This document shows, piece by piece, positions 1 through 64,000 of a DNA stretch of 64,000 nt. The position numbers and the translations under genes are program-made. The DNA comes from Jaapia argillacea MUCL 33604 (taxonomy: Eukaryota > Basidiomycota > Agaricomycetes > Jaapiales > Jaapiaceae): contig KL197711.1 of the NCBI GenBank assembly GCA_000697665.1, forward strand, positions 1,901,689 to 1,965,688. Direction: 5' to 3'. The notes below the pieces were generated by a model that saw only the letters and a list, made by a program, of their open reading frames with translations, made no database searches and was not told the origin of the DNA. Numbering within the stretch: position 1 is the first letter of the stretch; the number at the start of each line of letters is the position of its first letter.

Positions 1-420
1 GACTTGATCTATTAGAAAGGTAAATACCTGTACAAAGAGATAAACTACAAGACAGGTTAGTCCAGGAAGTACATAGGATCATACAAGAGACTTACTCCTC
101 AGACAAGGCTTGTAAGACTTGATCTGAGGAGCTGAGGACGCAACCCACACAGTTTATATAGACTACAGAGAATAGCATGACGTCATAGAAAGAAATGCAT
201 AGAAAAGGGTAGAAACTGTGATCGCACAATACTGAGCAAGGATGATGCAAGGATGGGCAAAGGATTGCTCTATCTACTGACTAACTATCTTACTCAGCTA
301 CCTACCAGATGACATCACGCTGACTGAGACTGTGTAAGTCGCATTCTAGCAAGTTCCGTCAAGGACAAGCAGCCGTCTGTGACTGTGACATCACATGATG
401 GTGACATCACACTGCTTCAA
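1..420 (-). mobile_element. LTR-like fragment (partial, fossil)
   Basis: The left edge has no credible reading frame. Read on the minus strand it begins with TGTTGAAGCAGTG near 420 and carries a TATA-like stretch near 150-160, as an LTR promoter would. It runs off the window, so neither the second end nor a target-site duplication can be seen. No internal retroelement genes are present. Family and age cannot be assigned; a solo or truncated LTR is the best guess. Confidence 0.35.
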
Positions 421-599
421 CAACCCTCATGCTGGCTGCCACGCTAGGTCCTTCAATAATGGAGTTTTGCACTTGCGACGCCTGACATCAAGGGTAGCCG
501 ATTACTTGATACATGGAACGCTGGTGGCTCGTGGTCGACCCTTATGCTAGAACCACTGATTCTTTTTCGCACCAATCTCGGAGGCGTAACTTCGAGGTA

Positions 600-831
600 A
601 CCCGTTCCATCGTCAACCTTGAGCGCCACCCACCATTCAGTTGTCTCCTCGTGGTCCACTTCACTGTTCATCATTGCATATGAGGAGGCGTCACTTGTGT
701 GGCTTTGTCTCGCACCACGTAGGGAGAAAAACGGTATAAAAGTCAGCGAGACTGCACTCGTTCAAGTTCATCCGAAACATCACCAACAATCCCGAGCATA
801 CCTCCTCTCTCATCCTCTTTCAAATTTAGAC
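600..831 (+). promoter_or_regulatory. Promoter of hydrophobin 1, duplicated at hydrophobin 3
   Basis: The 200 bases before the start codon contain TATAAAA at 735-741, 91 bases upstream of the ATG. They align closely with the promoter at 3770-3994: the same cgtcacttgt block, TATA box, and ctctctcatcctctttcaa leader. The two promoters therefore come from a recent duplication. Confidence 0.75.
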
Positions 832-1287
832 ATGTTCTCTAAGCTCTCCATCGCTGTCCCCGCTGTTTTGGCTATCCTTGCCGTCGCCACGCCCACTCCC
901 GGCGAACCCGCCAGCTCCTGTACCACCGGTCCCATCCAGTGCTGCAACTCAGTCGAGGCTGCTAATAGCCCCGCTGCCGCTGGTGTCCTCGCCAGCTTGG
1001 GCATCGTCGTTCAAGATGTCACTGCCCTCGTCGGCCTGACTTGCTCCCCCATCACTGTCATCGGTGTTGGGAGTGGCGGCAGTTGGTAAGTTTCAGCTCC
1101 ACAATCATCATTCTCATTGCTGATTGATACGTTCTAGCTCGGCCTCCCCAGTGTGCTGCACTGACAACTCTCACGGTACGAGACATAGAATTTCGTCGGT
1201 TCATTTCTCCTCCTGAACTTCCGCTGACTTGTCGTCTGTTGCATAGGCGGAGTCGTTTCCATCGGCTGTGTTCCCGTCACCCTCTAA
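832..1287 (+). CDS. Class I hydrophobin (copy 1)
   Basis: Small secreted protein expected to self-assemble at air-water and wall surfaces (established for the family). Exons are 832-1085, 1138-1175 and 1247-1287, giving 110 residues. A signal peptide ([20 protein letters not shown]) is followed by eight cysteines in the order C, CC, C, C, CC, C. There are 6 residues between Cys1 and Cys2, 32 between Cys3 and Cys4, 13 between Cys4 and Cys5, 5 between Cys5 and Cys6 and 12 between Cys7 and Cys8. Intron 1 (GTAAGT) splits the Cys5 codon TG/C, so an unspliced message reads TGG TAA and stops after four cysteines. Intron 2 is phase 1 in a glycine codon. The closest relative is copy 3. The end of exon 3 encodes GCVPVTL, shared by most copies. 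Confidence 0.96.
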
Positions 1288-2136
1288 ATGTTGTATTTGT
1301 ACTGGTAGAATGACTGAGATGTATGATTCTCGATGAAAGTTGCTCCATATGAATGTAATGGCTATTGTTCACCCTCGTGCCGCAATTCCAGTGATTCTTC
1401 GCTAGAGGTTACTGAGGCAGGGTTAGGGTTTCCGGTTAAGGGCTAAGGGTTGCCATATGCGGACTCGCCTAAGGGGAATAAATCTCATCCCTTCCAACTG
1501 CTGAGTTAAGTTCAATTCAGGTCGCTTTGCTGTATCCGCATATCAGTGGGAAATTTGGTCTTTTCTTTGTCAAGTTGCATCTACGTTGCGGACGAAATGT
1601 GAAAAGATATTGTTCTTCATGTATGGCCCACCGGCAGGCGACATCACAAGAGGGTAGGCGTCCAAAATAACCGCCGTTCAAATTTTCATTTTGTGGTTGA
1701 GGTGTTTGGCACCCCTCAGCACTTCGAACCTGTCTCAGAGTCAACTCTGGCATGTGCAAAAGCAACTTTGCTCCAACTTTGGGCTCCTCGTCGAGAACTA
1801 TAACAACGCCACCAAAGTCGACCATTGCGCCCCAAAGTACAATTCTGAGGTTCGTGCTGGCACTTAGGGTGGGGCGAAATTGGCTGCGATGGACGCCAAC
1901 AATATAGGGCCGAAATGCAAGAGTGAGGGCGTTCGATGCACGACCTTCCGACAGAGGCACATATATCAGAACGCAAACGGCAACATATCACAAATCAAAA
2001 CTCGGGCGCAAAACTGACAATTCATGCAAGAGTATTTCGATACAACAGATGGACTATGTATCATTCGCGAGTCCCGACGCAACCCACGCCCACACCCTTG
2101 TACGACATCCTAACTTACAAATCGACTCGAAAGCTT
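1288..2136. other. Intergenic region between convergent hydrophobins 1 and 2
   Basis: No supported gene. GGTTAGGGT occurs at 1421-1429, followed by degenerate copies of the same unit; it resembles the conserved 3' motif of copies 3, 6 and 8. On the copy 2 side the stretch tcccgacgcaacccacgcc (2072-2090) recurs downstream of copy 7 and, less exactly, copy 5. Confidence 0.6.
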
Positions 2137-2595
2137 TCAAAGGGTGACGGGAACACATCCGATGGAGATGAGGCCACCTGGGGAGAAGGTAGCGAGTCAG
2201 AACTGACTCGGACTAAAGTGAAGGGAATGGGTCAATCAGCCGCACCGTGAGAGTTGTCAGTGCAGCACACTGGGGAAGCAGAGCTACATTATTGAAGTCT
2301 AGTTAGGCTTCGCTACTTCAAGGAGCAAACTGATTGCTTACCAGCTGGAGCCACTTCCAATACCGACAACAGTGATGGGAGAGCAAGTCAAGCCCACCAG
2401 AGCGTTAACGTCCTGAACGACGACGCCAATGCTCTTGAGGATACCCGCAGCAGTAGGGCTGCTAGCGCTCTCAACTGTGTTGCAGCACTGGATGGGACCG
2501 GTGGTGCAGGAGCTGGCGGGCTCGTTGGGGGTGGGGGTGGCGACAGCAAGGATAGCCAAAGCGGCAGCGACAGCGAGGGAGAGCTTGGAGAACAT
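2137..2595 (-). CDS. Class I hydrophobin (copy 2)
   Basis: Exons on the minus strand are 2595-2342, 2283-2246 and 2177-2137, again 254, 38 and 41 bases and 110 residues. The signal peptide [20 protein letters not shown] is followed by TPNEPASSC and the full eight-cysteine pattern. The C-terminus after Cys8 is VPVTL. The donor GTAAGT gives an in-frame TAA if intron 1 is retained. TATAAA lies at 2681-2686, about 90 bases upstream. It is divergently arranged with copy 3 across 1.4 kb. Its sequence, especially TPNEP and VESASSP, is nearest to copy 7. Confidence 0.96.
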
Positions 2596-3994
2596 GGTTG
2601 TTTCAGAGAGAAGACGACTGAAGACTACTGGGCTTGTTTCTGAGGTGCGGATGAAGTTTGGACGAGTAGAGGGGGGTGACTTTATAGCAAACGCTGTCTG
2701 GCTGGTGAACTCTACCGTTTCACTTCACCAACATGGATTCCAATGCATCACGGCTTTTCCAACTAATCACGAGTCAAGGAGACGTCAGGTGGAGCTGAGT
2801 GGCAACGAGGGAACAACTTACGACCTCGATGTTGTATTAGTTGAATTTCACCTGCAGGACTCGGAGGAAGATGTTCGCTCCACCCCCGCACAACCGCCGG
2901 ACTGATCGATAAGGATACCGTAAGTCAACATCATCGCCGATGGTGCCTGCCAGTACTTCCTGGTACTGCTGACCTAGGGATGATTCAATCAGTGGTGGAG
3001 TTCAGAAGCACTGGGTGACGAGCCTACGATTTCATGGTCATTCATGAGGTCTTAAGGCAGCTGAGTTCAACGAAGGTTACTAGGTACTCAGTAGTGACCT
3101 TGCTGAGGCCGCATACCAATACCTCCCTCCGTCTACTAGAGAAAAAAATTGCTGTCTAGTAGCGTCAGGGAGACAAGTTGTCCGTTGGCGGTACTAGCAT
3201 GGATGAACGTTTGCATTGGCGACAAGCTATCAAGAACACGAATTGGATTCCGTCAGAAACACACGAGTCGTCAGGAGTAGCGTCAGAGCGTCGTAGCCCC
3301 AAGGGGTGTAGGATTATCACGGAAGACTTCAACTTTTTTGGGTGGTGAAGCCCGACTGATGTTGATTCAGAACTTTCGGAATCCTCGAGGCATTGAGCCT
3401 GGGAACATGTCGCGTGGCGATGTTTCGGCCCTGTGCCCCATGATCATCTCAGGATCCGACTCAGGTCACCCAAATTTTGCAGCTCTGACACGGATACCTT
3501 AAGCTTGTACCTTCGACACAACCGTAACTTGATTGCCCAGTAGCGCAGTGTCTTTGAACTGGCTTCTTGGATGACCCCGTTATGATTCGCCTCAATGCTG
3601 GTCGGCGCTCCATCTTTTTTTGGGGTTGCTTCTCCATCAACACCTGGCTTCATTCAAGCGGAGCTGTGCCATCATGTAACGATTTGGATTTGAACTATCG
3701 TGCCTCAAGGACTTGTTCTAAGACTACGGATTCTTTCCCCCTCTACTCGCCACTCGAAGGCGAAGCACGCTCGTTCTTCAAGGTTGAGCTCCACCTACCA
3801 TTCTGTTCTCTACTTGGCGTCCACTTGACCGTTCGTCATCGGATACGAGGAAACGTCACTTGTCTGGCTTTACCTCGTACCACTCAGGGAGAAATTGGTA
3901 TAAAAGTCAGCCAGACCATCCTCGTCGAAGTTCATCCAAAACATCATCAACAATCCGAGAATTCTTCCTCTCTCATCCTCTTTCAAATTTAAAC
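2596..3994. other. Shared upstream region of divergent hydrophobins 2 and 3
   Basis: No supported coding gene. GCCCCAAGGGGTG at 3296-3308 is a partial match to the conserved upstream box of copies 5-8, in the orientation expected for copy 2 (minus strand). Bases 3770-3994 repeat the promoter of copy 1, with TATAAAA at 3899-3905. Confidence 0.55.
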
Positions 3995-4447
3995 ATGTTC
4001 TCCAAGCTCTCCATTGCTCTCGCCGCTTCTTTGGCTATCCTTGCTGTCGCCACGCCCACTCCCGGCGAGCCCGCCAGCTCCTGCACTACCGGGCCCATCC
4101 AGTGCTGCAACTCGGTCGAGGCCGCTAACAGCCCCGCTGCCGCTGGTATCCTCGCTAGCCTGGGCATCGTCGTTCAAGATGTCACTGCCCTTGTCGGCCT
4201 GACTTGCTCCCCTATCACTGCTGTCGGCGTTGGGAGTGGCTCCAGCTGGTACGTTTCCATGATGCACCTTGATCTTCTCGTCACTAATCAGTTTTTCTAG
4301 CTCTGCCTCCCCGGTTTGCTGCACTGACAACTCCCACGGTGCGAATGATTGCCTTTTATCACCTCACTTTGCTCTTGGCCCTCACTCATTTCTATCGTTC
4401 TCACAGGTGGAGCTGTCTCGATCGGCTGCGTTCCCGTTACTCTCTAG
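3995..4447 (+). CDS. Class I hydrophobin (copy 3)
   Basis: Exons are 3995-4248, 4301-4338 and 4407-4447 (110 residues). The first exon differs from copy 1 only in a few signal-peptide and loop residues ([18 protein letters not shown]). Here the donor is GTACGT, so intron retention reads on past the Trp codon instead of stopping at once. Exon 2 encodes [13 protein letters not shown] and exon 3 [12 protein letters not shown]. The conserved 16-base motif of the 3' flank lies at 4576-4591, 129 bases after the stop. Confidence 0.96.
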
Positions 4448-5921
4448 GAGTTGTGTTTGTGCTTGAAGTATGATTAGGAGATGGATAGGTGTTCTGATGT
4501 AGTTTTAGTGTTGCACTGTTGTTGTCGTTGTCCGCAAATTTGACAAGTGTCCCAGAATTTTGTACTGCAGAGCACGAGGTTAGGGTCGGCAATTTATGTC
4601 TCGGAACATAACAAAGCGAGCAAATCTTCATCTTGTGCAATCTTCAACCTTCAAACCGCCACCCTGCTTTGTTTTGGTCCCCTTGTATGAATTTGACCGG
4701 GCGCCCTTTGTGCCCATAATGGAGAACCTGCTCCTTGAACCATCGATTAGTGCTAAAAACCACCCTCGCGCGGTCAGTCTCCGCACCTTTTCGAAGATTG
4801 AATCCTCTCATTTTCATGAGTGCTCTAACTTGAATCTCGTAGCCTTTGGTTGATTCACATCACTAGAGCGCTCTCGAGTCACTGGCCTCGCGGTATATGT
4901 TTCCTGTAATCCGTTTGCACAACGTCACGCCCTTCTTCCAAACTCGGAACAAGCATGGCCTAGCGTTACCTCAACGATTCCCGCTACTCCGCCTCGCAGC
5001 ACCCCTGGCTACATCATCCTTCTAGTTCCCATGTCAAACTCGAGTATTTCGACTGATGCCTGATGCCGTACTCCAAGGCCGCATTCCCCTCGCTCACCCC
5101 TGCAATGCAACTTGAAATACCTCCGTTCATGACGTCGAGCTGTGATTTTTGTGCCGTTTTGGTGTCCTTGACTGCAGTGAGTTGAGTTTGATAATTACAT
5201 GATTGTCTTTCCTGATTAGTGTCAAGTTGGACTTGCTAACTAACCTTGCTCCACACTTCATCTCCCGCGAAGGAACGCGGGTAAGTCTGTGTCAAGGCAA
5301 TTACAGTGTCAGCAGCCTGAGGTACTGGCATGCTCTTCGGTCTTGGGTTTCAGGAATTTCAACACCACGATCTTCCGATGTAACGAGTGAAGAAACTCAT
5401 TGCCGTCTCACTCGTTCTCTTCCGTCCAACGGCAGTCTTTCTTACGGAACGCTCGGACCATACTTCGTGGCAAGGTCTCTTGTTTTTTTTTCTGCTTTGA
5501 ACTAGGGACCCTCACACAATGCGTCCATCTCCACATACTTCCTGTTACTCCACTTCTAGAATTGAAACCATCTTGTGGCTCTCTTGGACAAAAGATCCCC
5601 CCTCCGTGTATCAGGATCCAGAAGAATGGCCCCTTTTCAATCTCCTCATACAAAAGAGCTCCAATCTTCTGGCATTCCGAGCTCTTTGGTAATGTCGAAA
5701 GTCGACTTTACTGCTCCTGGCTCATCGAAATTCACAAAGCTCGACCCGTCAATAACGTCTTCTCTAAGGGTCGGATCTTGGTGTGACCAAGCCTTGCGAA
5801 CTCTCAACTCAGAGTCATGACGATGCTTAACGCTCTCCCACTACTCTCAAACTCATAAAAGCCCTCGCCTCTCTGCAATAGTCCCCCATCCGAGTTCACC
5901 TGTACTCAGCTCTCAACAACA
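4448..5921. other. Intergenic region between hydrophobins 3 and 4
   Basis: No supported gene. GAGGTTAGGGTCGGCA is at 4576-4591. Bases 5130-5920 have patchy similarity to 13,680-14,500 (upstream of copy 9), including an acgtcgagctg block and the last 70 bases before the ATG. CATAAAA at 5854-5860 is the likely TATA element of copy 4. Confidence 0.5.
4576..4591 (+). promoter_or_regulatory. Conserved 3'-flank motif GAGGTTAGGGTCGGCA
   Basis: The same 16 bases occur exactly at 9627-9642 and 13115-13130, always 129-156 bases after the stop of a plus-strand hydrophobin. A shared transcript-end or 3'-UTR element, or plain duplication residue, would both explain it. Confidence 0.6.
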
Positions 5922-6354
5922 ATGTTCGCCAAAGCTTTCTCTGCAGTCACCCTCTTCTCTATCCTTGCTGTCGCCACGGCACAATGCACCACCGGTGCCC
6001 TCGAATGCTGCAATAGCGTTGAGGCTGCTAGCAGCCCCGCTGCCGCCGCCGTCATCAAGAGCCTCGGTATTGTCGTTCAAGATGTCAACGCCCTTGTTGG
6101 GTTGACCTGCTCACCCATCACCGCCGTTGGTGTTGGCAGCGGAACTGCTTGGTGAGTTCGAATCTCTCGCGTGCCGCGCCGGATGTTCGCTGATTATCAT
6201 CGTTTGTTTCGTAGCTCCGCCAGCCCAGTGTGCTGCACTGACAACTCCTGGGGTATGCTTATTCTGATGTTATAACTTACTCGTTGTCGTCGTGATCTAA
6301 CCCTTGTCGACAGGATCTGCAATTTCTCTTGGATGTCTTCCCGTTACGCTCTAG
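5922..6354 (+). CDS. Class I hydrophobin (copy 4, short-linker type)
   Basis: Exons are 5922-6151, 6215-6252 and 6314-6354 (102 residues). The signal peptide [20 protein letters not shown] is followed directly by QC. The TPTPGEPASS linker of copies 1-3 is missing. Exon 2 encodes [13 protein letters not shown] and exon 3 SAISLGCLPVTL. With copy 9 it forms a subtype defined by this short N-terminus and by a similar promoter. Donor GTGAGT puts TGA directly after the split Cys5 codon if intron 1 stays in. Confidence 0.95.
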
Positions 6355-6930
6355 GCGTGACTGCTGGTAGTGAAGAAGGGAAGCTGTAGAATCGACGGAG
6401 TGGGGGTTTAAGATGTTGTGATAGCGCCTTGTTTAGTCCGCTGTTGAAATACGATCAGATTCTGAGTATGTCACCAGTACCTTTCCACCCATGGACGCCA
6501 CAATAGTAATCAACAATGGAATCGATTTCAAGTATACGAAAGCTGATGGAAAGTAATCTTTTCGCATGAGACTGGAAGTCCAAGATTGGTCGGAGTTGGC
6601 CGGAGGAGGTGCCAGTAAGGTAATCCCCTGATGATGTCGATGAGGGCGAACCCTAGGGAACTGCAAACTTCCAAAGGTACTTATTCCCTGCATTCATTTC
6701 TACCGATACAACTCAAAAGACTGAGAAAACCCACAGGCGTGGTCTCTCTTCCCTAGTCGACAAGCTAATTTTTGTTGACAGTAATCAGTTTGCTTGTGGA
6801 GGAAACGACCATAAAGCTTAGAGTTCACATTGCACAGAGAATTGGAAGGCAATTCAAGAGCAAGCTGACATGCATCAATCAAAATTCCGACGCAGTCCTG
6901 CTGCAAGATATTTGGTGCTACGTTTAACGC
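6355..6930. other. Intergenic region between convergent hydrophobins 4 and 5
   Basis: No gene seen. Near 6870-6900 is a block (catgcatcaatcaaaattcc followed by gacgcagtcc) similar to the 3' flank of copy 7 at 10,538-10,570. Confidence 0.5.
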
Positions 6931-7384
6931 TTAGAGGGTGACGGGGACGCATCCGATAGAGATGAGAGTGCCTGGAATTCATAGGTTCAGTAACAATTCG
7001 TAATCGGTGGAGATGAAAAAAATTCAAAGGAGCATACCATAAGAGTTGTCAGTGCAGCACACGGGGGACGCAGAGCTAGTATGAGGTGTCAGAGATCATT
7101 CATACTAACAGTACAGAGGCGAAAGCTTACCAGCTCGATCCACTTCCGACACCAACAGCAGTAATAGGAGAGCAAGTCAGCCCAACAAGGGCGGTAACGT
7201 CCTGGACGACGACCCCGAGACTGGCGAGGATACCAGCGGCAGCGGGGCTGCTAGCGCTCTCAACAGTGTCGCAGCACTGGATGGGGCCCGTGGTGCAGGA
7301 GCTGGCGGACTCGGTGGACGTGGGCGTGGCGACAGCAAGGATGGCCAAAGCGGCGGGGACAGCGATAGAGAGCTTGGAAAACAT
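6931..7384 (-). CDS. Class I hydrophobin (copy 5)
   Basis: Minus-strand exons are 7384-7131, 7075-7038 and 6971-6931 (110 residues). The linker after the signal peptide is [11 protein letters not shown], shared almost exactly with copy 6 ([11 protein letters not shown]). Both read [12 protein letters not shown] where most copies have QCCN. The first ATG of the conserved N-terminus ([18 protein letters not shown]) was chosen; upstream in-frame codons precede the TATAAA box (7460-7465), so they are unlikely to be translated. It is divergent with copy 6, and the pair repeats as copies 7 and 8. Confidence 0.96.
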
Positions 7385-7861
7385 GTTGTTTCTGAAGAGA
7401 GGATGACAGTGGCTGAATAACCTGGTGCGGATGGTGTTTGTATGATTGTACACGATGGCTTTATACAAAAAGTTGTGAGAGGCGTCCGTTGAAAATGGAC
7501 TTCAATGATCGTGCCACTCTACAGCGTGTTCCCGACCAGCGAATGATCATCGTTCGGGGATGAACGGTAACATGGATGAATGAATGACTTACGATGTCTT
7601 CACACTGTGTCACTTCAATGAATTTCCAGGAGGAAGTTCCGAGAAGTTCGCTCCACCCCCACGTTGGTATCGCACTCATCGGATGGTAGAACTCTACAAA
7701 TTTAGCAAGAAGTACATCCTGTATCTCAATCTTCTAGAGGAACCACTGAGATATGAGATAGCTGAAGCCTTTCTACTTGATGCAAGGTTGACACGCTGTC
7801 AGCGTCAGACGATGGTTTTCCAAATGCAGAGCGGGGTTGAAAGTCGAGTATTTCTGTTGTA

Positions 7862-7877
7862 GCTCCAAGGGGTGAGA
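7862..7877 (-). promoter_or_regulatory. Conserved hydrophobin upstream box TCTCACCCCTTGGAGC
   Basis: Read toward copy 5 the box is TCTCACCCCTTGGAGC, about 480 bases upstream of its ATG. The same 16 bases occur upstream of copies 6, 7 and 8 at 439-478 bases and in the same orientation relative to each gene. The core contains CCCCT, the stress-response-element core known from yeast; its role here is inference. Confidence 0.55.
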
Positions 7878-8536
7878 AGTCTTGAGCACCATGGACACGA
7901 AGTGGCAAGAACCAGCTTAAGAACTGGCGACAGGCAACCATGCCAAGAGAACATTCACAAGATGAAGGGAGACCGTGAGAATTCTGACTGCAAACCCTTT
8001 CTGGCCTTCAACGTTTCAACGTCGCCGCTTCCGCTGTCAATGGACTGAGGCTTTCTACGAGTTCTTACGAGGCAGCGATCTTCCAATGAGATTTCCCCCT
8101 CGACCACCATCGGGGATTCACTTTGTCGTCTATGTGGTGCCCCAACCCTCCCATTGAAGCTAGCCAGAGGACTGGCCAGAAAAATCGTTAAGTCATATCA
8201 GCCTTTTTGTCAGCCCTTGGGATGGTGTCAAACTTGAGGGTGAAAAACAGGCGTCTTCTGTTAAACCGTCGGTTGCCGTTTGGCTAGGAAACCATCCGAC
8301 ATTCAACCCTGCACTTTCCGCACCATCACACGCACACAACCGTGGCAATCGATCTTGAACTCGTTGCATATACACCGTGGCCAAGTGAAGCAGAAGGTAA
8401 CGGCTTTCTCGACAGAATTCATGAACTCAGCCATATGGTTGTTTGGCTTCCGGCTTTCCATGCTATTCTTGGTTTCATTGGTGGACCGTGGGCGATACTA
8501 TCTAAAGCTCTAAGTCCTAACCTCGCAGTGCCGGTA

Positions 8537-8552
8537 TCTCACCCCTTGGAGC
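8537..8552 (+). promoter_or_regulatory. Conserved hydrophobin upstream box TCTCACCCCTTGGAGC
   Basis: Exact match to the box of copy 5, inverted with respect to it and pointing at copy 6, 472 bases upstream of that start codon. Confidence 0.55.
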
Positions 8553-9024
8553 GACAATCTATTTCGGCTCGCTAGTCGCTGCGTCATAACCGAAAATCGG
8601 TACTCCTGTTCATATCATCACAGCCTTTGTCCGTCGGATCAGCATCTTGTCCTTCTTCCGCTGGTCACTCTTGACACTCGCCCGTACTCCCATCGTTGTT
8701 GCATCGTCTTCTGGCTGGCTCGGAGAAAACTCTCAGATCGGAAGCACTGCTGGCATCAGTCTCTCCATGTCTCTCATGACGGCACCCATGCTCCACAACA
8801 ACATATCACGGAAGCGTAACACGGATGAATGTCAATTCCGAGTGTCACTCCTCTGCCTGTATCGACGGTCTCAACGTGATGTGGCGTATTGTCTGCAGAG
8901 TGGAATCCTCCCAGCGGTCGTTGAGGATGGTATAAATACTGGCCTGCCTTCCAACCCAACTCTTCATCCGCACTTCACAACACATCGAGCAGTCAACTAC
9001 TCTCAGCCTCTCTCATAACCAAAC

Positions 9025-9482
9025 ATGTTCTCCAAGCTCTCCATCGCTGTCCCCGCCGCCTTGGCTATCCTTGCTGTCGCCACGCCGACTTCCACCGAGC
9101 CCGCCAGCGCCTGCACCACTGGCCCCATCCAGTGCTGCGACACTGTTGAGAGCGCTAGCAGCCCCGCTGCCGCTGGTATCCTCGCCGGCCTCGGGGTTGT
9201 CGTCCAGGACGTTACCGCCCTTGTTGGGTTGACCTGCTCCCCCATCACTGTCATCGGTGTTGGAAGTGGTTCTAGCTGGTGAGTATATAGTAGCGCCCCG
9301 TAATTGAACGAGGCTGATCATTGATCCATAGCTCTGCCTCCCCCGTGTGCTGCACTGACAATTCTTATGGTACGATGATACGGGCACTCTTCTCATCGCA
9401 TGTTTTTATCTCGTGGTGCTAACTTCCGCTTTCAATCGCAGGCGGACTCATCTCCATCGGTTGCGTTCCTGTCACTCTCTGA
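9025..9482 (+). CDS. Class I hydrophobin (copy 6)
   Basis: Exons are 9025-9278, 9332-9369 and 9442-9482 (110 residues). Signal peptide [20 protein letters not shown], then [19 protein letters not shown]. Intron 1 donor GTGAGT splits Cys5 and places TGA in frame when retained. Exons 2 and 3 give [13 protein letters not shown] and [19 protein letters not shown] at 8931-8937 lies about 90 bases upstream. The 3' motif is at 9627-9642. Confidence 0.96.
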
Positions 9483-9626
9483 TCGGTGTTACTCCTAAGG
9501 GTAGGGAGGGAGAGAGATGGAAGCCTTGACGAGAGATTCCACCAGTTACAGTAGTTTAGACTGTCGCTCTACCTCTTTGCAATTGTGAAAACCCGTTTAG
9601 ATGCTTATTGCACTCCACACTGATGT

Positions 9627-9642
9627 GAGGTTAGGGTCGGCA
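9627..9642 (+). promoter_or_regulatory. Conserved 3'-flank motif GAGGTTAGGGTCGGCA
   Basis: Second exact copy, 145 bases after the stop codon of copy 6. Confidence 0.6.
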
Positions 9643-9649
9643 TTCAAGT

Positions 9650-10502
9650 TTACAAGTTATACTAATCCTTGGAAGCTGAAGAGTATATGCAATGCCGATA
9701 AGAACTCGCCTCTACCGCCGGCAACGGTAAATACTGGTATCGTGAAAATAGATGTCGAATAATAGGCATTCCGGTGATTCAAAGTCATCCAAGATTGTGG
9801 GGGAGATGACGGGACCAATTCCCCATACGGAAAGTCAGCTGGGCAGCTGTGAGTATATCGAGAGCTCACATTTTCTCAGTGAACGAAAATTCACCGGTAG
9901 ACATCATAGTCGTACCTGGCTAAGATTGTCGTGGATGTGCTCAATAAGGACGGGGACGGCGTTTAGAAAGATACGTTGCATTAGAACTGGAGCTTGTTGA
10001 TATTCCGGCATCCTCATGTAACCGAACTTGGATGAACTTGAGGACGAAGTAACACCGAGCTTCATCTGTTTGCTACGGAGGGGGTCAGGAAGACATCGGG
10101 GAGGTTTGAAGCCAGGTCTGAAAGGTGATCGATAGCCAGTCCAAGGGGATAGTTTAGGATGCAGATCCCGAGACAAGTGCAACTCGTGCTCAGAGGCAGG
10201 GTGACGCGACCGTCGAAGCCAGAACACGATTGGCCATCCGGAGTGAGTATCGGGCGCTGTGAAGTTACCATGGAACGGTTTCGGTCAAAGGTAGAAAAGC
10301 CTTGGAATGTCCCAGAGATAGGTTTGTTGTGGAAATCATGGAATGTGACGCAGCTTGAACTCAGCAAGTTGAAGTTGGCGGAGGAAAAATCATCCTTCCA
10401 TGAATGGTATATGTCGGGAAACATGCGATCACCCAAACTGGGCCACCGTAGTAACTTGTTGAATGCTGCCAGTAGTAGAGGTGATGCAAGAGTAGAGGCC
10501 AT
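9650..10502 (-). other. Possible spliced gene of unknown function, or decayed remnant
   Basis: The minus strand has a run of open segments: an ATG at 10502 beginning MASTLASPLLLAAFNKLLRW, then in another frame a stretch ending KFGYMRMPEYQQAPVLMQRI before a plausible GTACGA donor near 9915. A further open piece runs to about 9657. The pieces look more protein-like than random, but no exon chain could be fixed and no family was recognised. Decay of an inserted gene between two hydrophobins is equally possible. Confidence 0.25.
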
Positions 10503-10616
10503 GCAATAGAGATTTCAAATACAAGGTACAAGCTAACATGTATTAATCTCGAATCCCGACGCAATCCATGCCAACACTCTCGATGCTACACCCTAGTACA
10601 CTACCCCACTCGGAGC

Positions 10617-11072
10617 TTAGAGGGTGACGGGGACGCATCCGATAGAGATGAGAGTACCTGTAGTCCACGGCGTCAGTATCAATCCGCAACAACTGAACCG
10701 TCAGAAATATTCAAGTAATCATACCGTGAGAGTTATCAGTGCAGCACACGGGAGATGCAGAGCTGACAATACGCATCAGATCATGTTCATACTAAGCACA
10801 CCGTTAAAAAATACTTACCAGCTAGAGCCGCTTCCAACACCAACAGCAGTGATGGGCGAGCAAGTCAAGCCAACGAGGGCGGTGACGTCCTGAACGACGA
10901 CGCCGATGCTGGCGAGGATACCGGCGGCAGCGGGGCTGCTAGCACTCTCGACGGTGTTGCAGCACTGGATGGGGCCGGTGGTGCAAGAGCTGGCGGGCTC
11001 GTTGGGAGTGGGCGTGGCGACAGCAAGGATAGCCAAGGCGGCAGGGACAGCGATGGAGAGCTTAGAGAACAT
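10617..11072 (-). CDS. Class I hydrophobin (copy 7)
   Basis: Minus-strand exons are 11072-10819, 10762-10725 and 10657-10617 (110 residues). The precursor starts [20 protein letters not shown], then TPNEPASSC. Cys3 is followed by [15 protein letters not shown]. Exon 2 gives [13 protein letters not shown] and exon 3 [20 protein letters not shown] element lies at 11144-11150. Intron 1 retention would stop translation at TAA right after the split Cys5 codon. Confidence 0.96.
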
Positions 11073-11512
11073 GTTTAGATGTCAGAGAAGATGAAACTGG
11101 CTGATGGTTCAGTGGGTTTCTGATGTCCGGATGGGAGGTGAGGTTTTATATCGAGTGCCGTCTGAGTTTTCTCAGCCCGTGGTAAGTGTCTTGCATATTG
11201 ATGTTGAGCTCCAGCGCGTCATACCAGTATTCCTCAGATGATCAAAGAGATAAACAGCCACGTCCCTGTGACCTCGAGGCTGGGCTTCTCCGAGTCCACG
11301 GGGAGGTGACTCCCCTTTCATGGGATCAGGGACGATGAAACCTTGCATGTCTCGATCGCCCAGAAGAGGATAAGAACTGAAGCGATGGTGGAAGTCCCGG
11401 AGGACGCAAACGTGTGATGTCTACACGCTGTCAACTAAGTTCGTATCCAAGTCGACATCAAAAGCACGACTTGTCGGAGATCAAAGCATGGTTAGAAAAG
11501 AAGTACTCCAAG

Positions 11513-11528
11513 CTCCAAGGGGTGAGAA
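11513..11528 (-). promoter_or_regulatory. Conserved hydrophobin upstream box TCTCACCCCTTGGAGC
   Basis: Points at copy 7, about 440 bases before its ATG. The plus-strand reading agrees with the 7861-7878 copy over 18 bases. Confidence 0.55.
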
Positions 11529-12035
11529 CTCGTAAGCCAGTCCTCCAAGAATCAATTAATCGGGGTGGTTTGTATGATAACGAAGTAACAGATGGAGAAC
11601 TCAAAGGGAAAACAAACCGTGGGAAATCTTGAAATACGGTTTTCGTCCAACCACCCAACACCCACCCATGTTTCCTCGACTCCCTGAGCTTGTCTATTTG
11701 CGTGTTGAGCTACGTATACCCGACATGATCACTTTTGTTTGGCAACGAAACTTCTCTCAGTCATAGTGGCGCTTCACTTGTGAAACCAGTCAGCTTTGGT
11801 CAGCTTCTTGTTTTCTCGGCGGTTCGAGAAACCTACCTACAATTTCCGTTCGCAATAACGTTGGATTTCGCGCATACAGATCGTGGCAATCGACCTTGGC
11901 TGCATTGCAACTGGTCAAGTGAACAGAACAGTGACGTCTTCACAGGCTCATGGTTGTTCGGTCTTCTGCTTGCTGTGTTTTTGTGCGACGCAGGTGACTA
12001 TCGAAGCCAAGATGCCTTGACAGTACGATGCAACC

Positions 12036-12051
12036 TCTCACCCCTTGGAGC
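12036..12051 (+). promoter_or_regulatory. Conserved hydrophobin upstream box TCTCACCCCTTGGAGC
   Basis: Points at copy 8, 452 bases before its ATG; exact 16-base match to the 8537-8552 copy. Confidence 0.55.
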
Positions 12052-12503
12052 GATGAGCGCTCCCTGTTGCCCTACTTCTCCGCCACATATCTGGCTTGAT
12101 CCTTGTGCCGAATCGAATTGAGCATTGTCCTTCGGATCGATTGTATGTTCTTGTTCTCGGCGAGACTTCTTGATTACCTCCCACCTCCGCTCACTCCCAC
12201 CCTCCTCTTCTGGCTCGCTCGGAGAAAATTCCTTCAACGGACGGACTTGCTGCTGGCATCGATTACTCTACTTCGCTCATCCTTACGGCAGCCATGCTCC
12301 ACAACATGTCTGTCGAACCCCAAGGCTCTGAGCTCGACTCGTCTTCCAAGCCGCGCTCTCGCAATATTGTAACGTATCAGTCGCAGAAAATTCACAGCTG
12401 TCAGCTTGGATTGTATACATACCTTAGTATCCGCCAGTCGAATCCCTCATCCGCACTTCACAACACACCGAGCAGTACCACTCTCATCTTCTCATAACCA
12501 AAC

Positions 12504-12959
12504 ATGTTCTCTATACTCTCCATCGCCGTTCCCGCTGCTTTGGCCATCCTTGCTGTCGCCACGCCGACCGAGCCCGCCAGCTCCTGCACCACCGGCCCCA
12601 TCCAGTGCTGCAACACAGTCGAGAGTGCCAGCAGCCCCGCTGCCGCTGGTATCCTCGCCAGCATCGGCGTCGTCGTTCAGGACGTCACCGCCCTCGTTGG
12701 TTTGACTTGCTCCCCCATCACTGCCATTGGTGTTGGAAGCGGTTCAAGCTGGTCAGTATATGTCGTAATGTTCCGCAATTCAACGAAGTTGATCATCATT
12801 ATTTAGCTCTGCCTCCCCTGTGTGCTGCACAGACAACTCTTGGGGTACGATAACATTGGCATCCTTTCCCACCAGATGTTTCTATTTCAGAATGCTAACT
12901 TCTGGTTTTCAATCGCAGGCGGACTCATTTCCATCGGCTGTGTTCCCGTTACCCTCTAA
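12504..12959 (+). CDS. Class I hydrophobin (copy 8)
   Basis: Exons are 12504-12751, 12807-12844 and 12919-12959 (108 residues). The linker is two residues shorter than in copies 1-7 ([10 protein letters not shown]). The donor is GTCAGT, so a retained intron reads through for a while rather than stopping at the junction. Exon 2 ends CTDNSWG, like copy 4, and exon 3 gives [12 protein letters not shown]. It is divergent with copy 7. Confidence 0.96.
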
Positions 12960-14501
12960 GCGGTTGTTGATGTGTCTTGGTAGAATGAGCGGGGAGATGG
13001 GTGTCTTGACGAGTTTTCGCGTGTGTTACAACAGTAGTAGTGCTATGTTATCTTTCTGCACCCCCGCAATTGTAAAACCCTGTTCAAATATTCCAGTTCC
13101 CGTAAGCGGTCCATGAGGTTAGGGTCGGCAATTATGTTTCACAACATGGAAGTAACCTCTGCCTCCGTCCATCAACTCCGACCGCACAATCTCAACTTGA
13201 AGTCGCCTTGCAATACTGAGGTGCTCTTCGCATGCGTGTCTTTCGTTGCTCTCGAAACCTCTTCCGACCCTTGACCGATACACCCAGCCACCTCTCCACG
13301 TTCTGTGATGGAATGCTGGGACGCACGTCACGCACGATTGTCATGCGAACCCAGAACTTGAAGTAGAACCTCAAGGCTGACAAGCATTCTGTGCATTTGT
13401 AAATCTTCTCTGATGGCCGGATTTAATTGAGAACTCAACTACGAGTCATTCTGCTCTCTCCGTGCCCACGAGTTGTCTCAGTGTCTTCTTCAGGGTGAAG
13501 CCATGGAAATATCCTCATATTCTCAGGTCGATGTTTCTCTGCGTTGTACAGCATCTGACAACTGTTTTGTGTTTTGTCGTAGAGGAATGAAAAAACTTAA
13601 GGATTCACACCAACGTGTCCTGCAGGTGACGTTCGCAGGGCCGCCTTGCATCCCATCCAAATATATCCGATCGGACATGACGTCGAGCTGAGCCTTTTCT
13701 GCTGTCTTTTCCTACTCGTATTCCATTATTGATTCATGGCGTGTTGTCAACAGTCACGATGACATCAGTTATTGAGGACTGAACTTGTCGACCCTCCTTG
13801 TCTTGTACCCTCCCTCCCGCGAACGACCGTGGGTTTCAACGCCGTAAGTGCGCTCTTATGGTGGCTTCTATAACGCATGGACATTCAGGTTGCCGTTGCA
13901 TCTGCTTGTGACAGCATAAGCTTCTGAGCAACCTTTTGATCGCCGTGAGTCTGGGGTAGCCAGCGGGTCGTTGCCTTACCCGCGATGACCGGGTTGCTTT
14001 GACAATACCGACTTGCTTCAGCTCTATTGGCGAACTTTGTCTTCAAATGTCTTTATCCCGTCCTTCAATCCTCGACGCGGCTGCTTCACGACGTTTGGCT
14101 GTGTCTTCCGACGTCCATCGCTCAATTCGGTTACGCCCTTCCCGTATCCAGACGGCTTGGGTTCAACAACGCCGTCACCTTAAGCCACCTGCTTCCGCCC
14201 AAAAACGCCTCCCTGAGATCAGAAGAAGGGCAATTATTTCCAATATCTTCATGCGAGAAAAACATCTCCGTCCTTCGGTTCCTTGAACACGAAACCCGTT
14301 GCATCCCAGTTCACAGGACTCCACTTTTCAATGCAAACTTCTCCAAGGGTCGTGGTTCTTCACCTAGCCGTTCTTCCCCCGTCATACCAACGGTAAAGCC
14401 TCCCGTGCCTCCCAGCGTCCTCAAACCCTATAAAAGCACCCATTTGTTCGCCAACTATCCTCATCCGAGTTCACCAACAGTACTCAGCTCTCTCAACAAA
14501 C
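12960..14501. other. Intergenic region between hydrophobins 8 and 9
   Basis: Holds the 3' motif at 13115-13130 and, toward copy 9, sequence related to the upstream region of copy 4. TATAAAA at 14429-14435 is the likely TATA box of copy 9. No other gene is supported. Confidence 0.5.
13115..13130 (+). promoter_or_regulatory. Conserved 3'-flank motif GAGGTTAGGGTCGGCA
   Basis: Third exact copy, 156 bases after the stop codon of copy 8. Confidence 0.6.
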
Positions 14502-14948
14502 ATGTTCTCCAAAGCTTTCACCGCAACCGCCCTCTTCTCTATCCTTGCTGTCGCCACAGCCCAGTCGTGCAACACTGGTCCCATCCAGTGCTGCGACACA
14601 GTCGAGGAGGCTAGCAGCCCCGCTGCCGCTGGTATCCTCGCTAGCCTTGGCATCGTCGTCCAGGATGTCACTGCTCTTGTTGGATTGACCTGCTCCCCGA
14701 TTACCGTTATTGGTGTTGGCAGTGGAAGCGCTTGGTGAGTCATCTGTCTCCTGAGTTGGATGTTTCGTCGGGCTAACTTCGTTCTTGTTAGCTCTGCGCA
14801 CCCCGTTTGCTGCACTGATAACTCCTATGGTACGAAAACCGCATAGACTCTTGTATTCTCCTACCTCGGATTCCATGTTCTGACACGAGACCTCTCTACT
14901 AATGCAGGCGGACTCATTTCGATCGGCTGCGCCCCCGTTACCCTTTAA
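14502..14948 (+). CDS. Class I hydrophobin (copy 9, short-linker type)
   Basis: Exons are 14502-14734, 14792-14829 and 14908-14948 (103 residues). [20 protein letters not shown] is followed by [12 protein letters not shown], so the linker is short as in copy 4. Exon 2 gives [13 protein letters not shown]. Exon 3 gives [12 protein letters not shown], the only copy with Ala after Cys8. Leader and TATA region resemble those of copy 4, so the two are likely duplicates that took their promoters along. Confidence 0.95.
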
Positions 14949-15221
14949 ATTGGATGGATTGGCAGCGAGTGCAAGTCGTGACGAGTGCTAGTACTAGCGG
15001 GTTGTAACTTGGTTCTGATACACCGTTTGTATGATTTCGTCCAGTGCCAATATGTCTCGCACGAGCATCATTTTCTGGTCAATCTCTTTAAGTCACTAAA
15101 GTTCGAAGTCACATATGAAGCAAGCAACATCAACCTCTTCTACACCCGCTCTTATAATAATAGCCACAGTATTAGAGAGATGAACTCGAACTCCAGGCTG
15201 TAAGGCGCGAAGCCAGATGTC

Positions 15222-15652
15222 TCAGCCGATGCTGAAAGGAGTGCAGCCAACTGCCACAAGGTTGCCTTCGAGACGACAGTTAGTGTCAGGACACGAGGGA
15301 AACGAGGGGACAAACCTGATTGTTTCACGCCGCCGGTGCAGCAAAGGGAATGGGAATCACTGTGATGCTTTGTAATCAGCGCAAGCGGATTGTTACATGG
15401 AGATCAAAACACCAACCAGTTACTACCCACTTCACCACCCATAACAGTGACAGGGGTACAGTCAACACCAGCCTGGCCTTCAAGCCCTTGCAGGATAATT
15501 TGCAAGGGACCGAGGAGGTTGCCGACAGTTGGGCTATTGTAGTCCTGAACGGAGTTGCAGCAATTGAGAGAGCCTGTGTCGCATTGGGCTAATGCTGGGG
15601 TGATAGTAGCGAAGATGAAGAGGATGGCTATAGTAGAGATCTTGGCAGACAT
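15222..15652 (-). CDS. Class I hydrophobin (copy 10, second lineage)
   Basis: Minus-strand exons are 15652-15417, 15359-15316 and 15265-15222 (107 residues). Signal peptide MSAKISTIAILFIFATITPA, then CDTGSLNCC. Exon 2 encodes DSHSLCCTGGVKQSG and exon 3 NLVAVGCTPFSIG. It differs from copies 1-9 in the region between Cys3 and Cys4 (ILQGLEGQAGVDC) and in its Gly C-terminus, features shared with copies 11 and 16. Intron 1 donor GTTGGT is weaker than usual. An A+T-rich TATA-like site lies about 75 bases upstream. Confidence 0.93.
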
Positions 15653-16969
15653 AGTTGTATACGACTAGGGTGTAGTATGACAAGTGGGGGTTCGGGTAAT
15701 GAATTTGCTGGGGAGATACCTGAGCTTTTTATGTCGGCTCGTACGGACATAGTCGGTTTGAAAAGAATTTGGTAGTCCGGTCCATGTAAAACGCGCAGAT
15801 CGAAGCCAAGGGAGCCGAAATCATGTTTGCAAAGAGGATTCCACGTCGGCTTGGTGTCGACAGCAAACGGTTTAACAACGAATATACCGGATGGCAAAGG
15901 TCGTCAAGACCAAGAACGATCGAAGGAGGGCAAGTCTTGGGGGCTGTTACGTTCAACCAGTTGACATACTGACCTCTAATATGGTATTGGGCTCGAAAAC
16001 CGGGCGAGACGTGGATTCGAAGGTTCGAATAAACCAAGGATTCTGTTCAAGAATATCCCAAGTATAGCCAGTCCTGAAAAAAATGGTAGGTTAACGATAG
16101 ATCCTCGATAGCTAGAGGACCTTCCAGGAGGCCATCGAAATCGACAGAGCGATGTACCAGACGGGAGCAAGGAGCTTCGGCATTTGCCATTACCCCTTTC
16201 ATCCAACAGTCAATTTCGTAGAACTTCTTCCTTGACTCTGGCACACTCATCCGCCCTTTCGGCTGTCCGCAAACGCCAGCCAGCACATTCTGGCCGAGGA
16301 GATTCACAGTATCGCTCATGGATATCGGAAAATGCAAAATATGTATCCTGAACCTGTTCCTGGCAAAACGCATCCTTCATCCGCAGGGTTAATTGGTCGG
16401 CCTTCTATGGTCAGAGGACCTACGGTTGCCAGGAACACCACTCATAATCTACCAAAGGAACTATTGCATTCAGGCTCATCGAGTTCACCGCTACTGTCCT
16501 CTGTTTCTCAGGATCATGCATGTTCCGACATCCTTGTCCAACCGACGTGTGGATACGTTAATCGGATTGGAACGCCAGGCTCTCGTTTTCCCGCTTCTAA
16601 AACTCCTCCATGCTTCACTGTACAAATTCAGCGCACACGCTCATCAAATGTCCGGCGATGTTGGCCTAATTCCCGTATGGCGCATCACAGCGCTGACTCG
16701 GATATATGGACGCCGGTGCTTAGTGAATTTGGTGTCAGAAACCATTCTTCTGACCCGCTTCTTTTGGCGAACGTTTCAGCCATCACCGCCCCGCAGTCCC
16801 TATTGCATGGAACTTGCATCTCATCATCTCATCGGTTGCGTTATGTGAATGCGTAGCTTCAGCTCCATGAAAACGCATAAAAGCCAATTGCATTCAACTC
16901 AACTCCTCATTCAATCACTACACTCCTTTACTCATCCATCGACTCCACAAACGAGCAATCTCAATCACA
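15653..16969. other. Region between divergent hydrophobins 10 and 11
   Basis: Holds a possible decayed gene on the minus strand (separate entry) and the promoters of copies 10 and 11; CATAAAA at 16876-16882 serves copy 11. Nothing else is supported. Confidence 0.4.
15700..16332 (-). pseudogene. Possible decayed or multi-exon gene, unknown family
   Basis: From an ATG near 16320 the minus strand reads MSDTVNLLGQNVLAGVCGQP for about 80 codons. It then continues in another frame as YTWDILEQNPWFIRTFESTS and in a third as NPLCKHDFGSLGFDLRVLHG. Short introns could join the first two, but no full exon chain works. No family was recognised. The pieces look protein-like, so a degraded gene is the best guess. 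Confidence 0.25.
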
Positions 16970-17419
16970 ATGTTCACCAAACTCTCGATCGTCGCCCCAG
17001 CTGCTTTCTCCATCATCGCTCTCATCTCCTCAGTCTCTGCACAGTGCAACTCTGGTGGCCTCATGTGCTGCGACTCAACCCAAGACTCCAAGACTCCCAC
17101 AGCTTTTAACCTCCTCGCTCCCTTGGGCGTCGTCCTACAAGGCTTGAGCGGTCAAATTGGTGTTGGTTGCACCCCTGTCACCGTTGAGGGAGGTCAAGTC
17201 GGTAGTGTTTGGTTAGTCTCCATCCCAGAACTGCCACATCATTCTTGATGCTGATAGTTTCTTGATCCGCAGCGATAGTCACGCCCTATGCTGCGCTGGT
17301 CGTGTCCCTAATCAATCTGGTTTGTTTCCAGCTATCCTTGTTGTCCCTCGTTGGACTAATCCTCTTTACCCTCAGGCAACCTCTTTGGCTTGTCCTGCAC
17401 TCCCTTCTCCATCGGTTAG
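16970..17419 (+). CDS. Class I hydrophobin (copy 11, second lineage)
   Basis: Exons are 16970-17211, 17273-17319 and 17376-17419 (110 residues). MFTKLSIVAPAAFSIIALIS leads into CNSGGLMCCDSTQDSKTPT. Exon 2 is longest of all copies (DSHALCCAGRVPNQSG) and exon 3 ends SCTPFSIG. Between Cys3 and Cys4 it has VLQGLSGQIGVGC, the mark of the copy 10/11/16 lineage. The donors are GTTAGT and GTTTGT. Introns keep the positions seen in copies 1-9. Confidence 0.94.
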
Positions 17420-18286
17420 ATTGCCTTTACCTCCTAGTACAGTGCCAGTGATTCCTTACATATGTCTTGACAATGCTGAGTGCACTTTCGTTGTTGTTTA
17501 TGTTTTGGTGTTATCTAGTCGTCGTCTTATTCCCTTCGAACTGGCTTTCCTGTCGTCAGTTGTGAATATATACCTTATGGCGATTCATATGACATTTCCG
17601 AGCAAAGCTTTCTTCTATTTCAAGACACAGCTACAAGACTACCCCAAACACGCCCCAGTCGGTATGTCAGCCTCACATACTACTCCAAATTCCAGCACGA
17701 TCCTCGCAATGGTAGGAGTCCTCCACAGAGGCTTGTCAACAAAAGAAACCACTCGTTGACTATCACTATAGCCCATCATTGTGAAAACACGTCAGCATAC
17801 GAGGACATCCTTTAGCAGAGGAGTCCCGCTTGCGTAGCTGAGACCACCCATACCGACGATGAACAGGCCCTGAAGCCGTCGTCGGATGGATGATCAACGG
17901 GGCAGAAGGGAGAGCAAGACAGAAACGACTCCGGGACTCATGAATGGTGACAGGATTGAATAAGTTACGAGCGAGACAGTGCGGATAAGACAAATGAAAG
18001 CTCGATACCTATCAGTCAACAAATGGGTAAGCAAACACAGGTAAAAGAACCTGCAATCAGAAAAAACAGAAGATAGATGGAATAAAAACAAGGGGGTGGT
18101 CGGGAATAATCCAAAGGATAGCGAGAAGAAAGACGACCCACAAGGAGAAAAAGATTGAAACAAATCAAGGAACCTGAATTCGGAAACAAATGCGGGAAAG
18201 CGTTAATGATAACGAGACGACAACAAATCAAGAAAGAGTAGCAATAATGGTACCATGGATCCACAGTAACAAAGGAAGGCTTCAGA
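17420..18286. other. Intergenic region between hydrophobin 11 and the FYR-domain gene
   Basis: The two flanking genes are convergent. The region should hold both 3' ends; no gene, motif or repeat stands out. Confidence 0.5.
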
Positions 18287-21162
18287 CTACGAGCGCCCAT
18301 TCCTACCGCCTCCACGAGGCGTACTATACTCCGAACCCGACTCGGAATCAGGAGAGACAGATGGTCTCGGACCCGGTGCGGGGTACGCATTCATGATACT
18401 CGCAAACGTTGCAGGGACAGCTGGAGGTGAACCATGATAGCTCCCATTGCCAGGAGTAGGTGCACTATGCCCATGGTACGAATGTCGTGGTGGCGGTGGA
18501 GATTGAGATCGTGAACGATGATGAGAAGATGGAGGTGGTGCTCCATAATGTTGATCTCGCCGCAACGTCGGTGACCGGGAGTGAGACTGGGAATGAGACG
18601 ATGGTCCTGCATGGTGGCTGTGACCTTCGCCATTATGATGGCTCTGGCTAGGTGGAGAATGGAGGGGATAGTCTTCCGGGTGTCCATGTCCGTTCCCAGC
18701 ACTCGACTTCGAGTTACCCCTCGTCCGACCTCGCTCTCGAGTCAGGGGCGGCTGGACCTGCATCTGCGGATACTCCTGATGGATGGTCAAGGGCCTTGGT
18801 GTTGACGCCGACCCCGACGACGTCGTCATAGCAGATGACGAAGACGGAGGTGGCGGAGGGAGTGGCGAAATCCCAGGCCGATCATCATACTCCATCTCCC
18901 TTCTCTCCCTCTCTCTTGCTCTCTCCCTATGCCTGTCATGCTCGCGGTCAAGCTCAGCCGACGAAAAGTCCCTATCGTCCGCCCTGTAATCAGTCAGCCA
19001 CTGTCCATGCTGCGCTTCGTATTCCTCGGGTAGGGCGGGTATCACTGATGCGTGTCTGCCCCCGAGTGGTCTGCTTCAGTAATAGTAGCAACATAGTTAA
19101 TCAAAGGCCACCATCGAACCAAGAATATAAAAAGACCCCAAAATAACACTCAACGACGAAGAAGAAAAAACGACCACGAGTAAAAAGTTAAAAGGCATAG
19201 AAGTGGAGATACTCACCCTCCCTCCATGTACTGCTGCCAAACATAATTCTTCAACTTATCCGCTCCTTCCAACTCTTGTAACAGATGCTTGACAGTATTT
19301 TGGCCCAAGCCGAAGAAATCAGGTCCTGAAACGCTATTGCTGTGTTGGCGATTTCGTATATGATTGGCTTGCTTGACAACTGCTGCCCAGGCGCCCGTGG
19401 GTGTGCCGGAGACAAAAGGCCTGGAAGGCGCATCGGACGGTATGATTTGGAACTTGGGTCCGTCGCCACCGTCGAGGATGGTACAGTTGTAAACAACGTC
19501 GTTGTTTGGATCCACAGTGGATGCGTATCGTCTGACAGAAAGAGCGGGTTAATGCTTGCAAGAAAAACGAAGGCGCATATACTCACCTTGCAACCTCGTA
19601 CCCCACTGGAAAGATGTACCTCTCCGTGTGGAAATGCTCCCTCAGACAAATCTCACCCAGGTTGATGATCGTCATGATCCCGACATTCAATGGTAAAAGA
19701 GGCTTTCCCTTCCTATCCCTCGGGACGGGAGGAATATTGAACTGCTTTGGAGTCACTGTATGCGCCTTCAACCGTTTTGGCCTCGATGGCCGGTCCGACC
19801 GAGACGAGTTGGGAGAGTGAGGATGTTGCGCAGGCGGGGAGAGCACCAAGTTCGGGTGAGATTGTTGTTGATGGGAGGCTTGATAATATGGGTCGGGCGG
19901 CGAGTGAGGGTACTGGTGCGGCGGCGGGTGCGGCGGCTGGGAATGAGAATGAGTTTGCGAGTGGGAGTGGGAGTGAGAATGGTGTGAAGAATGCGAGTGT
20001 GAACGCATATGAGATCCTGAAGCATGAGGATCATCATGCGCGGACATGTACGGCGACGTCGGTGACTGAGAGTCGGACTCATGGTGGCTAAGGTGCACCT
20101 GTGATCGAGAATGCTGAGCATGAGGGTGAGGTTGGGGATGTCGTTGGTGCTGTGGTGGAGCCTGGTGCGAGTGGTGCGACATAGACCCCTGTGCCATCGA
20201 CTGAGGATGTCCAGGAACGTGATGTCCGGGCTCAGCAGGAGGAGGGAGGGGAGGCGCAGGAGGTTTCAACCGCAGGCGCGTACCCGTACTCGACACCAAT
20301 ACAGGTGGAGACGCTGAACTTGGCTGGTGTGGAGGTGGAGGGTGACCCGGCCCTTGGATGTGGTGAGGACCTGGTGGCATTTGGTGATGAGGTGGAGGCG
20401 CAGGTGGCGGTTGCTCCCTGGCTTTGCCTCGACTCCTCTTACTCCCCCTCTTCGCGTTCTCCTCCTCTTTGGCTTGCTTCTGGGCCAACGCCTCCCGCTC
20501 CTTCAACTCCCTCTGTCTCTTTTCCTCTTCCTCCAACTGTCGCCTTTTGCGTGCTTGAGGCCCAACGTGACGCGAGGTGAGAAGAGGATCGATATCGTGA
20601 TCTTCTGTCTCGATCTCATGGATCGCCTGGCGAAGGTTGCTTTGGAACAGGAACTTTGCTTGTGCAGACATGAGGGATCGAGGAAACGCGGACTGAGGGG
20701 GGAACATGGCCTGCGGGTGCGGGGGTTGAGGGGCAGATGATTGCCCAGATTCGAGCTCGATGATGCGATCCAGGAAGGAACTATGGGTACATACTGTCAA
20801 AATCAATATACACGTGGAAGAGACGGACATACATTCTATCTTCTCTCATTCGAGCATTGCGCCGACCAGAGGCCTGCAATTCAGTAGTGGCCTCCTTATA
20901 TTTCTACGCCACGTATCAGCGACGTTCTGCTGACGATCCTCACGATACTCACCTCCTCCAATTCGAAATACTTGCGCTTCAACCTCCTATACTTTTCGTT
21001 GATGTCCTGATTATTGGCCGCATTTTGCGGCTGCTGTGAAAGCACCTGAGAAGTAGCGACTGGTGGCTGCGGTGGGATAGGCGGTGGGCCCATTATTATA
21101 TCCCTATCTGGGGCTGGTGGTGGCCCCATTGCCGATGCTGACGATGCAGCTCTTCGACTCAT
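18287..21162 (-). CDS. FYRN/FYRC-domain nuclear protein, TBRG1-like
   Basis: Five exons on the minus strand (21162-20953, 20903-20833, 20780-19587, 19531-19217, 19073-18287) give 858 residues. An N-terminal coiled coil (about residues 55-110, NEKYRRLKRKYFELEE) resembles the start of animal TBRG1. Then come a basic stretch, a long His/Pro/Ser-rich disordered region and RPKRLK. The FYRN segment (GYEVARRYAS) spans the exon 3/4 junction. FYRC follows with TPTGAW and SNSVSGPDFFGL, hallmarks of that domain. The 270-residue tail is disordered (His, Ser, Pro). FYR domains occur in chromatin proteins such as TBRG1 and MLL; a chromatin role here is inferred. The exon 5 acceptor is an AAGCAG tandem, so two isoforms differing by one residue are possible. 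Confidence 0.9.
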
Positions 21163-22630
21163 GGCTCAAAATGAGACAATTCTCAGGTAGTTTTGGGAGA
21201 AAAGGAGGGCGAGCAGGATGAGGTGATGGTTGCAAGCAGACCGTGGACAGGTCGGCCAGAAGCGAGCGACTGACGGACTCGGAAGCCAAGTCCCGATGTT
21301 TGATGATTCCTTTCCCGGTTCTCTGCGGCAGTTCATGTAGCTTCCAACACAAAAAAGTCGACGTGTACATAAAGTTCTTTGTCAACCACCGCTTTGCACC
21401 CTGGATCCCATTTATTACCTGTAAACGTAGCTGTACAATGGACTTTTGTAGGCAACTGCAGCATTGACGCCACAGCCCCGAAAGCCTCACGCCCGCGAAT
21501 ATTTCATTTTTCATATCTGAAAAGGAACCTCATGCCGGCGTTGATGGAGTTGCATTCCCAATCAAGTCAAAAAAAGCTGCCGAAACCTTGTTCCTTTCCC
21601 CAACTTCCATCGCGACAGATCCGGATCGCCAAACATCGTGCCTCGATTACACACAACGCCATCCGCTACGCATAACTTCGCCCATCATCCTGCCGGCTGT
21701 TTGGCACCTTCAGCCTATCGCTGCTCCCATTACTCCGTCTTTCACGCGCTTGCATCTTCGATAGCATCCTATCCGTGAGGCTATACTTATAGGCTACGCA
21801 TGCCTGCTCACAGTATCGTATCAATGTCAGTCCATTCCTGCTTCTCTAATTCAGTTTAGTCGAACCTGGCTGAGAATAGGCTTCGCGTTGTCCTTCTGCC
21901 AAACACTCGGGCTTACAGCATCGTCGGGCGCTTGAGTGGGCCAAATCATCCACATGTCCATCCGTTCCATTTCCACGTTGGTGTCGTAGCGTCTTGCGGT
22001 TAGAAGACGGACCGCAGCACAGGACTTGGAGACGTTCAGGAAAACTGACCTTGCCTGTTTAGGTTATCCACTTTCCTTATTCGGCTATTCGTTATTCGAG
22101 CTCAGACGCTCGGTCGAGCCCCTATCCTCAAGCTCGTGTCCTTCAACTCCTCGGTTTCCCAGCCACGGGGTCAAGTTCTCCTATCAACATTGCATCGTGG
22201 TATGAATGAGTGTTACGGGATTTTTTTGTATCTGCCTCATTGATGATGAAAGTCAGGCGATTCGTGGACATGTTGCATGATCCGTGGGCAACCATCCTTC
22301 GTTACAACTTAAAGCTTAATCAACGGCCAATCCTCATCAGGAAGGATAGTTCGCCCGCAGAATCGACATTTAGTTGATAACATCAGGGCGTCATGTTGCG
22401 GAGTGGGATTATATATATGTATGTATCAGCGACCTGCAAGAGCATACTAACTCAGTCGAGCGACCTCTGACGCCGGAGCTATGGACGTGCACAATATGAA
22501 AGTGCCTCTTCAGGAAACTACCGTACCCAGTCTAATTGGGAGATACGTCGGTCCCTTTCGGTAGTAACATCAGAAAAACCGGCGTTGAAGGCATGGCCTA
22601 TAATCGGAAATGGCTCACCCGTCTTCAAAA
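21163..22630. other. Intergenic region upstream of the FYR-domain gene
   Basis: 1.5 kb without a supported gene. It should contain the FYR gene promoter on the left and the 3' end of the F-box-like gene on the right. No tRNA or repeat was recognised. Confidence 0.5.
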
Positions 22631-24114
22631 CTACCATCTGCATTCATATAGCTGGAGCGCCAAATCATGAGTGATCATGTCGTCACCCCCTCCACCCCCG
22701 CCGCCCCCATGCCACCCTCCAGAACCCTCATCGCTACCAGAATCCAATTGTGACTCCTCGTCCGAGCTAGATTGAACCCAAGATCCATCATCCGAATCCA
22801 CTGCCTCGTCATCTCCGAAAGAATCTAACCATTCGTCGCGGAGAATGGTTTGTGAGGTTTGGACGATCGAGAATCTGGGAAGGCGGTGCTTGATGATATC
22901 ATCGTCTGCGATTTGTTGGGAGGGAGGAAAAGAGGTCGGGAGCTCACGAAGCTCGAAAAGTGAACGATCCAAAAGCCTGACTCCCTTGAACGAAAGTAGA
23001 TCCTTGCACTCCGGGGAATCGCGTCGATACTTTATGATCGTCTCCTCGCGATAGGTGAATTGTCCGAACTCGTCCGTCCAGAGATCGATCCATTCAAGGG
23101 TAGGATGTGACTTTGGTAAATGCCATGCGGAGGGCATGACGAGGTGCTGTAGACGAGGGCAATGACGAGAAGTCCCATCATGAATTGAGAGCATCAAAGG
23201 TGAGGAGCTGAGTTCATTTATATGGAGAAAACTGATATTGGCGCCATGGGCCTCGAAGAAACGTTCCACGCCTGGACATAAACCAGGAAGAACGACCTCC
23301 ACCAATTTCGGTAAAGCCCAAACCGAGCGATTATGCTAAGGTCACCTCGACCTGTGTAGTGGAACTTGAAGCGCAGCCTCAAGAGTTCCGATAGTGTTAC
23401 CGGAGGAGCTGGTGAGCCATCGCACAGGGGGTAGATATTGTCAACACCAAACACAAGCGACACCAAATTACTACACCGATTCAGGACTTTGCATGCGGTT
23501 GGAGAGGATACGTGGTCATCCAATTCGAGGTGAGTGAGTGAGGGGAATCGGTCCCAAATAGCACACTCTGGCGAATCGTACAGTGCCGGGATACTCAAAC
23601 GGGGCCAGGAACCATTAAGCACGATGACCAAGCTGGTAAGGCGATGACACAGCCGAAAGATCCTTTCCGTATCTTCAGTATACACCTCATACCAAGGCGT
23701 GGTTGAGGAGAACCAGAGTGTGAGGGATCTGATTAGATCACCTCGATTGCTATTCGGGGATTCCAAAGATCGGAGGAGGGGAGGAAGTTGGTAAACATGC
23801 TGAATGATGATTTGGTTATAGAGGACCTCGGTTGCTAGGTACGACCATGCTTTGCAAACGAGGGTGAGGGCTGTGATATCTTGCACTACCGAAGGCCAGA
23901 TGGCGTGAGGTATCAGCTGCCATTGCGGATGTAGAGTGTATGATGGAGGTATTAGATGGTTGAAGATGTGACCAAGCAATTCTGGGGGGATTCTTGTAAC
24001 CGGAGAGCATGGGGCGAACTGTTGTGACGGAATCTTTGTTTTGGCATGAGTCAGATCCTCGTGATATGCAAGTAAAGAAATATGTACAGACTGGCACATC
24101 AGAAAAAGCTTCAT
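22631..24114 (-). CDS. F-box/LRR-like protein with an apparent frameshift
   Basis: The N-terminal half (24114 down to about 23318) contains VTRIPPELLGHIFNHLIPP, a typical basidiomycete F-box, followed by leucine-rich text such as FPSLTHLELDD and CSNLVSLVFGVDNIYP. Around 23317-23319 (minus-strand GGG) the sense continues in another frame: IIARFG in the first, ALPKLVEVVLPGL in the second. The second frame then runs to the stop at 22631 and ends in an acidic, glycine-rich tail. One missing G restores a single frame. No GT-AG intron of normal size joins the two frames. Either the gene is recently broken or the sequence has an error. The upstream start is uncertain. Confidence 0.65.
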
Positions 24115-24487
24115 TTTGCATTATGGAGAGTGCCATCATCGAAGTGATCTTGTCCGAAGACAAGTTGAAGGGTATCGTTGAGCGTATTGGCAATTCATTT
24201 GATTTGCACAGGTAAACAGCCAGCCAACCCTCGCCACTAACACTGCGTCCGAGGGTATTTTATGTAAATCGATGCGCTAAGATGCAGGAACTGTTGGAAT
24301 CGGGGAAACTTTCGGGCTGACCACCGTAAACCTCGCCAACTTCCGCTGAATCCAAGACTTTGCAGGCGCACAGAATGCAATCAATGAATTAGAGATGAAT
24401 AACGTCTGACAACGAGCGACAATATTGTTCCCAACGAAGAATGAAAGCCTTTTCAACATCCTCCCCTTCAGACCCGTCCTATCCCCT
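24115..24487. other. Spacer between F-box-like gene and hydrophobin 12
   Basis: Short promoter-sized spacer holding the 3' end of copy 12 and the upstream region of the F-box-like gene; no feature recognised. Confidence 0.4.
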
Positions 24488-24934
24488 CTACAACTCCACG
24501 ACCACACATCCAATGGATATAAGAGTTCCTGCGAGATCGAGTAAGCAAATACACAAAGCGACAAGACTAATCCGAAAAGAAAGTCGTATCGCATACCGTA
24601 GGAGTTATCCTCACAGCACACAGGCTGAGCATTGCTGAAAAAATACGCGATGTCAGCATGACGCAGCAGAAACGGACGACAAAAAAACTCACCAGCTGGA
24701 ACCGCTACCAACATCGACGGCGGTGATGGGGGAGCAGTTGACACCGACGAGGCCATTAACATTCTGCGTGTCAATTCCGACGTATTTACAAAGGGCGGCA
24801 GTGGAGGGGTCGTCGGCCTTTTGGACGCTATTGCAGCATTGCATGGGACCAGTGTTGCACTGCGCGAACGCAGGAGTGACGGCCACAAGGACGGAGAGAG
24901 TAGCAGTAGCGACGACGGTGATCTTGGAGAACAT
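24488..24934 (-). CDS. Class I hydrophobin (copy 12, diverged first lineage)
   Basis: Minus-strand exons are 24934-24693, 24634-24597 and 24528-24488 (106 residues). MFSKITVVATATLSVLVAVT leads into CNTGPMQCCNSVQKADDPST. Exon 2 gives NAQPVCCEDNSYG, with Asn right after Cys5, and exon 3 [12 protein letters not shown]. Exon lengths 38 and 41 match copies 1-9. TATAAAA is at 25049-25055. The gene is separated from the main array by 7 kb. A long antisense reading frame covering it (24277-25032) is a shadow. Confidence 0.94.
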
Positions 24935-26028
24935 TTCGTTGAATGTGGAGAGAGGGTGAGATGAATGGAAAGCTTTGTTGTGGAGGAGGCTTGGTGTGAA
25001 GCGAATGTGGGTGCGATGGGATGGAGAAACAAGTAGGTTAGGAAGGGCTTTTATAGACTTTTGCAAAAGGTGGCGGGAGGAGAAACACGGAGGAGCCGCT
25101 CGAGACTCGGGGGGAAGGTGTGTTGCGAAGGTGACCATCATGAACGATGACGCAGAAGAAGCAGAGAATCCAGAGAGATTTTCGTGAGGTGCGGTCGGCA
25201 ATATCACCTTGCGAAATTAGTCAACTGACGGAGAGTGCAGACGCCGCCAGAAGAGTAAAACATCGCCACGGTTTTCGCAAACAAGCGGCCAGAGAAGAAG
25301 CTTGTTCCAGGAGAGCTCATACCCAGCATGTGCAGCTCGATCCTTCATCGATGACCTTGGACGGTTGAAGGTTTTGTAGATCAGTGATCCTGGAATACAT
25401 ATTCCTGGCCAATTCCGGGCAGCAAGACTTGACTGGACAGCTTCAGAACGACCTTCCCCAATGCCTTCTTGAGACAGGTGGAGGAGGACTAGAAGGATGC
25501 GAAGACTTCTCCGTTCGGTGCCGAGGGCTTCTTCATTGATGAAGAGCGCGGCCTTCAGACTTCTGGTCTCCACACATTCACCAAATCACCACAAATCCTG
25601 CAAGAGGAATGGTATTGGTACAGAAATATGGTGGGTGCAAGTGAGTTGAGCGTTCATTGGACATCGAAGCTACTCTGCTGGAGGGCGACAAGGTTGTATA
25701 TGTAAAAATCAATCAGTCGGCCATTCGAAGTCAGCGACAATGAAAAAACGTGGTATGTAGCGTTGTGGCGTTTCGGATGCAACCGTGCTTCTCGCGCCTC
25801 GACAAATCGGGAACTCACCGCCACACTTCCATCGTGTGAAAATGCTGGAAAGGCTTGGGACGCTGGTCGCACTGCGTATAATTCACCCAACTTCGGTTCA
25901 AAATGTATAAGATCTCAGAATGACTTAGTAGAAATGAGCCACCAGGCCTCCGTATACAAAACATTGGTCAACCGTGATATTCTAGGTACGAGACGCCGCT
26001 GAGAGACACCTCGGAAATTCGTAAAACT
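24935..26028. other. Intergenic region between hydrophobins 12 and 13
   Basis: No supported gene. Minus-strand open reading to 25217 has no recognisable domain. The segment should hold the copy 12 promoter and the 3' end of copy 13. Confidence 0.4.
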
Positions 26029-26540
26029 TCAAGATGTGGCCAATGGCTCAAATGGCTCAACGGGCTCAATGGGGATGCAGCCAGTTGCAATCTCAGTTTC
26101 TGCCAAACAGGGTTCAGAACGATGCCGGAGATACGTAGCTCAAAGAAGGGGAAGAAAATATAAATGCCCACCAGCATAGTAGCGTCTGCAGCATACAGGG
26201 CGATAAATGCTAGAAAATGGATATCTCCAATCAGTGAAAAAGCCAGCGCAAAAATCACAGCTGGAACGTACCAAATTTCAGTTGAAGTCAGTAGGGGACA
26301 AGCAATGCCCACGCTGGCGGTGGGGTCATCAATGGTGACCTCGGACACTTCGGATGTGGATAGAAGGGAGACTGGTCCGATGGTACGGCAACAGTTGACG
26401 TAGTATGGACATACGATGGGGGAAATGGGTGTTGGGATGGGGTCAATGATGACGGCGGGGATGACAGCCGACGTCTGGGCAGAGATGAGGGCTGGGAGAA
26501 GTGCTAAAGCTGCGAGGGAGCGGACGTAGACGGAGAACAT
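26029..26540 (-). CDS. Divergent hydrophobin-like secreted protein (copy 13)
   Basis: Three exons on the minus strand (26540-26272, 26209-26172, 26099-26029) give 125 residues. Signal peptide MFSVYVRSLAALALLPALIS, then a Pro/Ile-rich linker. The eight cysteines are CPYYVNCC, IACP, C5 split by the intron, RPVCC, and TGCIPIEP. Intron 1 is phase 2 inside the Cys5 codon and intron 2 is phase 1, as in every ordinary hydrophobin here. Differences are 5 rather than 6 residues between Cys1 and Cys2, arginines in place of TDN after Cys7, and an extended acidic C-terminus with repeated EP. A TATAAAA lies at 26591-26597. The Cys pattern and shared intron phases make a hydrophobin origin likely; surface activity is untested. 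Confidence 0.85.
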
Positions 26541-27123
26541 GGTGGGTTGAAGGCGCACTGGGTCTGATGAACCGTAGTACAGTACGAGGATTTTATACTT
26601 CAGCTTATCCTGTCGAGAAACACCTGAAGAAGGGCCGTTTGATGCTGCCCTGAACGTCAGTGTCCTGTACCTGATGGCTTAATACAACGGCGGTGGTTCG
26701 GAAGATCCGCAGGGCAGGATGGGGAATGGAGTAGGGTTGCATACGATCACAAGAGGGGATGGTGGCGTTGGCAACTCGCGAGAGTTATCCGGGATTTCAG
26801 CGCCAGGAGGACTGAATGTCAATTACGATAGGAGGGGGCGAGGCATCAATTCAGCTTCAGAGACAAAGCGTAGGTCACTAGCCTGTAACGAAAGAGCAGG
26901 CACCGAGGGAGTCGTCGAGTCGGAGAATTACGAGGCGGTAAAGGTGACGAGTTATTCACATCAGAAGCAAGAGTGTTGACGCATACGGCGGAACTCAGCT
27001 CAGAGAACGGAAAATTCGACAACATGGTGATAAATAGTATTCAAGTGCTTGGTTTTTGTCATTTCTGGAACATGGGGACAGATGATTTCCGAGTATACTT
27101 CAGACTCCCCATACCGGTCAAAT
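26541..27123. other. Spacer between hydrophobin-like copies 13 and 14
   Basis: Repeated at about 28,800-29,362 in the second tandem unit; for example, the segment with ttaatacaacggcggtggtt near 26,680 recurs near 28,920. Conservation may only reflect recent duplication. No gene seen. Confidence 0.55.
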
Positions 27124-27598
27124 TCACCATGGGCCAAGGGGATCGATGGGGACGCAATCGATGGCGGTGGTCGTGGTCGCAGCCACAGGATCTGTAAATT
27201 TCGACATATATGTGAGCATATATGCACGGTGAAAGTGTCACGAAGCCAATCAGGTACCATAGATATATCTGCAGCACAGAGGATAATACAGGCTGGAGAA
27301 ATAGATAGCCATAAGTAACCCATGATCATGGTACAGAATGATCAATAACATACCAAGGAGTGATCGCAACACTTGCTGCCGTAATGGTTTCACAGAACAA
27401 GCCTGCAGTAGCTGTAGCGGCTACGGTGACCCCCAATTCGGTGGTGATGGCGGTGATATCAGCGGAAGAGGCCGTCTCAAGGATACGGCAGCATTGGACT
27501 GGCCATGCACAACTGATGGGTGGGAGCGGGTCGACGACGATTTGGGCGGCAGCAAGGATGGGGAGCGAGAAGATGAAGGTGATGATGGCAGAATACAT
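27124..27598 (-). CDS. Divergent hydrophobin-like secreted protein (copy 14)
   Basis: Minus-strand exons are 27598-27354, 27292-27258 and 27191-27124 (115 residues). MYSAIITFIFSLPILAAA is the signal peptide, followed by QIVVDPLPPISCAWPVQCC. Cys4 is in LFCETI, Cys5 is split by intron 1 (TG/GTATGT), exon 2 encodes LYYPLCCRYIY, and exon 3 carries TTTTAIDC and ends VPIDPLGPW. Spacings are 5, 31, 12, 5 and 16 residues, close to class I except for the last. Taken alone, exon 1 looks like an unknown four-cysteine protein; the family appears only after joining exons. Near-identical to copy 15. Confidence 0.87.
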
Positions 27599-28716
27599 GC
27601 TTTGCGGTAGCTAGGATGCTTGGTGAAACCGTTGACAATCATGCTCTTTATATGCGTGCAGTGGTCAACAGCATTTCCATAATGCTCGCAGTGAAGCGGG
27701 GCGACCTAAGCCCGACTGCCCCTGATCACGACATGCCTTACAGGATTTGTGCACGTTCTGTGACAGTCGCGACCGTAAACCAAGTTCCAGAATATGAATC
27801 GTAGCACTCTTAGAGAGGTGCCTGAGCAGTCTTGAATTGCATGACAGCAAGTCGTCGACGTTGGTGAGAGCTCCAAGGCCACTGGTTGGAAATACATCGA
27901 CAAATGGTTCCCAAGCCATACGCTGGGACGACATTTGAGAATATTCCATGCCACCTTCAGGGTGATAGCACGCCGGCAGAGGCAGGTCAGGTGGTTCCAG
28001 TGATCCAGCAAACAAACGCAGGTGGTAAAATCCTAAATTGACTCCTGCCACATGAGCCGTTTGTCAGAGCAACAGATGGTGCGTTCAGGTGGGGCAGACA
28101 TTAAAAACGAAAATTTCGAACCACTAGCGAAGAGAGCGAACCAGCGGGTACTCAGGGCAATCATAACATGTAGCCGCGTGGCGCTAAGGTTTGTGGCGTC
28201 GTTGGCCACTAGGCTACTGGACTTTCGTTCGACATCAACAATTACATCCCAGCATTGAACTACATTTCCCCCGACCCACGGCTTCGGAAACCTTTGCTTT
28301 GCATTGAAATTGCGACGGCGCTGGCGAACTTAGCTTTTCCTGAATCTGTGCTAGCTGACAAGGATGGGGATTTCAGGCTCGTTATCACGCCCTCCGAGTC
28401 GTCGAAGTAGCCACTAGTTATCTATAGTTCCACCCCTCAAACCCACTGTGGTTCTCTCTTCTTCTCCCTGAAGATTCTCTGGACTCTTCTGCTCTTCTCT
28501 GTTACATTCAATCCTGTCGAATTGCTCGACGTCCTAGGTGTTCTTCAAGAGACGCCGCGCCACTAGTGTGTCTTGGTGCCTTCTCTCCAACAGGTTTCGA
28601 CGAGATCTTTCTCTTCTCTCGCAGCGGTAAACTGCGCATCGTGGTCGAGCTTTCCTATAGATCTCTGGCAGTAAGGCGACTCCTCTACATCCTCAACCTT
28701 TCAACACATTCTCAAC
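27599..28716. other. Upstream region of copy 14, duplicated
   Basis: TATAAA at 27647-27652 serves copy 14. The rest aligns with 29,838-31,147. No intact gene; the right part is the 5' flank of a truncated gene copy (next entry). Confidence 0.5.
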
Positions 28717-28752
28717 ATGACTTCCGTCCTTCCACCAACTACCCTTCCCTGA
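28717..28752 (+). pseudogene. Truncated 5' end of the 31148 gene
   Basis: Eleven codons (MTSVLPPTTLP) matching the first residues of the intact gene at 31148, then a stop created by the duplication junction. About 300 bases of the upstream flank also match. Too short to make a folded product. Confidence 0.8.
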
Positions 28753-28796
28753 AGAAGTGCTAAAGCTATGAGGGCGCGGACCTAAACGAGGAGCAT
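28753..28796 (-). pseudogene. Truncated 5' end of hydrophobin-like copy 13
   Basis: On the minus strand an ATG at 28796 opens a fragment matching the signal peptide of copy 13 (VRSLAALAL became VRALIALAL). It already carries an in-frame stop and is cut off at the duplication junction. Its promoter region also matches that of copy 13. Confidence 0.8.
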
Positions 28797-29362
28797 GTTG
28801 GGTTGAAGACACACTAGGTCTAATGAGCCGAGGTGTGAGGTTTTATAGCCCTTGGATAAACACCTGAAGAAGGGCTGTTTGATGCTGCCCTGATCGTCAG
28901 TGTCCCGTAACTGATGGCTTAATACAACGGCGGTGGTTCGGAAAATTCGCAGGGCAAGACAAGGAACGGAATACGGTTACATACAATCAGAAGAGTAGAC
29001 GTCGGTACTGGCACCTCGCGAGAGTTATCCGGGATTTCAGCGTCAGGACTGAATATCAATTACGATAGGAGAATGCAAGGCGCCAATTTAGCATCAGAGA
29101 TAAAGCGCAGGTCACTCGGTTGTAACGAAAGAGCAGGCACCGAGGGAATCGTCGGGTCGGAGAATTACGAGGTGATAAAAGATACGAGTGTTTCACATCC
29201 GAAGCAACAGTGTTGACGCAGACGGTAGAACTCAGCTCAGAGAACGGAAAAGTCGACAATCATGGTGACAGATAGTATTCAAGCGCTTTGTCTTTGTCAT
29301 TCACGAAACGTAGCGACAGCTGATTTTCGAGTATACTTCAGATGCCCCGTACCCAGTCAAAT

Positions 29363-29837
29363 TCACCATGGGCCAAGAGGATCGACGGGGACGCAATCGA
29401 TGGCGGTGGTTGTGGTCGCATCCACAGGACCTGTAAATTTCGATATATATGTGAGCATATACACACGGTGAAAGCGTCACGAAGCCAATGAGGTACCATA
29501 GATATATCTGCAGCACAGAGGATAATACAGGCTGGAGAAATAGATCGTCATAAGTACCCCATGATCATGGTACAGAATGATCAATGACATACCAAGGAGC
29601 GAACGCAACACTTGCTGCCGTAATGGGTTCGCAGATCAAGCCTGCAGTGGCCGTAGCGGCTACGGTGACCCCCAATTCGGTGGTAATGGCGGTGATATCA
29701 GCGGCAGAGGCCGTCTCAAGGGTGCGGCAGCATTGGACTGGCCATGGGCAATTGATGGGTGGGAGCGGGTCGACGACGATTTGGGCGGCAGCAAGGATGG
29801 GGAGCGAGAAGACGAAGGCGATGATGGCAGAATACAT
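29363..29837 (-). CDS. Divergent hydrophobin-like secreted protein (copy 15)
   Basis: Minus-strand exons are 29837-29593, 29531-29497 and 29430-29363, the same lengths as copy 14 (245, 35, 68; 115 residues). Start chosen at MYSAIIAFVFSLPILAAA, right after the TATAAA at 29886-29891; longer in-frame openings upstream lie before that box. Cysteines are in NCPWPVQCC, LICEP, the split Cys5, PLCCRYIY and AIDCVPVD. Most changes from copy 14 are conservative and all eight cysteines and both introns are kept, as expected if the gene is still under selection. Confidence 0.87.
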
Positions 29838-31147
29838 GGTTGTGGTAGCTCTGATGCTTAGTGAAACCGTTGGCGATCCATGCTCTTTATATATGTGCAG
29901 CGGTCGACAGCATTTCCATAATGCTCGCAACGAAGCGGGGCGCCCTAAACCCGACTGCCCCTGATCACGACATGCATTACAAGATTTGTGCACGTTCTGT
30001 AACAGTTGCAACCGTAAAGCAAGTTCCAGAATATGAATGGTAGCCCTCTTAGAGAGGTGCCTGAGCGGTCTTGAATTGCATGACAGCAGGTCGTCGACGT
30101 TGGTGAGAGCTCCAAGGCCACCGGTTGGAAATACAGCGACAAATGATTCCCAAGCCATGCACTGCGACGACATTTGGGAACATTCCATGCCACCTTCAGG
30201 GTAATAGCACACCGGCAGAGGCAGCTCGGGTAGATCGAGTGATCCAGCAGACGAAGAGGGAGTCGTAAAATCCTAAGAATTTGACTCCTGCCACATGAGC
30301 AGTTTGTCGGAGCAACAAATGGTGCAGTTCATGTATGGTGAACGAACATTAATGTTGAACGACTGGAGAAAAGAGAACCGGTTATGGCAATCGTATAGAC
30401 ACGTGGCGAGCTTTGTGGCGTTGTTCGCCACCAGGCCACTTGACTTTCGTTGAATTCGTTCGACCTTGACCTTGTGTAGAACTAAGCATTGAGGCATCTT
30501 CCCGCACCCGGGGCTTTACAAACCATTCCATTGCATCGGAATGCGATAGTCTCGCTGCTGGCACAGCTTAGCCTAAATCTGGGGCTGGCCGACAAGGACG
30601 GGAATTCGGCTTTCAGGTTGGCGTTCAAGTTCGTTATCTCGCCTTCGTCCAGGTAACCAGTTATCTATAGTCCCACTCTCAAGCCCACTGTGGTTCTCTC
30701 TTCCTTCTCTCTGAAGATTCTCTGGACTGTTCTAACCTTCCTTGTTACATTCATTCGTGTCGAATGGCTCAACGTCCTAGGTGTTCTTCAAGAGACGCCG
30801 CTCCGCTCGTTTGTCTCGGGACCTTCTCCCCAGCATCTTCTAACACATCGAAGCTTGTGGCACTCTGGGTCACTTCGCCAAATCGTCCAGTCTCCTGGAT
30901 TACTCTGTCTTCATCGTTGCCAGAACGGGTAAGCGTCGATCCGAGACTACTGGGATGGAGGGCATTCTCGCAGAAAGTAGAGGCCCCACTCTTTGATTCT
31001 CTGGTCCAGATGCTTGGTTGGTTTCGACGAGAATCTTTCCCTTTTCGCGCAACGGTGAACTGCGCATCCTCGTCGAGCTTTCCTATAAGTCTCGGGCGAC
31101 AAGGCACTCTTCAACATCATTCCTCAACCTTTCAACACATTCTCAAC
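29838..31147. other. Upstream region shared by copy 15 and the 31148 gene
   Basis: Divergent promoter region repeated from 27,599-28,716. A long plus-strand opening (30764 onward) runs in frame into the 31148 gene but is not supported by unit 1, where the matching region differs in length. Confidence 0.45.
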
Positions 31148-31772
31148 ATGACTTCCGTTCTTCCACCAACTACACTTACTTCCTGGACCGAATCCCAAAT
31201 CACTGCTATTCTCCAAGCCACCACCCCTATCGCGTTCGACGAAGCCTTGGAAAACTTCCTCGCTCCAGATGCAGAGATTACCGTGAACGGTAAACCTCTG
31301 TCCAAGGAGCAATACAAGGCATTGTTGCAGAAGGATAAGCTCCAAGAGTCTAGCGCGACTGTTGACTTTTCGGGAGCCGTCGAGGTCCCTACCGATGGCG
31401 AGAAGGTGTGTCGACTCCTGCATTCCAAGCTTCATCGTTTGACGGGTTGAGTGCAATCAGGCTGGTACGGTCGGGGTTTTCTTCAAGTCCACCATATTTA
31501 AACTTTTACGCGTTGGAGGCGCCGAGGAATCGAGCACCCTCACCTCCTCTCTCAACGTAGAGTGAGTTGCATCTCTTCAATCGTTGAAGGACATATCGAT
31601 TGACATCCTGAGTTTTTCAAGAATCTCCCAATTCACGCCCCACTTCATTACTGGTGGCGGCCCCGGTCCTGTTGTCTTTCCAGAGAGGAGGGTTTCGAAG
31701 CTTGATCAGGTCATGGTGGAGGTTGCCAACCCTATCATTCTTCCAGGAGATAATAAGCCTACCCCTTTGTGA
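31148..31772 (+). CDS. Small protein of unknown function
   Basis: Three exons (31148-31405, 31461-31561, 31622-31772) give 169 residues with no signal peptide. The N-terminal half (FDEALENFLAPDAEITVNGK, then LSKEQYKALLQ) has the feel of an NTF2/SnoaL-like fold, but no signature was confirmed. The middle exon is rich in Val, Phe and Thr, and the last ends PGDNKPTPL. Exon phases are consistent (0 then 2). The start is fixed by the truncated duplicate at 28717, which keeps the same ATG and first ten codons. Function not recognised. Confidence 0.7.
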
Positions 31773-32647
31773 GAAACATCTACGTACCATGTAGGATTCC
31801 AGCGCCGCTGTGTACAACAGACTAGTCTCGAATGAAGGACTCGGATTGAAGTCGAAGTTTGATACGTTCTATGTTGACTATGTTGACAGCGATACACAGC
31901 TCTCAGGCCCGCTTGATATCATAGGTCGTGATCATTTTCCGGGATCTGACTCTGACTCCAATCCGCCTGGCGGCCCTATTGCCACGAGGAAGGTTTTCAA
32001 GCTACTAGGACGATCATTAGGTGTGGAGGTGTGCGTACTCAGGCTGGAAGGAGGGGATGCCATAAAGACCGCTGGTATGTTGGATACCACCCATTGGAGT
32101 CTGAATCAAAGGGCCCAGAAGGAATTGTCTGTTTCAGTGAACGTCGTTTAACCCACCACCAATCCCTTCTGGTGTACAAGTTTCTGGATACTTCGATGCG
32201 ACTGTATGCGCTCCTCGCGACCAGGAACGCCAAGCGAGTTAAGCCGGGGAGTGAGGCTTAAAGTCGGAACCGAAATCACCGCTTCTCCGGAGCAGTGACA
32301 GAAGACACCCTATGCGAACCCGAGGAATGTATCAATTTCCTTGCCCTTCATACCGGCCCTCATTCGTGGTCATGTTCAGGTCACGGTTCGCAGGAGATTC
32401 CCTTACTGGCTTCCATCCTGGATCGACGTCGACATAACAAACCACTGTATTGAAGCTACAAGCCCTCCTGTCAAGTGTTGTGGATTTGTGCAAGCCGGAG
32501 GTGCTTCCCTGCGTGTCCGCTACTTTGGAGTTTGCGGCGGAACTATCGAAGACATACAAAATCACCAAGCCTCGTCGAAATTTATATCGTCACTCACCAA
32601 CAATCCCTTCGCATATAACGACAGGTTCCTGCATTCAATCACCAACA
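31773..32647. other. Intergenic region between the 31148 gene and hydrophobin 16
   Basis: No convincing gene. A TTTATATC stretch near 32581-32588 is the probable TATA element of copy 16, about 67 bases before its ATG. Confidence 0.45.
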
Positions 32648-33078
32648 ATGTTCACAAAATTCTCCGCTTCTGCCATCATCCTTGCCCTCGTCGGCTCTGC
32701 TGTTGCCCAGTGCAACACCGGCTCCCTCCAATGCTGTAACTCCATGCAGAACTACAATAGCACAACCGTTGCCAACCTCCTCAGCCCTTTGGACGTCGTC
32801 CTTCAAGGTTTGACCGGACAAGCTGGGATTACCTGCAGCCCCATCACCGTCCTAGGAGGAGGGCTTGAAAGTAACTGGTGAGACCTTTCATAGTATTGGG
32901 GGTTAGTGATGCTCATGGATGCTGAATGATAGCGATGCTCACCCGGTCTGCTGCATTGACAACTCTCGTGGTATGGGGAAACAATCAGTCGTCCCTCGCT
33001 CCCCATTCTGTTCGTGCTGACCCTTCATGCATAGGTAACCTCATTTCTCTCGGCTGCATCCCTTTCAGCCTTGGCTAG
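32648..33078 (+). CDS. Class I hydrophobin (copy 16, second lineage)
   Basis: Exons are 32648-32877, 32933-32970 and 33035-33078 (103 residues). MFTKFSASAIILALVGSAVA, then QCNTGSLQCCNSMQNYNST. It has VLQGLTGQAGITC between Cys3 and Cys4 and ends ISLGCIPFSLG, grouping it with copies 10 and 11 although it lies 15 kb from them. Exon 2 gives DAHPVCCIDNSRG. Donor GTGAGA places TGA next to the split Cys5 codon if intron 1 is retained. It marks the right end of the array. Confidence 0.95.
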
Positions 33079-33649
33079 GTGTAGTTAGTTTGTATGCCTG
33101 TTCTTATGGTCGTTCTGCACAATACCATGTTTTGCATGAGATTACCATCTAGCGAGGGAATAGTGGGCACCGGACCGCCGCCAAAGATGCCCTGCGGTGC
33201 TGCCAGCTGAAGGAAGCGTCGACAGAGGGTAAGATAGAGGCTACATCCAGTCTGAGCTGCCAGTGCCGTTCGCATTCATAGGTCCGCAATGGTTGTCAGA
33301 TTGCAGCAGGGGGCTAAACAAATTTGCTCTAGCCAATTTATGGGTATTCACTTTGGTTAGGCATCCTGAAAGTTACAGTACAAGTCAATAACGAGGGGGG
33401 AAAACCTGGAAGTTATTGCGTATTCACCAGGATGATGGTAGCCGAGAACAAGGTTTCTGTTTAGAGTCTTCGCAAGGTTCGACGCGTCCGACGATGGCGA
33501 AGCGCCTCTTCACCGACATCCAAGTCGCCTGCCACGCTCCTGTAGTTACTATCCTACCGCGAGCCAGGTTCTCTCATACGCCTGCTAAAAGAAAGTGTAT
33601 TCAATATCGCTTTAAACTTTCCATCCGGTGAACGAAAACTCTGGCGAAG
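33079..33649. other. Intergenic region between hydrophobin 16 and TAF6
   Basis: No gene seen; presumed TAF6 promoter on the right. Confidence 0.5.
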
Positions 33650-35443
33650 ATGAGCAAGCCCAAAGCTCGAGGAACCTCCACACAGTTGACCGGAATCTAT
33701 CGAGCAGATTCTATCCGAGTCAGTTCATTGTCATCTGAGTTCTCAGTTTGAAGACCTTATTGGAACTCGCAGGATGTTGCGGAGTCGTTGGGAATCACGA
33801 ACTTGACCGATTCTGTAGCGTCTGCTCTAGCTAGCGATGTTGAATATAGGATACACCAGGTTGTCGAGGTGAGTTTCTCTTTTCTAATCATCTTACGGAG
33901 GGATGGAATGCCTTGGCAGATGGCATTCGTTGGATGGTGATGAGGGCGAGCTGATGGATAGTCGGACTGCCCTCACCCCATCTGGCGGGTGCCTCTTGCC
34001 TTGGACTTCGGGAGGGTCTCAAAGCGACACATTCAGACTTATATGCGCCTCCATTTTTCCTGTTTCTAGGAGGCAGCTCGTTTCATGCGCCATGCTAGGC
34101 GAACTACGTTGACGACTTCCGACATCGACCAAGCCCTCCGAGTCCTCAACATCGAACCACTTTATGGTCACTCCGCGCACAACCCTCCAACTTTCCGACG
34201 TGCGTTACCATTCCCACAACTTCCTCAAGCAGGCGCAGTCTATTTTGTCGAAGATGAGGAAATCGACTTTGACCGTATGCTGCGAGAGGAGAAAATAACG
34301 CTGCCCAAACCGGTTAGCTGGACGGCGCATTGGTTAGCGGTTGAAGGTGTCCAACCTCTCATTCCAGAAAACCCTCCTGCGATCCCGAAGGAGACGGATA
34401 TGGAGCCGCCCGTGGCTGGTGCCAAGTCGACAGATCTACCCAGAACGTCATCGTTGTTACCAACACCTGGTGTTACATCACAGACTTCGAAGAAACAACA
34501 GCAGCAACTTGTCAAACAAGTCCTATCTCGAGAACTGCAGCTGTACTACACACGCCTCACGTCCTCGCTGCTCCCGCCGATACCTTCTGAGCAGGCGAAA
34601 CGAACAGCTGCTTTGGCGAGTCTACGACACGATGCTGGTTTGCAGGCGTTATTGCCCTATTTGATTCGGTGGGTTGGTGAAGGAGTAGTAGGGGCTTTGA
34701 AAGAGGGTGCACAGTCGGACCAGGATGGGCGGGTGTTAGAGGTTCTACTCGATGCAACTGGCGCTCTGTTGGACAACAATACACTTTTCATCGAGCCATA
34801 CGTAAGTCTTGGATCTTCCTTCGGTTTCCCTGCCTAATCATTGCTTTGTATGGACAGCTACACCAAGTTCTCCCTCCTATTCTATCCACATTGCTCCATT
34901 CCACTTTACCCCCATCTCACTCAACGCATCTACGAACCATGTCGTCCCAAATTCTGTCTCATATGCTTACGCAACACTCCACAACCTATCCGTCCCTCTC
35001 CCCTCGTATCATGAAGACCCTGCTGTTAGCTCTTATTTCTCCTGGGAAGAGCAAAGGAACGCGCGAAGGCGCCATTCGAGGCCTCATCGCCGTCGGAAAG
35101 GAAGCCATTCGGAAAGGTCTGGTCGAAGGTGGTGGTGCAAAGGTAGTGGGGAGTGAATGTGGTTACGAGCAGCCGGGATCACTGGTGAACTCGGTCATGG
35201 TCTGTGTCCTTGTCTTGGCCTACTGTTCTCCCTCGTTGATATCATTCCATTCCAAAACTTCAGGATGCCTTTAGAGTCCTCCAACAACCGTCAGATATGC
35301 CGGTTTCTCTTGACCCTGATAATGACGCCGACGAGCCCGTCGTGACTCAGTTACATGAAGTCTTGGGTGACTTTTTCGCGGAGAGGCTAGTCGGCGATGG
35401 GGTCTGGGCGAGAGGTGTTTTGGGCATTTCGATGGAAACATAG
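33650..35443 (+). CDS. TAF6: TFIID subunit 6 (TAF6)
   Basis: Five exons (33650-33718, 33773-33868, 34070-34801, 34858-35199, 35264-35443) give 472 residues. TAF6 is a histone-fold subunit of TFIID that pairs with TAF9 (known for the family). The N-terminal histone fold spans exons 1-3: DSIR, DVAESLGITNLTDSVASALA, DVEYRIHQVVEEAARFMRHA and TTSDIDQALRVLNIEPLYGH. The linker PKPVSWTAHWLAVEG is the usual TAF6 signature. A Gln/Pro region follows, then a C-terminal helical-repeat domain from about residue 180. Intron 2 is long for this genome (201 bases). The intron 4 donor GTCTGT is atypical but required by the frame. No SAGA-specific feature was seen. Confidence 0.93.
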
Positions 35444-35479
35444 GTCACCATTCGATAGTTCTAATATACATTGACTGCA

Positions 35480-37850
35480 TCCCCTGAGCTTTGAAATACA
35501 TGGTGCAAAATTTACAGCAGGACCGAAGCTATCAAGGACAAAACGGTCACTACAAGTACAACCGACCAAGCTGGAACTCGGATTTATGGTAACGTAGCCC
35601 TGGTGCTCCACAGAACTCTCAAACACTTTTCCTGGCAAACGGGAGGACCTTTTCCTTGCTACCATTGTCGCGATTTCCCCCATCACCCCAGAAATCCACC
35701 GAAGTCCATGTGAGAACTAGTTTGCATGTCTCCCCAAAGGCTACTCGAGACTCGATCAATGTAAGTTTAGTAGGGTCCTCCTTGACAGTGGCAATGATAG
35801 GTTGACTCTGAGGTCTCATTACTGTGTGATCTTCACCACCACGAGGGACGCCTGTGTAGCCCTCCAGGGGCTCGAGCATATAGGATGGAGGCGAGACCAG
35901 GTGACTGATTACAATCACTAGACGTGAGTATGGAACTCCTGGATGGTCCCGAGCAGCGATCATCTTGAGTTCGGGAATACCGCGGTAAGCATCTTGGAGG
36001 GTTTGGCTTTTGATGAATTCGAAATCTCGCTTCCCGAGTTCCTCAGTTGCACCTTCTACACGAGATACGTCAGCCTAGATAGTTCGCGAAATCCGAGAGT
36101 CTATCAAGAAGAATCTCACCGGCTGCATCGCGTTGCGCGACCTTGCACTTTACCTTGTGGTCGCCCTCCTTCCAATCCTGGACCTGACATTCCTTTGAAC
36201 AATGAAATGCAACTGAACAGGAACCACACTTTCTGAACTGAGCCTTTTCGCCGATTTTACGACACTATCAAATGATTTCAGACGAATTAAATAAAGAATC
36301 TCAGGAGATAGAATATTACGAACCTTTACATTGTCGCAGCAACGATTGTCAGAAAGCATAGAAAGGTCGCGATAACGTTCCACAACGTCTATTTCAAGGT
36401 TTATCCAATCATCCTTGATCACGCTTGCCTCGGCTTTTCGTCTGCCTTGCGAGCCGTGCAGTTTGGCGAGGGCGCTGTGAAGGCATCGCAGAACAGGACG
36501 ATATAAGACGTAACGATGCAAGGTATCGCGAAGGATGGCGACCTCGAGATTCTCAGAAGTCTCTGTGCCCATTGCTGGGCTGCAATTGGCCAAAGCGGGG
36601 AGGAGGCCAGCGTTAATGGATTGAATGACGAAGGCGTAGCCCTCCTTCGCGTTCAGATTCTCTCCGAGGTAGGATAAGCAGGTTCGCATCGCCCCGACAG
36701 TGGTCCGGTCAGGATTCCTGGATATAGTGGATGAGATAGAGGCGAGCGCTTTTGTCATCCACCAAATCGAATTGCCGTCTAAGAATGCGTCCCGTAGAGC
36801 AATCTTCATAGGGGGACCGAGACATTGAACGGCATGGACGGCGATTTTGAGGTCGCTGATGTCGGGTTGAGTGCCTTCTAGGACCTTGCGAAGGCGGGAG
36901 AGAGCATGTTGAGCAACTTTATGAACGTCCCCACCAGCTGCGTCCAAGACTCTATCGACGCCTCTCTGGCAGTCAAACTGGATGATATTGCACAACCCTC
37001 CGGTGGCCGCTAAAGGATTGGTATCTCCAATAGCTTGTAGGGATCCCTCGAAAAGCCATATCTTGGTAGCCAACTCGATGGAGCCGGGTGTGTCCGTCAT
37101 GGCTGTACGGAGGCGTTCGGTCCGCACCAATCCGCACCAAGCACCAGTGATTATCTGCATGCATGGATACCTCATCTCCTCCCCGGTAGGGTGCAACATC
37201 CGAGTTACGAAGAAGAACTTGCTCCACTTGAAGATACCTGGCCACGCCTTTAAGGCGGAGTCGACATCTTCGATTTGACTCTGAAAATCGCATAGACGGG
37301 ATATGGCGGCGAGAGAAAGGTAGGCTGATTCAATGAGGCTCTCTGAGGCGGGAGACCTTGGGGAGGGGACTTTCCCTTCGTCCAAATGATGGAAGAAGAC
37401 GTTAAATAATCCCATCGACCGCAAGACGGGGAAGGAGGGCCAGTGGATGGCGAGAGTTGTGAGGTCCGGGAGGGAACCCCGACGAGCTCCATCGAGACAC
37501 TGTCGTGTATGATTAGAAAAGAATAGCACGGACGTTTGTAAACATTGTTGGTGCTCACCTTTCGTGGATTTCGTTGAAGTAACGAAACAATATTTGGCAG
37601 AATGGATGCCGTGACGGGAGTTCAATGGATCAACTGGGTGATCATATAACAGTGCACCATCACCTGCAATATATACGCTGCGCTGAAGTCAGCCATTGGA
37701 CACGGGTTCCTTGATTAAGTTCGAGTTCAGACCAGTAAACTAGTACAAGTGGGTCGGAACCGACGTGGGAGACCTGGTCCGAGCGTTCAATAAGCCAGTT
37801 TGATCTGAGTCCTCGCCCCACCCCGGTAAGATACCACACCGTCTTCATCC
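35480..37850. repeat. Segmental duplication, unit A (MYND gene)
   Basis: The MYND gene and both flanks match 40,210-42,550. The 3' flank shares the ccgaagctatcaag region and the 5' flank shares gggagacctggtccgagcgt. An F-box gene sits between the two units. Confidence 0.75.
35619..37612 (-). CDS. MYND zinc-finger protein (paralog 1, start codon ACG)
   Basis: Four minus-strand exons inferred from paralog 2: 37612-37559, 37499-36324, 36264-36120 and 36055-35619. An alpha-helical body of about 400 residues precedes a MYND finger whose first cysteines (CCDNVKC) lie before intron 2 and the rest (FRKCGSCSVAFHCSKECQ, then H and C) after it. The conserved start ATG of paralog 2 is ACG here, with a stop just upstream and no other ATG before 37415 (in RSMGLFN). 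So translation starts at ACG, starts internally, or fails. The exon bodies and splice sites are intact. Function unknown; MYND fingers usually bind proline-rich partners. Confidence 0.72.
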
Positions 37851-37953
37851 ATAGCAACGCTCACGAGTAACGATTTGTAGTACCGGCAGCCGTCTTCGAG
37901 TAACGTCGATCAACCATCAGACCGACTTGCGCCAGCCACCACTCCGATCCTGA

Positions 37954-39633
37954 ATGGGATCCAACATGGCGTTGGCCTGTACACATTGTCCCATTCATTG
38001 TATCAACTCTCTCAGAGTCCACCCAGTTTCACTTGTGGATTTCGACAGCCAAATCGCCCATCTTGAACAAACGCTGTCCTTTTTGAAAAGAAACCGAAAT
38101 GCTCGTCTATCCATTTTCCGACTTCCACCGGAAATCCTATGCGAGATTTTTATATCTTGTATCACCGAGTTCAGCGCACCCAACCCTCTTCTGCGGAAAG
38201 GACCTATCCATCCAAAGCCTTTCCTCCAGAAGCTGTTCGAACTTACCCATATCTGTCGAGACTTACGGAAGGTACTCTTGCAGTGCCCATCGCACTGGAG
38301 GAGAATAGTTCGTTCTCCCAAGGATTGCGTTGAGGAGCTCCTGGCTCGCTCCTCCTCGGTTCCTATCGAAGTTGATTTTTCAAGCCCGGAGAAGATGCTG
38401 AGGCGAGATGAGGAAAATCTTGCTCTGTTAATGGATCATGGCGGGCGTATACGTACCTTTATTTCACCTCTTGACTTCCGCACCTACTCAGAGACGGAGT
38501 TTCAACTCCTTACCTCGGAAAGCATGGAGCTTCAACTGTGCCGAAGCACACCGCTGTTGGAGCGCATAAAGCTCACCGCCCCCATTCCTGGAATTCGCCT
38601 TCCTTTGCGGCGGCTCTTGGGAGGAGACACCCCTGCTTTGCGCCACATTGGTTTTGATGGAATCTTCATAGATTGGACTGCCCCCATCCTTCGGAACCTC
38701 ACTTCCCTCACGATCGGTCCGACCGACTCACAATATTCTCTCCAAACTGCCGGAGATTTCCCTCACATGTTATCGGCATTGGAGAACATGCCCTCGCTTC
38801 AGGTCTTGTCATTGACTGCTGCACTCCCGCCTGGACACTCCAACGCCACCACTCTACGGCAGATATCACTCCCAGCCCTTGCTGCTCTGCACGTAATGGA
38901 CGAAGTGGGCCGGTGTGCCAATTTTCTGGATTGTCTTGTTCTCACAGCCGCTTCTTCCATTGAAGTCCGAACGATTGACGTCCCACGATACAGCATAAAC
39001 ATTGTCGAGATACCTCATTTACTCCGTGCCTTACAATCGCGCTTGCACGACCCGCCCGCTTTGATACCCATCCTCGCTATCGAATTCGATGTCGCATCTG
39101 GACCAGTGACAGTTCATGCCGGTCTAACAGAGGATGGCGAAACCCAAAAGACGAACGGGCAGCTACCCCGACTTCTACTCGACATCCCACGTTGTTCCAT
39201 ATCGCAATGGGTGCCGCAGTTATTGGATATTCTCCCATTGTCAGATGTTTGCGTGACTGTGATATACCGGGCAGGGCACCTCACCGTTGAACAAGGCCAC
39301 CAGCTTTTCGACGGCTTGGTCAATGTTCGTGTTTGCCAAGTCATTGGACCCATCAGTCCCGCCCTTGTGACTCTGCTATCCACCTGCTTTCCTCGCTTGG
39401 AACGACTTTGTTTTCATAAAACTGATTTCTCCCATCCGAATAGGAGGCGTAACTATGGCGGGCCGGCACCAAGGCCCCTCACGGACATTCTGGCGTCAAG
39501 TTTGGTGGAAAGGAGAAACACGATTGGAAAGCTGGAAGAGTTGAAACTGAAGTCATGTCCCGGTCTGAATCAAGAGATCGTTGATAGCTATGGTGATTCC
39601 GTGGTTGGTACTGTTGAATGGGATGACGAATAA
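37954..39633 (+). CDS. F-box-like protein with leucine-rich C-terminus
   Basis: Intronless, 559 residues. Residues 30-70 contain a short helix (DFDSQIAHLEQTLSFLKRNR) and then FRLPPEILCEIFISCI, the F-box-like motif that docks proteins to Skp1 in SCF ubiquitin ligases (known for the family). HICRDLRKVLLQCPSHWRRI follows, standard for Agaricomycete F-box proteins. The rest is irregular leucine-rich sequence (MPSLQVLSLTAALPPG, FPRLERLCFHKTD). Substrate cannot be predicted. It lies between the two MYND duplication units but is itself single here. Confidence 0.85.
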   Translation: MGSNMALACTHCPIHCINSLRVHPVSLVDFDSQIAHLEQTLSFLKRNRNARLSIFRLPPEILCEIFISCITEFSAPNPLLRKGPIHPKPFLQKLFELTHICRDLRKVLLQCPSHWRRIVRSPKDCVEELLARSSSVPIEVDFSSPEKMLRRDEENLALLMDHGGRIRTFISPLDFRTYSETEFQLLTSESMELQLCRSTPLLERIKLTAPIPGIRLPLRRLLGGDTPALRHIGFDGIFIDWTAPILRNLTSLTIGPTDSQYSLQTAGDFPHMLSALENMPSLQVLSLTAALPPGHSNATTLRQISLPALAALHVMDEVGRCANFLDCLVLTAASSIEVRTIDVPRYSINIVEIPHLLRALQSRLHDPPALIPILAIEFDVASGPVTVHAGLTEDGETQKTNGQLPRLLLDIPRCSISQWVPQLLDILPLSDVCVTVIYRAGHLTVEQGHQLFDGLVNVRVCQVIGPISPALVTLLSTCFPRLERLCFHKTDFSHPNRRRNYGGPAPRPLTDILASSLVERRNTIGKLEELKLKSCPGLNQEIVDSYGDSVVGTVEWDDE

Positions 39634-40395
39634 GATGTCCCACCTCCTTGATGGGTACTATTTATCTGCCAGAAACTACATTGCTAACGTTTGTTTCGTG
39701 TCATTTTATGTTGGTCAAAATTGGCTAGCACCTCATACCAGTCAATGGGACCATGCCAATAAATTGTGATGGATGTGCCAACGAAGTCGGGGAGAGTTGG
39801 TTGAAATTGTGGGATTCGGTGTGGAAGTTGAGAAAGGCCTGCGACTCGGACGCTGTCCTTGTAGTCAGCTGGAGACTTGGTCATGTCCGAGTCAGCCGTC
39901 ATCGCCTCTAAACAGTTCGACAAAGGCGGGACGTGGCTTGGAGTTTAGCGACTTACAGGAGACCTCGGTCCTTCGCCACAAGTGTAGGTGCCTTGGCCGA
40001 AGACAAGAAACAGCTTCAAGTCTATCACCATTCCGAAAGTTGCGGAAGCCTTTCCCATTTTCTTTTCTGTATTTTTATTATTTCTCTCCACGTCAATCAC
40101 CATCAAGCCCAATTCAACATACCGGCTCCTCTTGACGGGTAGCAGCAGATTTTATCCACGTATTTTTCGTACGCGTCCACCATTGCCACCTCCGTCAAGG
40201 TCTTGTAGACAGCTTGTAGATAGAAAGTGCAATAAATATATGGTACAACATGTTACAACACGACCGAAGCTATCAAGCACAAGACGATCACGACAAGGAC
40301 AAAGGAGAAAGCTGGAACTCGGACTTCTGATAACGTAGCCCCAGTACTCCACAGAACTCTCAAACACTTCTCCCGGCAAACAGAAGGACCTTTTC
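39634..40395. other. Intergenic region downstream of the F-box gene
   Basis: The right part (from about 40,210) is the duplicated 3' flank of the MYND paralog. No gene seen in the rest. Confidence 0.5.
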
Positions 40396-42550
40396 CTAGC
40401 TAGCATTGTCACGATTTCCCCCATCACCCAAGAGGTTCCCTGAGGCCACGCAGAAAACGAATTTGCATATCTCCCCGAAGACCACTCGAGACTCGATCAA
40501 TGTATGTTTAGTAGGGTCCTCCTTGACGGTGTCAATGAGAGGTTTGCTCTGAGCTCTCACCACCATGTGATCTTCACAACCACGAGGGACGCCTGTGTAA
40601 CCCTCCAGGGGCTCGAGCGTATAGGATGGAGGCGAGACCAGGTAGCTGATTACAATCACTAGACGTGAGTATGGAACTCCTGGATGGTCACGAGCGGCGA
40701 TCATCTTGAGGGCGGGAATGCCACGATGAGCTTCTCGGAGGGTTTGGTTTTTGATGAATTGGAAATCTCGCTTCCCGAGTTTCTCAGTTGCACCTTCTGC
40801 TCGAGATGCGTCAGCCCGGGTAGTCCGTCTATCGGGAAGAGTCTCACCAGGTGCGAGGCGTTGCGCGGCCTTGCACTTTGCCTTATGGTTGCCCTCCCTC
40901 CAATCCTGGACCTGACATTCTTTTGCACAGTAAAACGCAACTGAACAGGAACCACACTTTCGGAATTGAGCCTTGTCGCCCATTTTACGGCACTGTCAAA
41001 TCAATTCGTGCGAATCAGGTAGGGGATCTTAGCAGAGAATATAACGAACCTTTTTATTGTCGCAGCAAAAATTTTCAGAAGGGGTAGAAAGGTCGTGATA
41101 ACGCTCCTCGACTACCTTTTCAAGGTTTGTCCAATCGTCCTTGATCACGCTTGCCTGGACTTTCTGTCTGCTCTGCGAACCCTTCAGTTTGCCCAGGGCG
41201 CTGTGAAGGCACCACAAAACGGGGCGATATAAGACGTAGCGAGGCAAGGTATTGCGAATGATGGCGATCTCGAGATTCTTAGAAGTCTCTATGCCCATCG
41301 CTGGGCTGCAGTTAGCCAAGGCGGGGATGAGGCCAGCATTGATGGATTGGATGACGAAGGGATAGCCCTCCTTCGCGTTGAGATGGTCTCCGAGGTAGCC
41401 TAAGCATACCTGCATCGCAGCGGCAGTGGTCGGGTCGGGATTCCGGGAGATTGTAGATGAAATGGAGACGAGCGCTGTTGTCATCCACAAAATCGAGTTG
41501 CCGGCTAAGAATGCGTCCCGCATGGCGGTCTTTATGGGGGGACCGAGACATTCAACGGCGTGGACGACGATTCTGAGATGGCTAATGTCGGGCTGGTTGC
41601 CTTCTAGAACCATACGAAGACGGGAGAGAGCCTGTTGAGCAACCTTGTGAACGTCTCCACCTGCTGCGTTCAAAACTCTATCGACGCCTCTCTTGCAGTC
41701 AAGATGGATGATATTGTACAACCCACCGGTTGCTGCTACTGGGTGACCATCTCCAATTGCTTGTGGCGTTCCCTCGAAGAGCCATATCCTGGTGGCCAAC
41801 TCGACGGAGCCGGGTGTGTCTGTAATGGCTCTACGGAGGAGTTCGATCTGCTCCAATGCGCACCAAGCGTTGGTGATTATTTGCAAGCATGGATACCTCG
41901 TCTCCTCATGGGTAGGGTACAATATCCGAGTCACGAAGAAGAACTTGCTCCACTTGAATATACCTGGCCACGCCTTCAATGCCTTCAAGGCGAAGTCGAC
42001 ATCTTCAATCATTTGACCATGAAAGTCGATTAGACGAGACAGGGCGAAGAGAGAAAGATAGGCGGATTCCGTGAGGCTCTCTGAGGCAGGAGACCTTGGT
42101 GAGGGGACTTTCCCCTCGTCCAAATGATGGAAGAAGACTGTAAACAATCCCATCGACCGCAGGATGGGGAAAAAGGGCCAGTGGATGGCCAGAGTTGTGA
42201 GGTCTCGGAGGGAACCCCGACGAGCTCCATCGAGACACTGTCAGGTATGATTAGAAAATAATAACATTTGTAAAGGTTGCTAGTGCTCACTCGCTGCGGA
42301 TTTCGTTGAAGTAACGAAACAATATGTGGCGGGATGTGTGCCATGACAAGGGGTCAAATGGATCAACTGGCTGATGATGCACCATCCCCTGCAATATACG
42401 CAGGCTGAAATTCAGCCATAGTTCAAGACCGTAATTATCATGGGCCGAACGGAATCACGGATGAATGAGAAGCACCCAACGCCACGTGGTCCGTGGAACT
42501 GACGTGGGAGACCTGGTCCGAGCGTTCATTCAGCCCTTTTGATCTGACCC
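40210..42550. repeat. Segmental duplication, unit B (MYND gene)
   Basis: Partner of 35,480-37,850 in the same orientation, covering the whole MYND gene with about 200 bases of flank on each side. Confidence 0.75.
40396..42344 (-). CDS. MYND zinc-finger protein (paralog 2)
   Basis: Minus-strand exons are 42344-42291, 42237-41050, 40992-40848 and 40796-40396 (595 residues). The start MAHIPPHIVSLLQRNPQR is preceded by no competing ATG. The body reads FFHHLDEGKVPSPRSPASES and WPGIFKWSKFFFVTRILYP. The MYND finger (CDNKKC, then FRKCGSCSVAFYCAKECQ, DWREGNHKAKC) is split by intron 2. Intron 3 is 51 bases, a multiple of three without a stop, so splicing and retention both keep the frame; in paralog 1 the same intron is 64 bases and must be removed. 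The C-terminal domain (HPGVPYSRLVIVIS) has no known name. Confidence 0.85.
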
Positions 42551-42604
42551 GTTTGCCGACGTTCGACCCGGCGACAGTGCTGATTGCTCTTTCTTGCCCC
42601 TAAG

Positions 42605-45130
42605 ATGCCGCCAGCCCCCCTAAATCTCAAGCAGAGGCTTGCAGCGTTGTCGCTGTCTCCTTCGTCTCCTTCCCCGCCCTATGGCCAGGAAACAATGTCT
42701 CCGAAGTCTCCCAAACGCCGGATGTTCAATCCACCTTGGATAAGGCGCCAGTCTACCGAGCCTGTCGATTTTCAGCAGACTTCCAGTGATCGGGTGCAAG
42801 AGGTCATGAGTAAGATGATTTTTCAGGCTGGTGTCGACTTTGAGTGAGTCCTATCTCCGTCCTCTGAACTCTAGTGTTGAGAGTTGATCTATTTACCGGA
42901 TGTCACCAGGACTCGGCCGATGTAAATGAATCTCTATTCTGTAGGGAGACAGGATGGACGACTGATCATATCGAGTAGGGTCGTGTTAAACGCCTCTGCT
43001 CTGCCAGACCCACGAGAAGTGTCCTACGACATTTTACTTTCGTTCGTGTTACTCTCTCCTGACACCAATCTGCGCATTGACCTCTCATCCCAGACGAATC
43101 CTATCCTATCTCGATCTTTACGGTCCGTTTGGATCATCCTAATTAGAAGTCGACCCAGCTCAGTCCTTCTACAGTCGAGTCCGATTATACTGTCGTCTTC
43201 TTTGCAGCTGGAGGAAGGAATACACCGGGATGGAATTGGGTTTGGAAAGCTTATCGGAGTCTTAGTCGGAAGTTCCGCAAGCATCTTAAACGACTTGTGA
43301 GACTCCAGTATATTCGCGTTATGGTGGCGTATTAATCTATCTCCCACAGTTCATCGTTCATTCCACGTTCTTCTCCAAGAGTATGTTGTGTGGTATGTAA
43401 GAATTGCTACGATATTGACAGTTTGATCCTAGTGCTTTTCTCTCTCGCGGGCGCGGTTATCAGGTATGCATAGATGATTTTATCGCCCATATCACCATTC
43501 ATACCAATGACCCCAGCCCAAAATTCTTCCAGAAGATCTCTTACATCAATACTCTCACTGAACTCGCTCAGCATATCCCCCTCACTCAGATTGATATCCC
43601 CCCAGCCGTGTACCAGTAAGTCCCGTAAGCATCTAAAACTCCCTTAGACATTCAAATTATCTCTGTTGACGCCAGAGAGAATCTCAAACACGAAAGAGAC
43701 ATCAAGCTTCCGATACAGACTCGAGCCAATCTATTCGGTGTTCCGCTTGAAGAACTCATGGGCTATGATGGCGAGAAGGGCGGTATTCCTAGGGTTGTGA
43801 GAGATTGTATACAATTCCTTCGCGACCGTGGTAAGTGGGATTGAGTCTCGGATTAGAACGCAAGTTCTTACCTGCTTCATAGGTCTTGAAGACGAAGGTC
43901 TCTTCAGAAGATCCCCCAATTCCGCTCTGCTACGACAAGTCAAAGATGCATATGACCGAGGTGGGTGTGGCCTATTTTATCTACCAGCGCTTTGTCGAAT
44001 TGACGCTCGGCAGGCAATGTTGTCTCATTAGAAACTTTCAACGATCCCCATTTGGCCGCTGTACTCCTCAAGAAATATCTACGGGATCTACCAGATCCCA
44101 TTTTCCCTGAGAGCATCTACCCCCTCATCAGGCGATGTCCACAGCCTTCGATCGACCCCTCCGATATGTCCAGCGTGCTTTATATTAGAGAAATTCTCTT
44201 ACCCGAGCTTCCGCACTGCGTCTATATCTTATTGAGCAGTATCCTAAGTGAGTTTTCCCTGCACCCAACTTGTTCTCCTCGTTCATATTGCGAACTCTCC
44301 TAGATTTGCTCCATGAGGTTTCACTGCGCTCAGCTTCGAATCGGATGGATGCCCATAACCTGGCGGTTGTCATATGTCCAAACCTTGTCAAGGGTACCAA
44401 CCCTGTTCGAGATGTGATGATGTGCGGAGTGCCCGGTGCTCCGGCCCTTTATGATCCACCCCCAGGATCTTCAGGGACATCGACTCCCTCTACACCCGTG
44501 GAAGGTCGAACGACACTTGGCTCCGTCATCAAGCTTTGCATTCAACGTTACTACGAAATCTTCGATGAAGTCGTGGATCGTAGTGAGGCCGTACCCCCTC
44601 CACAAGAATCAACCTCTTCCCCTATGTCTACCTCGCCTCTTCAGAGTCCTAGCACCAGACATATCCGACAACAGTCGGAGGACGAGGATATTGACGATGC
44701 GATGCTCGTAATGCCTATTGGGCCAAGCTCAAGTCATGCCGGAAATGGGTATTCGCAGAGCCCTCCCAGTGCTTGGAATACTTCCTCGGGAGCTTTCAAA
44801 CCTCGACACAAGAGCACCATGTCCAGAGATTCGAATGGTGCTCGATCAATGCATACTGTTATGGGGACCAATGGTAATGGGAGTACGTATGGAAATGGAA
44901 CCTCGAGTAAAGCTAAGTCGATGATCAGCATCGAGAAGGCTACTGGAGGTTCTGGCACGGCTGGGAGGAAGGGGTCGATTTCGATTGGTAGGGGGACTCT
45001 TAGGAAGTCAGCGGGCGCCGGGGTGGAGGCACTCAGTGTTACGGCCTCTGGCTTTTTCACTGCACCGGTGTCCGCACCACCTGTACCATCACTGCCGGAC
45101 AGTCGAGCTAATGGAACTCCCCCGAGATAA
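42605..45130 (+). CDS. CRAL-TRIO (Sec14-like) plus RhoGAP protein
   Basis: About eleven exons; the first ends at 42843, then tiny exons (42910-42921, 42979 onward). The start MPPAPLNLKQRLAALSLSPS opens a disordered N-terminus. A divergent CRAL-TRIO-type domain follows (LPDPREVSYDILLS, then ILSYLDLYVESDYTVVFFAA, then FQKISYINTLTELAQHI). The RhoGAP domain starts at ANLFGVPLEEL and has the arginine-finger segment EDEGLFRRSPNSALL, then LLKKYLRDLPDPIFP and MDAHNLAVVICPNLVKGTNP. The tail is Ser/Gly-rich. The architecture equals p50RhoGAP/ARHGAP1, so the protein likely switches off Rho-type GTPases at membranes. Target GTPase not predictable. Confidence 0.88.
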
Positions 45131-45475
45131 GTGGACCTTGACGCAGCCGCTTTTCTCGTTTATCTCTTCGTTGTGTTGTTTTATTATCTACACTGCGCAT
45201 TTCTTGTTTAGTATCTAGTGTATCTCGGGCTATTTATTCTGCTGGACACATGGTTGGTGTCAGATATGCTGAGTGTATGTTTTTCCGTTCACCGTGGCCC
45301 CCAGAGTCATTGCGGCGATGGAGTGACCGACCCATGAGATCGCAGCCGGATGGACGGCAACTTTGAGACCGGGCTCTCACTTCCCCACAAATACCACCAT
45401 GATTCTTCGTTCTGAGGCTTTCACGTACTCCCTGAGTTCCTGCCAGTCTTGACACCTGTTGGAGCAGTCTTCAAG
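45131..45475. other. Spacer between RhoGAP and acyl-CoA ligase-like genes
   Basis: Both genes run on the plus strand; the spacer should hold one 3' end and one promoter. No motif recognised. Confidence 0.4.
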
Positions 45476-47679
45476 ATGACCATCAAATCCATGTTCCCTC
45501 CAGTGCCGCCTTTGACCCCGACGAACGTCCATAACTTTTTGTTTCGGAGGCCTGATCAACCATTCGCAAACTACACCCTGCATATCGATGCTGTGACTGG
45601 CAAGAAAAGATCTAGTCATGAATTCTTAGAGAGGGCGTATGATGGTGCGACGGCTCTGGCCAGTCCGCCCTCAGAAGGAGGCTTAGGCTTGGAGCCAGAG
45701 ACCGGAGAGATGGTGGGCATCTTGAGTCCGAATTGCATGGTGAGTGTTCTGTTGGCGTTCTGGAGGACGTAAGATTGATATCCTGCTACCGGTGTAGGAT
45801 TATATTGCCCTTGTGCATTCATTGCTGATCCTCACCACGCCATTTGCACTCCTCTCGAGTTATTCGACACCGTTCGAACTCAAGCATGCCATCCGCTTAT
45901 CCAAGGCAACCCGCATATTCGTCGATCCAAAGCTTCTACCTCTCGCGTTGCAATGTGCCCAGGAATGCGGTTTGTCGAGTGATCGGATTTACATCCTTGA
46001 AGGCCATGTTAAGGGTCGAAAGAGCTATGGCGAGATGATTGATAAAGTTAGAAAGAGAGGCGCTCCGAGAGTTCCTGTCAGGTCAGCTGGGAAGGACACG
46101 ATAGCTTACCTTATCTTCTCCAGCGGTACCAGTGGGCTGCCAAAGGGTCAGTCCCTTTGCTCCCTCATGACGATCATGTTAGGCTTACAACTCCGGATAG
46201 CTGTCATGATATCGCATGGAAATCTATGTTTTGCTTTGGCGCAGTATGTTGTCGTCACTAAGTCCGTTCTAGATGTCTACACAGTCAGTGAAATGTACTG
46301 TCATGTGGTTTATGCTCACTTAAAGGTCGTAGCCTCCAACGCCCAAGACGCCGGAGGGCATCCCCGTCGTTTTAGCGTTCCTACCTTTCTATCACACGTT
46401 TGGACTCCATATGTTCGCATTCCGCGGTTTCGTCGCACCTGCCACCGCCGTCATACTACCGAGGTGGAATGCTGAATTTGCTGTTAAGATCATCCCCAAG
46501 TTAGTCGAGACCATTCTCTTTCAGCCGTGATTTGACAATTCCTCCTTTCTTAGATATCGTATATCTCATTTTCTGCTGGTTCCATCAGTTGTCCAGCCGC
46601 TTTTAGATGCCTCAAGGTCAAAAAACTTTGACTTGAGCTCTCTACTCGGTCTCGGCAGTGGTGCGGCATACCTACCACCACAACTCGCGGAGGAACTGTC
46701 TCAAATCACCCCAGGCGGTGTTGAGGTTACAGAAGGTATTGATTGTCACTTTCTGGGTAGAATCGAGCTCACCAACCCCTAATGCAGGATATGGAATGTC
46801 GGAAACCGTAAGTCTGAACCCTATGTATCCTCACCGTCCTGACTTTACCGTGGATAGACTGTAGCAGCGACTGTCAAGCCACGGCCAGAGCTCTTCGGTG
46901 GTCGTGTGAAGCCACAGCCTGGAACGGCTGGTGTTCTGCTACCCGGACTCGAAGCTCGCATCGTCAGAGAAGATGGCTCTGATGCGGACACGAATGAACC
47001 CGGCGAACTACACCTCAGAGGTGGTAACATTGTCTTGGGATACTGGGATAATGAGAAGGCAACACGAGAAACGTTCGTCGATGGTTGGCTCAAGACCGGT
47101 GATCGATTCCGTGTCAACGAGGACGGTTTGTTCTTGTGAGTCGATTGCCGCAAGGACTTGCTTTCTGTCTTCTCACGAGATTTCCCCTAGCTTCGAGGAC
47201 AGAGTGAAGGTAAACTTCATTTTTTTCAACCGAACCATTCGCTCAACCCGTCTGTAACGCTACAGGACACTCTGAAAGTATCGGGGATGCAAGTCTCTCC
47301 TACGGAGATCGAAGGCGTCCTCCTCCATCAACCTGATAAGCTGATCCTGGATGTCGCGGTTGCAGGGGTCAATGGAGGCCGTACTTCCGATGAAAAGGTC
47401 CCTCGAGCTTGGATCGTGCTCAGCAAGTATGGGCGAAAACGTGGGAAGGATGCAGTCTTCAAGACATTGGAAGCCTGGTCCCAAGAGCACTTGAGTAAGT
47501 ACAAGTGGCTTCGTGGAGGCTTTGAGGTCGTTCGGGAGGTCCGTATATGGGCTAGTATCGGCTTGGATGAGGAGGTGCTGAACCTTTTTGCCTAGATACC
47601 CAAGTCACCCACGGGAAAGGTTTTGCGTCGAGAACTTCAAGATCGCTACGAGAAGCGTCATCCCAGGGCGAAGTTATAA
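45476..47679 (+). CDS. Peroxisomal AMP-dependent acyl-CoA ligase-like enzyme
   Basis: ANL-superfamily adenylating enzyme, likely of the 4-coumarate/medium-chain acyl-CoA ligase type: acid + ATP + CoA to acyl-CoA + AMP. Several exons. The start MTIKSMFPPVPPL was chosen; MFPPV five codons later is possible. Motifs in order: IAYLIFSSGTSGLPKG (ATP loop), FLPFYHTFGLH, EGYGMSETT, FVDGWLKTGDRFRV, VSGMQVSPTEIEGVL and SPTGKVLRREL with the catalytic Lys. The YGMSE exon is only about 20 bases long. The protein ends RAKL, and AKL is a classical PTS1 signal, so a peroxisomal site is likely. The substrate acid cannot be read from sequence. Convergent with GUT2, with 119 bases between the stops. Confidence 0.9.
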
Positions 47680-47798
47680 GCGACCGAAAGTAGTTTCGGA
47701 CGTCATCCACCATCTTGATGAATTATGGATTTCTGTATCAAGCGTTACTTGGATATGCACGGAATGATTATGCTGCTATAGAGATCTTTGTCGGTCAA

Positions 47799-50450
47799 TC
47801 ATACGCCTCCACCACTCTTTTCGACTGGTATTCGCATGCGATCCTTCTTGATCCGCGGAGCGGGAGCTAGCAAGACATCTTTAAGCTCTGCGCAGACCTG
47901 GTGAATGATGAGCATTAGCGGTAGACAGATGAGAAAGGGGAGATCTCACCTCTACGAACTCATCCAAGTCCAAAGACGTGCGTGTTGCAAAACCGGATTC
48001 CTCGAGGACGTAGTCTACGTCTTTATTGCGAACGTTTTCATACCCAGGAACCTCCTTCAACAGTTGTGGTAATTCCCGTTTGTCAACTCGATGGGTGTTG
48101 TCGGCCTTGGTCTTGAAAACGGTTCGCAGTGCATCGACTTCGCCAGCATCAAACTGAGCCCTACTATATGTCACTCCCTGTGCTGGTGGCCTTGACTGGC
48201 CAACTATCAAGGCGCCCGTGTACTCGAACAAACTTTGGAGTCTCTCCAAGGTACCGTTGGGGGCTGGTTCGGGCGCCAATGAATTGGGAGGGAGACCCAT
48301 ACTGGCAAGGAATTTGGTTGCACGTTCCAGTTCCAATTTCTTCTTGGCCCGATTCCAATGCAACTCTTCGGCCATGATATCCACTACACGCGGAAGGGAC
48401 TCGAGCGCTGCCTGTGCGTTCAGGAATGCCAAGCGACATCTGCGGGCAATGACGTCCACCGGGGTCTGAGCATATTCGTGCCGGATAGCATATCGCACTT
48501 CTGCTTCAATATCTGATCAATATAAAAGTTCGAGTCAGGTCCGATGAACAGGAGAGATTTGGAGATGATCGTACAGGGATATGATTTACTAAGTCGGATG
48601 CCGTGTAGAGGCCAAGGTTCTCCAGTGGGTTGAGCGAGCGAACAGACGGTCCATGCGCGATCGCCGTAGTTATCTGAAAGGTGCTTGGCCACTTCTGTTT
48701 CGAGTCCATACTGATATAAGGACATTCATTAGCCCGTAGAACGACAACTCAGGATAGGACATACCCTCTGGATCAACCCTATAAACATATTGCGTGTCCA
48801 CCCGTCACTTCCAACCAATCGAACATTCTCTGTCAGACAAGCGTTCTTCACTCTATTATGGAGGTTGAACGCTTTGACAGCTTCATCAACCGTCTCCTCT
48901 GCCATAGCTCGATACGTCGTCCACTTCCCTCCTGCAATCGTCAACAACCCGGAGGCCGAAAGGTGAATCATATGATTCCTCACAAGGCCCTCTGTGCTGT
49001 TGGCATTCGGATTCCTCACCAATGGTCTCAAACCCGACCAAGCGCTGAGAACATCTCCTCTCCTCACCTTAATATCTGGCGAAAGATATCTCCGGACCTC
49101 TTCTAAGATCCATCGGATGTCTTCTTCGGAGGCTCTGGGTTCGGTTTCGACTTGAGCTCGGGTATCCGTTGTGCCAGCAATGGTAGTTCCTTGCCAGGGG
49201 AGGAAGAAGATAACGCGGCCGTCGGAGGTCGAGGGATCGAGGAGACCCATGGTTCGAGGAGAATAGTAATTTGGGAGGGTAATGTGGACACCGGATGATG
49301 GCTGGACGATTGGCTTGTGTGATAGGTTGTCGAGAGTGAGGAGGGCGTCTGAGAACGGACCAGTTGCATTAACTATGCCCTGAAAGAAACCGATTCAGCA
49401 GGAAAGATCTGAATATGTTGCATTATACCGACTCTAGTGCGAACGTCCCACTCGCGACCTGTCAGGGTATCTCGAACACGGGCTGCGTATAGTTTCCCGT
49501 TGTCGTCTTTGTGTAATGACGTGACTTCTGTATGGTTAGCAACTGTAGCTCCATATTTGACTGCGGTCATGATGAGGGCGATATTCATCCTTGAGTCGTT
49601 GTGCTGCCCTGAAACCTTCCTTAGCAGGAAAGTGGGACGAGGTAGGGTGTGCCTCCTCACCGTCGTAGTAGACTAGAGCCCCAACAAGACCTTGGCTTTT
49701 GAGCATCGGGAAAGTCTCCAACGCTTTGCCTTTGCTCATTAAGTACGACGTCTCCATATTTTCCTTTCCGGCCAGCATATCATACATCTTGCAACCAACC
49801 CAATAATATGGAACCTGCCAGTATCTGAGGACCTAAGCCTTTCGTTGCTGCAAACAAGAAATGAAAGTAAATAACTCACTTGTAAATGGGAAGCATTATA
49901 GGTAACATGTTCGATAGATATGGCGCAGTCTGGAGAAAAATGCGTCGTTCGTGGAGGGCCTCCTTGACAAGTTTGTATTGTTCATAATCGAGTTCCATCA
50001 CTGCCTTTTGAAGGTATCGAACTCCCCCATGAACGAGCTTAGTGGACTTTGACGAAGTGCCTGAAATTGACGATCGGATGACTATCAACTGAATCGAAGT
50101 GTACACGCACCCGCACTAAAGTCGTCCCTCTCCACCAAAGCAACTCTCAGACCTCGAGTGACTGCATCTACAGCAACACCAGCACCAGTTGCGCCTCCCC
50201 CAACGATCAACAAATCAAATTGATTGGGATACTCGGTTCCATTCGGTGTATCTGTGGATGCCCTCAAGGAATCCAGCATCTGCTCCCTCGAAGGGGGAGA
50301 CCATGGCGGTGGTGGTCTCCTGGTCTCTCGCGTCGAAGCTGGGTACGCTGGGCCAGAATTCAGAAAATAATAACCACCTCCTACAGCTGCAATAGTAGCT
50401 CCTGAAGCTGCCGCAAGTGCCCTTCGCGAAAACACTGCGCGGCGGAGCAT
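47799..50450 (-). CDS. GUT2: Mitochondrial FAD-dependent glycerol-3-phosphate dehydrogenase
   Basis: Oxidises glycerol-3-phosphate to DHAP and feeds electrons to ubiquinone on the inner mitochondrial membrane (known for the family). The start MLRRAVFSRRALAAASGATI is an arginine-rich mitochondrial presequence with a short hydrophobic segment. The FAD-binding motif LLIVGGGATGAGVAVDA lies near residue 80, then SSKSTKLVHGGVRYL, FLPWQGTTIAGTTD and TIAGGKWTTYRAMAEE. The C-terminal domain (YAIRHEYAQTPVDVIARRCR) is typical. Unlike yeast Gut2 as I recall it, a C-terminal extension follows (residues about 660-740) with EF-hand-like text such as KTKADNTHRVDKREL, as in animal GPD2. The last exon ends KSGGGV. 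Several short introns. Divergent from the 51347 gene. Confidence 0.93.
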
Positions 50451-51346
50451 AGCTCAACACCACTCAGAAGTCGTAGGTGAGGATATCTGTCGCCAGAAAC
50501 AAACAATTGGGTTGACTGGGTGCGTTTGGGAGTTTGACGTTGGACTCTGGAGGCGGTAAGCCGGTCCCACGGGTCTTTTCATGCTCTAGGGACTCTGAGG
50601 ACACCGACGCACGTTCATCGTGTCTCCGATGTGTTGAAATGGTGTTGGCGAGGATATATAGCATGGATCTTTCCAACGATATCGGTTGTTTGCGTGGTGT
50701 ACCAAGTCAAAAGCATTCCTACCCATCGTTTCTCTGAATGAAGGACTGGAACTTGGTGGACGTAACAACGGAGATTCTCGGGCCGCCAAAATCGATAATC
50801 TTCATCAAACAGCGGCCTTTCGAATTCAATAGTTGACATCGACTGCGAGGTTCGTTCCACCCGTTGACTTCCAGCTGAATTCAGAACGATAGACCACATC
50901 GATTCTACTCCCCACAGGTACAGAAGAAACGAAGTCGCTTTTTTGGGACATTTTTCGGAGACCAAGCCCCATCTTGACGCGCTCCGGAGCTCAAGTTTGC
51001 GAGACGACACCGAGACCATGCCACCTTTGCACAGAGGTTGACTATCATCATACCAGGAAATCACATGCAAATTCGAAAGGCTCTCAAGGAGCTCCTTGTC
51101 TCGACGTCGGCCCTGGCGTTTAGCAGATGACTTGCGAGCGTTGGTGGGGTGCAGTGGGCGTTGGGGCTGTCGGTCAACGAGAGCACCAAAATTGGCTAAA
51201 CCGGCCAAAAAAGCCGAGTTCTTGACTTCCGTGCCTGTGAAGGGCGGAATCCAAGTGGTCTATCGTTCTGAATCCAGCTGTCAAGCTGTTTCTATCCATC
51301 ATTTCTCAAACGGAGCGGTGACTAATGTCGCGCTGCCGCAGAAGTT
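50451..51346. other. Upstream region between GUT2 and MYND paralog 3
   Basis: A 590-base open stretch on the minus strand (50615-51208) includes readable text (ELLESLSNLHVISWYDDSQP), but its first codon is TTG and no splice partner was found. It may be a decayed or incomplete gene. Otherwise a divergent promoter region. Confidence 0.35.
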
Positions 51347-53465
51347 ATGCCTCCGCCGCCTGGAATAAACATGGCAGCATACCAGAAGGTCATGCTTAGG
51401 TTGAAGCGGAACCCGAAGGAGGTATGTTTTCTTGCGTGCTCGCTGTGATCTTCTGAAACTCACCCCAGTCATAATACAGTTTCTTGCATGTGCACAGCGA
51501 GGAAATTTGCCCGAGGCCATTGCTTTGGGAAACTTCTGGCAAGATTTCCCAGAATTGTTGTCACTCGGTCTTCTCGACGTGTTTTTCCATCACACGGATG
51601 ATAGCAAGGCTCCGATTGACTCCAGCGCAAACCATATGGACAAGCCTGTCCAACTGGCCTTCGCATCCTTTGTTGGTCTCGCGAAAGTTGGAGAATTCTG
51701 GGATGCGGGTTTACTCGATGAGAGCAAAGTACTGAAAGCTTGGCCTGGGATCTTCACTTGGAGCGAATATTTCTTCGTTGCTCGAGTTCTTCCCGTTGGT
51801 GTTCCGGACGGGCTCCGTCAAGGGACCATGGACTCCATTGCCTCTACCTGGTATGGATTCCTGAAGAATGCCAACGTCCGGCAGGCCATGGCAGACACTC
51901 CCGGCGCAATCGAGCTAGCTACGCATCTATGGATTAGAGAAGGTACCGGATCTGTGCCTTCCTTCGCCACTATCCCCGTTACGTCATCCATGTTTGATAG
52001 CTTGCTCAAGTTCGCCGACGATTCCGCCCTCGACAGAGTTGTGGAAGCAATGGATGGCAAAGTCGACAACATTGCGCAGATCGCTTTGAATCGTTTACGT
52101 GCCGCTATCAAAGGTCCAAATCTCGACGCTATGGAGATGCTGATCTTCACCGACACCATCAATACTTTGTGTCGCGAGCCAAGAAATGGCCTTCGTGACG
52201 CATTCCTTCGTTTCAATGTGATTCATTGGGTTACCAAAGGACTAGCAGCCATCTCGACCAACATCGTCTCGGCTCCAGATCCCAAGAGCCTCGCTGCAAT
52301 GTTATCCTGCCTTGGTTTCCTCTCCAATTACATCGAGTCAACTGACGGGTTTACATGGGTACTGCAATCCATCAACGCAGGCCTCATCTCTGCCTACGCC
52401 GACTGCAGTCCTGTTTTCAACAAGGTGGACCTTTCGGATAGGGAAGATATCATCATACCCATATTCGACGATATCATCCCTCGTTACATGGTTTTTCGCT
52501 CAGTGGTTTGCGCCGTTGATGGTGCGATATTTTCCGTCGATCAGTCAAACCGCAGAGGAAAGTTGGAAAGGAGCCCAGCCGGTGATGCGTGGAGAAAGTT
52601 CTACGCACTTACCCTTGAGCGCCGAGCTTTTCTTGCTCAGCACCATTTGCTGAAAGACAAGGCCATTATTTGTGATAATACCAAGGTTTGTTCTCGCGCA
52701 ATGATCTTCGTCCTTCCACTGATGCAGTGCCGCTGACACCGAAACCGGTTGCTTTCTAGTGCCAGAGAATGGACGACAAGAATGCGTTTCGAAAGTGTTC
52801 AGCCTGCTTGTGCACGTTCTACTGCTCTAAGGAATGTCAAGCGATAGCTTGGAAGCAAGGAGACCATAAGTCGATGTGTAAACTGAAGCAACAAGAGCGT
52901 ATAGGTCTGCACCTGTCATTCAACCTTACTTCCAATGTATCTCACGACGCCTTCACTAGAGCACAAAGCGGAGTCAATCACCAAGCAAGATATTCGTTTC
53001 CTCCATCATCTTACGTTACAAGATGGTGCACGTAACCTCCCTCATCTTCGAGCTCTGGCGGCTCGCGAGTTCCCGGGCATCCCCTACCACTCCCTTGTCA
53101 TCTCTATCAACTACAATTTCCTTCCTCCGACATTTTCTCTAAAGCCCATCGATACGTACACGGGACAAAATATCCGTGGCACGACAAATGGCGAAGATCG
53201 GCATCACGCTCTCGTCCAGAAAACCAAGGAGCATCCGGGCAAGTATGTGCTTGTTGAGGCGATGATTTCGTTTGGGGAAGGCGATCAGCTTATATTGACC
53301 TTGGCGAAAGGTGATTATTGGGATTCGAAGGATGGCTATGATGAGTTGGTTGCGGATGAGATGGATCAGATGATGGCGAGGATCATAGTCGATAACATCA
53401 TGAAGAACTTGGGAAGTCAAGTCAAGCATTCGGAATCCCGGCGCTCGAGAAGACGGAATCCATAA
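51347..53465 (+). CDS. MYND zinc-finger protein (paralog 3)
   Basis: Exons are 51347-51421, 51480-52685, 52760-52904 and 52960-53465 (643 residues). Exon phases are the same as in paralogs 1 and 2. FFHHTDDSKAPIDSSANHMD and WPGIFTWSEYFFVARVLPVG align with their bodies at clearly lower identity, so this copy is older. The finger reads CDNTKC before intron 2, then FRKCSACLCTFYCSKECQAI and KQGDHKSMC after it. The C-terminal domain (FPGIPYHSLVISINYNFLPP) is kept and extended by an acidic-basic tail. Start MPPPPGINMAAYQKVMLRLK; an inner ATG is also possible. Confidence 0.87.
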
Positions 53466-53990
53466 TCGCGAGGACTCCGAGGGGAAACGCCCTACGAACA
53501 CTGTGACTACCAGAATATTCTCATCTCATCCCGAGCACCTATTTTTGACTTGTAATTGGAATCAGAACGTACAGAAGTTCTCATGGTACTCCTTTACGTG
53601 ATTAGGGCGCGACGTCGAGCTCCCCTCAACCTGGTCGGAATCTTGCTGGCAAATACTTGCGTCGGGCTGTCCTGTGGTACACCTATGGTTTCGGACGAAA
53701 CCAACCCAACTCATGACGAGTGCTGCGGTGATGGGTCTTCCAAACAAACTGGTAAGTATCTCCGTGGTGAGCGGAACCGAGCTTGTGCTCTCCTTCCTTG
53801 CTCCACTAACATGCTTTTGAAGCTGTGGCACTGAATAGTATGAACCCACGGCCTTGAGAACGACCGAGGCAGGATTCGAATTCGAAGTCGGCGAAGTACT
53901 TGTTCCGCTCATACCTTGCCCCGAGTTAAAGAGTCGACTGGCAAGAGATCCTCAACGAAATATCGGTGGATTTTAGTAGAGATTGACCGC
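53466..53990. other. Intergenic region before the DUF6533 gene
   Basis: A minus-strand open stretch (53562-53912) starts with ATG (MSGTSTSPTSNSNPASVVLK) but shows no domain or splice support. Treated as unassigned. Confidence 0.3.
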
Positions 53991-55828
53991 ATGACTTCAC
54001 AGACTGCACAACACTTGGACTCTTTGGCATGGCTCGAAACCGCTCCGAAGCTATCGAATCTGTACATCAATCGCTATCTGGCTTTCGCGAGGTAGGTTCG
54101 CTTCAGATTATTCAACCCCCCACTCGAACTAATCGATATCTTCTCAGCTTTACAGTTTTGGTATACGATCATGGTTCGCAATTAATTCAACACCACACCT
54201 TCGTACGAGCCTAACCGAAACGTAGCCCTGACGTTTGATCAAGAGTATCATCTCATCTGGAAGGCAAAGTTCTCTTGGGCATCGCTACTATTCCTTTGGG
54301 TCAGCACAAGGCGGACTTCTAAACCTTGATCAGCCCTCACTCATCAAGCGTTGTTGTCCATAGAACAGATATCTGGCCCCATTAGGAGTTTTCCTCAACG
54401 CCTTCAGTGAGTCCTGCAAAATACTCAGTCAACTAGTTGTCATTCTCACGTTTATCCATCGGAATCAATACAGCACAAGCAGGATTTCCAGGTATATCTT
54501 ACCACTTGTGCGTTCCCTTACGAAGCCCCTGATGAATCCCACTTACTGCGAGGCACAGCTGTGAAGTATTTATAAGGGTACAAAGATGGTGGATTGTTTC
54601 CCTCATCACAAGCTGCTATGGTGAGACTTCCCTTTGCCATCCCATCGCCGCCACATCTCACCGGCTTCGACACTCTACTTTGCTACTTTGATAGTTCTCC
54701 TCTCTCGTAGGCATCGCTCGCACTTTCCTCATCACGTTGCTTCTGACCGCCTGTTGCCAGTCCGTGTATATGCGTTACTCCAGCAATCACGGTTGAGACC
54801 GAGAGTCATGTTCATCATCTCAGTGCGAAATCCCCGTCACATTCTTGGTCTAGGCTAATAAACTGTGATTACAGGTCGTCCCCCCCGTTGTGGTGGTCAT
54901 CTGCACAACACTGACCACGATCCACACCTCTGATAGCGCCGACGACAACATATTTTACTTACCAGCCTTTGAATCTTGTTTCCGGATGCCACTTAGTTAC
55001 GACTGGGTGCCTATGCTTGTTCCGCTGGTCAGTGTGATCTCCGACTCATACTTGTTCTTGTCAAGTCCCTCTGACGATCATTTCCCACGTAGCTTGTAGA
55101 CATTTTACTGTTTGGTATCACACTGTATCATGCGATGCAATATCGCAGATTCGGCGTGAGGCTTCCCCTTATGTCTGTGATTTGGCGTGATGGACTCATC
55201 TGGTTCATCGTCATGTTTGGTAAATGTCTGCTATCCCTTTTATCTCTCCCTCGATCTGACATGATAGCTGCACAGTTGTTTTCGGCATCAGCACAATCAT
55301 CTACGCACGATACACTCAAGATCTAATCATCCCCGACGCGTAATTGTTCTATTCCAAGTTGCATTTGACCTTCATTCACTCACACATCCTCAAACCAACA
55401 GACTCGTTTGCTGTGCAGTCCAAACAGGAGTTTCTCGATTAATATTCAATTTACGAGCGGCCTACGACAGCCCAGTACCAGGATCCCTTCCCAGCTCTGC
55501 TACGAATGGCATGACATTCGCTCCACCAGCCAACGTCTCCGAGCATTCAGACGAAGAGTCCGCGTCGTGGGAAAGCAACACCTTCGCCTCGCATCACCTT
55601 ACCTCCGAAATCCCAACCGAAACGAACGGGAGTTCGAACCAACGACCTCAATCCCAACAGATCCAATCTCTCCAAGCAGAAAACATCATCCCAGCAAACG
55701 CCTGTCCTTCAGTAGAAAGCACTCCCACAACTCCAAAACTTAATGGGTCCACCACAGGACTCAACACTCCCAACTCATCCACACCTCCAATCACTGCGTC
55801 CCGTATTCTGGCTGCTACGTCTGTGTAG
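53991..55828 (+). CDS. DUF6533 seven-helix membrane protein
   Basis: About ten short exons. Exon joins give YINRYLAFASFTVLVYDHAL then TFDQEYHLIWKAKFSW, the DUF6533 signature of Agaricomycete membrane proteins. Further helices are NRYLAPLGVFLNAF, QRWWIVSLITSCY, VRVYALLQQSRLRPRVMFII, VVPPVVVVICTTLTTI, VDILLFGITLYHAMQYRRFG and TVVFGISTIIYARYTQDLII. The last exon adds a disordered tail ending LAATSV. Between helix 3 (about 54,600) and VRVYALL the best hydrophobic reading (GIARTFLITLLLTACC, acceptor at 54710) is out of frame with the next part. An alternative acceptor near 54692 keeps one open frame but loses the hydrophobic text. Function unknown for the family. The last 181 coding bases overlap the convergent GH105-like gene. 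Confidence 0.75.
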
Positions 55829-57127
55829 TTGGATGGGAAGTGGTCGGGAAAGAGGGTAGAGGCTCGATAGGCTACCGAGGAAAGGGCTGCGGAGGATGAG
55901 GCATCGCCAAAGGGGGAGCCGCCCGTTAAGTAGTCTGGAACGAGGTTTTGGGGTGTCTGACGATTTTTGGGAGGTTGAGTATGGTGTGAGGTTAGGAATG
56001 GAATTGGAAAGCAGACGTACTAAAGCTGCAAATTCTCCATCGAGGATTTCTTTTACTCATAAAGTGAGATTTTGAGTTTGGTTGGTCATATTACATGCGA
56101 AATCCGACTTTTGGATCGTAGCGGCTACGCGTAACATCCCTAACGCAGCCCAAGCGTTACCTTCCATTCCAAATAAACTTGGTGAATACTTTTACATGCC
56201 CGTTTCGCCGAATGAAATACCCACCTGTTCCCCATATCCCTTCATCAAAAAAGGTCTTGTTATCATCCGAATAAATGTGGGCCCAGAGGTTGCCCGTCGG
56301 ACCGGGTACTAACAAGGCATCACGGTAAAGACGACAATTGTCGTACGCAAGTTGGAGGAGGGTTTGGTTTTGGGTAACTGCACCATAGTATGCGATGAAA
56401 GGTGGGCCCATGTACACTCCGTCCGCCCTGTGGGTGACGGGAGGTCAATTGGGATGAAGATGAAGTGAGGGAGGAACCAACCAGTATTGTTTAGAGTCAA
56501 TGCGATGAGAGATCGCTCCTGTCGACGTGCGAGGCGCTTTGTACAACAACTACGCAGCACCATACATATCATCTCAACAAACCAGACCAGATACAACCAA
56601 CAACGAAAGGACTCACAAAATCCAATTGTGCCTTTGAAGCGTTAGCCCAATAAGCCGATCTCAAAGGATCCGTAAACGACCCCAACAAAACACCTGACCC
56701 AGCAGACGCTCCATCCAACGCCGCCCCATCCAAAGCATCACCAATAACCTGACTTAACCTCCCATCACTACTTTGTCGAACGACGGCGCTCAAAGCGAGG
56801 TGGAGAGCTGATATTGGGATGGCGCCGGTAGAGATGAAGGGTGTGTCGCCAAAGACGGAGTATTGGGGGTAGGAGAGCTCGATGATTGAGCCCAGGGCTG
56901 TTCCTTGCTCCCAGCTTTGAGGTTCAAGAAGTTACGATGTGAGGTGAAGGTAGGTTGGGTGGGGGTACGCACCTGGCTCGCATTGAGTCTAGCATGGCTG
57001 ATTTGATGTTGGTGATCATGTGTGAGTATGATTCGTAGAGGGCTTGTTCGTCTGAGTTGGAGGTGGCCACTACCGCTGTGAGGGTATGACCCAGAAGGAA
57101 ACCACAGAGGAGGAGGTAGGGAAACAT
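55648..57127 (-). CDS. GH105-like secreted glycoside hydrolase with one in-frame TGA
   Basis: Six-hairpin family related to unsaturated rhamnogalacturonyl hydrolases (GH105/GH88). Signal peptide MFPYLLLCGFLLGHTLTAVV. Exon joins give SWEQGTALGSIIELSYPQYS, LLYKAPRTSTGAISHR, WADGVYMGPPFIAYYGAVTQ, FFDEGIWGTG then NAWAALGMLRVAATI, NYLTGGSPFGD-type text (PDYLTGGSPFGDASSSAALS), and finally VDPLSF and STEGQAFAGMMFSAWRDW. The conserved text continues on both sides of a TGA at 56057-56059, where Trp is expected (TL-stop-VKEILDGEF). So this is a fresh nonsense allele, a sequence error, or a shortened protein. Without the TGA the frame is clean to the stop at 55648. Confidence 0.72.
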
Positions 57128-59700
57128 CGGTGTCGTTTGACCGGATGGGCCGACCAGACGAATCTAGTCCTGAAAGTGTTGGGTAAAGGTACCAGATGGG
57201 AGGAAAGGTTGTTTGTTTGACCCACCATATCGTCTATTCATACTTTGCACGAAGGGCTTGGGCCCGAGTAAGTATAACCGCGCATTGGAGCATATGACAA
57301 GTTGGAACCAAGGACGGAGGATTCTCCCGAGGTTATTAGAGTCTTCTATGATGGAGAAGTGAGTGGGGGCATTCTAGTGATTTAATGGTAGGAGAACGTG
57401 GAGCGAGGCTTGGTGTTCGTATCGAAAGAACTTCTTTGTGTGGTTGGTTGGTTAGTTGAAATGTAGGCAGTGGGGCAAAACATGCGTGAAACACATTGCA
57501 AGGATTACATTTCGGTTGAACCATGATTAAGTTGTGGATCGAAGAACGAGACGATGACATCCTTGGGTGCAAAACATGGACTGAGTTTGCGTTAGATAAC
57601 CCGCCAAGACCGTTTGCCACATGAGATCAGCGGAGCGCTCAACAACGAGTCAGGCCAAAGCAACAGTAGCCAAGCCAGATGGCAAAAGCGCGAGAAGGGC
57701 GGAAAATGGGCATGGATGTTCCACACGGGTCTTGAGTCGGGTGGTGCAGTGCGATGAAGCACGGGTGCGAGATGGGTTGCGGGGTATTCCGAACAGCTTC
57801 CCGTGACTCGCTGGACGCTGAGATCCCGAGAGCGGTATAGCATGGGCGCTGTTGTCTAGGATATCCGTCTACGATGCTTGTGTTCAGAAAGGAAACTTCG
57901 AGGTGATTCGGCGCGGGCGTATCAGATTTGAGTCATAGTCAGACGTCCCTAGCTCCATCTGAGATGACTTTGATATGACAGTAAGCGCCCGGCTCCTAGC
58001 ATCCGGTAATAGGGCAACGCAGAAAATAACTTCAAGAGGTGAAAAGTAGGAAAGGTAATCAAGAAACACCAGAGATATTGACCAGCAGGACTGAGATATG
58101 AGAACCTGAGAGGATTCGAGAAACTTGGATCAACCGCTGGCCACGTGGAAATGATTCCGTTCCGAATCACGATCGGATCGCGTCATGATCAACAACCGTA
58201 TCTCCGATCACTGACTCGCTCCGAGCGTTCGGTCAGGGTATAAAAGGGCGGAGAACATGAGGCTACGAACGTTCTGACTTTCCCCCTCTGCTTAGATTTT
58301 TCTTGCTGTTTTGGTGTGGCGTACCTTGAGTTGACGAATGGGTCCTCGGTATAATGCCTTTGGGTCTCTTTACTTGATTGTTGTGTCGATGCCGTTCCTT
58401 GGTTCCGGCGGCACCCTGGGTTTTTGCTGTGCTACTTTCTCGTTCTCTCAACCGTGACGCGATCTTGCAGGAGACTTCTCACCTTCAATCACAACGTAAA
58501 AGCTATGGCTTGACTCAAGATTCCCCTTACTATCCAAAGGCAATCGGTCTCAAAACTGTTGGCCTTCGTAGCTTTCCTTGAAACAAAAGCTACCAGCTCG
58601 TCTTGAGTGGCGTTTACGAATCTGCGAAGATCTGTCTGCCTGACAAGCCGCATTCTTCAACTAGGAGCAATTCTTCTTGATTCAATCACAGGCCGTCTTG
58701 ATACTTGAACTCCGGGACAACACCCAAGTGCCCCTAACCTAAAACATTGTCTTCCATCACTCTTCGGCCAGGTTCAGATCATGGCGTATGCTCGCCGAAG
58801 GTATTCTCGGTGACCTTGGATATTCCTGTGCTCTATTCCAATTCATACGCTGAAACGCAAGTTCCTCCCCAAAACGATGCCCATGGCTCCTACCTAATGG
58901 GAAGGCCATATGTCCGACCTTTTCTTACTTCACCGGCTACGGAGCCGTGAATACCTCTGCGAAGCTGTCGGTCGCCACAAACAACCGTGATCGCCATCGG
59001 CCTGCCGCAATATTTTATGGTACCGGTGATTACGGTCCGCGACCGAAATGAACAGAATCACGAGGTTATGCGGGGAACACGGGGTTCCCGCCATTCCCTC
59101 GAAGGCGGTGCAAGGATACGCCGCTGAATGGGCGCGCCCTTCGCCCTTGCGCCGCAACCGCATGCTCCATCCGACGGTTGGCGGGATATTTCCTTTTTGG
59201 GCCTGATAGCGACTGAATTGGATTTTTCCGTTGTCGCCGCAGTACGTTTGCTGGTGGAGCCGGACTCGGAACAAGGACAATGTTCTTATCTTCGAGCTGT
59301 GCTTCAATTTTGGGGGAGCACAGCTCGCACAGCATCAGGAATATTGGAAGGAATGGGATAAGGACAACGGACGCGCACGTCGTCAGTTGCGTGTCGCGGT
59401 GGGAGAGAAGTCGCTCGGCAGTGTGGGACCCGACGCGAAGTCCCGTTTTGGGCGGATCGAATTTGTCATGCTCAAGATTATCTTCGGATCTTGGCTCGGG
59501 CCCGGAGATGACTCGGGATGAGAAAGCGAAACCGACATGACTCGCACTCGACAATCCACCGCGAAACTGCCCAAAAGTCGACTCAAAACTATCGGTTTGC
59601 AGAGGGGAAAGCAGCGCTGAACGACTGATGTATGTATGTTTTTTTTGCGAGGTGGAAGTGCGAAAAATGAGCAAAGAATGGAGGAAACGGGCAGTGTCGA
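57128..59700. other. Long intergenic region before the bZIP gene
   Basis: 2.5 kb with no supported gene. A TATAAAA-containing promoter-like stretch at about 58,238-58,245 has no clear gene after it. The minus-strand opening 59066-59746 has no domain. TGACTC sites near 59,511 and 59,536 lie upstream of the bZIP leader. Confidence 0.4.
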
Positions 59701-59764
59701 GGCTATGAGAAATTCTCGCAATCAGATGGGCTCGAACCCAAAACAACGGATGAGCGCTATCTGA
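59678..59764 (+). promoter_or_regulatory. Upstream reading frame 1 of the bZIP gene
   Basis: Nested ATGs at 59678, 59705, 59726 and 59750 share one frame and end at the TGA 59762-59764. The last ATG opens only MSAI. Which are used depends on the transcript start, which cannot be seen. Confidence 0.45.
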
Positions 59765-59774
59765 GTTTGAAAGT

Positions 59775-60065
59775 ATGCCAGTGGCAGTGACAAAAAAGAC
59801 TTATAACGGGCAAAGCGAGTCAGATACGGGCCATATCCCTATCCCTTTCCCCCCCACCACCACCACCCACAAATCGACGTACTTGAGTACAGGACCACTC
59901 AAGCACGTCTGGATTTCACTGCCTCTTTGTTTCAACAAAAGCCATCCGATCCGTGAGTTGACTCATTCAATCACCTCCTTTCAGTGTCGCATCGAGCGCA
60001 CGCGCAAAAAAGTCTCTCCTCCCATCGTTATTGCGCGAAATCCTGTGATCCGATGTCTTTCGTGA
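59775..60065 (+). promoter_or_regulatory. Upstream reading frame 2, overlapping the bZIP start
   Basis: ATG at 59775, 96 codons, ending at TGA 60063-60065, which lies 10 bases past the main ATG (60053) in another frame. A short frame followed by one overlapping the main start is the layout of mammalian ATF4. An intron from GTATGC at 59773 to CAG at 59983 could remove its start, so transcript evidence is needed. Confidence 0.45.
59959..59965 (+). promoter_or_regulatory. TGACTCA site (Gcn4-type response element)
   Basis: Perfect match to the yeast Gcn4 consensus, 88 bases before the start codon of a Gcn4-type bZIP gene. Autoregulation is an inference; the site may lie inside the transcribed leader. 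Confidence 0.4.
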
Positions 60066-61726
60066 CTCAATCTGTGTCGTCGAGCGTATCGTCGCTGTCG
60101 CCGGTCGCATCCTCTTCGAGTGGCGCCGGTCGGTCTCCGCAGTCACCTTTCGCTGCTGCGCGGACGCGGACGCCATTGTCGCCGAGGGGCTCCAGTTCCC
60201 CATCATCTCATTTACCAAGTCACTCTATTGCGATGTCGGCGGCGGTCGACGCTCGTAGTGACAAGTATGAAATGAACTCTGAGCTGACTCCCTCGTCATC
60301 CAGTCGTTCCGCCAGGCCGCCCGTGTTGTCGCCTGACCAGCAGTCTCTGCACCACCCCAACTCTTTCGACATATCTGCCTCCAGAAACACCTACCTCTAC
60401 AACAACAGCCGAGATGTCGTCGCTTCGCCAATAGACGTTGCCTCTCGCTCCGCCCCTATAAACCGTCAACATGGTTTATCTCAACGGTCCTTTGAAAGTT
60501 ACACACTTTCAACCTTCTCTACAACCCCCCACCATGACTCGATAACTCAATCATCACCCAGTCTTCGGACTTCACCACCGGTCTTCCATACCGTTTCGGA
60601 CTTAGCATCTCACCATGGCATACCCCAATTCTTACCACCAGTTCCACGTACAACGCCCCGTCGACAAGAGAACACAATAGATTCATCAGCATCATCGGAA
60701 ACGCCCAATTTCCTCAATCTCTGCTCCAATTATTTGACAATGTTATCAACCACACCCGAAGATCAAAACGTTATGGGCGCTGAGGCCGCCCCCACCTCCG
60801 CATCAGTCAACGATGCCGAGGCGGTGCAAGCCATTGTAGACCTCCTCCAAGGTGAAAAGCCTCCGTTTGCTGTACAGCTACTGCGCAGTTCGCTGACTCG
60901 ACGCAATTGCGGCTCCGTCATCACAGCCTCTCCAGAGTTCAGCGACCTGCCCAGCTTTGGTGACTTCCTCACTTCCCCTATGGATGACTCACCGCTGGAG
61001 GACTTTTTGTCGACGCCTTTAATCGACGACGACAACATGTTCACGAGTCCTATGGTCGCTGACTCGACCGGCCTATTTGGAGACGGACCCCTTTTTATGG
61101 ACTCGTTCGACAAGATGCCCTTCGACGGTCCTTCACTCGACGCAGTATCCAACACACTAAAGCCTGCATTTGATGGACTATACACGATGTCTCCCGCCAC
61201 TCCATCACTTGATCCAACATCATTATATCCAGCGCCACGTCATCCTTCCGTGCAGACTCATCCGGCTTCTCCTTCACTCTTATCCTCCACCAACACTGCA
61301 CGCCGAAACAAGAGTGCACCGACGGGAACGAGGAAGAACATCACTCCTCAAGCCCTCGTACCCGTCGACGCACCTACCCAAAAGCGAACCTACTACGGTG
61401 ACTCGGCTACCTCTCGCAAGGAGGTCCCCGCCGTCTTCGCTCGCAAGCGTGCACGTTCCCAAGCGTTTGGTGATGAAGAGGATCAGTTGGATGATCAGGG
61501 TACTCCCTTGTCGATGACCGAGCAGGAGGCAATAGAGCACAAGCGACGACAAAATACCATCGCAGCACGTCGATCGCGGAAGCGCAAGCTCGAGTACCAG
61601 CGCGAGTTGGAGGAGGCAGCCGAGAGGGAGAAGCAGGAGAAGGAAATGTGGAAGAGTCGAGCGCTGATGATGCAATCGTTGCTCAAGGCTCATGGACTTG
61701 AGTCGCCAGTGTTTGACGATACGTGA
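60053..61726 (+). CDS. bZIP transcription factor, Gcn4/Cpc1-like
   Basis: Single exon, 557 residues. The C-terminal basic region KRRQNTIAARRSRKRKLEYQ (about residues 500-520) carries the N-x-x-A-A-x-x-S-R core of Gcn4, then a short leucine zipper (LEEAAEREKQEKEMWKSRAL). The N-terminal half is Ser/Pro-rich. The middle has acidic-aromatic patches (FGDFLTSPMDDSPLEDFLST, LFGDGPLFMDSFDKMPF) like Gcn4-type activation domains. Gcn4 homologs drive amino-acid biosynthesis genes under starvation (known). The ATG at 60053 was chosen because upstream in-frame codons begin with GTG. The leader contains upstream frames, suggesting translational control. Confidence 0.85.
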   Translation: MSFVTQSVSSSVSSLSPVASSSSGAGRSPQSPFAAARTRTPLSPRGSSSPSSHLPSHSIAMSAAVDARSDKYEMNSELTPSSSSRSARPPVLSPDQQSLHHPNSFDISASRNTYLYNNSRDVVASPIDVASRSAPINRQHGLSQRSFESYTLSTFSTTPHHDSITQSSPSLRTSPPVFHTVSDLASHHGIPQFLPPVPRTTPRRQENTIDSSASSETPNFLNLCSNYLTMLSTTPEDQNVMGAEAAPTSASVNDAEAVQAIVDLLQGEKPPFAVQLLRSSLTRRNCGSVITASPEFSDLPSFGDFLTSPMDDSPLEDFLSTPLIDDDNMFTSPMVADSTGLFGDGPLFMDSFDKMPFDGPSLDAVSNTLKPAFDGLYTMSPATPSLDPTSLYPAPRHPSVQTHPASPSLLSSTNTARRNKSAPTGTRKNITPQALVPVDAPTQKRTYYGDSATSRKEVPAVFARKRARSQAFGDEEDQLDDQGTPLSMTEQEAIEHKRRQNTIAARRSRKRKLEYQRELEEAAEREKQEKEMWKSRALMMQSLLKAHGLESPVFDDT

Positions 61727-62235
61727 TTCAAGTCTTCTTCCATATTTTGAACTTTTCCCTCTATCTTGCTATCGTTGCTTTCCTTTCGTTGGCGAACCAT
61801 CTATCTATTCCTTATTTCTCTGGTCCACCCATCCAAAGTCTTATGTTTCATTTCGGACTCGATTGATTACTTCACTCCTTGTACTTGTTTAATCACCCCC
61901 AATCCCAGGAGTATCGTCGAGCTTCACCTCCCTTCTTTCCATCCATCCATTATGACCTACGTCGTTGCCATCTTGAACGCCTTTCTTCCACTTATTGCTA
62001 CATACTATCGCTAGTATCCTACCACGTCGCCTCACCCCTCTATGATTGATAGCTACTGTCGCATGTATCCTTTCCTCATCTGAATTTGATCCGAGACCTA
62101 CGGGCTCGCTGTGTTTGTTGTCCCCTATCACTTACTCCTGAGAACGTGCGCTGCAAATCAACTACAAATGACAGAAAAAGCCAAAGTGCATACGTGTCGT
62201 TCACGCGCAAGACTTGTATTGGGTCTCCATGACCA
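61727..62235. other. Spacer between the bZIP and GDA1-like genes
   Basis: No gene. Pyrimidine-rich sequence after the bZIP stop is probably its 3' UTR; the right part is the GDA1 promoter. Confidence 0.45.
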
Positions 62236-64000
62236 ATGACCAATACTCATAGCGTCTTGTCCAGAATCCTCCCCTCATCACCCTCCACAAATTCTGCTGC
62301 TGACGTCCATCGTCGTTCAACCGCCCTCAAATCTCCCAAACACGCTCGTTCACGTTCTCGCAAAATGACGCTAGGATTCAACTTACCACGAAGTAGTAAT
62401 AATTACGAGAGATTGGAAGGGGGAATGGGTGCGGGGAGGGGAGTGGCGGGGAAGAAGTTTGCTTGGAAAAAGTTTGCGATCGCTGCTGGGGTGCTTGTTG
62501 GGCTTGTGTGGGTCTTTGGACCACGGAAGGATGTGACTTTGGGAGGAGTGGACCCAGGTGCGTACTGACGTGTCTCTTTTGCTGGCGCAACGCTCAAATG
62601 TTCTTGGTAATGTTCTTGCAGATTTTATGAACCCGGACTTGTCTGAAGTCGACTATGAGACTTCGATTCATATGCCCGCACCTACGCTGCCATCTGATTT
62701 AGAGGATCGGCCGCCAGCACATACCACCACCACCTCTTCGTTACCACGCCCCACTTCGCCAGCTACAGACCCTGACCTTCTGGGAACAGTTCACTGTACA
62801 AAGCCATACACATCCGGTTCTCCTCTCGTTCAATATGGTCTTATGATCGACGCTGGGTCGACTGGTTCCCGCATACACATTTACAAGTTCCATAATTGTG
62901 GACCTTCGCCGACGTACGAGTACGAGGTGTTCAAGCAGACGCATCCTGGGTTGTCGGCGTTCAGAGAAGACCCTTTGGAAGCGGCGAAGAGTTTAGACAT
63001 CCTCTTGGACGAAGCCCTTGACGTCGTTCCCACCTCCCTTCGGAAGTGCACACCCGTTGCTGTCAAAGCGACTGCCGGACTGCGACTTTTAGGCCCTGAG
63101 CAGAGCGGGGCGATCTTGGAGGCTGTGAGGAATAGGATTGAGGAGAAGTATCCATTTGTGTTACAGGGAGAGGACTCGGTCGCTATTATGGATGGGAAAG
63201 ATGAAGGTGTATATGCTTGGATCACGGCGAATTACCTCCTGGATTCCATTCGTGCTTCCAGCCCCAAGAACGCCCCCACTTATGCGGTTCTTGATCTTGG
63301 CGGTGCATCGACGCAGATCGTCTTTGAGCCGACATTCGACCCCTCCAAGTCCGAATCGAAGTTTGTTGAAGGCGATCACAAATACGAGCTCAAATTCGGT
63401 GGCAAGACGCATGTGTTGTACCAACACTCGTACCTCGGTTATGGATTGATGCACGCTAGGAAGAGCGTTCATCGCTTGGTCGAGTTCATCTCTTCCGTTC
63501 GTCATGCCACTGGACACGGGGAGAATGGAGTAGTTCCGAACCCGTGTTTGGCGCGGCACACAGAAAGGGTTGTGGAGATTGAGGATGAGAGGCTTGGGGA
63601 GACGAGGAAGGTTACCATGTCTGGTATGGACGTTGGTGGATTGGAGAGTTGTAATAGGGTCATGGAGTTGGTCATGGCGAAAGATGCGTAAGTCAGATTT
63701 TCGTTCGACTACGTATCGTATTCTGACATACCCTGTCACACAGGATATGCGAGCTCAAACCATGTTCGTTCGACGGAGTCTACCAACCCTCAATCCTCGA
63801 TACATTCCCCGATGGCAAGATCCTTCTCCTCTCCTACTTCTACGACCGCATCAAACCTCTCTTACCCAAGGACACCGCTCCTCCTCGTCTCACCGTCTCC
63901 ACTCTCGCCACTTTAGCCGACCAAGTCTGCCTTGGTCCTCCCTCCTGGGCAGAACACTGGGCCAACGACCCCGAAGCGATGGCGGAACTCGAAGACAGAC
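62236..64000 (+). CDS. GDA1: Golgi guanosine-diphosphatase (GDA1/CD39 family), partial
   Basis: Exons 62236-62557, 62622-63687 and 63744 onward; the gene runs off the window. Hydrolyses GDP (or UDP) to GMP in the Golgi lumen after glycosyl transfer (known for the family). Residues about 75-95 form a single membrane segment (FAIAAGVLVGLVWVFG) after a basic cytosolic tail, as in type II Golgi proteins. Apyrase motifs: DAGSTGSRIHIY (1), VKATAGLRLLG (2), DEGVYAWITANYLL (3), VLDLGGASTQIVFEP (4). CELKPCSFDGVYQP also fits the family. The start at 62236 is tentative; an inner ATG at 62365 (MTLGFNLPRSS) is also possible. Confidence 0.9.

Follow-up and report, generated by a model that had tools for sequence, protein, structure and literature searches.

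Three diverged candidate class I hydrophobin genes within a hydrophobin cluster of Jaapia argillacea

Described class I hydrophobins

Hydrophobins are water-repellent coat proteins secreted by filamentous fungi. In Pfam, they are represented by the family Hydrophobin (PF01185), which has a gathering cut-off of 23 bits. For class I, PMC3879219 quotes the consensus C-X5-7-CC-X19-39-C-X8-23-C-X5-CC-X6-18-C-X2-13, and the basidiomycete values tabulated in that paper are 6 for Cys1–Cys2 and 12 to 13 for Cys4–Cys5. An alternative class I pattern, C-X6-7-CC-X33-41-C-X19-25-C-X5-CC-X12-17-C, is given in PMC10820438 along with a tail range of 2 to 14. The hydrophobin cDNAs of Tricholoma vaccinum feature two introns at conserved positions, with one splice site within Cys5, and X6 separates Cys1 from Cys2 in nine of nine proteins (PMC5147985).

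SC16 of Schizophyllum commune (PDB entry 2nbh) belongs to class IB, and SLH4 corresponds to entry 5w0y (PMC12375992, PMC5385502). The disulfides of SC16 are 1–6, 2–5, 3–4, and 7–8, as judged by the residue numbers in PMC5385502. The same paper defines class IB by resemblance in loop length and by conservation that extends to residues other than cysteine, and it describes very little conservation in the mixed region. In a 2025 AlphaFold study, both the cores and the loops of hydrophobins are diverse around a shared disulfide-bonded sheet; the basidiomycete class I proteins fall into three structural clades and a mixed one, and the clades defined by sequence are far more numerous (PMC12375992). 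Given the diversity reported in these two papers, diverged members such as those described below are to be expected.

Gene models and family assignment

The window is a stretch of 64,000 nucleotides of Jaapia argillacea MUCL 33604 (contig KL197711.1, positions 1,901,689 to 1,965,688). It contains 16 hydrophobin loci between 832 and 33078, as found by tblastn with the window's own hydrophobins. The loci span approximately 33 kb, lie on both strands, and are in many cases near-identical. They comprise 12 ordinary eight-cysteine genes, one ordinary nine-cysteine gene (24934, minus strand), and the genes A, B, and C (Table 1). The nine-cysteine gene (24488–24934, −) is otherwise an ordinary hydrophobin and carries its ninth cysteine between Cys3 and Cys4 (LCKYVG). 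Further along the window, the long ORFs at 36150–37625 (−), 41029–42153 (−), and 51432–52736 (+) appear by eye to be mutual paralogs; the first two have FFHHLDEGKVPSPRSPAS in common, and a Pfam search of the ORF at 36150–37625 (−) found nothing at E 0.001.

Table 1. Window coordinates of genes A, B, and C and of the segments of the tandem duplication
Feature	Position	Strand	Exons	Description
Gene A	26029–26540	−	26540–26272, 26209–26172, 26099–26029	125 aa; Cys spacing 5-29-8-5-12, tail 15
Gene B	27124–27598	−	27598–27354, 27292–27258, 27191–27124	115 aa; Cys spacing 5-31-12-5-16, tail 9
Gene C	29363–29837	−	29837–29593, 29531–29497, 29430–29363	115 aa; Cys spacing and tail as in B
First duplicate copy	26497–28592			Holds the 5′ end of A and gene B; 82.8% to 28753–30835 (alignment length 2142)
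Second duplicate copy	28753–30835			Holds gene C and a relic of the 5′ end of A near 28753–28797, with a stop codon in the relic
Relic of the 5′ region of predicted gene 31148 (+)	28593–28746			85.5% to 31020–31177; joined to the A relic, forming the junction

The initial annotation had read A, B, and C as genes with eight cysteines in hydrophobin order once spliced and with introns at the class I places and phases, and the gene models, all on the minus strand, bear this out. After splicing, each gene encodes eight cysteines in the order C-CC-C-C-CC-C. Intron 1 is in phase 2 and splits the Cys5 codon between TG and C; intron 2 is in phase 1 and follows Cys7. Both introns and all eight cysteines are in register with those of the 12 ordinary window hydrophobins, and the predicted splice sites occupy conserved places, one of them inside Cys5. 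The joins proposed earlier for B (27354/27292 and 27258/27191) are identical to those of the script model described below, and matching joins are predicted for C.

The architecture script demanded ATG, C-X4-9-CC-X18-45-C-X5-25, a GT donor directly after TG inside Cys5, and a second exon with C-X4-7-CC, after which intron 2 had to be in phase 1 and to be followed by a further cysteine and a stop codon. The script was composed after A, B, and C had been seen, and open frames are one of its conditions. Within the window, 15 loci fit this architecture, whereas the nine-cysteine gene does not. In 200 dinucleotide-preserving shuffles, neither full nor two-exon matches occurred, and the exon-1 part alone occurred twice in total. 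For several ordinary genes, the script offers more than one second intron, and the one that best fits the common pattern was picked, so that the Cys7–Cys8 lengths of these neighbors depend on intron choice. Intron 2 of A is best read as 26171–26100 (72 bases), which places 12 residues between Cys7 and Cys8. The acceptor at 26139 is in frame but would shorten the intron to 33 bases and add a ninth cysteine; 26100 was preferred.

Against PF01185, the spliced proteins reach 25.3 bits (A), 24.6 bits (B), and 27.1 bits (C), a margin of only 1.6 to 4.1 bits above the cut-off, and the other window hydrophobins scanned score 78.3 and 63.8 bits (two ordinary neighbors) and 82.6 bits (the nine-cysteine gene). 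As unspliced ORFs, all three fall below the cut-off (A no match, B 15.9 bits, C 18.8 bits). Pfam thus misses the genes only under a wrong gene model, and the earlier description of them as hidden from domain searches holds for the unspliced ORFs and not for the spliced proteins. A profile of A, B, and C searched against the PDB finds three hydrophobin sequences, at E values of 5.1e-7, 0.013, and 0.016, with no further match at an E value of 1 or less. With B alone, the same three are found at 1.8e-6, 0.0057, and 0.0057, accompanied by one unrelated chain at 1.4. SC16 and SLH4 are two of the three matches, and their CC-C-C-CC core is aligned.

A profile of the 13 other window hydrophobins scores A, B, and C at 14.9, 28.9, and 34.8 bits. 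When all cysteines and residues 1 to 20 were kept fixed, none of 700 shuffles per gene reached the real score, the best being 10.0, 21.6, and 14.1 bits, respectively. A profile–profile comparison of the three with eight of the 13 others gives an E value of 4.7e-8 and a probability of 95 over 75 columns. On this sequence evidence, the assignment of A, B, and C as hydrophobins is well supported, and in all likelihood they are real hydrophobin genes of an ordinary kind. In searches for relatives of C, 10 pattern matches in viral contigs and 51 in genome contigs were obtained and none was confirmed; since both are poor places for fungal genes, these nulls say nothing on rarity.

Differences from neighboring and described hydrophobins

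Compared with the class I family PF01185, A, B, and C share the eight cysteines in order, a score above the cut-off, and two introns in known places, and every Cys–Cys spacing in all three lies within the consensus quoted in PMC3879219. They differ by their low scores, by Arg after Cys3 and Cys7, and by the longer tail of A. The pattern given in PMC10820438 fits neither these three nor, equally, the 12 ordinary neighbors. One difference concerns Cys1–Cys2: the five residues claimed in the initial annotation are present in all three genes, and six are found in 12 of 12 eight-cysteine neighbors, as in the basidiomycete table of PMC3879219 and in T. vaccinum. The Cys4–Cys5 loop has eight residues in A, 13 in all 12 of these neighbors, and 12 to 13 in that table. 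For Cys7–Cys8, at least 16 residues had been claimed. This is true of B and C, at a value that lies within the published class I range of 6 to 18, and not of A with 12; the three genes therefore do not differ consistently here, and two neighbors have 14 and 15 residues under their chosen second-intron models.

Cys7 is followed by RRY in A and by RYI in B and C. TDN is indeed absent after Cys7 in all three, yet this is not special: it is also absent in three of the 12 eight-cysteine neighbors, one of which has IDN, and the nine-cysteine gene has EDN. Arg follows both CC pairs (Cys3 and Cys7) in A, B, and C, and the neighbors have different residues at these places. Between Cys5 and Cys8, there are three to four aromatic residues in the three genes versus zero to one in the 12 neighbors. 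The tails after Cys8 are IPIEPVEPFEPLATS in A, VPIDPLGPW in B, and VPVDPLGPW in C, and the exon 3 motif C[IV]P[IV][ED]P is common to A and B/C. The neighbors have tails of five to six residues, which B and C exceed by three to four. The long C terminus ascribed to the genes is a feature of A, whose 15 residues lie beyond the 2 to 13 quoted in PMC3879219, and not of B and C, whose nine residues lie inside that range. In the literature covered, no hydrophobin with such a tail is described; the search by name took in acidic C-terminal regions, for which the sole match concerns bacterial amyloids as judged by title and abstract, and divergent hydrophobins, for which there was none.

SC16 has six residues between Cys1 and Cys2 and 12 between Cys7 and Cys8 (PMC5385502), compared with five in A, B, and C and 16 in B and C, and SC16 and SLH4 have other residues directly behind Cys3 and Cys7. 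Set against the properties given for class IB, and with the neighbors, T. vaccinum, and SC16 as the only references, A, B, and C depart in having five residues rather than six between Cys1 and Cys2; with the window neighbors as the only reference, they also depart in the residues after Cys3 and Cys7. T. vaccinum Hyd7 is alike by description—a diverged protein with a longer N-terminal stretch beside typical members, in a separate cluster—but features X6, X12, and a five-residue tail (PMC5147985).

By homology, A, B, and C would be secreted with a signal peptide that ends near an Ala-Gln site, as judged by eye. A short stretch rich in proline and acidic residues follows, and then the eight-cysteine domain, whose cysteines would form the four hydrophobin disulfides in the SC16 pattern (1–6, 2–5, 3–4, 7–8) around a small β-barrel. 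The proteins would probably be surface-active and assemble at air–water or wall surfaces, in fruit bodies or on hyphae. The Arg residues that follow Cys3 and Cys7, the aromatic segment from Cys5 to Cys8 (CIY/CLYY...CCRxxY), and the Pro/acid tail may tune charge and assembly with function unchanged.

Duplication, splice signals, and relationship of the three genes

B and C are 89% identical, and the two genes probably arose by tandem duplication of a unit that would reach from the 5′ end of gene A to the start of predicted gene 31148, the first 91 codons of which have no Pfam match at E 0.001. The junction (28593–28800) consists of the relic 5′ ends of two genes, placed back to back. Between the duplicates, 21 of 348 exon positions (6.0%), nine of 127 intron positions (7.1%), and 281 of 1577 positions in the rest of the unit (17.8%) differ, with 75 gap columns, all in the rest of the unit, omitted. 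Exons and introns do not differ from each other in divergence (p 0.67), and each differs from the rest of the unit (p 3e-9 for exons, 0.0013 for introns). Because the introns are conserved like the exons, this fits gene conversion or transcript constraint as well as selection on the protein. For B versus C, dN is 0.053 and dS is 0.096, a ratio of about 0.55.

The intron-2 donor of B and C (27192–27257 and 29431–29496, −) is GTACCT and lacks G at +5. All 24 introns of the 12 eight-cysteine neighbors have this G, 21 of them without a competing donor and three with donors chosen among alternatives. No other GT with +5 G exists for intron 2 in the stretch of B, and the single one in C (29466) is preceded by an in-frame stop. 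Without splicing, the reading frame of both genes ends shortly after Cys7. Intron 2 of A, B, and C carries no branch-like motif, as is the case for three of 24 neighbor introns, and in B and C the sole motif of intron 1 is far off (−53). TATA-like boxes are located at −54 to −57 in A, B, and C and at −73 to −97 in seven of 12 neighbors; none was found in the remaining five.

In a tree of the 16 window proteins, A, B, and C split from the 13 others at 100/100, and upon addition of SC16 and SLH4, they split from 15 other rows at 100/99. Both trees come with program warnings on long branches and on the composition of A, and the tree with SC16 and SLH4 has no sure outgroup. Without A, B and C fall among ordinary rows with weak support (56/69); without B and C, A sits alone on a very long branch. 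The raw identity is 38% for A–B and 40% for A–C. A is 22 to 35% identical to the 13 other window hydrophobins; B shares 33 to 39% with nine of these and C 33 to 42% with 10, the remaining pairs being at 21 to 29%. By identity, A is no nearer to B and C than ordinary neighbors are. The subfamily that had been proposed is recovered as a tree branch, and the warnings and the lack of special nearness of A by identity speak against it. Common descent of the three genes is likely from their shared marks but not secure, and the proposal of a subfamily both hidden and undescribed is unproven and partly mistaken.

Alternative readings and meaning

It is highly probable that the three genes are divergent paralogs of the surrounding class I hydrophobins—surface-active secreted proteins by homology—and that B and C stem from a tandem duplication. 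Points against this reading are the narrow Pfam margin, the tail length of A, the intron-2 donor of B and C, the departures from the basidiomycete values for Cys1–Cys2 and, in A, for Cys4–Cys5, and the pattern of PMC10820438, which the ordinary neighbors do not fit either. That they are instead four-cysteine secreted proteins whose downstream cysteines appear by chance joining is extremely unlikely: exon 1 alone does hold four cysteines and the unspliced ORFs stay below the Pfam cut-off, but the full architecture is found in none of 200 shuffles, splicing lifts all three over the cut-off, and the neighbors have a matching exon structure. Decay or poor expression of B and C, and perhaps of A, with bad intron-2 splicing of B and C leading to truncated seven-cysteine products, is improbable. 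The GTACCT donor without +5 G, the unspliced stop soon after Cys7, and the missing or distant branch-like motifs point toward it, though three of 24 neighbor introns also have no such motif; the equal divergence of exons and introns in B and C and the dN/dS ratio also suggest weak constraint on the protein. Against decay stand the intact frames of the three copies, which the script had required, the presence of every one of the eight cysteines in each, and the retention of the exon 3 motif between A and B/C despite 38 to 40% overall identity. The lower divergence of B/C exons and introns relative to the rest of the unit, which fits selection or gene conversion, and the TATA-like boxes of all three genes likewise argue against it.

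It is unlikely that the three genes belong to a distinct, widely distributed, and undescribed branch of hydrophobins that has a function of its own and is recognizable by X5 after Cys1, two CCR motifs, and the Pro/acid tail, even though these marks and the TATA spacing are common to all three and the 100/99 split separates them from the other rows. The long-branch warnings and the tree without a sure outgroup weigh against it, as do the identity of B and C to ordinary genes, which is as high as that to A, their place among ordinary rows once A is removed, and the single window from which the three genes are known. A bolder version is speculative and rather improbable: A, B, and C would form a separate basidiomycete branch outside class IB, in which the Arg and aromatic residues between Cys5 and Cys8 and the Pro/acid tail would lead to a different assembly, such as soluble or non-rodlet films, and which would have been overlooked through mis-splicing and edge Pfam scores.

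Read as diverged paralogs, A, B, and C illustrate that edge-of-family hydrophobins can sit in an ordinary cluster and cross the Pfam cut-off only with both short introns correctly spliced. Since passing Pfam needs correct splicing, hydrophobin counts of fungal genomes may be low. If the separate branch were true and widespread, it would provide one more variant for studies of the loops that drive rodlet assembly.
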